Origin: Chthonomonadaceae bacterium
GTDB taxonomy: Bacteria > Armatimonadota > Chthonomonadetes > Chthonomonadales > Chthonomonadaceae
Length of the DNA: 44,436 nt
Assembly (NCBI GenBank): GCA_025352825.1
Contig: JANXSG010000208.1
Span: 1-44,436, forward strand
Reading direction: 5' to 3'
Shown here: positions 1 to 44,436 of the stretch, piece after piece
Position numbering within the stretch: position 1 is the stretch's first letter
Layout of the letters: each line of letters starts with the position of its first letter
Notes under the pieces: generated by a model
The model's database searches: none
What the model was told of the DNA's origin: nothing
The model's input: the letters and a program-made list of their open reading frames with translations, nothing else
Program-made: the position numbers and the translations under genes

Positions 1-189
1 GCTGAGCGCCTGATAAGCGCGCACAAACACTTCCTGAGTACAGTCTTCCGCCTCTTCTGGATGACGCAGGATGTTACGACTCAGCCTGTAGACTAAGCGA
101 TAGTGCCGCTCAACCAGGCTGCGAAATGCGTTTCTATCGCCCGCAAGCGTGCGCGCGACCAGCTTTTCGTCCGTGATTTCCATTATCAT
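1..189 (-). CDS. ECF-type RNA polymerase sigma factor, N-terminal part (cut by window edge)
   Basis: The reverse strand is open from ATG at 189 to base 1 (63 codons). It reads as sigma-70 region 2: an acidic start, the LAGDRNAFRSLVERHY segment, then HPEEAEDCTQEVFVRAYQAL, which matches the core-binding and -10-recognition helix (DAEDLTQEVFLRAY-like) of ECF sigma factors. The start could also be the second Met at 183. Region 4 and any anti-sigma gene lie outside the window. The family assignment is firm; the regulon is unknown. Confidence 0.85.
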   Translation of the reverse strand, partial: MIMEITDEKLVARTLAGDRNAFRSLVERHYRLVYRLSRNILRHPEEAEDCTQEVFVRAYQALS

Positions 190-447
190 TAATCTCAACT
201 CTGTCTTCATCAATATTAGGTTGACCGAATACCTTATTAAAAAGTTGCAGCAGTTAAAAAAAATTTATTTTCGCGCCGCCTAACACACCGGGCACTGAAG
301 TTCCCGTCTGGAAGGCCTATGGCCAACCGTCCTGCGGACGGGATTTCGACTCGATAAAAGCCCATGGAGGGAGCGCTAGCGACTGGAGATGGGCTTTGCA
401 TATCTAGACCTGTACTTTAGTACAGGGAATTCGGGATAATCATTTAT
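190..447. other. Structured intergenic region upstream of ilvE
   Basis: No gene is seen here. Three dyads lie in 300-426: a CCCGTC/GACGGG pair near 302-342, AGCCCAT/ATGGGCT at about 359-395, and a perfect CCTGTAC-TTTA-GTACAGG hairpin at 409-426. The 359-395 dyad is flanked by a short T run on the leftward strand. No T-box consensus is seen, so a tRNA-sensing leader is not supported. This could be a small RNA, a weak terminator or relics of repeats. Confidence 0.35.
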
Positions 448-478
448 TTGTGAAAAGCAAAACGCCTTATGGTATACT
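448..478 (+). promoter_or_regulatory. Candidate sigma-70 promoter of ilvE
   Basis: TTGTGA (448-453) and TATACT (473-478) are separated by 19 bp, or 18 bp if the -35 is read as TGTGAA. The -10 box is good, the -35 weak. It would give a leader of about 70 nt before the aminotransferase gene. Confidence 0.4.
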
Positions 479-555
479 TAAATTATATCATGAGTGTAAA
501 CTCAAAACTAAGTGAAATTACTGGTGTTTGCGTTCTGAAAAAATAGGAGTTTTCG

Positions 556-1449
556 ATGGGGACAGAACCTATCATTCAACAATGGGTAAATCTAAACGGT
601 AAACTGGTACCCAAAACAGAGGCTAGTTTATCTATTTATGATCATGGGTTTTTGTATGGCGATGGTGCATTCGAAGGAATTCGAGTCTACAATGGCAATA
701 TATTTCGCCTGACAGCTCACTTAGAGCGACTCTACCGCTCTCTTAAATCACTCTCGATAGAATTCTGCGTTCCATTCGAATCGCTGACAGAATCCGTCGT
801 AGATACGGTCAGGCAAAATGGACATAACTACGGATATATTCGATTAAGCGTTTCTCGCGGGGTGGGATTAGGGCTAGATCCCAGTAAACTAAATTCGCCA
901 CCAACCGTGATAATTTCAACCGAGCAGCTCCGATTGTATCCACAGGAACTGTATGATAACGGTCTGCATGTTATCACCACTTCCACGCGTGTACCCCCTC
1001 CTGTGTGCGTAGATCCGCAGGTAAAATCGCTTGGCCGATATGTCAATAATATTCAAGCAAAGATGGAAGCAAATGCAGCGGGCGCAGGTGAAGGGCTAAT
1101 GCTGAACATGGAAGGCCGAGTAGCAGAAGCTACCGGAGATAACATCTTCCTAATAAATCACGGTGAGCTGACAACGCCGCCTACAAGCGAGGGAGCGCTG
1201 CCCGGGATTACGCGAGCGGCAGTGATCGACCTGGCAAAAGAATTAGGTATTCCCTGCCGACAATCTGTTGTGACTTTATACGATGTGTACAATTCAGATG
1301 AGGCGTTTCTTACAGGAACAGCTGCCGAAGTAATTCCAATGGTAACCTGTGATCGACGCACGATAGGAAATGGCAAGCCTGGCCCGATCACTGAGACGAT
1401 AATAAACCAGTTCAGAAAGCTTGTATTAGTAGATGGTGTCAAAATTTGA
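556..1449 (+). CDS. ilvE: Branched-chain amino acid aminotransferase (fold type IV PLP enzyme)
   Basis: Transfers the amino group between glutamate and the 2-keto acids of leucine, isoleucine and valine, the last step of their synthesis (cytoplasmic). The 297-residue length is normal. The N-terminal YDHGFLYGDGAFEG motif (about 28-41), the PLP lysine K157 in VKSLGRYVNNIQAKMEA, EATGDNIF (191-198), GALPGITR (213-220) and FLTGTAAEVIPM (251-262) follow the IlvE pattern. The start at 556 is set by AGGAG 5-10 bases upstream. D-amino-acid transaminase and aminodeoxychorismate lyase share the fold, but the NNIQAKMEA and TGTAAEV motifs favour IlvE. It stands alone, without other ilv genes, and has its own candidate promoter. 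Confidence 0.88.
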   Translation: MGTEPIIQQWVNLNGKLVPKTEASLSIYDHGFLYGDGAFEGIRVYNGNIFRLTAHLERLYRSLKSLSIEFCVPFESLTESVVDTVRQNGHNYGYIRLSVSRGVGLGLDPSKLNSPPTVIISTEQLRLYPQELYDNGLHVITTSTRVPPPVCVDPQVKSLGRYVNNIQAKMEANAAGAGEGLMLNMEGRVAEATGDNIFLINHGELTTPPTSEGALPGITRAAVIDLAKELGIPCRQSVVTLYDVYNSDEAFLTGTAAEVIPMVTCDRRTIGNGKPGPITETIINQFRKLVLVDGVKI

Positions 1450-1669
1450 ACTGAAAAATTAGTTTTGGGGAACTTTCAGAAAAATCAACATCTAATATAC
1501 ATTATAAACGATTGTAATAAGATCAGTTTACTAAGATGTAGTATCAATCTTTAAATGGCATTAAAAGCTTGATTCTAAAGTGTTAAAGTCTGTTTCGCTG
1601 GACGAATGGCTACGTTAGCCTAGAAATAGCTAGACGGCGCCAAATCGTGGAGAAGGAGAAGCGAAGACC

Positions 1670-4198
1670 ATGTGGCAAAGATTTACTGAACGCGCACGGC
1701 GTGTAGTGTTCTTCGCACAGGAAGAGGCAGGGCGGCTCGGAGAGAACTACGTCTCTACGGAGCATCTTTTGCTGGGACTCGTGCGTGAAAATGATAGTGT
1801 CGCTGCTCGTATCCTGGATAGAATGGGTGTATCGCTTGGTCGCATCAGAAGTGAGATTGAACGACAGGTTACCCGGGGAGACGGCAGGCTTGGACAGGAT
1901 ATGCAGCTGACCCCTCGTGCGAAGCGAGTGATCGATCTTGCGTACGATGAGGCGAGGCAGCTTTCAAATAACTATATCGGTACAGAACATCTGCTCCTGG
2001 GATTGATTCGTGAAGGCGAAGGGCTCGCAGGTCGTGTGCTTGCGAAACTTGGCGTGGAGCTGGAACGCACACGGCGTGAGGTGATGGCCTTGCAAGATAA
2101 CGATACCCCTCCCGCCAGTCAAAAGCAGAGCGGGCGATCAAGAACACCTACATTGGATGAGTTTGGGCGCGATCTCACAGAACTCGCTCGTAATGAAAAA
2201 CTTGATCCCGTCGTGGGCAGAAACACTGAGATCGAACGCGTGATTCAGATACTTAGCAGAAGAACTAAGAACAACCCCGTACTGCTTGGCGAACCCGGTG
2301 TAGGCAAAACTGCTATCGCAGAGGGTCTGGCGCAGCGAATTATTGCCGGTGATATACCAGACACTCTCAAGGATAAGCGAATTGTCTCTCTCGATCTTGC
2401 CGGCCTGGTCGCTGGCACTAAATACAGGGGTGAGTTCGAAGAGCGTATGAAGCGTGTCATGGAGGAGGTTCGAAAGGCTGCGGGCGATGTCGTACTCTTC
2501 ATCGATGAGCTGCACACTCTGGTGGGAGCAGGCGCCGCAGAAGGCGCAATCGACGCTTCGAACATAATGAAGCCTGCTCTGGCACGTGGGGAGCTTCAGT
2601 GTATAGGCGCTACCACTCTCGATGAGTTCCGAAAATATATTGAGCGTGATGCAGCTCTCCAGCGACGTTTCCAGCCAGTCAAGGTTAGCGAACCCAGTCC
2701 GGAAGAGGCAGTTCAAATACTAAAAGGTCTGCGTGACCGCTACGAGCTTCATCACAAGGTAAAAATCACAGATGAGGCGCTTACCGCAGCCGCCACACTG
2801 GCGGATAGATACATCACGGATCGATTCCTGCCGGATAAAGCAATTGACCTGATAGATGAAGCAGCCAGCCGGGTACGTCTGCAGTACGCACTTCCCCCAG
2901 CCGATCTGCGACAGGCGAAGGCAAAACTCGTCGAGATAAAGAAAGAGATCGACGCTGTCGCGCAGAACAACCGATGGGATCCGGGAGAGACTGATCTTCA
3001 AGAAAAAGAGGAGACTCTCAAACGTGAAATCAGTGAGTTGGAACTCGACTGGCATACAAAGCGTGAGAGTATTCAGCGCGTGGTAACTGAAGAAGAGGTT
3101 GCCCAGATTGTACAGAGCTGGACAGGCATCCCAGTCAGCCGATTGGTAGAAGCTGAAATGCAGAAACTACTTCGTATGGAGGATGATCTGCACACGCGGA
3201 TTATTGGCCAGCATGAAGCCATCGTTTCTGTCAGCAAGGCAGTACGCCGCGCTCGTTCTGGAATGAAAGATCCGAAACGCCCGATGGGAACATTCATTTT
3301 CCTGGGCCCGACCGGAGTTGGTAAGACGGAACTTGCAAGAGCTTTGGCCTCTCTTCTATTCGGTAACGAGAACAATCTAATCCGTATAGATATGAGTGAG
3401 TACATGGAGAGGTTTGCTGTTTCCAGGCTGGTGGGAGCTCCGCCCGGATATGTGGGATACGAAGAGGGCGGGCAGCTCACCGAAGCAGTCCGGCGCAATC
3501 CATACGCAGTGGTTCTGCTGGATGAGATAGAAAAGGCGCATCCAGATGTATTCAATATCCTGCTTCAGGTAGCAGAGGATGGCCGCCTTACAGACTCTCA
3601 AGGACGGATTGTAGACTTCAAGAATACGGTCATCATCATGACTTCTAACCTTGGAGCGCGCTCGATTAATCCCGATAGAGGAATGGGTATTCGCGGCGAC
3701 CTGACACGGCGTGGAGAAAACGAAGAAAAAGCATACGATGCGATGAAGAACAAAGTGATGGACGAGATGAAAAAAACGTTCCGTCCGGAGTTCCTGAACC
3801 GTATCGATGAAGTGATTGTGTTCCATCCTCTGACAGCAGACGAGATATTCCAGATAGTGGATCTGATCTTAGCTAGGGTTAACAAGCAGGTTGAATCGCA
3901 AGAGTTAATTCTGAAGGTCTCTCCTGAAGTAAAGGACCACCTTGCAAAAGAGGGCTTTGATCCTACTCTGGGTGCACGTCCTCTGCGGAGAGCAGTTCAG
4001 CGGGTGATAGAGGATCCGCTGGCGGAAGAGGTACTTCGAGGGACGTTCCGACCAGGGGATACAATACTGGCTGAGATGGATGCTGGAAAAGTGGTATTCC
4101 GCAGAGCAGGAATCCTGGATGAGCAGCTTCCATCAGCAGGCGACGACTCATCTGATGTGAGTTTGCCACCACTGGATGATCCACTGCCAGTAACATAA
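1670..4198 (+). CDS. clpC: ATP-dependent Clp protease ATP-binding subunit ClpC
   Basis: Hsp100 unfoldase that feeds damaged or regulatory proteins to ClpP, or disaggregates them. Two N-terminal Clp repeats (about 1-75 and 80-150) contain the paired [11 protein letters not shown] and [11 protein letters not shown] motifs. AAA1 has Walker A GEPGVGKT at 207-214 and Walker B LFIDE near 276-281. A middle domain rich in charged helices (about 405-480) is typical of ClpC. AAA2 has Walker A GPTGVGKT at 546-553 and Walker [14 protein letters not shown], followed by [14 protein letters not shown]. At 842 residues it is full length. An AGGAG-type site lies before 1670. There is no ctsR, mcsA or mcsB beside it, so control by CtsR is not indicated here. 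Transcription ends at a strong terminator 18 bases downstream. Confidence 0.96.
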
Positions 4199-4216
4199 CT
4201 GCACAATAAGTAATTA

Positions 4217-4250
4217 GTCCCCCGAAGAATTTCTTCGGGGGACTTTTTTT
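4217..4250 (+). terminator. Intrinsic terminator of clpC
   Basis: A perfect 12-bp stem (GTCCCCCGAAGA, 4217-4228, pairing with 4232-4243) with a 3-base loop is followed directly by seven T (4244-4250). It starts 18 bases after the clpC stop codon. This is the clearest Rho-independent terminator in the window. Confidence 0.93.
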
Positions 4251-4259
4251 GCCTGCATT

Positions 4260-4418
4260 ACCCTTATCCCCGGCCCTTCTCCCTGGTCACTCGTTCCTCG
4301 TTAGGGAGAACGGAGCGAATGCGATTTAGGCTCTCCTTCTCCTGTTTTTGGGAGAGGGGGTCGGGGGGTGAGGGCAGAAATCCCTCTCCTGTTTTGGGAG
4401 AGAGGCTGGGAGTGAGGG
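4260..4418. repeat. Cluster of three C/G-rich palindromic intergenic repeats
   Basis: Three units at about 4260-4311, 4331-4374 and 4382-4418. Each has arms of the CTCTCC.../...GGGAGAGGGGG type. The first has a CTCGTTCCTCG-like loop, the others a CCTGTTTTTGGG core, and flanking G-rich tails end in GGGGTGAGGG. The same family recurs throughout the window. The cluster fills the space between clpC and the ROK gene. Confidence 0.85.
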
Positions 4419-4488
4419 TTCAATGTAGGAATTTAGCTAATTCGACTAGAATAAGAATGAAATTAATTTTAATCAGGGGCAGCATTTT

Positions 4489-5535
4489 ATGGCGGATAAA
4501 TTGATACTCGGTGTGGATATTGGCGGGACAAAATCGGCAGTGGCGCTTGGGAATCGAGAAGGAGAAATTATTGATCGTCGGAGTGAACTGACTCTTCCCC
4601 TAGAGCGATCTCCACAGGAGGCGCTAAACAGCCTCACAAAAATTGCGAAGGAGATGTTGAAGGAAAATAAGATCGAATTCGATCAGCTTGAGGGAGTGGG
4701 AGTATCCTGTGGAGGACCGCTTGATACAAAAACAGGGACAATTTTTGCGCCGCCAAATCTGCCTGGATGGGTGGCTGTTCCAGTAAAACAGATCCTTGAA
4801 GAGAGTTTTAAGATTCCTGTTATTGTGGAGAACGATGCGAATGCAACAGCGCTTGCAGAATGGATATTCGGTGCAGGCAGGGGCGCTCGCAACGTCGTTT
4901 TTCTTACGATGGGTACGGGAATTGGCGGGGGATTAATCCTGGATGGGAAACTCTACCGGGGAACGAACGATCTTGCCGGTGAGATGGGACATCAGACACT
5001 CCTTATGAACGGCCCTCTCTGCGGGTGCGGTAAACGCGGGTGCCTGGAAGCGCTGGCATCTGGGCCAGCCATTGCTCGGCTTGCGCGCGAATCGATGATG
5101 TACGGCCGGCATAAGCGCGTAGTTGTCCTGGCTGGCGGAAATCCAGAGGATATTACAGCCAAACATGTGGTAGATGCTGCGAAAGAGGGAGACCATTTCG
5201 CCATCCAAATTTTGGAAGAAGCCGGCACGTATATGGGGCTTGGCATCGCGAATCTGATTCAGATTTTGAATCCCGAAATAGTTATTATTGGAACCATCGC
5301 AGTGCATGCTGGCGATCTGGTGATGAACCCGATTCGATCAGCGGTGGAGGAGTTTGCATGGAAACGCAGCCTGGAAGTATGCTCAATTGTACCTGCTGAA
5401 CTTGGTGATCGCAGTCAGGATTTAGCAGCTATTGCGCTAGTAATTGAAGCCACGAACCCTGGCCACAAATTCACCTCATCTCCTGTCCCCCTCTTCCAAG
5501 TGAGGAGCGAACACTTGGAAGAGGGGTTTTGTTGA
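4489..5535 (+). CDS. ROK-family sugar kinase (glucokinase-like)
   Basis: Phosphorylates a hexose with ATP in the cytoplasm; glucose is likely but not certain, since ROK also includes N-acetylmannosamine and fructose kinases. DIGGTK at 10-15 is the phosphate-binding loop, END at 114-116 holds the catalytic Asp116, and GTGIGGG (142-148) binds ATP. The zinc site GH (167-168) plus CGCGKRGC (178-185) is complete. No N-terminal helix-turn-helix is present, so this is a kinase and not a repressor. At 348 residues it is longer than the usual 300-320: the last 25 or so residues are translated from a palindromic repeat that also forms a terminator. It converges with the fusion gene, leaving 5 bases between the stop codons. 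Confidence 0.88.
   Translation: MADKLILGVDIGGTKSAVALGNREGEIIDRRSELTLPLERSPQEALNSLTKIAKEMLKENKIEFDQLEGVGVSCGGPLDTKTGTIFAPPNLPGWVAVPVKQILEESFKIPVIVENDANATALAEWIFGAGRGARNVVFLTMGTGIGGGLILDGKLYRGTNDLAGEMGHQTLLMNGPLCGCGKRGCLEALASGPAIARLARESMMYGRHKRVVVLAGGNPEDITAKHVVDAAKEGDHFAIQILEEAGTYMGLGIANLIQILNPEIVIIGTIAVHAGDLVMNPIRSAVEEFAWKRSLEVCSIVPAELGDRSQDLAAIALVIEATNPGHKFTSSPVPLFQVRSEHLEEGFC
5488..5530 (+). terminator. Repeat-derived hairpin terminator overlapping the ROK 3' end
   Basis: A perfect 15-bp stem (CCCCTCTTCCAAGTG at 5488-5502, complement at 5512-5526) with a 9-base loop (AGGAGCGAA) is followed by TTTT (5527-5530). It lies inside the last codons of the ROK gene, whose stop is at 5533-5535. The arms and loop match the intergenic repeat family, so a mobile palindrome appears to have become a terminator. 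Confidence 0.7.
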
Positions 5536-5540
5536 GGGCA

Positions 5541-8500
5541 TTATTTAGCGGGCAGGCCAAATGCCATATATGTATCACCACTTTTTGTACGGAGTTTACC
5601 GCCGCCGCCGGCGGCAATCACCACATACTGCCGCCCGTTGACCATGTAGGTAGATGGAGTCGCATATCCACCCGAAGGCAGTTTGTAGTCCCAAAGCAGC
5701 TTTCCAGTAGATTTATCGAATGCATGAAATTTCTCATCTTTCGTAGCACCGATAAATACCAGCCCGCCCTCGGTTACAATGGTTCCGCCAAAATTCTCGG
5801 TTCCGGTCTGCGGCACGCCTTTTGCTTTGAGTTCGGGATACTCGCCCAGCGGAATCCGCCAGGCGAATTCACCCTTATTCAAATCGATGGCGGTCAGGTT
5901 TCCCCATGGCGGCTTGTTTGCAGGATATCCGAGCTGATCGAAAAAGTAGTTGTAACCACCGAAATCATATCCGCCGGATAAGTTCGGTTTGAGCGAAGCG
6001 ACGTAGATCACATTGTTGGAGTTGACGTAGAGAAGACCGGTGGTCGGGTCGAAAGACGCTCCACTCCAGTTTGCTCCGCCGTGGAAGCCAGGCGATACCA
6101 CCGACCCTTGAACCGAAGGCGGCAGGTTGGGTTTGCCATACTTCATCCCTTCCAGCATATGCATCGTGTAGTCGTGCGATTCTGGGGATATATTCGTCAC
6201 ATCGTCCTTCGTGAAGAGTGTTGGGGAGAAGGGAGGCGGCTTGACAGGCATTGGCTGTGTAGGAAACGCCTGCTCGCCTGGAATGTCGGATGCGGGAACC
6301 GCCTGCTCCACGACATCGAAGAGCGGCTTCCCCGTGATACGGTCGAAGAGGTAACAGTAGCCGGTCTTTGTCACCTGAGCGACTGCATCGACCCTCTTTC
6401 CATCGTGCATAACAGAAACCATCACCGGTGGGCACGGATTGTCGTGATCCCAGAGATCGTGGTGTGTGGTCTGAAAATGCCATAACCTTTTCCCGGTACG
6501 GATATCGACAGCGAGTGTGCAGTTTGCGAATAGATTCGCTCCTTTGCGGTCGGCACCATAGAAGTCGGAAGCTGCCGATCCTGTGCCGCAGTATAGAATT
6601 CCTCGTTTTTCATCCAGATTGTATCCATCCCAGGCGTTTGTACCGGAGCGATCTCTCCAGGAGTCGACCTCCCACGTATCGTTTCCAACTTCACCAGGAC
6701 GCGGTACGGTAACAAAGCGCCAAACCTCTTTTCCTGTTCGTGCATCGAATGCACGAATATCTCCCGGAGCGCCAGGCTGACCTTCGGACACAAGAAAACC
6801 GAGTATAATTAGATTTTCAAAAACGGTAGGAGCGGAAGTCACTCCATAACCCATCTTTGAAATATCGCGTTCAATCCCAGACTTAAGATCTACACTTCCG
6901 CCTTTGCCGAATTCCGGATCGGGATTACCGTCGCGAGCATTCAGAGAGTGAAGACGTGCATCGGGTGTCGCCATCAGTATGCGACGCTTCCCATTGGCTT
7001 TTTTATCAGACCAGTACGCCACCCCGCGGTTGACTCCTCCAGAATGCGTATCCGTCTTCCAAATCTCTCTGCCAGTAGCCGCATCCAGCGCGACGATTTT
7101 TAGAGAGGGAGTCGTGACATACATCACGCCATCCATAACAATCGGCGTACACTCTATCGTGCTGCCGGAGATATTGTCTCCAGAGTGATACGTCCAGAGT
7201 GGTTGAAGATTCTTTACATTATCACGGTTGATCAGTTTTAACTTCGAGTAACGCATACCGCCTTGATCGTTGCCAACGCGAACCCAGTCTACACTGTTTC
7301 TCTTATCAACGACAGGCAGCGGTCCAACGGTCCTAGTCGGGGATTCAACAACAATACTGCTGGCGGTAAAGAGATGCGCCGGGCTGCTCAATCTCCCAAC
7401 ATCTGGATAGCTGCTCTGATCGACACTGTCAAATCGCCACAACCCGAGCGTTGTGTCTTCTACTATTTGCGGCGTGGTTGGAACCCCTTTAATATCGAGC
7501 GCGGATTTTGAAATACGAACGTCGTCAACCAGTCCATCACATCCGATTTCCTGCGATACCAGACTGCCAAACGCAATGTTTCCAGGCTCGGATGGGCCGT
7601 TGTTAAATACGACGGATTGATCTGCAGCCTGCGATCCATCCACAAACAGACGCACACGACCAGCCATGAAAACCATCGTGAGATAGTGCCACTTATCGTC
7701 ACAGATATCTACGCTGGTATGAACATGATCCGGTGTCATCCCGGGCATGTATGCCGTGAACTGACCGCTCCCTGTGAAAGTGAATAGCTCCCAATGTGTA
7801 GCAGACGGCTTCTTTTCGCTGGCGACCAGGATATTGAATGAGGATTTACTGTGCAGTTTAGCCCAGAGTTCCACCGTAAGTGGAGGCGTGCGATAGTCGG
7901 TGCGCCCTGCCGCCCATGCACCACCCATCCTCCCATTCAATGCTTTTCCAAACTTCCCATCCAATATCGGCTCACCTGCAGCAACTCCACTTTGTGAAGC
8001 CTGTTTCAACGAGCTCTCGATAGTCCAGGCGCTTCCGTTTCGAAACAGAGTGTTTTCCATAAGGGATACAGGAGGATCGAACGTGAGTGGATTTTTTTTC
8101 GATGCCCACACTGTCCCTCGCCTGATGAGTGAACCTGCCATCCGGACTGCACGGCCATCATGCCCCAGGAGTGTTTGGAAAATTCTACCTTTCCCGTAGT
8201 TGTACGCCCAGGCCATAGGTTCGTCCATTTTGGTTGTTTTCGAATGGGCGGTCGCGAGAGGGGTAATCGGCTGTGTCCCGATCTGATGAAAGTAGAGTTC
8301 ATCATCTGTATCGAAGGGCTGCAGCCCGGTGGTAATAGGATGTTTTACGCTGGAAATTTCTACATGGAACGGTCCGTGCGCATCGTGCCCGCTTGGGAAG
8401 TCGTGCATCCACGCCCGCCGAACTATGTGCGTTCGGAACTCCTTCCATTCGGACTCTTTGTTCGGAAGCGTGTAGTTGAAAGCGCCGTTTGCAAAATGAA

Positions 8501-9629
8501 TAACGGCAAGCCCACCGCCTTTCTTGAGATACGAAACAAAGTTTTCCTTTGCTGCCTCACTCAACCCGGGCTTTTCCCAGTTGTTGTAGTTAAAAACGAG
8601 AACGTCGTATCCATTGATTTTCGAGGTCGCCAGATCCTCAATATTCTCGCTGACATCGACCTGAATGCGCGGATCCTGCTCCAGGGTCAAGATTAACGCT
8701 GCCGTCAGTTTACGCCAATCATGCCCCGGATGATGATATCCCGTCAGAATGAGGGCTTTTATTGGCAGTTCCAGATGAGACTGCACACCCCCAGCGGGTA
8801 CAGCCAACCCTGCAGTCCAGACGATTGCGTTCAGGATCATCTTGCGATAGTCATCCAGCCACCAGTTCTTGTAAAAATGACCGCCTGTGAATCCAAAACC
8901 ACGGCCGCCATCCTTGCGTTCGACAGCCCATGCCGTCGGGAAGTCCTGTGCCTCCCCTGGCGGACGAGAGAGCAGAATAGGCGTCACTCGGGGATCATTC
9001 TCGCGGAAACGGATTCGGTAGTAGAACTCTTCCTGCAGATCGAAAGGATTTACTCCGCGCAGAATGGGATGCTCTGAAGAGCCAAGTTTCACGGGGGCGG
9101 TATAGGTTTGGATAGCGGAATACCATTTGTTGGGAGTAGTTCCCGTTTCATAATCGAAGTAGCCGCCTGCCCACTCAGTTATCTGGTCATGAAATCTAGT
9201 TGGCGCAAATGTCGACCAGTGAAACTGCATAAAGCCACAACCCCGCTTCATCTTCTTCTCGATGACTTTCATGCGGTCGCCAACATAGAGCGGATGGTCG
9301 CTCTCTTTTCGGTCGCTGCCATCCGTGATTAAAACAATGGTATCTGCGTCGTCCAGGGCGCTTTCATTCTCAGGCCAACCATGGAAATAGGCTTCTGTGT
9401 GGACACCCTTCAGATTAGGGGCAGAATCGAGTAGATATTTGAGCAGAATGACGTTCTTTTCGTACTCATGCGTGTATTTATCATGCCCGGTCATAGAGCC
9501 GGCTATTAGCACGATTTTCTTTTCTTTCTTCGAGGTTGATATGTATCTGCCAGATTCCGCAGGTTTAACTGATCCAATCACGATTAACACTCCTAATAAC
9601 CAACTTGATAATCTCAACAATGAAAGCAT
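5541..9629 (-). CDS. Secreted ThuA-ThuA-LamG-PQQ quinoprotein fusion
   Basis: A 1362-residue exported protein. Residues 1-26 form a signal peptide (hydrophobic LLGVLIVIGS, then PAESG). Two ThuA-like modules follow: about 38-275 (MQFHW, GFGFTGGHFYKNW) and about 290-520 (LILTGYHHPGHDW, GGGLAVIHFANGAF, GRIFQTLLGHD). A concanavalin/LamG module covers about 545-725 (TVELWAKL, WHYLTMVF, RLFVDG). The last part, about 780-1360, is an eight-bladed quinoprotein propeller with DLWDHDNPCPP (about 1052-1062) and GYCYLFDRITGKPL, as in PQQ-dependent sugar and alcohol dehydrogenases. No CxxCH heme motif is seen, so electrons would go to a separate acceptor. ThuA proteins act in disaccharide metabolism, so oxidation or processing of polysaccharide-derived sugars is likely but inferred. 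The site GAAGGG precedes the ATG at 9629. Confidence 0.85.
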   Translation of the reverse strand: MLSLLRLSSWLLGVLIVIGSVKPAESGRYISTSKKEKKIVLIAGSMTGHDKYTHEYEKNVILLKYLLDSAPNLKGVHTEAYFHGWPENESALDDADTIVLITDGSDRKESDHPLYVGDRMKVIEKKMKRGCGFMQFHWSTFAPTRFHDQITEWAGGYFDYETGTTPNKWYSAIQTYTAPVKLGSSEHPILRGVNPFDLQEEFYYRIRFRENDPRVTPILLSRPPGEAQDFPTAWAVERKDGGRGFGFTGGHFYKNWWLDDYRKMILNAIVWTAGLAVPAGGVQSHLELPIKALILTGYHHPGHDWRKLTAALILTLEQDPRIQVDVSENIEDLATSKINGYDVLVFNYNNWEKPGLSEAAKENFVSYLKKGGGLAVIHFANGAFNYTLPNKESEWKEFRTHIVRRAWMHDFPSGHDAHGPFHVEISSVKHPITTGLQPFDTDDELYFHQIGTQPITPLATAHSKTTKMDEPMAWAYNYGKGRIFQTLLGHDGRAVRMAGSLIRRGTVWASKKNPLTFDPPVSLMENTLFRNGSAWTIESSLKQASQSGVAAGEPILDGKFGKALNGRMGGAWAAGRTDYRTPPLTVELWAKLHSKSSFNILVASEKKPSATHWELFTFTGSGQFTAYMPGMTPDHVHTSVDICDDKWHYLTMVFMAGRVRLFVDGSQAADQSVVFNNGPSEPGNIAFGSLVSQEIGCDGLVDDVRISKSALDIKGVPTTPQIVEDTTLGLWRFDSVDQSSYPDVGRLSSPAHLFTASSIVVESPTRTVGPLPVVDKRNSVDWVRVGNDQGGMRYSKLKLINRDNVKNLQPLWTYHSGDNISGSTIECTPIVMDGVMYVTTPSLKIVALDAATGREIWKTDTHSGGVNRGVAYWSDKKANGKRRILMATPDARLHSLNARDGNPDPEFGKGGSVDLKSGIERDISKMGYGVTSAPTVFENLIILGFLVSEGQPGAPGDIRAFDARTGKEVWRFVTVPRPGEVGNDTWEVDSWRDRSGTNAWDGYNLDEKRGILYCGTGSAASDFYGADRKGANLFANCTLAVDIRTGKRLWHFQTTHHDLWDHDNPCPPVMVSVMHDGKRVDAVAQVTKTGYCYLFDRITGKPLFDVVEQAVPASDIPGEQAFPTQPMPVKPPPFSPTLFTKDDVTNISPESHDYTMHMLEGMKYGKPNLPPSVQGSVVSPGFHGGANWSGASFDPTTGLLYVNSNNVIYVASLKPNLSGGYDFGGYNYFFDQLGYPANKPPWGNLTAIDLNKGEFAWRIPLGEYPELKAKGVPQTGTENFGGTIVTEGGLVFIGATKDEKFHAFDKSTGKLLWDYKLPSGGYATPSTYMVNGRQYVVIAAGGGGKLRTKSGDTYMAFGLPAK

Positions 9630-9668
9630 ATTGATATGTTTTCCCTTCTAGTCTCGTCGCAGGAGAAG

Positions 9669-9923
9669 CCCTCATCCCCCCAACCCTCTTCTCCTGAACT
9701 TCGGGAGAAGAGGGAGCTCAATTCACTAATCTCCCCTCACTCACGCTGTAGGAGAGGGGGGGCAGAACTGGTAATCTCAGCCTATGCAGAGAGCGTTTTA
9801 ACTTCACCCCCTACCCCCTCTCCCATTTTGCTCGTTCCTCGCAAGAGAGAGGGGGTAGCAGAACTGGTAATTTGCCCCTCTCCCAGTGAGGAACGAACGT
9901 CCGGGAGAGGGGTTGGGGTGAGG
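9669..9923. repeat. Cluster of four palindromic intergenic repeats
   Basis: Units at about 9669-9714, 9731-9762, 9804-9858 and 9874-9923. Two carry the CTCGTTCCTCG (or reverse) loop. The spacer word GCAGAACTGGTAAT occurs twice, after the second and third units, which suggests amplification of a unit with its flank. The cluster fills most of the 386-bp divergent gap between the ThuA fusion and the beta-propeller gene, so both promoters must lie at its edges. Confidence 0.83.
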
Positions 9924-10015
9924 TTGAATCCCGCTTCGCAGGAAATATGCTGCTATATGATGAATGTTAATTCACTAATGTTGTATAAGATACCTGCTGA
10001 CTGGAGATTCCAAAT

Positions 10016-10918
10016 ATGCTATCTATTGTTCGTGTTTCGCTGACAATTTTCTTTCTCGCCGCCTGCTGTTCGTTCGCTTTGGCTCAGGAGGAGGAGACAC
10101 CATATACGCCCAAAAGCCACCATTTTATGTTCATGCAATACTCCCCCGGAAACCGTATTGTAGAACTTTCTACAGACGGGAAAATCCTCTGGGAGCACCC
10201 GATGCCCGGCCTTGCTGTTATGTTTCAGGAATTGAAAAATGGACATGTCGTCTATGCTTATGGTGGAAATCCCACAGGCGTGCAGGAGGTGGATCGGGCG
10301 CACAAAGTAGTATGGAACTATACGGCGAAGTGTGAACAGGTACTCGGATTCAGTCGATTATCGAATGGAAATATCCTCGTGGGCGAGCAAGGGCCGTGCC
10401 GGGCGGTCGAAGTCGATCGGAAGGGCAATGAAGTTCATGTCACCCCGCTTACTACCTTCGAAAAGCCAGCTCACAGGCAACTCAGAAGCCTGCATAAACT
10501 GAGTAATGGGAATATCCTATCCTGTCATGAAGCAGATGCCACCGTGCGCGAGGTTGACCCTACGGGCAAAGTGGTGTGGGAATATCCGAATGTGTCGAAC
10601 GTTTTTGAAGCGATCCGGCTCAAAAATGGGAATACACTGATCGGGTGCGGCACACAGGCAAGGATAATCGAAGTCACAAAAGATGGCAAAACAGTCTGGG
10701 AATTCGGGGCGAAGGACGCCCCAGAACTGGGTTTGACCTGGATCACCGGCATTCAGCTATTGGGAAATGGTAACCTGGTCGCTGCCAACTTCGTGCGAGG
10801 CACGGAGGGTAAGGGGGTCCATGCTTTTGAAGTCACCCGTGATAAAAAAGTATTGTGGACTTTTGCAGACCATAAGATAGCCACTCTTGTCACCATGGCA
10901 CACTTCCTAGATGAATAG
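10016..10918 (+). CDS. Secreted PQQ-like beta-propeller protein
   Basis: A 300-residue protein with a signal peptide (1-23, ending FALAQ). The mature part is a propeller of five or six blades. Each blade carries an NGN or NGH turn: LKNGHVV (about 75), LSNGNIL (about 122 and 163), LKNGNTL (about 205) and LGNGNLV (about 253), alternating with VxEVDxxGKxVWxY strands. No catalytic residues can be assigned, so it may be a binding or scaffold protein. GGAG lies 9 bases before the ATG. Its stop overlaps the start of the permease gene by 8 bases, so the two are co-translated, which suggests a role in sugar capture or sensing. Confidence 0.75.
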   Translation: MLSIVRVSLTIFFLAACCSFALAQEEETPYTPKSHHFMFMQYSPGNRIVELSTDGKILWEHPMPGLAVMFQELKNGHVVYAYGGNPTGVQEVDRAHKVVWNYTAKCEQVLGFSRLSNGNILVGEQGPCRAVEVDRKGNEVHVTPLTTFEKPAHRQLRSLHKLSNGNILSCHEADATVREVDPTGKVVWEYPNVSNVFEAIRLKNGNTLIGCGTQARIIEVTKDGKTVWEFGAKDAPELGLTWITGIQLLGNGNLVAANFVRGTEGKGVHAFEVTRDKKVLWTFADHKIATLVTMAHFLDE

Positions 10919-11876
10919 ACTGCTGCACCGTATTCGCGGCCTACAGGAGATTGGAGTTCTCGCCGCTTTAATGGTGCTATGCATCTACCTTGCTCTCTCC
11001 ACAACTACATTTCTAGTCCCTCTCAACCTTCTGCAGGTCGCCCGTCAGTCTTCTTACTATGGGATCATGGCAGTTGGGATGGTTTTTGTTGTGTCGATGG
11101 GCGACATCGATCTGTCGGTCGGATCGATCCTCACACTAACCAATGTCGCCACTGCCCTTGCGCTTCGTGATAAAATCCCGCTTCCATTCTCTATTCTCAT
11201 CGGACTATCTGCAGGGGCTGTGTGCGGGTTCTTGAATGGGGTTTTAGCGGTGTGGCTTCGAATCCCCATGATTATCGTCACGCTCGGCACACTCAGCCTG
11301 TATCGCGGTTTGGCGCTGATGTTCTCGGATGCGTCTCCTATCAGCCAATTCCCCAAAGATAACATTCTTTTTACAGTAGGCGGTGGTGAAATCTTGGGGG
11401 TTCCAACCAGTGTTATCCTAATGATTGTTATTGGTATTCTGGGCTGGCTTGGGATAACCCGTTCCATCTATGGACGCCGAATCGAAGCGATGGGCAGCAG
11501 CCCCACCACGGCTCGGCTCTCCGGCATCCCTATCAATAAATATCGGATTGGGGTTATGACACTGAATGGTGTGATTACTGCGCTGGCCGGAATAATCGCA
11601 TTGGCGTTTCTGCAGTCTGCTGATCCCAGTACTGGGCCAGGTTTTGAGTTGTGGGTGATTGCCTCCGTGATTATTGGAGGTACGGCTTTGAGCGGTGGAC
11701 ATGGCTCCGTCCCAGGTGCGATCCTTGGAGCGCTGATCATCGCAGTTATCCGTAACGGCCTCATCCTCCATCAAGCTCCTACATATGCCGCAACTGCCAT
11801 CACCGGAGTGGTGATTATCATTGCTGTCGCCATAGATTCATTCGTGAAACGCCGCAGGCTGGGAAAATTGGCATAA
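10911..11876 (+). CDS. ABC sugar transporter permease, RbsC/BPD_transp_2 family
   Basis: An inner-membrane permease of 321 residues with about 8-10 hydrophobic spans. Family landmarks are VGMVFVVSMGDIDLSVGSI (about 55-73), the characteristic GGIDLSVG-like loop, and IIGGTALSGGHGSVPGAILGALII near 255-280. It would pair with an RbsA-type ATPase and a periplasmic sugar-binding protein; neither is adjacent. A sugar-binding lipoprotein of the matching class lies at 42044-43138, but a partnership is only inference. Its ATG at 10911 lies inside the end of the preceding gene. A truncated third gene follows 16 bases after its stop. Confidence 0.9.
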   Translation: MNRLLHRIRGLQEIGVLAALMVLCIYLALSTTTFLVPLNLLQVARQSSYYGIMAVGMVFVVSMGDIDLSVGSILTLTNVATALALRDKIPLPFSILIGLSAGAVCGFLNGVLAVWLRIPMIIVTLGTLSLYRGLALMFSDASPISQFPKDNILFTVGGGEILGVPTSVILMIVIGILGWLGITRSIYGRRIEAMGSSPTTARLSGIPINKYRIGVMTLNGVITALAGIIALAFLQSADPSTGPGFELWVIASVIIGGTALSGGHGSVPGAILGALIIAVIRNGLILHQAPTYAATAITGVVIIIAVAIDSFVKRRRLGKLA

Positions 11877-11892
11877 AACCGGAGGCAGACCA

Positions 11893-11995
11893 ATCTCAAC
11901 ATTAGAACTATTCGATTTCAATCCGATAACTGACCATCCAGAGTTCAAACTGCTCAAGGCGTTCTTTCCAATGACTCTTGAAAGTCCTTATCCAT
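11893..11995 (+). pseudogene. Truncated 5' fragment of a gene downstream of the permease
   Basis: GGAGG (11881-11885) stands 7 bases before an ATC codon at 11893. From there the frame reads STLELFDFNPITDHPEF and on to FFPMTLESP before meeting duplicated DNA at 11996, where coding sense is lost; the frame stops at 12055-12057. Spacing and frame suit a third operon gene whose body was removed. Either the start codon mutated from ATG to ATC or ATC is used. The protein family is not recognised. Confidence 0.45.
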
Positions 11996-12177
11996 TACCG
12001 ATTAGGTGGAGTATCCGGCACATCCACAACTATGCGGATAAGATTGTCCCGATATAAAACTCCTCCAGAACGCCAATGGCCTTCCACTCTCTGGGTTACA
12101 TAACTGACTGCACCGAATTGATCTACGATCTCCAAAACTGCTTCTGCAATCCACTCATTAGGAACGGCACTTATCAT
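11995..12177 (-). pseudogene. Copy A of unknown small gene 2, 3'-truncated
   Basis: Sixty codons from ATG 12177, sharing with copy B the segment AEAVLEIVDQFGAVSYVTQR and on to VVDVPDTPPNR, where it stops exactly at the edge of the duplication. The start overlaps the stop of the upstream gene (TAATG). This copy keeps an open W-I codon pair where copy B has a stop and a new ATG. The family resembles small uncharacterised proteins found in sets in cyanobacteria (recalled, not searched). Confidence 0.6.
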
Positions 12178-12411
12178 TAAACTGGAGTGGGAGAAGTACC
12201 TCGAAGCGCCGCCACTTGCTGCTCATAGGTTGCCTTTCCTACCACCGTAAAAAGGATATTCTAGTCTGCGAGTGCTTCTAAGGCGGCTTCAGGAAAGAGA
12301 TGTTCTCCCGATTTCATCACCCGACTGGAGAACCTGCCTAGCAAAAATGCCAGCGCCAACTTCTCTCTCTACCTATTGTCGAATCGAATTGTCACCATGA
12401 GCTCTACTTTC
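11996..12411. repeat. Direct repeat copy A (416 bp)
   Basis: Aligns without gaps to 13995-14410 at a constant offset of 1999 bases, with about 22 mismatches counted by eye (about 95 % identity). It carries the degraded starts of two small leftward genes. The left boundary cuts the second gene and abuts the truncated gene at 11893-11995. Confidence 0.92.
12177..12398 (-). pseudogene. Copy A of unknown small gene 1, two nonsense codons
   Basis: From ATG 12398 the frame runs 74 codons to TAA at 12177. It starts MVTIRFDNR, then TAG at codon 10, then REKLALAFLLGRFSSRVMKS and on; a second TAG occurs where copy B reads CAG in ALADQN. The codon-10 stop is shared with copy B, so it predates the duplication; the second is private to copy A. 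Confidence 0.6.
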
Positions 12412-12499
12412 ACATTATGTCCCCATAAGAAATGATATTCCTAAAGTAATCAAATTACCCCTTGCGAGATTTCTCAGTTGGGCAATATAAGATAGCAAA

Positions 12500-12874
12500 T
12501 CAAGAAATGTTCGCCTCTTGAAGCGTATTGTGCCAATTTCGTCTTTGGGCACGCAATGTTTCGGCGAAGGCGCGAACTCGGGTTTTAAGGGGTTCGGGGG
12601 CGTCGGAGCGCTCCTCAAGAATTTGCAGTAGCGTCAGAGCATGGTGAAAATCGCCCGCGTTTGCCCATGCGCTTGCTGCGCTGAAATGGCTTCGAATGGC
12701 ACGGGCGGAGTCCCCCTCAGCGTCAGCGCGTTGGGCAAGTCCTTCTTCGAGGGTGGCGGCCTCCGCAAAACGGGAAGCAGACAGCTCTTCCAGCCCTTCT
12801 GCCCTCAAGAGAGCCGCTTGCAGAAGCAGATTTGATTTGCAGACTTCATCTTCGGGATATGGGACAATGCTCAT
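12500..12874 (-). CDS. Unknown protein with TPR-like helices
   Basis: A 124-residue, alanine- and leucine-rich, all-helical protein. The stretch about 55-110 (ARAIRSHFSAASAWANAGDF, then HHALTLLQ) fits one or two TPR-like hairpins, suggesting a protein-binding role. The ATG at 12874 is 5 bases after the stop of the upstream 185-residue gene with no clear ribosome site, so the two are probably translationally coupled. No family is recognised. The pair sits between the two direct repeats and was probably acquired or kept as a unit. Confidence 0.55.
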   Translation of the reverse strand: MSIVPYPEDEVCKSNLLLQAALLRAEGLEELSASRFAEAATLEEGLAQRADAEGDSARAIRSHFSAASAWANAGDFHHALTLLQILEERSDAPEPLKTRVRAFAETLRAQRRNWHNTLQEANIS

Positions 12875-12879
12875 AGTAT

Positions 12880-13437
12880 TTAATCCATGTACGGTAAGTG
12901 AAATGAGATCAAGATTTCACGGAGAGTGAAGCCTACCACAATGACGTAACCTCTGAGACGCGCCGGATTCTCGCGGAGTTGTCGAATTTTCAGGCGCTGA
13001 CGTTCGCGTAGATCGTCAATATTTTCCGACAATGTTCCACTCACTTCCAATGACCACTCTTCCGTATCGTTTCCAATCCTATAATCGAACCGTTCCCCCT
13101 CAAGCGCGACAGATAAAACTCGCAGCCCCAATAGTTTTGGTATCAACGCACAGGCTACGCCTAAAGCGCCCCACTCCGTCAGCACATGCTCTTGTACAGG
13201 AAGCGGCTTAAATGTGCTGGAACGTGCTAACCATGTCAGATGAACAACACTTTTTTGTTCATGCCCAATATCATCCGTTTTTGAAATAGAGAGATCGGCG
13301 AAACCACTATTGCTTCCACCGCCGAACCTATCAATCACAAATGAGGTGAAAATCTCCGCCCCGATCGAGTGGAGCAATAGATTTTCTTCCAACAGGATAT
13401 TAAGTGATGTATTGGAAGTATGATTCACATCGGACAT
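12880..13437 (-). CDS. Unknown 185-residue protein, possible nuclease-like fold
   Basis: No confident family. The C-terminal half has FDYRIGNDTEEWSLEVSG at about 115-132, a D...E-x-(V)-x pattern on adjacent strands, then a basic helix (ERQRLKIRQLRENPARLR, about 144-161) and a hydrophobic strand (GYVIVVGFTLREILISF). This layout recalls PD-(D/E)XK nucleases, but the usual lysine is Ser, so catalysis is doubtful. The N-terminal half has no motif. It is the first gene of a two-gene unit with the 124-residue TPR-like protein. A defence or toxin-antitoxin role is speculation. Confidence 0.5.
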   Translation of the reverse strand: MSDVNHTSNTSLNILLEENLLLHSIGAEIFTSFVIDRFGGGSNSGFADLSISKTDDIGHEQKSVVHLTWLARSSTFKPLPVQEHVLTEWGALGVACALIPKLLGLRVLSVALEGERFDYRIGNDTEEWSLEVSGTLSENIDDLRERQRLKIRQLRENPARLRGYVIVVGFTLREILISFHLPYMD

Positions 13438-13622
13438 AGGATTGTATCAGCGTAAAGGAACAGTTATGTTACTCGGTATTTCTTCAAATCACATTAAGAT
13501 ATTGGTAATTTCGATTTGATCATCAATTCATTATACTATATATCAGATGCCAAAATTAGGCTGAAGTTCAAGTTGGTAAGTAACAGGAATAAGAGCGTGA
13601 CGATTTGAAACGTACCCGGCAA

Positions 13623-13898
13623 TCACGAAGAGGTTCGCTCCATCACGCCACCAAGCGTTTCTGCGAAATTGTAGCCGATTCGGATTCCATAAAGAGGTGC
13701 ATCAGGTCGATTGGCGTGCAGATGATGGGAAGCTGAAAGACTATGATTTTCTACTTCATATTCTCCAGTTTTTACATTAATGATAACCATCTTTCCAATG
13801 TTCTCAGGAGATTCTACTTTTGCACATATACTTTTGGCATACCAAGCTTTCCCTCTTTTCGCCACTTCTTCACCACTCATCTGCGTATATATCGCCAT
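13623..13898 (-). CDS. Unknown small protein 3 of the duplicated module
   Basis: A 91-residue protein with GEEVAKRGKAWYAKSI (about 9-24), IGKMVIINVKTGEYEVEN (about 34-51) and a C-terminal APLYGIRIGYNFAETLGG (about 72-88). The pattern of a GKxVxIDxxTGEYEID stretch followed by LYGxRIGY is known from small uncharacterised proteins of cyanobacteria and other environmental bacteria, often beside short partner genes (recalled, not searched). GGAG lies 7 bases before the ATG. It overlaps the end of gene 2 by 22 bases. It lies outside the duplicated block and appears intact. A toxin-antitoxin-like role is possible but unproven. Confidence 0.6.
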   Translation of the reverse strand: MAIYTQMSGEEVAKRGKAWYAKSICAKVESPENIGKMVIINVKTGEYEVENHSLSASHHLHANRPDAPLYGIRIGYNFAETLGGVMERTSS

Positions 13899-14149
13899 AC
13901 CTGTCTCCGATCATAATAGCCGCACACCAATTCACACGTTCCATTTATATTGTACACCGGATCCATCCACTCACTCTTGAACGTCCTCATCGATTGCCGA
14001 TTAGGTGGAGTATCCGGTACGTCTACGACAATGCGGATAAGATTGTCCCGATATAAAACTCCTCCAGAACGCCAATGGCCTTCCACTCTCTGAGTTACAT
14101 AACTGACTGCACCGAATTGATCTACGATCTCCAAAACTGCTTCTGCCAT
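13877..14149 (-). CDS. Copy B of unknown small gene 2 (probably restarted or degraded)
   Basis: Ninety codons from ATG 14149. The ancestral start is ATG 14176 (overlapping the stop of gene 1), but codon 9 is TGA; the next codon is ATG, so translation could restart there. The shared part runs to VDVPDTPPNR; then RTFKSEWMDPVYNINGT and a Tyr/Arg-rich tail follow. The tail looks unlike the expected conserved C-terminus, hinting at another lesion. The protein, if made, would be a soluble unknown. Confidence 0.4.
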   Translation of the reverse strand: MAEAVLEIVDQFGAVSYVTQRVEGHWRSGGVLYRDNLIRIVVDVPDTPPNRQSMRTFKSEWMDPVYNINGTCELVCGYYDRRQVWRYIRR

Positions 14150-14410
14150 TCACTCATTAGGAACGGCGCCTATCATTATACAGGAGTGGGAAAAGTACCT
14201 CGAAGCGCCGCTACTTGCTGCTCATAGGTTGCCTTTCCTAACACCGTATAAGGGATATTCTGGTCTGCGAGTGCTTCTAAGGCGGCTTCAGGAAAGATAT
14301 GTTCTCCCGATTTCATCACCCGACTGGAGAACCTGCCTAGCAAAAATGCCAGCGCCAACTTCTCTCTCTACCTATTGTCGAATCGAATTGTTACCATGAT
14401 CTCTACTTTC
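13995..14410. repeat. Direct repeat copy B (416 bp)
   Basis: Partner of 11996-12411 (offset 1999, no gaps, about 95 % identity). The 2-kb stretch from one copy to the other carries the 185/124-residue gene pair and small gene 3. No transposase or terminal inverted repeat is seen, so unequal exchange or insertion by homologous recombination is more likely than transposition. Confidence 0.92.
14176..14397 (-). pseudogene. Copy B of unknown small gene 1 with a nonsense codon
   Basis: ATG 14397 opens MVTIRFDNR followed by TAG at codon 10; the rest of the frame is intact to TAA 14176 (GRFSSRVMKSGEHIFPEAAL and on to RGTFPTPV). A TTG at 14358 could start a 60-residue remainder, but no ribosome site precedes it. 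The same stop is in copy A. The gene ends in TAATG, overlapping the start of gene 2. Confidence 0.55.
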
Positions 14411-14792
14411 TTGCAATTTCCTTAGCGTTCAGCACACCTAATTCATAATAGGTTGAAATCAACTCAATGTCAAATCTGTAGAGATTACTGTTTAAATATC
14501 AGGGGCGCTGATATCTCACTATTATTCCACTTCTCCTTTTAGTCCAGATTGTCCAGTTACAATCTATAGCGGTAAATATCTCTTTAAGCATACAGTCAAA
14601 TGATACTTTAATCACGTCATAATGATATTGGTTATGAAATCTTCATGCACCATATCGGATCGTCTGCCCAAACCTCTTCAAAGAGCGCTGTATCTGTAAA
14701 CGTCTCTTATCTGAGTGGCAAGACCAATTATTCCAGCGCATTGTGCGAGCTTGGCACTTGCTAAGCTCATTACCCAAGAATAGGAGAGAAAT
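14411..14792. other. Intergenic region upstream of the propeller-PA14 gene
   Basis: AT-rich, no gene seen. It holds a hairpin ATATCAG-GGGCG-CTGATAT at 14496-14514 of unknown role. A TGGCAC...TTGC string near 14753 was checked as a sigma-54 site but the spacing is too short. Confidence 0.4.
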
Positions 14793-17558
14793 ATGAATAG
14801 GTTTGCATGTCTGCTTATTCTAGTATCAGCCATGTTTGCCTCCACTGTGATGCAGGTCAGCGCTCAGGTAACCGTATACCTCGGCTTCCTGGATAACCAG
14901 ACAGCACCTGCATTCGCCCCTTTTCCCTGGAGAGGAAGTATTAACACCGCATTCCTGGGGGATTTGGGTACGAATTTTAAGACAGGCTGTATACTCATTC
15001 ATAACGGCGGAGGAGCCAGCCAAACAATAGGCTCTGGGGCTTCCGTATCTGGATTTAATAATGGAGCTATATTCCAGCTTTGGGATTCCCTTATAGGAAG
15101 TGGAATAGCGATTCCACCCGGGCATAATCTTATTCTTGCCCAGACATCTGCATTCAATTTCGATACCTCCAAACAGCCATCCATTATAAATCCCGCTCTG
15201 GCGACATCCGGCCATCCTGTGATACATATCACTCTGAACGGTATCTCCAAAAGCTTCACAGATAGCGCTCAAGTACTGAACACAGGTGGCTTTGATGTGG
15301 GGGCTGCATTGGGAAGAAATGATTCGATGCAGTGGAGATTGGTCGGCACCACTGGTATTGGGAATCCTGGTGGAACCGGGCTTCTCAAAACGGCAGTTCT
15401 CACGTATCACAACGATAACATGCGAACGGGTCAGAATATTAATGAAAGTGTTCTCACCTCCTCCAATGTGAATACGAATAGTTTTGGAAAGCTATTTAGT
15501 CACGCGGTTGATGGATATATATATGCTCAGCCATTGGTAATTCCAAATATTACAATCAATAAAAAAGTTCACACTGCCGTCTATGCCGCTACGGAGCATA
15601 ACAGTGTTTATGCTTTCGATGCAGACGATGATATTGGAGCCAACGCAAATCCTCTCTGGTCGGTAAACCTTGGCCCTTCTATTCCTTCCTGGATGGTAAA
15701 TACAGAAGACCTGGTTCCAGAAATTGGGATTACAAGTACTCCTGTTATTAATCCAAGCGCCTATCTCATGTATGTTGTCTCTAAAACAATGGTTAATGGC
15801 AGCGTTGTCCAGATGCTGCATGCCCTGGATACGCGCACTGGCGCGGAAAAACTTGGCGGTCCGGTAGTACTTACAGCCTCTTACCCCGGACATGGCGATG
15901 GCAACGATGGAAATGGGCATGTGCCTTACTATCCCCTGCTTCAACACCAGAGATCGGCGCTGCTGCTATTGAATGGCGTGGTATACATTGCGTCCGCATC
16001 ACATGGAGATAACGGCCCGTACCATGGCTGGGTGCTTGGATATTCTGCTAAAACACTCCAACAGATATACATCTATAATACTACTCCTGATGGAGGTTTG
16101 GGTGGAATATGGCAAGGTGGCTGCGGCCCCGCGTCCGACTCTACTGGCAGTATCTATTTCAGCACTGGAAACGGGACTTTCGATGCTGATCTTGGTGGAA
16201 GAGACTACGGCGATAGTGTAGTCAAAATCAATGTAAAGAGTGGTGTGCTCGATATCCGTGACTACTTCACTCCCTTCAATCAAAACGACCTCAATAACGC
16301 CGATACCGACCTTGGATCTGGTGGCGCGATCGTACTGCCAGCATCCGTTGGAAATACCAAGACTCCCCATCTACTGGTTGCGGCCGGAAAAGAAGGGAAA
16401 ATATACCTCGTAAATCGTGATAAAATGGGACATTTCCATAGTGGAGATGATTCACAGATTGTTCAGTCCCTGCAGTATGCAATCGGCGGCTCTTTCGATA
16501 CGCCTGCCTACTTCAATGGCTCTATCTACTACGGTGGCGCGGGTGATGTGCTGAAACGTTTCTCCATTTCCAATGCACGGATCAACCCGACCCCTGCCTC
16601 GTACTCCAATGTCGGTTTCGATTTCACTGGGGCTACACCGGTAGTCACCGCAAATAGATCGGATAATGGGATCGTCTGGGCGATTCAGAATCAAGGGAAC
16701 TCGGTACTCCATGCTTTTGATGCCACAAATCTTTCCAACGAACTCTATAACTCCAGCCAGTCTCCGGGGAGAGATGACCTCAACGGCTATGTTAAATTCA
16801 GTGTCCCTACAGTCGCCAACGGTAAAGCGTATGTAGGATCACAGTATCAACTGTCTGTACTAGGTGCGGGATACTGGACTCCGATACCAACTATCTCGCC
16901 CAACGGGGCTGCATCGTCTTCCCCGGTCATCGTTACTATTTCAGATGCTCTGCCCACAGCAAGCATTCGATATACTACCGATGGCAGCAAACCCACGAAC
17001 ACGTCTGCACTCTACACGAACACACCGCTCACCATCGCTGCATCTACACTTCTGAAAGCCAAAGCGTTCTCGCCGGGATCTCGAGATAGTGGTACAGCAA
17101 GCGCAGGCTTTCTGATTGATGGAGGCCCGGGATCGGGAAATGGACTCACGGGAACATATTTCTCGAATATCGACCTTACAGGTAACACTCATGTACGAGT
17201 GGATCCTACAGTAGACTTCGATTGGGGAGGCGGCTCTCCGATTAACGGGGTGGATGGGAATAACTGGAGCGTTCGATGGACAGGATTCGTGCAGCCCCGA
17301 GTCACAGGGAACATAACATTTACAACAGCCACAGATGATGGAGTGCGTGTCTGGGTAAATAACCAACTCGTTATCGATAACTGGACTTACCACGCCTATA
17401 CTCTCGACAATGGTGCTATAAATCTCACTACAGGAACTAAATATCCTATCCAGATGGAGTTCTTTCAGGGATATGGTGGCTCGTTAGCGCATCTCTACTG
17501 GTCGAACTTCCTGCAGTCGATTGCGCCAATACCTCAAAACCAGATGTACTCACACTAG
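14793..17558 (+). CDS. Secreted quinoprotein-like propeller with CHB/HEX-C and PA14 domains
   Basis: A 921-residue exported protein. A signal peptide (1-24, VSAQ end) is followed by an N-terminal domain (about 25-200) with FQLWDSLIGSG...LAQTSAFNFDTS, a module I associate with secreted proteins of environmental phyla. A PQQ-like propeller covers about 205-690 (AVYAATEHNSVYAFDAD, VAAGKEGKIYLVNRDK). Then comes a chitobiase/hexosaminidase C-terminal-like domain at about 700-777 (SIRYTTDGSKPT) and a PA14 domain at about 782-915 (GLTGTYFSN, TTATDDGVRVWVNNQLVIDNW). PA14 and CHB modules usually bind carbohydrate, so attachment to polysaccharide is likely. Whether PQQ is bound is uncertain. AGGAG precedes the ATG. 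It is a single-gene unit. Confidence 0.85.
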   Translation: MNRFACLLILVSAMFASTVMQVSAQVTVYLGFLDNQTAPAFAPFPWRGSINTAFLGDLGTNFKTGCILIHNGGGASQTIGSGASVSGFNNGAIFQLWDSLIGSGIAIPPGHNLILAQTSAFNFDTSKQPSIINPALATSGHPVIHITLNGISKSFTDSAQVLNTGGFDVGAALGRNDSMQWRLVGTTGIGNPGGTGLLKTAVLTYHNDNMRTGQNINESVLTSSNVNTNSFGKLFSHAVDGYIYAQPLVIPNITINKKVHTAVYAATEHNSVYAFDADDDIGANANPLWSVNLGPSIPSWMVNTEDLVPEIGITSTPVINPSAYLMYVVSKTMVNGSVVQMLHALDTRTGAEKLGGPVVLTASYPGHGDGNDGNGHVPYYPLLQHQRSALLLLNGVVYIASASHGDNGPYHGWVLGYSAKTLQQIYIYNTTPDGGLGGIWQGGCGPASDSTGSIYFSTGNGTFDADLGGRDYGDSVVKINVKSGVLDIRDYFTPFNQNDLNNADTDLGSGGAIVLPASVGNTKTPHLLVAAGKEGKIYLVNRDKMGHFHSGDDSQIVQSLQYAIGGSFDTPAYFNGSIYYGGAGDVLKRFSISNARINPTPASYSNVGFDFTGATPVVTANRSDNGIVWAIQNQGNSVLHAFDATNLSNELYNSSQSPGRDDLNGYVKFSVPTVANGKAYVGSQYQLSVLGAGYWTPIPTISPNGAASSSPVIVTISDALPTASIRYTTDGSKPTNTSALYTNTPLTIAASTLLKAKAFSPGSRDSGTASAGFLIDGGPGSGNGLTGTYFSNIDLTGNTHVRVDPTVDFDWGGGSPINGVDGNNWSVRWTGFVQPRVTGNITFTTATDDGVRVWVNNQLVIDNWTYHAYTLDNGAINLTTGTKYPIQMEFFQGYGGSLAHLYWSNFLQSIAPIPQNQMYSH

Positions 17559-17566
17559 CTCAAATT

Positions 17567-17600
17567 TCCCTGGCACACCGCTAAATGCCTGTGCCAGGGA
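17567..17600 (+). terminator. Hairpin after the propeller-PA14 gene
   Basis: An 11-bp perfect stem TCCCTGGCACA (17567-17577) / TGTGCCAGGGA (17590-17600) with a 12-base loop, 9 bases after the stop codon. There is no T run, so it may be a processing or stabilising hairpin rather than a classical terminator. Confidence 0.55.
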
Positions 17601-17631
17601 ATGCAATCAAGTACAAAATTAATTTACATGT

Positions 17632-17769
17632 ATAAGCAGGATAGGCAGGATAAAGACAGATTCGACGAGCATATAAGTAGATCCGTGGATTACAAAATTC
17701 TAGAAGTAAAGAAGTTAAATCCAGTCTAGTCAGATTGCATTGGCTTTTTATCCTGCCTATCCTGCTTAT
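17632..17769. repeat. Perfect 23-bp inverted repeat, arms 92 bp apart
   Basis: The left arm at 17632-17654 contains GCAGGATAGGCAGGAT; the right arm at 17747-17769 is its exact complement. The word resembles the CAGGATTAACAGGATT class of interspersed repeats and the pair at 43198-43309. It lies between convergent genes and could fold into a long stem terminating both. Confidence 0.8.
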
Positions 17770-17823
17770 CTCATGATAAAATAAAAAATATATTGCATTA
17801 AACAAAGTACGCATCTTCGGATC

Positions 17824-19047
17824 TCATTTTAACAAGTCAGTCATTTCCCCTGCGATTTGATGATTCTCGTCTGCGTAAATAACCCAGACTTCGACCTTGC
17901 TGTTACCGGTGCTGATTCGGAAAGGTGACGATACTGATACTTCCGGCTGCTCCAGTAGATCAATTCCGAGGAAAGCCAGTCGTCTGCAGATTCGGTGCCT
18001 CATCGAGTTCGAATGCTCACCAATCCCCCCAGAAAAAGCAATCGCATGCAGACCTTCCAACACCACAGCATATGCTCCGATAGTCTTCGCTGCACGATAT
18101 GCGAATATCTCCAACGCTAGTTCAGCACGCGCATCCCCGCGCTCCGATGCCGTTTCCAGGTCGCGTACATCCCCGCTGAGGCCATAAATCCCGAGCATCC
18201 CGCTCTTGAAGTTGAGCATATCATCCAGTTCCAACGCAGTCATTCCCTTTTCACGCAAAAGATACAGCAGCACGCCAGGATCGACATCGCCTGACCGAGT
18301 CGCCATCGCCAGTCCTTCTAGTGGAGTCAGCCCCATACTCGTATCGATGCTAAGTACATTTTTTACCGCGCAGATGCTCGCACCACTTCCCAGATGGCAT
18401 GTAATGCATTTTGAAGCGATTCCTACTCGCCCGATACACTCTGTCAGCCTGCTCGAAACATATTGATGCGCGATGCCGTGGAAACCAAACCTGTAGAGAT
18501 GATGCGCTTCACATAGTTCGTAAGGAAGCGCGTAGTTTCTAGCAACTGGAGGAAGTGTGTGATGAAATGCGGTATCGAAAACTGCCACAGTTGGAACTCC
18601 GGGCAGGAGAGCCATGATGGCAGTGATCACATCCGCTGCTAGAGGATTATGCAGTGGAGCGAGCGGGGCGTAAGCTCTAATAGTATCCAACACATCTTGC
18701 GTGACGAGCGTTGGATGGATAAAATGATCGCCTCCATGCACCACCCTGCATCCTACCGCTCTAATCAGATTTTCTGGTATCCCATCATTGGATATCTCCG
18801 CCCGTAAAGCATCAAGAATAGTTTTGATTACGGACTCAGGTGACTCTGCAGGAACACTCTTCTTGACTGCCGTCTTTCCCTTAACATCGAGAGTAAGCGC
18901 CGCCTCAGCAGAGCCCAGACGATCCACCATCCCACTTGCTACCAACTGCAAATTTTCCTGAGGATTTACAGGGTGTACTACCTCTTCATAGAGAGTAAAT
19001 TTTAAGGTTGAACTGCCGGGGTTAAGCACGAATAGTTTTGATGCCAT
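17824..19047 (-). CDS. ackA: Acetate kinase
   Basis: Converts acetyl phosphate and ADP to acetate and ATP. The 407-residue form from ATG 19047 is preferred: a longer frame opens at 19095, but 19047 begins one base after the phosphoketolase stop (TGATATG) and matches the usual N-terminus SKLFVLNPGSSTLKF. Other landmarks are VVHGGDHF, AVFDTAFHHTLPPVARNY, FGFHGIAHQYVS, CHLGSGASICAVK (nucleotide-binding loop), DTSMGLTPLEGL and FSGGIGEHSN. It is tightly coupled to xfp, so the pair makes ATP from sugar phosphates by the phosphoketolase route. Confidence 0.95.
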   Translation of the reverse strand: MASKLFVLNPGSSTLKFTLYEEVVHPVNPQENLQLVASGMVDRLGSAEAALTLDVKGKTAVKKSVPAESPESVIKTILDALRAEISNDGIPENLIRAVGCRVVHGGDHFIHPTLVTQDVLDTIRAYAPLAPLHNPLAADVITAIMALLPGVPTVAVFDTAFHHTLPPVARNYALPYELCEAHHLYRFGFHGIAHQYVSSRLTECIGRVGIASKCITCHLGSGASICAVKNVLSIDTSMGLTPLEGLAMATRSGDVDPGVLLYLLREKGMTALELDDMLNFKSGMLGIYGLSGDVRDLETASERGDARAELALEIFAYRAAKTIGAYAVVLEGLHAIAFSGGIGEHSNSMRHRICRRLAFLGIDLLEQPEVSVSSPFRISTGNSKVEVWVIYADENHQIAGEMTDLLK

Positions 19048-19048
19048 A

Positions 19049-21430
19049 TCAGTAAGGCCATTTCCAGTCCCGAATTTCAGGCATATCATCTCCATATTTA
19101 TGGATATACTGGGTATGCTCTATGCGCTTATCCCGCATGAGCTGCTTCACATGTGCTGCCGAATCACCGAGTTTAGGTACTCGATCAATCACATCCATGA
19201 CAAGATGAAATCTATCCAGATCATTCAGTACAACCATATCGAAAGGCGTTGTCGTTGTGCCTTCCTCCTTGTATCCACGCACGTGCAGTTGATCGTGATT
19301 GGTACGTCGGTAGGTGAGCCTGTGAATGAGAGTAGGATAACCGTGAAACGCGAATATAATCGGCTTGCTGGTGGTGAAGAGACTGTCGAACTCGTTGTCA
19401 GATAGACCGTGTGGATGCTCACTCGCTGGTTGAAGTGTCATCAAATCCACTACATTTACTACTCTCACTTTCAAATCTGGAAACTGCTGTCGTAGTATAT
19501 CCACCGCTGCGAGTGTCTCCAGAGTGGGGATCTCACCGGCGCAAGCCATCACCACATCGGGCTCGGATCCTTCATCACTGCTCGCCCACGTCCACAGTCC
19601 TATTCCGGCGCTGCAGTGCTTAATCGCTGCATCCATATCCAGGTACTGGAGTGCAGGCTGCTTCCCGACCACGATAATATTGATATAGTTTCGACTGCGC
19701 ATACAGTGGTCGGTCACAGAGAGCATGCAGTTCGCATCCGGAGGGAGGTAGATGCGCACTATGTCTGCTTTTTTATTCACTGCAAAATCGAGAAATCCCG
19801 GGTCTTGATGGGAAAATCCGTTGTGATCCTGACGCCACACATGGGAGGTGAGAAGATAGTTCAGCGAGGCAATCGGCCTTCTCCAAGGTATATGGTGAGT
19901 CACCTTCAGCCATTTTGCATGCTGGTTAAACATGGAATCGATGATGTGAATGAACGCCTCGTAACACGAGAAAAACCCATGCCGACCTGTAAGAAGATAT
20001 CCCTCGAGCCAGCCCTGGCATTGATGCTCGCTCAGCACCTCCATAACTCGGCCATCACAGGCGATATGATCATCAGAGGGAAGTATCTTTGCGGTGGAGC
20101 ATCGATCTGTTACCTCGAAAACATCTCCCAGCCGGTTGGATGCCGTCTCATCCGGGCCGAAGATTCGAAAGTTTGCACTCTCCATATTCAGCTTCATGAT
20201 ATCGCGAAGGAAGACTCCTGCCGTTCTGGTCGCTTCTCCGATACTGGCTCCCGGGTTCGGCACTTTTACCGCATAGTCTCGGAAGTCCGGCATTCTCAGA
20301 TCACGCAGCAGTGCGCCTCCATTGGCATGGGGATTCGATCCCATCCTGCGCGTTCCTTTCGGAGCCAGATCAGCAAGCTCCGGTATCAGACAGCCACTTT
20401 CATCAAACAGCTCTTCTGGCCGATAGCTTCTCATCCACTCTTCCAAGAGTTTCAGGTGCTCTGGGTTTCCGATGACTGTTGAAAACGGCACTTGGTGAGA
20501 ACGCCAGCTTCCCTCACTTGGTTTACCATCTACTACTTTAGGACCAGTCCAGCCTTTTGGGGACTTCAGAATAATCATCGGCCACATCGGGCGTTCTTTA
20601 AATCCGTCGTCCCTTGATTTCCGCTGAACGTTCTTTATCTCTTCAATCACGACGTCAAGAGTTGCGGCCATTAATGGATGCATCAATGCGGGATCGCTTC
20701 CCTCTACCCAATAAGGCTTGTATCCGTAACCTACCATCAGGCTTTCGAGTTCCTCATCACTGATACGCGCAAGAACGGTTGGGTTTGCGATCTTATATCC
20801 ATTTAGGTGCAGAATGGGCAGCACCGCCCCATCTCGGACTGGATCAAGAAACTTATTTGAATGCCAGCTCGTGGCAAGCGGCCCGGTCTCGGCCTCTCCA
20901 TCGCCTATCACACAGCAGGCCAGAAGATCCGGATTATCGAAAACCGCGCCGTAGGCGTGAGATAGAGCATACCCAAGTTCACCGCCCTCGTGAATTGATC
21001 CCGGGGTTTCAGGGGCAACATGGCTTGGAATTCCACCCGGAAAAGAGAACTGGGTGAACAGGCGCTTCAGCCCAGCTGTATCTTGCGAGATTTCGGGATA
21101 GACTTCACTGTATGTCCCTTCAAGATAGGTGTTGGCAACAATGCCAGGGCCGCCATGGCCAGGGCCAGTGATGTAGAGGACATTGAGATCATTCTTCTTG
21201 ATAATACGATTAAAATGAGCATAGATGAAATTGAGACCTGGTGTAGTTCCCCAGTGGCCTAGCAGACGAGGTTTTATATGCTCTGATTTTAGTGGTTCGC
21301 GCAATAAGGGGTTGTCGAAAAGATATATTTGCCCTACCGAAAGATAGTTGGCGGCTCTCCAATAGGCATTGATTTTCTGAATTTCGTCGGGTGATAGCAC
21401 ATTCAAACTCTCCACATCCACTCTGGGCAT
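19049..21430 (-). CDS. xfp: Xylulose-5-phosphate/fructose-6-phosphate phosphoketolase
   Basis: Thiamine-diphosphate enzyme that splits xylulose 5-phosphate (and/or fructose 6-phosphate) with phosphate into acetyl phosphate and an aldose phosphate. At 793 residues it has family length. Signatures: YITGPGHGG (about 85-93), [18 protein letters not shown] and the ThDP loop [17 protein letters not shown] at about 173-189. The C-terminus has [18 protein letters not shown], typical of the family. AAAGGA precedes the ATG. Acetyl phosphate goes straight to the following acetate kinase. The aldehyde dehydrogenase and transaldolase of a full bifid shunt are not in the window, so fructose 6-phosphate use cannot be decided from sequence. 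Confidence 0.96.
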
Positions 21431-21483
21431 TCCTAAATCCTTTCAAAACACTGAAGTTTCAAACTTTTACGATACATATCTTA

Positions 21484-21489
21484 ATTATA
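21484..21489 (-). promoter_or_regulatory. Candidate -10 box of xfp-ackA
   Basis: On the reverse strand, TATAAT stands about 54 bases before the xfp start codon. The region 17 bp upstream has no good -35 element, so the promoter may need an activator. Alternatively, ric, xfp and ackA are read together, since ric ends 93 bases upstream. Confidence 0.35.
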
Positions 21490-21523
21490 CACGTTCGCTT
21501 GCCGAAATATGTTCCAATATCAG

Positions 21524-22246
21524 TCATTGCGATTGGCGCAATATTCGCTCCATTTTCAGGGCTTTTGGGAATAAAATATGATTTTCTTTAAATAGATGAA
21601 GGTGCAGATCAATTTCTAGTTCAGACAGACCCTGAAGCAAAACTTTATAAGTGCTGCACACATCGCAGGGAACAGCATAGTTATTGGTTATGGCACGAAT
21701 CGAGCGTAGAGCATCCGCCAGTTTCTCATGTTCTGCTTCAAGCCGATCTATATGTTTATCGAGAAAATCAACACATGGCGCGAGCGGGACATGGTCTGCA
21801 TTTTCGATCTGTACGCAGAGTGGAAAAACTATGTACTCTTCTTTGCCGATATGAACTTCAAGATCGAATTTGAATTTCTCAAAAATTGTTCTGATATTGT
21901 GCAGTTCCTTATGTTGTTCCCCGTGGACTCTGAGTACTTTATCCATCAGATAGTCTAGTGCTGGCAGTTCGCGGCGTATATATGCATGGTGAGTTGCTGT
22001 CAGATGGTCTATGAGAGCTACTAGAGACATGTTTGCCAAAGCAGATTCTTCAGATATTTCGTTCTGCCGATCCAACTCCTCTAAATCGTGAGTCACCATT
22101 TCCAGGTCACACCCACACAGTAGGCAGGCATCTTTCAATGATATGCTTCTGTTGCAGTAGTAGTCAATTTGGAGGCGTTCAAAAATAACGGAACGAATTA
22201 ATCGTTCTTCTACCAGTACGCCTATAGGTGTGTTGACATATCCCAT
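21524..22246 (-). CDS. ric: Iron-sulfur cluster repair di-iron protein (RIC/ScdA/YtfE family)
   Basis: Repairs iron-sulfur clusters damaged by nitric oxide or peroxide by way of a di-iron centre. The N-terminal ScdA_N-like part (about 1-60: FERLQIDYYCNRSISLKDAC) precedes a hemerythrin-like four-helix bundle with spaced His and Glu ligands: LIDHLTATHHAYI, HGEQHKELHNI, LEVHIGKEEYIVFP, LEAEHEKLADAL and LHLHLFKENHILFPKA. The usual CxG of ScdA_N is replaced by CNR. Two starts are possible; the second Met (22246) is preferred because GAGGG lies 6 bases before it, whereas the first Met (22252) overlaps that site. It is upstream of xfp-ackA, fitting a low-oxygen or NO stress block. Confidence 0.9.
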   Translation of the reverse strand: MGYVNTPIGVLVEERLIRSVIFERLQIDYYCNRSISLKDACLLCGCDLEMVTHDLEELDRQNEISEESALANMSLVALIDHLTATHHAYIRRELPALDYLMDKVLRVHGEQHKELHNIRTIFEKFKFDLEVHIGKEEYIVFPLCVQIENADHVPLAPCVDFLDKHIDRLEAEHEKLADALRSIRAITNNYAVPCDVCSTYKVLLQGLSELEIDLHLHLFKENHILFPKALKMERILRQSQ

Positions 22247-22382
22247 AAACATCCCTCATATTTCGACAGCAGATAATAAATTATGGAGTTCGATTGCTTT
22301 TATGTCATCCGCAGAACGACGGATTATTAATTTATTAATTAGGCAGGTAGTTGCTACAGTTGAGAGAATACTCATATTTAAG

Positions 22383-22564
22383 CCCTCATCCCCCGACCCC
22401 CTCTCCCAAAAACAGGAGAGGGGGAGCATTAAATCGTTGGATTCCTATCTCTCATTTCGTGAGCTATGCGCTTACAGTAAGATCAAAACCCTATATAATT
22501 TTGAAAAACCAATGCCATAGTCACCCCCTCTCCTGTTTTTGGGAGAGGGGGAAGGGGGTGAGGG
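22383..22564. repeat. Two palindromic repeats in inverted orientation
   Basis: Units at about 22383-22424 and 22521-22564 are near reverse complements: one carries CTCTCCCAAAAACAGGAGAG, the other its reverse form, with GGGGTGAGGG tails at the outer ends. The second has a longer homologous flank (GAAAAACCAATGCCATAGTC) shared with 34143-34175 on the other strand. They fill the divergent gap between ric and the histidine kinase; the remaining sequence 22247-22382 has no gene. Confidence 0.85.
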
Positions 22565-22604
22565 CTCAAATAATAAAATCAAACCCTCCTGACTCCACAG
22601 TAAC

Positions 22605-22634
22605 TTGACATTTAATTGATGCCGACTGTAGACT
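22605..22634 (+). promoter_or_regulatory. Candidate sigma-70 promoter of the two-component operon
   Basis: Consensus -35 TTGACA (22605-22610), 18-bp spacer, -10 TAGACT (22629-22634). It would start transcription about 80 bases before the kinase gene. Confidence 0.5.
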
Positions 22635-22719
22635 GTATGCAAATAGTATCTTTTACTTTACTTGCCATCTCTGCTTCAATTAACAAATTGAGATTGTATT
22701 GTGATCAACGAGCATTTAC

Positions 22720-24375
22720 TTGGAAGCTAAGAACTTTAATTCTCCAAATTCTGCATCACATGATTTTCTTCAAAATTGCAGGATGACCTTACCCCTCCGT
22801 GTATTTTTGGAAAGTTCACATGAGGCTGTCTATGTCTGCTCTACGGCTAAAATCGTGCTCTGCATGAACTTAGCGGCAGAACGACTTTTTGGTTATTCAT
22901 CAGATGAACTGGTTGGCCAAAATTTGGAAGTGCTTATTCCACAAGAGCTGATACAAGAGTCGAACGAAATTATGGATCGCATTCAGCTCGGTGAACACTG
23001 CGAGCCTTTTGAAACTGTTCGCCTCTCAAAAAATGGGTCTTATATTGATGTCTCGGTCTCAGTGTTGCCTATAAACAACGAAGGGGATTCTGATTTAAAC
23101 TTCATGGTTATCGCGAGGAATAGAACGTCCCATCGAATTTCCAATCCTGAAAAACATCTCAACTTGAATGAAGAAAATCGATCTGTTGTGCTGGAAACGG
23201 TTCGGCGGGTGGCAATGGATATTCTGCTGAGTCGCTCTGGCATCGAATCTTTAGGCAAGATCGCAGAAGCAGCACGTACTCTTTCAGGGGCACAGTATGC
23301 AGCGCTTGGCGTAGCAAGGCAGGACGGATTAGGGCTTCAGGACTTTTTTACCATAGGCATCTCGGAAGAACAGGAAAAGATTATCGGCTCAGCGCCGAAA
23401 GGATTAGGTATTCTGGGGCTGCTGCTGCATCGAACAGAGCCATTGAGAATTGATATCCTGGCTAACCACCCGGCTTCGGTGGGATTTCCCGCTCATCACC
23501 CCCCGATGCAAAGTTTTCTGGGTGTACCTATAAAACGTGGGAAAGCAATACTTGGGAGCTTGTATCTCTCAAACAAAGAAGGTGGCGGCGCCTTTACTCC
23601 CGCAGATGAAACTGCAGTCCAAAGCCTCAGTGAATATGCCGCAGTTTCTATCTATTACATGCAGATGATGCAGCGTCAGAGAGCGCTGGCAAGCAGTCTC
23701 ATCACTTCTCAGGAAGAAGAGCGACGATCTGTGGCATACGATTTACACGATGGCCTGACACAGTTTGTGATGGCTTCACATGCACATCTAGAAGCTTTTC
23801 AATCAGCCCGCACCCTGGGTAAGGCAGAACGTGCTGAGCGTGAACTGGAACTAGGGTTGCAATATATTAAGGAGGCTGTCGTAGAATCGCGCCGACTTAT
23901 TAACGGACTGCGTTCCTTGGCGCTCGATGATCTTGGTCTCACTGGTGCCCTTGATCAGCTCATTTCAGAAGAGAAAGCGCGTTCAGGATGGAACTCTGCA
24001 GAATTTCAGCATAATATTGAAGGTCGCAGATTTGATAAGTCGCTGGAGACCACTGTCTATCGCATTGCACAGGAAGCGCTGACGAATGCTCACAAACACT
24101 CAAAGACAGATAGAGTGCAAGTGATAATCTGGGCAGAATCCGCTGACAAAGATGAAGAGGAGCGGCTTAGACTCGAAGTGAGAGACTGGGGAATCGGATT
24201 TGATCTGGATAAGCAGGCAGTAGCAGTCTCCGGAGTCGGTCTGCAGGGCATGGCTGAAAGAGTCAGAATTATGAGTGGCAGCTATCAATTTGAAAGTGTA
24301 CCGGGAGCAGGGACGCTAATTCGAGCTATTTTCCCAGTACTCCAGCAGCCTCATCATTCAGATCAGGGAGAATAA
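22720..24375 (+). CDS. PAS-GAF sensor histidine kinase, NarL/DevS-like (HisKA_3)
   Basis: A cytoplasmic sensor kinase. PAS domain about 25-135 (NLAAERLFGYSSDELVGQNL), GAF domain about 170-320 (AARTLSGAQYAALGVARQDG, FLGVPI), then a HisKA_3 dimerisation domain with the phospho-acceptor His343 in DLHDGLTQ, and a HATPase domain to about 545 (AQEALTNAHKHS N box, VRDWGIGFD G1, GVGLQGMAERV G2). There is no membrane segment, so the signal is internal, such as redox, gas or a small ligand. The assigned start is TTG at 22720 with a poor ribosome site; ATG 22783 (residue 22) is an alternative that keeps the PAS domain. It overlaps the regulator gene by one base (TAATG). Confidence 0.9.
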   Translation: MEAKNFNSPNSASHDFLQNCRMTLPLRVFLESSHEAVYVCSTAKIVLCMNLAAERLFGYSSDELVGQNLEVLIPQELIQESNEIMDRIQLGEHCEPFETVRLSKNGSYIDVSVSVLPINNEGDSDLNFMVIARNRTSHRISNPEKHLNLNEENRSVVLETVRRVAMDILLSRSGIESLGKIAEAARTLSGAQYAALGVARQDGLGLQDFFTIGISEEQEKIIGSAPKGLGILGLLLHRTEPLRIDILANHPASVGFPAHHPPMQSFLGVPIKRGKAILGSLYLSNKEGGGAFTPADETAVQSLSEYAAVSIYYMQMMQRQRALASSLITSQEEERRSVAYDLHDGLTQFVMASHAHLEAFQSARTLGKAERAERELELGLQYIKEAVVESRRLINGLRSLALDDLGLTGALDQLISEEKARSGWNSAEFQHNIEGRRFDKSLETTVYRIAQEALTNAHKHSKTDRVQVIIWAESADKDEEERLRLEVRDWGIGFDLDKQAVAVSGVGLQGMAERVRIMSGSYQFESVPGAGTLIRAIFPVLQQPHHSDQGE

Positions 24376-25064
24376 TGAATCAAAATTCAGAGCAAGTCGA
24401 AATACCCAGAGATATCTCTATTATGCTGGTGGATGACCACGCAATCTGGCGTGGTGGAGTTCGCAGTATGCTCGAAGACAGCGAGTTCAAAGTGGTGGGG
24501 GAGGCCTCTTCTGGCGTGGAAGCCGTGGTAGTGGCGAAGGAAGTGCAGCCAGAAGTGATTCTACTGGATATTCGCATGGCTGGTGGAGACGGTCTGGATG
24601 CCTTGCAGGCATTGAAAAAAGAGCTTCCAAAAACTTCTGTTGTTATGTTAACCACATACGATAACCCAACCTTTATGGCGAGAGCTGTAGTGGGGGGGGC
24701 GGCAGGCTATCTGCTTAAAGGAATTGAGCAGCAGGAGCTGCTGCAAGCGCTTCGAGCTGTGGCAGGAGGCGAACTTCTGCTGAATAAAAGTGATCTTCTA
24801 CGCTCGCTGCGAGGCATTAGCGAACATGAAACCCTCGCTCAAGAGCTTATCAAACCGCTCTCAGACCGCGAAATAGAGGTGTTAAAACTGGTTGCCACCG
24901 GTCTTAATAATCGGGATATCGGCTCCCTGCTTTTTGTAGCAGAGTGCACTGTGAAAACCCATGTGGAACACATAATCAATAAGCTTGGTGTTTCAGATAG
25001 AGTGCAGGCTGCCGTTTGGGCAGCTCGATGTGGTTTGGCAGATTCTCCCCCCCTCTCCGATTAA
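24375..25064 (+). CDS. NarL/FixJ-family response regulator
   Basis: Partner of the preceding kinase. The receiver domain (about 14-130) has the acidic pair D20-D21, phospho-acceptor D65 (ILLDIRM), T93/T94 and K115 (GYLLKG). A LuxR-type helix-turn-helix follows (about 160-222: LSDREIEVLKLVATGLNNRD, then TVKTHVEHIINKLGVSDRVQ). Full length at 229 residues. Target genes are unknown; the neighbouring xfp-ackA, ric, alcohol dehydrogenase and cyd genes are natural candidates, by analogy with DevR and NarL-type oxygen or redox regulators, but I see no shared operator. Confidence 0.94.
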   Translation: MNQNSEQVEIPRDISIMLVDDHAIWRGGVRSMLEDSEFKVVGEASSGVEAVVVAKEVQPEVILLDIRMAGGDGLDALQALKKELPKTSVVMLTTYDNPTFMARAVVGGAAGYLLKGIEQQELLQALRAVAGGELLLNKSDLLRSLRGISEHETLAQELIKPLSDREIEVLKLVATGLNNRDIGSLLFVAECTVKTHVEHIINKLGVSDRVQAAVWAARCGLADSPPLSD

Positions 25065-25092
25065 TTCTAGCGATCGTGCTCCGATTTACTGA

Positions 25093-25308
25093 TCAAGATG
25101 CTAGAGGGAGTGTCGTATCCTGCTGTTGAAGTAAATAGTCGCAAATCTCAGCTTGGATCTCATGAATTCGATGATGATAACTCTCTGATACCAGTGTGAT
25201 CAGTCCTGGCTCTGTATTCTCCAGATGCAGCTGCATAGCCACCAACATATTTTTGAAACTTGATAACTGGTTCAGAGCTATTTGCATCTGATCTTTATTT
25301 GCAATCAT
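25093..25308 (-). CDS. Small helical protein of unknown function
   Basis: A 71-residue, mostly helical protein (MIANKDQMQIALNQLSSF and on; the middle contains RIHEIQAEICDYL). The site GGAAGTGAGG lies just before the ATG, which argues that it is real. It converges with the regulator gene, with 28 bases between. The overall form recalls short antitoxin-like or helix-turn-helix companion proteins, but no DNA-binding motif can be seen. Confidence 0.55.
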   Translation of the reverse strand: MIANKDQMQIALNQLSSFKNMLVAMQLHLENTEPGLITLVSESYHHRIHEIQAEICDYLLQQQDTTLPLAS

Positions 25309-25541
25309 AGCCTCACTTCCAATACTCCTTTTGGTACTTTTGTCACCTTATCATGATCAAATCCAACCGTCCTTACGAAAACTGGCAGAGCCATATATAA
25401 TCTCCTGAGTATGAATTAGATTCATAGGATGTGTAGACAGTGACCAATTCATAGAACTTTCAGAGTGCCTTCATACATTTCCAGTGAATCAAATTTGTTC
25501 GGACGAAAACAAACTATCACGTATATTATTATTATAACATA

Positions 25542-25700
25542 ATGGAATGCATGAGTGCTGAACCAGTTGATTCTAGAATTCTGCCTGAATTGTATGCGCT
25601 GACTTATGTCCCATATCACGATACATTAAATTGCATTTACAATCTGCTTCCACCATCTCCAATTAGTCTGCTTCGTCACAATCCGCCGATCTGCGGATGA
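25542..25700 (+). CDS. Possible 52-residue ORF in the region upstream of the alcohol dehydrogenase
   Basis: The 454-bp gap 25309-25762 is otherwise AT-rich and shows no RNA gene. One ORF from ATG 25542 (or ATG 25551, with GGA six bases upstream) to TGA 25700 encodes a Leu/Pro-rich peptide (SRILPELYALTYVPYHDTL in the middle). No family is recognised and it may be chance. Confidence 0.2.
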   Translation: MECMSAEPVDSRILPELYALTYVPYHDTLNCIYNLLPPSPISLLRHNPPICG

Positions 25701-25723
25701 CTTCTTTGCTCTTAAGCATCTAT

Positions 25724-25764
25724 AATCCTCCACGATTGACATAATCTCGTGGAGGATTTAATAT
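25724..25764 (+). promoter_or_regulatory. Promoter, 12-bp dyad and ribosome site superimposed at the alcohol dehydrogenase start
   Basis: A perfect dyad AATCCTCCACGA (25724-25735) / TCGTGGAGGATT (25747-25758) encloses 11 bases. The enclosed bases begin with TTGACA (25736-25741); 17 bases later stands TAATAT (25759-25764), a near-consensus sigma-70 promoter. The right dyad arm also holds the ribosome site GGAGG (25751-25755) for ATG 25763, which itself overlaps the -10 box. The dyad can therefore be an operator centred near -30, or an RNA hairpin hiding the ribosome site, depending on where transcription starts. Confidence 0.65.
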
Positions 25765-26827
25765 GTCTAAAATGCGGGCGAATGTTTACTTTGGAGTGAA
25801 CGACTTCCGAATTCAGGAAGTTGAGAAACCTCGTGCAGGCGTTGGCGAAGCTGTCATACGTATCACTCTGACTACAATATGCGGTACTGATCTCCATATC
25901 GTTCGAGGGGAATACCCTGTCAAGCCGGGGCTCATCATAGGTCACGAACCAGTAGGGGTAATCGAGGAACTTGGCCTCGGGGTAACTGGCTACGAAGTGG
26001 GAGAAAGAGTTCTGGTAGGCGCCATTACTCCTTGCGGGCAGTGTTATGCTTGTCTCTCTGGGCAGCTTTCGCAATGTGGGCATGGTGATAGTTATGAAGC
26101 AATAGGTGGCTGGAGATTTGGAAATACTATCAATGGCGCCCAAGCAGACTACCTCCTTGTTCCCAATGCGCAGGCAAACCTCGCTAAAATTCCCAATGAT
26201 GTGACGGATGAGCAGGTTTTACTGCTCGCGGATATAGCTTCTACAGGTTTCAGCGGTGCAGAGTCTGGGCATGTACGTATGGGAGATTCGGTGGCCGTGT
26301 TTGCCCAAGGGCCGATTGGGCTTTGTGCAACTGCTGGCGCAAGGCTGATGGGCGCTTCTCTGATTATTGGAGTGGATGGCGACGACAATCGCCTCGCAAT
26401 GTCCAGTAAGATGGGAGCCGATGTTGTGCTGGACTATCGAACTCAGGATGTAGTAGCTGAAATTAAAAAACTTACGAATGGGGGCGCAGATGTCAGCATC
26501 GAAGCGCTTGGGACACAGCAGACTTTTGAAAATGCGCTGCGCTGCCTTCGCCCTGGTGGAATACTCTCAAGCCTCGGTGTGTATTCAGGTAAGCTGCAGG
26601 TTCCGTACGATGCGTTTGCTGCAGGATTAGGCGATATCAAGATAGTCACGACGCTTTGCCCTGGCGGGAAAGAGCGAATGCGCCGCCTGATTGAAACTGT
26701 CAAACACGGCAGAGTCGACCTGACTCACCTCATCACACACTCCTTTTCACTAGATAAGATTGGCGAAGCATATGCCCTATTTGGAGAGCGGCGGGATGGG
26801 GTCATCAAAGTTGCGATTAGGCCATAG
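25763..26827 (+). CDS. Zinc-dependent alcohol dehydrogenase (medium-chain)
   Basis: An NAD(P)-linked oxidoreductase of 354 residues. Catalytic zinc ligands are C40 and H61-E62 (GHE) plus D157 (LLLADIASTGF); a structural zinc is bound by C91, C94, C97 and C105. The nucleotide loop is GPIGLC at 183-188. The GGWRFGNTINGAQADY and DIASTGFSGAE segments resemble the bacterial secondary-alcohol (isopropanol) dehydrogenase branch, so secondary alcohols or ketones are possible substrates. Two starts compete: ATG 25763 has a ribosome site; ATG 25772 (MRANVYFGVND) matches the usual family start and could be leaderless. cydA follows after 31 bases, so co-transcription is likely. Confidence 0.9.
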   Translation: MSKMRANVYFGVNDFRIQEVEKPRAGVGEAVIRITLTTICGTDLHIVRGEYPVKPGLIIGHEPVGVIEELGLGVTGYEVGERVLVGAITPCGQCYACLSGQLSQCGHGDSYEAIGGWRFGNTINGAQADYLLVPNAQANLAKIPNDVTDEQVLLLADIASTGFSGAESGHVRMGDSVAVFAQGPIGLCATAGARLMGASLIIGVDGDDNRLAMSSKMGADVVLDYRTQDVVAEIKKLTNGGADVSIEALGTQQTFENALRCLRPGGILSSLGVYSGKLQVPYDAFAAGLGDIKIVTTLCPGGKERMRRLIETVKHGRVDLTHLITHSFSLDKIGEAYALFGERRDGVIKVAIRP

Positions 26828-26858
26828 AGATTGAAATAAATGTTAAAGGAATATCTAA

Positions 26859-28181
26859 ATGGATGCGTTGGCCTGGAATAGAATCCAGTTTGGGTTTACA
26901 ATTACATATCACTATCTATTCCCACAACTTACCATGGGGCTCGCTTTGATGATCGTTATCTTCAAAGCTCTTGGCATCAAGAAAAATGATGAACGGTATC
27001 ATGAATCTGCGCGATTCTGGGCGAAAATTTTCGGTATCAACTTTGCTGTCGGCGTGGTTACTGGAATCCCTATGGAGTTTCAGTTCGGGACAAACTGGGC
27101 TAGATTTTCCCATTTTTCTGGAGGTGTCATCGGAACGACACTCGCCTTGGAGGGGCTGTTCGCATTCTTCGCAGAATCTGCCTTTTTGGGGCTATTCCTG
27201 TATGGCGAGAATAGACTCAGCCCCAGAGGGCATATGTTCGCAGCTGTGATGGTGTTTCTAGGCTCATGGCTGTCGGGCTATTTCATAATTGCAACCAATG
27301 CATTCATGCAGCATCCCGTTGGTTACAATATAGGAGCAGACGGAAATCTGCATCTGGCAAGTTTTTGGAGATATCTGCTTAATCCCTGGGCAATCTGGCA
27401 ATATGCTCATAATATGACTGCTTCAGTGGTGACCAGTTCCTTCGTTGTGTGCGCTGTGGGAGCCTACTACACGCTGATGGATCGGCACGCAAGGCAGGGG
27501 CGCGTGTTTCTAAGAGTGGGAATAACCACAGGACTGCTCGCTTCGATATTTATTCTCTTCCCTACTGGAGATCATAGTGGGAAAATGGTCGCTAAATATC
27601 AGCGAGGTGCTCTGGCAGCCATGGAGGGTAAGTTTAAGAGTGGCGACAGCGCCGAGATGGCAATTATCGGTCAGCCTGATACTGTTAATCATAGACTCGA
27701 AAATCAAATCGTTGTCCCGGGAGTTCTCAGCTTCCTGGCTTACGGCACCTTTGGCTCCAAAGTTACTGGCCTCGATGATATTCCAAAAGATCAGCGGCCA
27801 GACAATGTAGAACTGCTCTATTATGCCTATCATGTGATGGTGGGGCTGGGGACACTCTTCATCTTAACGATGGGAACTGCCGCGTTCCTGCTAAAAAGAG
27901 GAATGCTCTTTCACTCCCGACCGATGCTATGGGTTCTAATGATGGCTTTCCCATTTCCCTATATTGCCACGACAGCAGGCTGGATGACTGCAGAAATAGG
28001 CCGGCAGCCCTGGCTGATTTACGGACTGCAGAGAACTATACACGGAACCTCGCCACTCGTCAGCGGAGGAAACGTAGCATTTACCACCATCGGTTTTACT
28101 GGCCTGTATACGCTGGTTGGAATACTGTTTCTGTTTCTGGTAATGCAAGAAATTGCACATGGGCCAGTATCAGTACCTTAG
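26859..28181 (+). CDS. cydA: Cytochrome bd ubiquinol oxidase subunit I
   Basis: Heme-bearing subunit of the high-affinity terminal oxidase (inner membrane). It has 440 residues and about nine membrane spans. H18 (ITYHYLF) corresponds to the high-spin heme ligand; H184 (WQYAHNM) corresponds to a b558 ligand. GWMTAEIGRQPW is the conserved quinol-site motif. The Q loop is short, as in the cyanide-insensitive or Bacillus-like subfamily. AAAGGA precedes the ATG. A near-perfect dyad (AACTTACGTTCA/TGAACGCAAGTT) starts 6 bases after the stop. The partner cydB is not adjacent but 386 bases further on. Confidence 0.95.
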   Translation: MDALAWNRIQFGFTITYHYLFPQLTMGLALMIVIFKALGIKKNDERYHESARFWAKIFGINFAVGVVTGIPMEFQFGTNWARFSHFSGGVIGTTLALEGLFAFFAESAFLGLFLYGENRLSPRGHMFAAVMVFLGSWLSGYFIIATNAFMQHPVGYNIGADGNLHLASFWRYLLNPWAIWQYAHNMTASVVTSSFVVCAVGAYYTLMDRHARQGRVFLRVGITTGLLASIFILFPTGDHSGKMVAKYQRGALAAMEGKFKSGDSAEMAIIGQPDTVNHRLENQIVVPGVLSFLAYGTFGSKVTGLDDIPKDQRPDNVELLYYAYHVMVGLGTLFILTMGTAAFLLKRGMLFHSRPMLWVLMMAFPFPYIATTAGWMTAEIGRQPWLIYGLQRTIHGTSPLVSGGNVAFTTIGFTGLYTLVGILFLFLVMQEIAHGPVSVP

Positions 28182-28279
28182 AAGTTAACTTACGTTCAGA
28201 ATGAACGCAAGTTGTGTTTGCGCCAGGGTTGAAGGGATTGTGAAAGTAATCGAAATGCAGATATAATCGCTTAAATACA

Positions 28280-28403
28280 CCTCACATCAACCCCACTCCC
28301 GGTAACTCGCAAGCTCGTTGGGAGAGGGGCCAATGCATGGTTTAGTCACCCCCTCTCTCTTGCGAGGAACGAGCAATATGGGAGAGGGGGCTGGGGGTGA
28401 GGG
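28280..28403. repeat. Two palindromic repeats between cydA and cydB
   Basis: Units at about 28280-28331 and 28346-28403, of the CTCGTTCCTCG-loop class (TTGCGAGGAACGAGCAATA in the second). They separate two genes that are normally adjacent. The rest of the 386-bp gap holds a CTGGC-TTC-GCCAG hairpin near 28451-28463 and the cydB ribosome site, but no gene. Confidence 0.83.
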
Positions 28404-28567
28404 TTTGAAGATGCCGTTGGGAGTGTTGCTTTTAACGAAATATCTCTTTTGGTTCTGGCTTCGCCAGTTTCAGGTGTAGAGGATTCCAACGAGAGTTTTG
28501 GCAGAAATTAATAACTCCCCGGTAGCGCCGTGACACCGCCGGCAGATGGTTATAAGGAGAAAGAAAT

Positions 28568-29614
28568 TTGGCCACAGTTTGGTTTGTTTTCATATCGCTG
28601 ATGCTGGCAGCTTATGTCGTGCTGGACGGGTTCGATTTTGGAGCCGGTATCATCCACCTCATCGTAGCGAACACTGACGAGGAACGCCGCACGGTACTGC
28701 AGGCAATCGGGCCATTGTGGGATGGAAATGAGGTATGGCTTTTGTCTGCAGGTGGAGCACTCTTTTTTGCCTTCCCAAAAGTATATGCTTCTGGATTCAG
28801 CGGATTTTACATGCCCTTGATGATCGTATTATGGCTGCTAATTCTGCGCGGGCTCTCCATCGAGTTTCGCTCAAAACTGCCCAATACACTATGGCGCAGC
28901 TTTTGGGATGGACTGTTTTTCCTTTCGTCCACCTTGCTCGCGATTGTTCTGGGAGCTGCGCTCGGAAATGTCATCCGCGGAGTACCGCTGGACGCATCGG
29001 GGTATTTTTTGGCCCCTCTGTTTACTAACTTCAACGTAGGAGTGCTTCCCGGGGTTCTGGACTGGTACACCGTTCTTGTAGGCGTGTTTACACTTGTGGT
29101 TCTCGCGGGGCATGGAGCGCTCTTTCTCACATGGAAAACGACAGGAGCGGTACAACAAAGAAGTAAAAATCTGAGTAAAAAGTTATGGGCGATTATCGTG
29201 GTGCTCATGGCGGTCACTACCGTGGGGACATCGGCAACCCAGCCACTTTTTTACCCTCAGATGATAGCAAGACCATGGATTCTGATCTTGGTTCTCGCCG
29301 TTCTGGGAAGTCTGGTATCTCTCTTCATAAATCTCAAGAACGGAAAGGAACTGCCAGCGTTTCTCTCTTCGGTGGCATACATTGCAGGAATTCTAGCCGC
29401 TACAGCCGCTGCTGCCTATCCCAATCTGCTTGCATCTACTATCAACCCTGCCTTCAGTCTGAATGTTTCGAATGCTTCCACAGATTCGGCAGGCTTGGCA
29501 GGAGCAATGATCTGGTGGGTGCCAGGAATTTTGACAGCAATTGGATATTTTGTCTATCTATTCCGATCATTTCGCGGGAAAGTTGATATGGAAGCCGAAG
29601 GATATGGTCACTAA
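28568..29614 (+). CDS. cydB: Cytochrome bd ubiquinol oxidase subunit II
   Basis: Second subunit of the bd oxidase, a membrane protein of 348 residues with about eight spans. The N-terminal YVVLDGFDFGAGI motif and GPLWDGNEVWLL are diagnostic. The start is TTG at 28568, fixed by AAGGAG 9 bases upstream and by homology of the N-terminus. No cydX-like or cydDC gene is seen. It ends 12 bases from the convergent HEAT-like gene. Confidence 0.95.
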   Translation: MATVWFVFISLMLAAYVVLDGFDFGAGIIHLIVANTDEERRTVLQAIGPLWDGNEVWLLSAGGALFFAFPKVYASGFSGFYMPLMIVLWLLILRGLSIEFRSKLPNTLWRSFWDGLFFLSSTLLAIVLGAALGNVIRGVPLDASGYFLAPLFTNFNVGVLPGVLDWYTVLVGVFTLVVLAGHGALFLTWKTTGAVQQRSKNLSKKLWAIIVVLMAVTTVGTSATQPLFYPQMIARPWILILVLAVLGSLVSLFINLKNGKELPAFLSSVAYIAGILAATAAAAYPNLLASTINPAFSLNVSNASTDSAGLAGAMIWWVPGILTAIGYFVYLFRSFRGKVDMEAEGYGH

Positions 29615-29626
29615 TTAACTTGGTGA

Positions 29627-30811
29627 TCACTCACTATTTTCTTGTGGCCGAAGAAGAGTTCCCGAGTCTTCATCTTCCTGAGGTGTTGCAGGTCGCAGCA
29701 GTGTTTGTGGGGATGCCGACTCCATCCCCGAAGCACGAAGCAGCATATTGGGGTTGTTTTCAATGCGCTGCCTATCCACAAGAATCGGCAGCAGCTTTTC
29801 GGCCTCTTCACGGTGTGCCTCCGTTTTCGAATCTTTGATAAAAGTTCTCAGTATGGGAAGGCAGCGTGCATCTCCTATAATTTCAATTGCGCGCAAGATT
29901 GGCAAAATGAGTGGGTTATCTTCTTTTACTGCATGTTGTATAGGTGCAATCAGCGGGTTACCTGACTCTAGAAGCAATTTACAAAGATGAACAGGTGTAT
30001 CCGGCGCAAGCCTTCCATAGTACTTTTGACTGAGAGAAGAGAGCAGCGATGGCAGCGCATCGCGAGCTGCCTCGCGTACCCTCAGGCTGCCAGATGATGC
30101 CTTTGCCCCCGTTGCAGCTGCTGCAGCAGCTGCAATTCCATCAACTCCATGAGCCAGGCCAAATTTCCCTAACGATCGAATTGCCATGGCGCGGACACGA
30201 TTGCGTCGATTATCCTCCTGCCCAGCCGTAATCGGATAACAGAAGAGCATTAATAGGCCAGTAGTAACCAAGGATACCGGCACTATCAGCAGTATTTTCC
30301 ACCACTCTCCTAAATTAATAGGAGATAGGGTATCGCTAAAATAGTACACCCATGTCGATATTGGGATACTCAGCATCAGCGCGCGCTTTAGTGAAAGTTT
30401 GAGGATGTGGCGTTTATCCGATGCCCAACTGGGAGCTAGCATAGGAAGTAACGCTTCGGCGGCCACACGTTTTTCCATGCCTTTAATATCTACCCTGCCA
30501 AGAATCCAGCAAGACAGCTCTTGATCTCTCCAGTTGGCCCCTGGCTCCCGAGACACTGTTTCTAATACAGGCAGCAGTGCAGATGATGGAACTCTCTGGT
30601 TATCGAGAAGCGCCTTGGCCACACGAGCAACTGGCTGGCGGTAGTCAAGGCGCTTCAAAACCTCCTTCATCTCCACATTCTCTCGTTCCATTATTGCAGA
30701 CAGGAGTTCGGATTCCGAAGATTTGGCCAATTCCCCAGGATTCGTGGATTGTAAAGACACAGTGCTATCGGTATCCGTACCGATATCTAGTTCATTTTGA
30801 GATCTGATCAC
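29627..30811 (-). CDS. Membrane-anchored HEAT-like repeat protein with C-terminal TLLRP motifs
   Basis: A 394-residue protein, last gene of the sigma operon. Residues 25-140 are helical repeats (MKEVLKRLDYRQPVARVAKA and VPSSALLPVLETVSREPG). Two membrane spans at about 142-195 (KILLIVPVSLVTTGLLMLF) form a hairpin. A second block of HEAT-like repeats follows (about 200-345: RAMAIRSLGKFGL, PILRAIEIIGDARCLPILR). The tail (about 350-394) is acidic and has MLLRAS, then TLLRPATPQED and TLLRPQ. The start is GTG 30811, overlapping the stop of the preceding gene by 4 bases. The function is unknown; the tail motifs may be docking or phosphorylation sites. Confidence 0.72.
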   Translation of the reverse strand: MIRSQNELDIGTDTDSTVSLQSTNPGELAKSSESELLSAIMERENVEMKEVLKRLDYRQPVARVAKALLDNQRVPSSALLPVLETVSREPGANWRDQELSCWILGRVDIKGMEKRVAAEALLPMLAPSWASDKRHILKLSLKRALMLSIPISTWVYYFSDTLSPINLGEWWKILLIVPVSLVTTGLLMLFCYPITAGQEDNRRNRVRAMAIRSLGKFGLAHGVDGIAAAAAAATGAKASSGSLRVREAARDALPSLLSSLSQKYYGRLAPDTPVHLCKLLLESGNPLIAPIQHAVKEDNPLILPILRAIEIIGDARCLPILRTFIKDSKTEAHREEAEKLLPILVDRQRIENNPNMLLRASGMESASPQTLLRPATPQEDEDSGTLLRPQENSE

Positions 30812-32808
30812 ATCGAATTCCCATGTTTGCTACGTCTTACCAGCTCATCATTGAAGAATACCGGGTCGAGAATCATTCTTTTAACCATAATATCGGCTTT
30901 AGCTTCACGATGAGCAGCTACAAAAACCGTGCCAATATAGCTACCCATGAGAAGAGTGAGAACTGGAAGAGCGAGCGCGCCTGTACCCCGCACTAGTCCT
31001 CGGGAAACAGGTATTTTCCGAACACGTGCCCAGATCGCGATTAACATTCCAAACATCAGTGGGACTATCATAGCTGATGCCGCCAGCCGAATCATCGACT
31101 GAAGAACTAACAGATTTACATTTGCATACATGGATACGAAAAGGCTGGAGCATATAAATACTGCAGACCATGCATAGGTTAGGAATATGCCGATGGTGTA
31201 TAGCATAGTTCGTATAAATCCGGATATACTATCTTTCAGCATTCTGTACAGCATCCCGCAAAGAAGCAGTACAAACAGTGAGATTACAGAGCGCTGATCC
31301 TGAATATCTCCTTGAAAACCTGTTAGCAGAGGAAATAACAGCGTTACACTTGCTAGAAGCCCGAGTGAAATTCCCCAACGTGAAGCTGAAGCGAGTGGCG
31401 CTTCTCGAATCTTGAATCGACCTTGATACATTAGTACTGCCGAAACTACGCCTGCCAGGGTGAAGATATAGATAACGCCTAAAATCTGATATAGAAGTGT
31501 CCAGGGTTTTTGTATCTCGTTCTCATTCGGAGTGGGAGCAAATAGATTTAGAGCAACGGTTTTAGGATCCGACACCGTGTATGCACCTGGACTGACCGAT
31601 AGACCTGAGGCCCATTTAGCCTCATCCAACTGCCCTTTCGAAATCAGATAACGAGAGTATGAATCCTGTGTATGTTTCTCATCTTGGCGACTGCGTGCCT
31701 CCTGCATCTGATAGTTTTTGTCATTTTCAAATTGAGTTGGATTTGGGGATTGAGGAGGCGGAATCATCGGAAGCTCTTTTGACGACCAGTCCCCACGCAT
31801 TGCAGAGTAGCTAGTAGAACGCCCCATGGGATTCGGCATCGTCATGTAATTTCGTCTAATCAGTTCGGATAGGCGCAGCGCTCGCTGACGCAGCGCTAAC
31901 CCTGCCTGCCAATCGCCCTCTTTTTCTTGTTCTGCAGCTTTGGCTACCATCTCCTCCACTCTGCCAGTTAGCACCTGTGTCTCCTTAGCGGAATCTGGCA
32001 AAGCGCCGTTTGTCTTAGTCACACTCTTTTTCCCATAAACGAGGTCATTTAGCTTCATGAGATTGAGACATTGTGTTTCCCGATAGTCGTCAAATCGACT
32101 CATACCCAGCGCACGATCCACCGATTCAAACTCGTCTTGGGTATTTCCCAATGCATGATAGACAACGGCGAGCATGAGAGTAAAATATGCATTTCCCGGG
32201 TCTATCTTTTCGGCCTGAGCTGCGACCGCTTCAAGCTTTTTTTGCATCTTGGCAATCACCATCACTTCTCTATTTTGAGGGGTTTCAGAGTCAACCAATA
32301 TTTTGTGACTGCTAGTAAATGGGTTATTAACCGACTGCGATTCGTATAAGAAATTTGCGATGGAAGCAGCATAAGCCGCCCGTGAATTGGGAAACTTCTG
32401 GCGAATTTTAGTCAGTTGATTCTCTGTCGCTATTGCTGTTACCAGCTCGTTCGATAACCCTTCATATTCTAGGTCTGAAACTCCGATCTGTTTTCCGAAT
32501 TTGTATGCAGCAGCTGTACCCAGAAGTTCATCAGAAGCGAATCTAGTGCGTATATATTCGGCTTCCTGGCGCTCCGCATTCTGATTATTATCAAACGCAT
32601 CGGAACGCCGAAAAGCGTTAGTAGTGGTATTGCCTTCATTGGGTGCATCTTTATACAGATGAAGCGCCATAAGGACTGGCTGCCGTGCTATCCAGCCTGT
32701 GATTGGTAACGCACATATCGCAAGCATGCCTCCTGCGGTGAACCCAAATATCTGCCATCGCACCTTTCCGGCGGGTGTGAGATTCCAGTCTATGTTCTTT
32801 ATTTTCAT
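30808..32808 (-). CDS. Large polytopic membrane protein with a soluble TPR-like domain, unknown function
   Basis: A 666-residue protein. One N-terminal membrane span (about 18-40) is followed by a soluble region of about 390 residues, mostly helical, with a TPR-like stretch (AEKIDPGNAYFTLMLAVVYH and LGNTQDEFESVDRAL) and a Pro/Gln-rich segment. The C-terminal part has about six membrane spans between about 438 and 650. No transporter or enzyme motif is recognised. AAAGGA precedes the ATG. It lies 41 bases after the putative anti-sigma gene and overlaps the HEAT-like gene. It may be the sensor or effector that the sigma factor controls. Confidence 0.7.
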   Translation of the reverse strand: MKIKNIDWNLTPAGKVRWQIFGFTAGGMLAICALPITGWIARQPVLMALHLYKDAPNEGNTTTNAFRRSDAFDNNQNAERQEAEYIRTRFASDELLGTAAAYKFGKQIGVSDLEYEGLSNELVTAIATENQLTKIRQKFPNSRAAYAASIANFLYESQSVNNPFTSSHKILVDSETPQNREVMVIAKMQKKLEAVAAQAEKIDPGNAYFTLMLAVVYHALGNTQDEFESVDRALGMSRFDDYRETQCLNLMKLNDLVYGKKSVTKTNGALPDSAKETQVLTGRVEEMVAKAAEQEKEGDWQAGLALRQRALRLSELIRRNYMTMPNPMGRSTSYSAMRGDWSSKELPMIPPPQSPNPTQFENDKNYQMQEARSRQDEKHTQDSYSRYLISKGQLDEAKWASGLSVSPGAYTVSDPKTVALNLFAPTPNENEIQKPWTLLYQILGVIYIFTLAGVVSAVLMYQGRFKIREAPLASASRWGISLGLLASVTLLFPLLTGFQGDIQDQRSVISLFVLLLCGMLYRMLKDSISGFIRTMLYTIGIFLTYAWSAVFICSSLFVSMYANVNLLVLQSMIRLAASAMIVPLMFGMLIAIWARVRKIPVSRGLVRGTGALALPVLTLLMGSYIGTVFVAAHREAKADIMVKRMILDPVFFNDELVRRSKHGNSM

Positions 32809-32849
32809 TACAGAGTTCCTTTAACTATATAGAAATCATATATAATGGG

Positions 32850-33260
32850 CTATCTTGAATATAAATTCTTCTCTGACAGTGGGAGCATCGGTGGTGCACC
32901 AAGATTGATTGCTGGCTTTATCTGCTTTTCGGGTAGTTCAGGCAGCACTTTGCCGAATAGCATGCAAATGATTATCAGGGCAGCGAATCCAAGTATCGCG
33001 GGAAGAAGCATCCATCTAAATCGTGTCAGAATCTGTGCATACCACGGAGAGAAATCTCGCCGAGAGCGCAACGCCGACAGAACGGGTTCGCTGAAACGTG
33101 CAGAAGCCTTCGAATCTGGAAGGCTTAAGAGTCCTTCGGTGAGAATGTTGCTTAGTCTGGAATCCATCTCCAAATCCACCATTTCTGGCTTATCGGCACG
33201 CTTTGAATAAATATTCTCCATGGCTGTTTTCTGACCTAATCCTGGTGAATGTTTTAACAC
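32850..33260 (-). CDS. Single-span membrane protein, putative anti-sigma factor
   Basis: A 136-residue protein: a cytosolic N-terminal part of about 80 residues, one membrane span (about 83-103, WMLLPAILGFAALIIICMLF), and a short Pro-rich outer part. Size, topology and position 2 bases after an ECF sigma gene suit an anti-sigma factor. It lacks the HxxxCxxC motif of zinc anti-sigma proteins, so the call rests on context. The start is GTG 33260 with GGAGGAG, which is also the last Glu codons of the sigma gene, so translation is coupled. Confidence 0.62.
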   Translation of the reverse strand: MLKHSPGLGQKTAMENIYSKRADKPEMVDLEMDSRLSNILTEGLLSLPDSKASARFSEPVLSALRSRRDFSPWYAQILTRFRWMLLPAILGFAALIIICMLFGKVLPELPEKQIKPAINLGAPPMLPLSEKNLYSR

Positions 33261-33262
33261 AA

Positions 33263-33877
33263 TTACTCCTCCATTGCTCGCAGCCAGAGAGTTCGAAACT
33301 GCGAACGAGCCGCATTCAGTCGAGAACGTACGGTACCTACAGGAACATTCAATGCGGCTGCAATCTCTTCATAGTCAAGACCTTCAATCTCTCTTAACAC
33401 TAGCGCAGCTCTGAGAGGAGGGGTCAGTCTGTCCAGCAAGACTTCGATAAGCAGTCGATTTTCTGATTGCTCCGATTCAGAAGAGGTAGAGTACTGTTCA
33501 AGCCAGTCGTCAGGAACAATATCACGTTCGTTTTTCCAGTCAGCAGTTCGTATTCGATTCAGGCACAGCCGATAGACAATCCTATAGAGCCATGTATAGA
33601 AGGCAGCCTCCCCGCGGAACTCACCTATCTGGGCAAATGCCCGCAAAAATGCTTCCTGAACTAAATCTTCAGCGTCCGCCGTACGTCGCAATACGTGTGC
33701 AGCTAGTCGCACAGCTTGGTCTCGATATCTATTCATCAGCCATTCATAAGCAGCCATCTCACCCGCCTGCGCACGTTTAACCCAGGCACGCTCAATATCC
33801 GCATCTACACCGGTAATCGCGGGCGAATCTTCATCGATGATGGAGGTCAAATCTGCTTCCTGCTCGCTTACAGACAT
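33263..33877 (-). CDS. ECF sigma-70 factor (RpoE-like)
   Basis: A 204-residue sigma factor with an acidic N-terminal extension. Region 2 is at about 37-110 (MAAYEWLMNRYRDQAVRLAA, DAEDLVQEAFLRAFAQIGEF, FYTWLYRIVYRLCLNRIR); region 4 is at about 145-200 (LTPPLRAALVLREIEGLDYE, then IAAALNVPVGTVRSRLNAAR). It heads a four-gene operon with the putative anti-sigma, a large membrane protein and the HEAT-like protein. An E-type promoter stands upstream, implying auto-control. AGGAGA lies 11 bases before the ATG. The signal is unknown; envelope or cell-surface stress is likely from the membrane partners. Confidence 0.95.
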   Translation of the reverse strand: MSVSEQEADLTSIIDEDSPAITGVDADIERAWVKRAQAGEMAAYEWLMNRYRDQAVRLAAHVLRRTADAEDLVQEAFLRAFAQIGEFRGEAAFYTWLYRIVYRLCLNRIRTADWKNERDIVPDDWLEQYSTSSESEQSENRLLIEVLLDRLTPPLRAALVLREIEGLDYEEIAAALNVPVGTVRSRLNAARSQFRTLWLRAMEE

Positions 33878-33909
33878 AAAGAACGGTTCTCCTAAACACT
33901 TTCAAAACA

Positions 33910-33937
33910 TCAGACACATCAAGTGCCAGTTTCGTTC
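33910..33937 (-). promoter_or_regulatory. Candidate ECF-type autoregulated promoter of the sigma operon
   Basis: On the reverse strand, GAAC (33937-33934) followed 18 bases later by GTCTGA (33915-33910) gives the -35 GAACxx / N16 / -10 GTCTGA layout of sigma-E-type promoters. It ends about 33 bases before the sigma start codon. Confidence 0.4.
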
Positions 33938-34105
33938 GATGATAAAATATATCTCACAGGAATTATGTAAATCCAATTATTTTTTCTTACCAATTCAAGC
34001 AGGAGGGCAGGAAGAAAGGAATTCAGGAGTATGAAATCGTAGTAGCTGGAATTGAAATCTTATAAACGAGGTAATTGCAATAGTCGGATGTAAACACGCT
34101 TTACT

Positions 34106-34674
34106 CCCTCACCCCCCATCCCCCTCTCCCAAAAACAGGAGAGGGGGTGACTATGGCATCAGTTTTTCAATATTGAGCCTCTTGCAAAAGTCTGATTAAA
34201 CCTTTTTTTGCCTAACCCCCTAGCCCCCGTCCCTGATTCCCTCGTACCTCGAAGGGAAGGGGGAATCTTTGGCATTGATTCTCCTCCTTCCCTAGCGCAA
34301 ACTGCTTTATCGCTTGCGTGTGCAGGGAGGGGGGCTGGGGGGCTGGGTCAAAAGTCTCTTTCGGACTGTAAATGGGCTAAAAGTCGCTATTTTTCAATGG
34401 CAGATCAGCGTCAAAAAAATCTTCGTCGCTTGTATGGGCATTGCAGAGCGATTTTTTTTCAATCGAAAATATCAGATAGACTTTTGACCCGCCCTCCTGG
34501 GGGGGTAGGCAGAAGAAGTCTCAATTCTGTTGGATTCATGACTTTTGCAATTACCCATATTATATAAGATTTTGTTCTTAATATATATTCATATCCCACA
34601 AAACGAGAGACGGAAAGCCAACGTAATACAGCTCCCCCTCTCCTGTTTTTGGGAGAGGGGGTCGGGGGTGAGGG
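34106..34674. repeat. Palindromic repeats flanking the 34.2-34.55 kb element
   Basis: Units at 34106-34150 (CTCTCCCAAAAACAGGAGAG) and 34631-34674 (the reverse form) face each other across about 480 bp. Between them lie two related C/G-rich blocks, about 34212-34262 and 34290-34345 (CCTAGCCCCC ... GGGGGGCTGGG). The 823-bp gap 33878-34700 holds no gene I can support. Confidence 0.8.
34182..34550. mobile_element. MITE-like element with nested inverted repeats
   Basis: Outer inverted repeats TTGCAAAAGTC (34182-34192) and GACTTTTGCAA (34540-34550) bound 369 bp. Inner 13-bp inverted repeats GGGTCAAAAGTCT (34345-34357) and AGACTTTTGACCC (34478-34490) share the AAAAGTC core. No transposase frame is inside, and no clear target duplication is seen. 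This suits a non-autonomous element or a remnant of nested insertions. Confidence 0.5.
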
Positions 34675-34700
34675 CGATTAGAATTTTCCGTAAAGTAAAA

Positions 34701-37445
34701 CTATAAATCCAATGCAGCCTTCATGACCTCTTCCTCGTCAGAATATTTTAAGGAGAACCCGAGTTTTTCACACATGCGCTGCATTACACTGTTCTCCATG
34801 AGAATGTCTGCGTGAATCTTTGTAAGTCCTTCCGCACGGCCAATCTTCAGGAGCTGCTCCAGAATCTTCATCCCTAATCCGTGCCCCTGAAAAGCATCGC
34901 TTACGAGCAGGGCAAACTCAGCGTTCTTTGTACCCGGCAGATGTGAAAGCCGGCCTACGCCAACAATTTCTACAGCTCCTGAATCGGGATCGATGTACTC
35001 CGCAACTTGGACTATCTCACGATCATAATCGATGAAGCAGATGCGAGTTAACCGCTCATGAGAAACTCGCTGGCTGAGTTTCATCGCCTGAAAATATCTC
35101 ATGTGAATACTTCGTTCCGAAAGCGCTTCATGAAAGACCACCATCATTGGCTCATCCTCGGGGCGAATCGGGCGTATAGTTACCTGCAGACTATCTTTTG
35201 TGATCCATTTTTCCACGTACTGAATAGGATACGGGCGAATCGCAAGCCGTGGGAGATATTCCTTAGCTGTTTCCAAACTGTGCAGTACGATACGTGCATC
35301 GAGGGCAAGCAGTCCATTTTCCGAAGCCAGCAAAGGATTGATATCGATCTCAGATATCCACGGCTGTTCCACCACAATCTGGCTAAATCGGACAATAATC
35401 TGTTCTAGTGCAGCAATATCTACCGGTTTGCGGCTTCGCACCCCCTTTAGCGCGGTGAATATGCGAGTCTGTTCCATCATCCTTCTAGCCAAAGTGGAGT
35501 TGATAGGCGGAAGCGCAAGAGCACGATCATGAAATACTTCAACCAGCTGCCCTCCAGAACCAAATAGAAGAACCGGCCCAAACTGCTGATCGATACTGCT
35601 GCCAAGAATTAATTCATACCCTTCGGCGCGGATCATAGGCTGAACTGTCACACCTTGAAACTGGTTCTTATCTGCTCTTTCTGTGACTGATTTCCAGATA
35701 TCTTCGAATGCGATTTTAACCTCATCTGCATCTGCCAAGTTCAGCTTTACTCCGCCTACATCCGTTTTATGCGTGATGGTTTCAGAATGGAGCTTCAGCA
35801 CGACAGGATAGCCAAACTTGTTTGCACATTCAACCGCATCAGCCGCACTTGCTGCTTTCCTGGTAGGAACGATAGGAATCTCGTAAGCTTCGAGAATCGA
35901 TTTAGATTCATGCTCCGTCAGGAGAGTTCTGCCGGCAGATCGCGCGGATTCTATAATCAATGAAGTTTTTGAAGCAGCGCTCTCTGTCGTCTCTCCAGCA
36001 GCAGACAACATAGGAGTTTCGTAGAGTCCGCGAAGGTTATACGCATATCGCCACATGTAGTTGAAAGCACGCACAGCAGTATCCGGGTATGGGAATGTGG
36101 GGATTCCTGCAAGATTCAGAATTTTTTCGCCTGCGCCTATATCTGTCCCACCCATCCAGCTTGCAAGTATCGGCTTTCGGTTCTGCTTCGCGTAAGGTTT
36201 CAGCAGTTCGGCAGTCTTAGTGGGATCCGTCATCTGCTGCGGAGTCAAAATTACAAGAAGGCCATCACTGCCAGAATCGCTTGCAGCGATCTCGACTGCT
36301 TTCGCATATCGATCCGGGCCAGCATCACCGAGGATATCAATAGGATTGCTGTGGCTCCAGTGTGGGGGAAGAATACTATTCAGAGACTCCATCGTCTCGC
36401 TGCTAAGTGTGGCAAGCTCCCCATCACCCGTAATGAGGGCATCAGTGGCGAGTACTCCAGGCCCTCCTGCATTTGTCAGGATAGTCAGCCGAGGGCCTTT
36501 CGGCCGTGGCTGCCTGGCAAGAACTTCCGCCATATAGAACAGGTCGGACATGTTGTTGACCCTAAGAACCCCGCATCTGCGAAACGCTGCATCCAGAACT
36601 TCATCACTGCCCGTCAGAGCTCCCGTGTGGGAAGCAGCGGCTTTTGCGGCGGCTTCTGTCTTACCAGCTTTAATCACAATAATGGGTTTGGTCAAAGCGA
36701 CCTCCCTGGCCGCAGAAAGAAAAGCCCGAGCGTCCCCGATTGACTCCATGTAGATTAAAATACTTTTTGTGGCCGGGTCATTCCCGAGATAGTCGATCAG
36801 ATCGCCCCATCCCACGTCCAGCATGGAGCCTAAAGAGATGAAGGCGCTAAACCCCACCATCTCTTTCAGACTCCAATCGAGAATGGCAGTGCAAAGGGCA
36901 CCACTCTGACTGATAAATGCTACATTTCCCGGGCGAGCCATAGCGCTTGCGAATGTTGCATTCAGTCCAGTATTCGGGCTCATCACACCCAGGCAGTTTG
37001 GCCCTATCAGGCGCATCTGTCCGCGTTTTGCCGTCTCGAGAATTCTGCGTTCCAGCTCAATGCCATCACTACCTGCTTCTTTGAACCCCGCCGAAATTAT
37101 GACAGCGGTTCGTACTCCTGCGGCGATACAATCCTCAACGATTCCCGGCACTGTGGAAGCAGAAGTCGCGATTACTGCGAGATCGACCTTGTCTGGAACG
37201 GTGCTAATACTGTTATATGCTTTTATTCCCAATACATGGCTTCGCTTGGGGTTTACTGGATAGACGGCTCCCCCGAATGGACTGCTAATAAGATTCCACA
37301 GCAGTGATCTTCCCACACTGCCTGCAGTTTCGCTGGCTCCTATTACCGCAACACTGGAAGGTGAAAAAAAGTGTTTAAGATCATCAAACGGATTTCCCAG
37401 AACACTATGGGATGGATCGAGTGATGTTGATTCAGATTGAGGCAT
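34701..37445 (-). CDS. ADP-forming acetyl-CoA synthetase-like protein fused to GNAT acetyltransferase
   Basis: A 914-residue fusion in the Pat/YfiQ architecture. A CoA-binding domain (about 25-155: [18 protein letters not shown]) and succinyl-CoA-ligase-like domains include H273 ([20 protein letters not shown]), the phosphohistidine position in ADP-forming enzymes. An ATP-grasp domain follows (about 495-715: [28 protein letters not shown]), then a GNAT domain (about 750-905: [20 protein letters not shown]). It may acetylate lysines of proteins such as acetyl-CoA synthetase; because the histidine is kept, synthetase activity cannot be excluded. GGAG lies before the ATG. Together with xfp-ackA it points to control of acetate and acetyl-CoA flow. 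Confidence 0.9.
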
Positions 37446-37661
37446 TTAAAACTTCTCCATCAAGGTAATAGCGCACATTTGATCCGTTCTGCTAAACTCA
37501 GAATTAGGTGAAACATCCTACGAAAACGGGTTAACAGTTGTATCCGGTTTTTGGACACATATTTCCTCCTTTGATAAGATACAATCCGTCATACTGCGGA
37601 TGATCATGCTAACCAAATCTAACATAATATATAGGAAATGCAAAAGGCATGGTAAATTTCA

Positions 37662-37840
37662 GCCCTCACCCCCGACCCCCTCTCCCAAAAACAGGTGAGG
37701 GGAGATATAAAACGTGGGTATACAATATAATTCAAGGTTTAAGCTAAATATAATCATTTATCATATACGGTGAAAATAGGAAACCCGCGAAATTAGGCTC
37801 TTCATCTCCTATATTTGGGAAAGGGGGTCGGGGGTGAGGG
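37662..37840. repeat. Two palindromic repeats upstream of the universal stress genes
   Basis: Units at about 37662-37704 (CTCTCCCAAAAACAGGTGAG) and 37801-37840 (reverse form, more diverged) are again arranged as an inverted pair. The 544-bp divergent gap 37446-37989 has no gene; promoters for both neighbours must lie in it but none stands out. Confidence 0.8.
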
Positions 37841-37989
37841 ATTGAAAGGTACAGGTTAAATGGAACATTCGTCGTACCCAGAACATCGATTTATGTGAGT
37901 GCGTAATCTGAACGTGAATACTGTAGATAGTGAGATCGTCAATGTGAAATATTGAGATGTGTTACGATTTCTATTAGCTAGGAGCAGTT

Positions 37990-38433
37990 ATGTTTAACAA
38001 AATTCTTGTTTGTATAGATGGCTCTGAAAACGCTTTAAAGGCGGCAGAAGCAGCCTGTGAGCTGGCAAAGAAATTTGATTCGAAAGTCACTTTAATTGAT
38101 GTTTATACTCCTGTTCCAGCCTACTCATCGCATCTTGCAGCCATCGAAGTAGCACCAGTATACGAAGAGTTTGATCCAGCCGTTGAGCAGCGAATGCACG
38201 ATACGGTAGAACATAGAACTGGGAAGATATTCACCGATGCAGGTTTGAAATATGATACCCGGCGTGAGATAGGGCATCCTGTTGATAAGATAGTCGACGC
38301 CGCAGCTAATGAGAATGCTGATTTGATTGTCATGGGATCGAGAGGGTTGGGTGATTTTCAGAGATTTCTTCTTGGTAGTGTCTCAGACGGAGTTCTGCAT
38401 CATGCTCACTGTCCGGTTTTAATAATTAGATGA
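37990..38433 (+). CDS. Universal stress protein (UspA family)
   Basis: A 147-residue cytoplasmic protein with the Usp alpha/beta fold. The N-terminal KILVCIDGSENALKAAEAA and the ATP-binding motif G-2x-G-9x-G-S (MGSRGLGDFQRFLLGS, about 116-131) are complete, so it should bind ATP. AGGAG precedes the ATG. A paralogue follows after 82 bases. Such pairs are often induced by hypoxia, starvation or nitric oxide. Confidence 0.93.
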   Translation: MFNKILVCIDGSENALKAAEAACELAKKFDSKVTLIDVYTPVPAYSSHLAAIEVAPVYEEFDPAVEQRMHDTVEHRTGKIFTDAGLKYDTRREIGHPVDKIVDAAANENADLIVMGSRGLGDFQRFLLGSVSDGVLHHAHCPVLIIR

Positions 38434-38515
38434 TATATTCCTCTTTAAAAGTATAGCGTTTCTTAGAATAATAATAGGATATCGTTTCGCCAGTTAAATT
38501 ATAAGGAGAATTAGT

Positions 38516-38965
38516 ATGTTTACTAAAATCATGCTATGCACCGATGGCTCTGATGATGCGCAAAAAGCGGCGAAAGCAGCAATAGAAATCGCGCTAAAAT
38601 TTCAATCTGAAGTCACTCTGATTAGTGCTTTCAACCCGGCACCAGCGCTTGCAGTTCCTGTCACAGGAGGCCCAGGACTCGTTCCGTATTTAAATGCCTC
38701 GGTTGTACAAGAAATATCTGAACAGTTTCATGCCAGTGCAGATAAGTTGGCGTCTGAACTGCTGAATAAAAGTAAAGTGCCATACACTCTACGACAGGGT
38801 TTCGGACATCCAGTTGATGTCATAGTGGATGCGGCTAAGGCGGAACAGTCTGATCTTATTATCATGGGGAGCCGCGGAATGGGCGATTTCAAACGTTTCC
38901 TCCTGGGAAGCATTTCCGATGGTGTATTGCATCACGCACACTGTGCGGTACTGATCGTCCGATAG
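38516..38965 (+). CDS. Universal stress protein, paralogue of the preceding gene
   Basis: A 149-residue Usp-fold protein with KIMLCTDGSDDAQKAAKAA at the start and the ATP motif MGSRGMGDFKRFLLGS near the end. Its C-terminus (LGSISDGVLHHAHC) is almost the same as the neighbour's, indicating tandem duplication; the middle has diverged and is richer in Pro and Ala. AAGGAG lies 8 bases before the ATG. Confidence 0.93.
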   Translation: MFTKIMLCTDGSDDAQKAAKAAIEIALKFQSEVTLISAFNPAPALAVPVTGGPGLVPYLNASVVQEISEQFHASADKLASELLNKSKVPYTLRQGFGHPVDVIVDAAKAEQSDLIIMGSRGMGDFKRFLLGSISDGVLHHAHCAVLIVR

Positions 38966-39088
38966 GTATGTTTGAGATTACTTTTTGAACTGTATTTATT
39001 CACTCTCCACAGAGGCTAAAATATCGAAACTGATACTGTAAAGAAAAATAGCATCGAATCATTCTGGAGTCTATCCGCTGATAGTACG

Positions 39089-41557
39089 ATGGCAAAGCTG
39101 TCGTCCTCTATAGCTGGGCTTAGTACAACAGAAGCTAAACATCGATTAGCCGAATCCATATCCCAGCAGCTCACTGGAAAGAAAAAAACTACAGAATTTA
39201 GCCTTCTTCTTTCGCAATTTAAAAGCCCCATCATTATTATTCTGCTGATTGCTGCTTCTCTTTCACTTGCCTTAGGGGCGGGCACAGATGCAGGAATAAT
39301 CCTCACGATTGTATTGATCAGCGGTCTGTTGGGATACAAGCAGGAACATGGAGCGGCAAACGCAGTCGAAAAACTTCTTGCATTTGTACAGATCAGGGCA
39401 GCAGTACGCCGTGATGGCGTTGAAATTGAAATTCCATCTCATGAAGTAGTGCCTGGCGACATTGTCCTGCTTAATTCCGGTGATATCATTCCCTGTGACT
39501 GCCTTCTTCTAGATACCAAGAATCTCTATGTCAATGAGGCCTCATTGACGGGGGAAACATTTCCCGTAGAAAAAAGTGTATGCGTTCTTCCGGCAGATAC
39601 ACCCTTAAACAAGCGTACGAACAGCCTATTTATGGGCTCGAACGTCTCGAATGGCACGGGAACAGCGATCGCTGTTCAAATTGGAACCGAAACTGAGTTT
39701 GGAGATGTATCGGCTAAACTCAAACTGCGTCCGCCAGAAACAGATTTTGAACGTGGAGTTCGGCAGTTTGGATATTTCCTCATGGAAATGACGCTTCTGC
39801 TTGTGATATCCAACTTCACCATCAATGTCTATTTTCACAGACCTGTCCTGGAGTCGTTCCTTTTTGCGGTTGCTCTTGCGGTGGGGCTTACTCCACAACT
39901 TCTTCCAGCAATTATAAATGTCAATCTTTCACACGGCGCAAAATGCATGGCTGATGAAAAGGTAATTGTGAAGCGACTGGTTTCCATTGAAAATTTTGGA
40001 AGTATGAACATTCTGTGCACAGATAAGACGGGCACTATTACGGAGGGAACCGTAGTACTTCAGTCAGCGCTGAACGCAGCCGGCGATATCTGTGAAAAAG
40101 TGAACCTCTATGCGTATCTGAATGCCACTATGCAGTCTGGATATACCAACCCTCTTGATGATGCGATTAAAGCACATAAGCAGTTCGATATTTCCAGCTT
40201 TCATAAACTGGATGAAGAACCTTACGATTTTGTCAGGAAACGCCTGAGTGTACTGGTAGAGAGTGGCGGGCAGCACATCATAATAACCAAAGGAGCACTG
40301 AAAAATGTGCTGGAAGTGTGTACCAAAATCGAGGCTTCAGATGGAAGCGCAAACGAGATTTCTGAGCATCTAGCAGAGTTACAATCGCTTTTTGAAAAGT
40401 TCAGTAAAGAGGGGCTGAGAACAATAGGAGTCGCCTTTAAAACTGATGTTGATACAAACACCCTAAAAAAAGAACATGAGACTGACATGACTTTCATTGG
40501 ATTTCTCATTTTGCACGATCCACTCAAAACAGGAATACACGATACGATACAGAGGCTGCAAGAGCTGGGCATTTCGCTTAAAATAATAACAGGCGACAAC
40601 GCGTTGGTTGCAGCCAGCATCAGCAAACAGGCAGGATTTTCAGAAACAAGAATCATAACAGGGGATGATATTCGCCACATGAATGAAGCGGCGTTGGTAC
40701 GCCGCTCACAGGACACTTCCATATTCGCCGAAGTCGACCCGAATCAGAAGGAACGAATTATTCGTGCCCTTCGCAAGTCAGGGAACGTCGTTGGATATAT
40801 TGGCGATGGGATTAACGATGCCCCTGCTTTACATGCTGCAGACGTCGGACTCTCTGTCGCAGAAGCAGTGGATGTGGCCAAGGAAGCCGCCGATATAGTT
40901 CTGATGGAAAAAGACCTTGCAGTTCTGGAAAAGGGGGTAAAGGTAGGACGGGCAGCCTTCGCCAATACTCTGAAGTATGTCTACATGGCCACGAGCGCGA
41001 ATTTTGGTAACATGTTCAGCATGGCGGGAGCGTCACTATTTCTCTCCTATTTGCCTTTGTTGCCCAAACAGATACTTTTCGCAAATTTAATCACTGATTT
41101 TCCAGAAATAACTATCGCAACAGACAGCGTAGATTCTGAGCTTGTGGATAAACCACATAGATGGGATATACGGTCCATACGCAGCTTCATGATCGTATTT
41201 GGCCTTGTCAGTACCGTATGCGACTATCTGACTTTCGCCATTCTCCTCTTTATTCTGCATGCCGATATGCCGCAATTCCGTACCGGATGGTTTATGGAAT
41301 CCGTGGTATCTGCCTCGGCGATAGTGCTTGTAATTCGAACGCGCAAACCATTCTGGCGCAGTTCACCAAGCAGATGGCTTTTAGGTACTACAATTGCTGT
41401 TGTAGCAGCCACACTCTATTTACCGTATAGCCCGGCGGCGATTTTGTTCGGTTTTGTGCCACTCCCCGGGATATTCATCATGATGCTGATGCTCATCATG
41501 ATCTTTTACGTCGCTATAGCCGAGATTGCAAAGTCGATATTTTATAGAGAACATTGA
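39089..41557 (+). CDS. mgtA: Magnesium-translocating P-type ATPase (MgtA-like, P3B)
   Basis: Inner-membrane importer of Mg2+. Phosphorylated Asp is in CTDKTGT; other landmarks are SLTGETFPVEK (actuator), KRLSVLVES and ITGDNALVA, GDGINDAPALHAADVGLSV (hinge) and GLTPQLLPAI in membrane span 4, which with VIVKRLVSIENFGSMNIL matches MgtA rather than Ca2+ pumps. It has 822 residues. The first ATG (39089) has no ribosome site, while the frame stays open upstream to ATC 39023 and encodes family-like residues (ESFWSLSADSTMAKLSSSIA); AGAGG stands 7 bases before that ATC. The true N-terminus is therefore probably about 22 residues longer. Confidence 0.92.
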   Translation: MAKLSSSIAGLSTTEAKHRLAESISQQLTGKKKTTEFSLLLSQFKSPIIIILLIAASLSLALGAGTDAGIILTIVLISGLLGYKQEHGAANAVEKLLAFVQIRAAVRRDGVEIEIPSHEVVPGDIVLLNSGDIIPCDCLLLDTKNLYVNEASLTGETFPVEKSVCVLPADTPLNKRTNSLFMGSNVSNGTGTAIAVQIGTETEFGDVSAKLKLRPPETDFERGVRQFGYFLMEMTLLLVISNFTINVYFHRPVLESFLFAVALAVGLTPQLLPAIINVNLSHGAKCMADEKVIVKRLVSIENFGSMNILCTDKTGTITEGTVVLQSALNAAGDICEKVNLYAYLNATMQSGYTNPLDDAIKAHKQFDISSFHKLDEEPYDFVRKRLSVLVESGGQHIIITKGALKNVLEVCTKIEASDGSANEISEHLAELQSLFEKFSKEGLRTIGVAFKTDVDTNTLKKEHETDMTFIGFLILHDPLKTGIHDTIQRLQELGISLKIITGDNALVAASISKQAGFSETRIITGDDIRHMNEAALVRRSQDTSIFAEVDPNQKERIIRALRKSGNVVGYIGDGINDAPALHAADVGLSVAEAVDVAKEAADIVLMEKDLAVLEKGVKVGRAAFANTLKYVYMATSANFGNMFSMAGASLFLSYLPLLPKQILFANLITDFPEITIATDSVDSELVDKPHRWDIRSIRSFMIVFGLVSTVCDYLTFAILLFILHADMPQFRTGWFMESVVSASAIVLVIRTRKPFWRSSPSRWLLGTTIAVVAATLYLPYSPAAILFGFVPLPGIFIMMLMLIMIFYVAIAEIAKSIFYREH

Positions 41558-41701
41558 TATAGTAATCTTCCAAATCCGCCATTTAGTGGATGATATCTAC
41601 AGTTGTATGTAATATACTACCAATATAGTTATTTCGTGAATTGTGTGTGGTTTGCTCTCAGTGGTGTTCTCAGGAATGAATTATGAACGGAGGATCTATC
41701 C

Positions 41702-41926
41702 ATGAGCAATCAATTAACAGTTGAACTGCCTTCCGAAAGCCTATTTTCCCCTGGCATTCTTGTGCCCCCGGGAATTTATAGACTGATCGGTTCTAATCGA
41801 GAAATACGTTTAGATCATGAAGACTATCTTCCCGCCAGTCTGAACGGACAGGTTGCATGTTACATTCAGGTAAAGCATAGTTGGGGAGAAAATCATCGAA
41901 CGGATAAAAATCAAAGTAGAATTTAA
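41702..41926 (+). CDS. Small protein of unknown function
   Basis: A 74-residue protein with LFSPGILVPPGIYRLIGS (about 15-32) and a predicted beta-rich middle. GGAGG lies 6 bases before the ATG, which supports expression. No family is recognised. It stands between mgtA and the sugar-binding protein gene, with more than 100 bp of gene-free sequence on each side. Confidence 0.6.
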   Translation: MSNQLTVELPSESLFSPGILVPPGIYRLIGSNREIRLDHEDYLPASLNGQVACYIQVKHSWGENHRTDKNQSRI

Positions 41927-42043
41927 ATTATCAAAAGGACATTAGTCTCGTCTCATCGAATGATAGGCAGTTACCGTTTGCTTTGAGTTGTATCGAGCAA
42001 TTAGTAATCGCCTATCTATTTCTGCGCCGAAAGGTATTATATC

Positions 42044-43138
42044 ATGAGACGCTTCTCAATCGCCATATTAGCGGTGCCGCTGCTGTTGCTGACCGCCTGT
42101 GGCAAACCAGCTAACAACAATGCATCAAATGATTCTCCCACTTCAAGTTCTTCATCTGCCACATCGGATACAACGAAACCAACGATCAAAATTGGTTACG
42201 TACTTCATGGACTTAATGATTTCACCCAGGTTATCAAACGCGGAGCCGAGGATGCAGGAAAAGCGTTGGGAGTAGAAGTTGAAGTTGTTGGCCCATCCAC
42301 CTTCGAAGCGACGGAAGCTATCGGGATGTTCGAAGGCATGGTTCAAAAGAAAAAGGATGGACTGATTGTTGTGCCTATGCCGGGAGAAGTATGGGTGAAA
42401 CCGATCAAGGAGGCTGCGGATCAGGGAATTCCAGTAGCGACAGCTAATATGATCAGCGCAGGATCAGCTTCGAAGGCATGGTTTGGGCAGGATGAGTACC
42501 AGAGCGGTGTTATCCTGGCCACAGAGATGCGCAAGATGCTCGATGCATCCGGTATCCACAGTGGTAAAATTCTTGCCGGTATCTGTAAACCGGACGTTGC
42601 TGTGCTGCAAGAGCGATTTAAAGGGTTTAAAAAAGGGCTGGAAGGCAGCGCATTTACAGCGACTGACGCAAAAGATGTGGGCACGGAGAACACTGCAAAC
42701 TACGCGGCGTGGGAAAATCAAGCTACGGCAAACCCTGCGATCGTAGCGGCGGCTGGCCTATGTTCCATGGATATTCCTAACCTATCCAAACTCAAACAGC
42801 ATTCTCATGCCAAATGGTTAATTGCGGGCTACGATCTTAATGCCGAGACTCTGGAATCCATTAAGTCTGGAGCCACTCAGATCAGCCTGGGGCAGCATCC
42901 GTATCTGCAGGGATATCTGCCAGTATTAGCTTTGGTCCAGTATCTCCGCGATAAGAAACCGATTCCTGAAGGCTGGATTAACGTCGGAACCGAGATAGTC
43001 ACCAAAGCGAATGTCGACTCGATTATCCCGCGAGAAACTGATCATGCTGCCGAAACGAAATGGTATGCACAATACATCACTACAAACTTTGGCGATCTCA
43101 GTAAACCCGCAAAACCACTCCCACTAATGCATCCCTAA
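42044..43138 (+). CDS. Sugar ABC transporter substrate-binding lipoprotein (RbsB-like)
   Basis: A 364-residue lipoprotein: signal peptide with lipobox LTAC (Cys19), a Ser/Thr-rich linker (about 25-46), then a Periplasmic_binding_4 fold (IGYVLHGLNDFTQVIKRGAE, GLIVVPMPGE, GIPVATANM, AGLCSMDIPNL, ISLGQHPYLQGYLPVLALVQ). It would deliver a sugar to an RbsC-type permease such as the one at 10911-11876, but no ATPase or permease is adjacent. GAAAGG precedes the ATG. The exact sugar cannot be read from the sequence. Confidence 0.9.
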   Translation: MRRFSIAILAVPLLLLTACGKPANNNASNDSPTSSSSSATSDTTKPTIKIGYVLHGLNDFTQVIKRGAEDAGKALGVEVEVVGPSTFEATEAIGMFEGMVQKKKDGLIVVPMPGEVWVKPIKEAADQGIPVATANMISAGSASKAWFGQDEYQSGVILATEMRKMLDASGIHSGKILAGICKPDVAVLQERFKGFKKGLEGSAFTATDAKDVGTENTANYAAWENQATANPAIVAAAGLCSMDIPNLSKLKQHSHAKWLIAGYDLNAETLESIKSGATQISLGQHPYLQGYLPVLALVQYLRDKKPIPEGWINVGTEIVTKANVDSIIPRETDHAAETKWYAQYITTNFGDLSKPAKPLPLMHP

Positions 43139-43197
43139 TCGCATGGACAGGAATTATTAACCACAAAATACAATAAACACACGAAAAAAGGATCCTT

Positions 43198-43309
43198 AAT
43201 CCTGTTAATCCCATTAATCCTGTCTCAAAAAATTGATTTAAATGTCACTTCCCCAATCTCAGTATAAGTGTGTTTTTTTTTGGACAGGATTAACGGGATT
43301 TTCAGGATT
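43198..43309. repeat. Imperfect 27-bp inverted repeat of the AATCCTGTTAATCC class
   Basis: Left arm 43198-43224 and right arm 43283-43309 pair with about four mismatches. A run of nine T (43273-43281) precedes the right arm. The word is a widespread kind of bacterial intergenic repeat. It follows the sugar-binding gene and may serve as its terminator together with the ankyrin gene's 3' side. Confidence 0.75.
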
Positions 43310-43363
43310 TCTCAGTATTCGCTACAGGTGCCGTATGTCTATTGACCCGCTGCCTTATAGGAG

Positions 43364-44208
43364 CTAGCTGATATTTTTGAGAAATTTGACGATATTTGGA
43401 TGCTTGCCAGATATTGCATACTCTATTGCCGTCGTTAACGAGTTGTCTTTTATATCCATCCTCGCATTTCTATCTATTAAAAGTTTAACCATCTTAAATT
43501 GCCCATTACCCACCGCCGCCATTAAGGGTGTTCGTCCACTGATATCCTGTGCATTTATATCCGCGCCGTTATCTAATAAGGTCTTCGTCGTTTTAATATA
43601 ACCATATTCAGAAGAGTAAAGTAGAGCACTGAAACCATTAATGTTTTTGTGTTTACCTTAGTTCCTTGACCAATAATATATTCCGCAAATTTTGAAACAT
43701 CATGATCCATCGAAAGACGATTTGCACATATTGCCTCTATTAAAGCAGTTGAACCACTCGTGTCCTTTGCGTTTAGATCCGCGCCAGCACCTATCAACAA
43801 TGTAGCAATATCTTTCGAAAGACGTTGAGCTGCATACATCAAAGCAGTATGTTCCCCGGAAAGAGTGGCGCATACATTGTTGTATCGAACGCTTCGATCA
43901 CTATGAGTTTTGGCATTGACATCGGCATTATATTGGATTAGATTTGCGACACTTTCGATTTCTTCAAGAAGAACCACCTCCATAAGCACAGTCACACCCA
44001 ACCTGTCCGAAGCATTTGGATTCGCCCCATTTTCCAACAAAATTTTTACTAAATCTGAATAACCATTCTCGGCGGCTGCAATTAGGGGAGTCCTTCCGTA
44101 CACGTCGTTCAGTTCGAAATCCACATTCCTCAAAAGTAAGTTCAGAACATCAGTAACATCGTGATGTTCTATAGTTATAAATAGCTTCTTAATGGTAGTA
44201 TTTGACAT
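43364..44208 (-). pseudogene. Ankyrin-repeat protein gene with a frameshift
   Basis: From ATG 44208 the frame encodes about 190 residues with ankyrin repeats (YGRTPLIAAAENGYSDLVKI, HTALMYAAQRLSKDIATLLI, GSTALIEAICANR). It then runs out of sense after VNTKT and stops at 43573. The repeats resume in another frame (NGFSALLYSSEYGYIKTTKT, then GRTPLMAAVGNGQFKMVKLL) and end in TAG at 43364. Adding one base in the A run (T5 on the plus strand, 43644-43648) would give a single protein of about 281 residues. This is either a true mutation or a homopolymer sequencing error. Ankyrin proteins bind other proteins; the partner is unknown. Confidence 0.75.
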
Positions 44209-44436
44209 AGCTTCATATATTCTTTTGATTGGGCTATCTCATTAAATGTGTCATTCCATGTTCGAGCTTCCAAGAGATCATAGGTGAAACTAAACCAGTC
44301 CGAAATGTGGGAATATCAGCCTCTTCAAATCCTCTACGGACTGTTCGGCGAATTGTTCAGCGATTCTGATATCGTACGGATGGATGTCGAAATCGTCATG
44401 ATCTGTTAAGGTGGAGACTTTCGAACTGTCTATATA
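44175..44436 (-). pseudogene. Possible 3' end of a broken gene at the right edge
   Basis: On the reverse strand one frame from the window edge reads DHDDFDIHPYDIRIAEQFAE and EDLKRLIFPH, then TAG near 44290. Another frame carries on with DWFSFTYDLLEARTWNDTFN and EIAQSKEYMK to TAA 44175, overlapping the start of the ankyrin gene. The two halves join sensibly if one base is skipped near 44306. No family is recognised and the call is tentative. Confidence 0.35.

Follow-up and report, generated by a model that had tools for sequence, protein, structure and literature searches.

The window, i.e., the whole 44,436-nt stretch of DNA that was analyzed, encodes a 354-aa zinc-dependent alcohol dehydrogenase (ADH) of the MDR superfamily, followed after 31 nt by cydA and then by cydB, the genes for subunits I and II of the cytochrome bd oxidase (Table 1). 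Not far from these genes are those coding for a RIC/ScdA/YtfE-type di-iron Fe-S repair protein (positions 21524 to 22252, minus strand) and for a PAS-GAF histidine kinase and a LuxR-type response regulator (22720 to 25064, plus strand); together, the Fe-S repair protein, the two-component system, and ADH-cydAB possibly constitute an NO/low-oxygen response cluster. The ADH gene adjoined cydAB in none of the loci fetched from other genomes, and no literature on this gene pair in Acidobacteria was found. Feeding of cydAB by the ADH promoter, as suggested in the earlier note, is therefore plausible for the source genome, given the short gap, but not as a general arrangement. The gap between cydA and cydB (28182 to 28567, plus strand) contains a promoter match (28238 to 28267) whose -10 element is a perfect TATAAT; at 386 nt, it is unusually long, as in related loci of the family cydB begins ∼40 to 90 nt after cydA.

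The 700-nt gap before the ADH gene harbors two small minus-strand open reading frames (25093 to 25394), the first of 29 aa and the second of 71 aa, which overlap in an ATGA. The 71-aa product, which begins MIANKDQMQIALNQL and presumably resembles the N terminus of HTH antitoxin-like proteins, had no match in Pfam and no second copy in the source genome. Inverted repeats of the form CCCCCTCTCC...GGAGAGGGGG, with the spacers CAAAAACA or TGTTTTTG, recur at 22397 to 22424, 22524 to 22551, 34120 to 34147, and 34634 to 34661, and a similar unit is found elsewhere in the genome (locus L114, 7330 to 7392); these probably represent a dispersed intergenic repeat family.

Table 1. Elements around the ADH start and the genes downstream (window coordinates)
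Feature	Positions	Strand	Remarks
Promoter match ATGACT-N18-TATAAT	25697-25726	+	Consensus match only; predicted start ~25732-25734, within left arm
Dyad, left arm	25724-25735	.	AATCCTCCACGA
Dyad, spacer/loop	25736-25746	.	TTGACATAATC, 11 nt; contains -35-like TTGACA
Promoter match TTGACA-N17-TAATAT	25736-25764	+	Consensus match only; predicted start ~25771
Dyad, right arm	25747-25758	.	TCGTGGAGGATT; contains Shine-Dalgarno
Shine-Dalgarno GGAGG	25751-25755	+	7 nt before ATG 25763; orthologue comparison
ADH gene	25763-26827	+	Start ATG 25763
cydA	26859-28181	+	Cytochrome bd oxidase subunit I
cydB	28568-29614	+	Cytochrome bd oxidase subunit II

Positions 25720 to 25774 read CTATAATCCTCCACGATTGACATAATCTCGTGGAGGATTTAATATGTCTAAAATG and contain a perfect dyad, with two fully complementary 12-bp arms. 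The earlier note placed these arms, and the GGAGG within the right one, correctly; the spacing of N15 that it gave is in error, the spacer being the 11-nt TTGACATAATC. The flanks of the arms show a weak mirrored likeness (79% over 24-nt arms, 7/12 over the outer 12 nt; shuffle p = 0.06). On the minus strand, the left-arm region (25712 to 25735) reads GGAGGATTATAGATG, a Shine-Dalgarno (SD) sequence and an ATG that opens a short open reading frame, so that a rough mirror symmetry extends past the perfect arms of the dyad. A terminator was considered and rejected, as the right arm is followed by TTTAAT, without a U tract.

In shuffled sequence, perfect dyads with arms of at least 12 bp and spacers of 3 to 20 nt arose in none of 20,000 shuffles of the local 90-nt region and in 3 of 3,000 shuffles of the 766-nt intergenic region; the window contains three of them, versus a mean of 0.1 in shuffled windows. 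Dyads of this size are common in the source genome, with 12 in a 260-kb sample (∼46 per Mb), some resembling terminators or repeats; what is notable is therefore the placement over the SD. Among the 1,416 SD-led candidate starts in the other loci fetched, none had a perfect arm of at least 10 bp over the SD. In the source genome, hairpins pairing CCTCC with a GGAGG before an ATG were represented only by the present dyad (on both strands) and two short-CCTCC matches; the control also gave two. A second dyad that appeared to cover an SD (5488 to 5526) was discarded, since the open reading frame behind it was judged spurious and probably corresponds to the end of a gene on the opposite strand.

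Within the genomes searched, the dyad is confined to this locus. With spacers of 5 to 20 nt, its exact sequence occurs once in the source genome, and a search allowing up to 3 mismatches at a spacer of 11 nt added one near-random match and nothing else. In a search of 291 Acidobacteriota genomes (the source genome included, 17 of its family), the perfect dyad was found in none of the other 290; versions with 1 or 2 mismatches were seen in 24 of them, not much above the reversed control. It is absent upstream of every orthologue examined, the nearest being 77 to 81% identical; the 241-nt leader region had no match in the family, and the upstream regions of the cydA genes of the family contain neither such a dyad nor an ADH gene. 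A dyad lacking in relatives is part of what the earlier note had named as speaking against its own proposal. With nothing conserved, evolution offers no evidence that the dyad has been under selection.

Between the GGAGG and ATG 25763 there are 7 nt, versus 16 nt for a second in-frame ATG at 25772, which the earlier note recognized and proposed as the beginning of a leaderless mRNA. An M-x-x-M-[RK]-A start, with an ATG at the equivalent of 25763, is found in 37 of 84 orthologues, 33 of which carry an SD-like motif before the first ATG, and this ATG is present in all three nearest orthologues. In some distant orthologues, from Myxococcus and Corallococcus, translation begins at the position of the second ATG, although here too an SD is present. 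The start codon favored by both the SD spacing and the orthologues is thus ATG 25763. In a sample of 137 long open reading frames of the source genome, SD-like motifs showed a strong enrichment where an SD would be expected, but the frequency of TANNNT at -12 did not exceed the background. A TANNNT motif at this distance (about -12) has been published as characteristic of leaderless genes in bacteria (PMC3160421). A leaderless gene would have its -10 element ∼12 nt before the true start and no SD; the ADH gene has the GGAGG 7 nt before ATG 25763. Taken together, the SD-led ATG, the orthologous starts, and the missing TANNNT excess make the leaderless reading unlikely.

Folding predictions indicate that an RNA with both arms forms a stable hairpin (-17.8 kcal/mol, z = -5.2), in which the dyad pairs the entire SD of ATG 25763 with a probability close to 1 at temperatures between 20 and 75°C. 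The modeled probability of an unpaired SD is at most 0.0003 at 37°C and at most 0.006 at 75°C, and the SD accessibility of 0.0001 is the lowest among the 51 orthologous starts examined (median, 0.48). A leader beginning at 25733 folds ordinarily (z = -1.1). The suggestion that transcription from upstream would hide the ribosome-binding site thus agrees with the predicted fold.

Two promoter matches are interleaved with the dyad. The one described previously, TTGACA (25736 to 25741)-N17-TAATAT (25759 to 25764), is indeed present, with its -10 element overlapping ATG 25763, and agrees with the consensus at 10 of 12 positions; TAATAT matches TATAAT at just 4 of 6. The other, ATGACT-N18-TATAAT, lies just upstream and was overlooked; it also scores 10 of 12, combining a perfect -10 element with a weak -35 element (ATGACT). 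As this TATAAT ends at 25726, a start 6 to 8 nt later falls inside the left arm. Across the window, matches of at least 10/12 show a small excess (13 versus 8.9 by chance). Upon shuffling of the upstream 118 nt, at least one such match appeared in 390 of 20,000 sequences and two in 3 of 20,000. No plus-strand promoter of at least 9/12 was predicted in 25065 to 25696, so that an RNA coming from farther upstream is hypothetical.

The preferred reading, to which we would assign a probability of about 0.4, is that the dyad acts as a translational lock on read-through RNA, such that only messages from the proximal promoter can be translated. A transcript that reads in from genes farther upstream, such as those of the histidine kinase and the response regulator, would contain both arms and would fold into the 12-bp hairpin, burying the SD of the ADH gene. 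Initiation at the TATAAT promoter would yield an RNA whose 5' end lies within the left arm and which is missing most of that arm; with its GGAGG free, this short-leader message would be translated starting at ATG 25763. Under this model, the ADH gene, and perhaps also the downstream cydAB, would rely on the ADH gene's own promoter for expression. We infer the use of the TATAAT promoter, read-through from upstream, and the translation block; the hairpin probably prevents the translation of read-through messages, a type of control that is already known.

The same dyad could be a DNA operator, with the 35-bp inverted repeat bound by a regulator, either dimeric or in the form of paired dimers, that blocks the TATAAT or the TTGACA promoter. 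This is possible, if rather unlikely. The symmetry is perfect and overlaps both promoter matches, its center (25741) lying at about +9 relative to the TATAAT promoter and about -30 relative to the TTGACA promoter, and the genes just upstream include one for a LuxR-type response regulator. However, without a second copy of the dyad in the genome there is no regulon, relatives lack the dyad, and the arm centers are 23 bp apart, i.e., two helical turns, which is unusual for one dimer; an operator for a single target could still be envisaged. Operators of the LacI/TetR type on sigma-70 promoters similarly place an inverted repeat over promoter elements and the predicted start, but in the present case the arms are 11 nt apart and no other genomic site exists.

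Alternatively, the dyad might have no selected function as a unit, being a local palindrome that template switching created or perfected and that took in the SD by accident; RNA starting downstream of the left arm would then be translated normally. The lack of conservation, the frequency of such dyads in this genome, and the weakly mirrored flanks, as an inverted duplication would leave, all fit this explanation, which nevertheless appears unlikely: dyads over an SD are rare, and a main message that carried such a lock would come at a cost. Because promoter use is only predicted and nothing is conserved, the operator and the accidental palindrome both remain serious rivals of the read-through lock.

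It is improbable that transcription of the ADH gene begins upstream of the dyad and that temperature, an RNA-binding protein, or a small RNA opens the hairpin. The complete sequestration of the SD would suit such riboregulation, but the region upstream lacks a predicted promoter, and the Rfam 15 covariance models produced no match at 25 to 26 kb or anywhere in the window. An RNA thermometer was rejected, as the stem is too stable and is predicted to stay closed even at 75°C. The switch of the earlier note, between a leadered, locked mRNA and a repressible, leaderless one that begins at 25771/25772, is very improbable: its locked half is supported by folding, and its leaderless half could draw on the predicted start adjoining ATG 25772 and on the Myxococcus and Corallococcus starts, but the latter have an SD, and the start codon evidence, the genome sample, the poor -10 element, and the unconserved dyad all argue against it. 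There is scarcely any chance that a single 70-bp element, with its two promoters interleaved with both arms, gives rise to three kinds of message from one gene, the first leadered and locked, the second with a short leader and an SD, and the third leaderless.

Fold-back inhibition is known from the IS10 and IS50 transposase genes, where RNA entering from outside covers the ribosome-binding site and only the element's own promoter yields protein. The likeness is in the outside RNA that folds over the ribosome-binding site; in contrast to those elements, the present dyad is single and local, and no transposable element was found at the ADH gene. A parallel is also provided by bacteriophage T4 gene e and I-TevI, whose late promoters are embedded in the DNA encoding the 5' strand of an SD-sequestering hairpin, so that only the short transcripts are well translated and the long ones are not (PMC3014915). 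As in that system, the SD hairpin would form in long transcripts and a promoter within its 5' strand would let the RNA escape. The present case differs in that it involves a bacterial metabolic gene with a sigma-70-like promoter match and is known from sequence alone. Retention of the structure in relatives would support a lock without strictly defining one; the gene e leaders are alike across related phages, unlike the dyad, which none of the relatives examined share. As a single, unconserved instance, the dyad is of small general importance, yet the hairpin is real and well placed, and a function of a known type, exerted in one genome, is plausible. If so, the ADH gene, and possibly the cytochrome bd genes, would be insulated from read-through, and the locus would represent a chromosomal bacterial example of the phage-type arrangement in which the position of the promoter relative to the hairpin decides whether a message can be translated.
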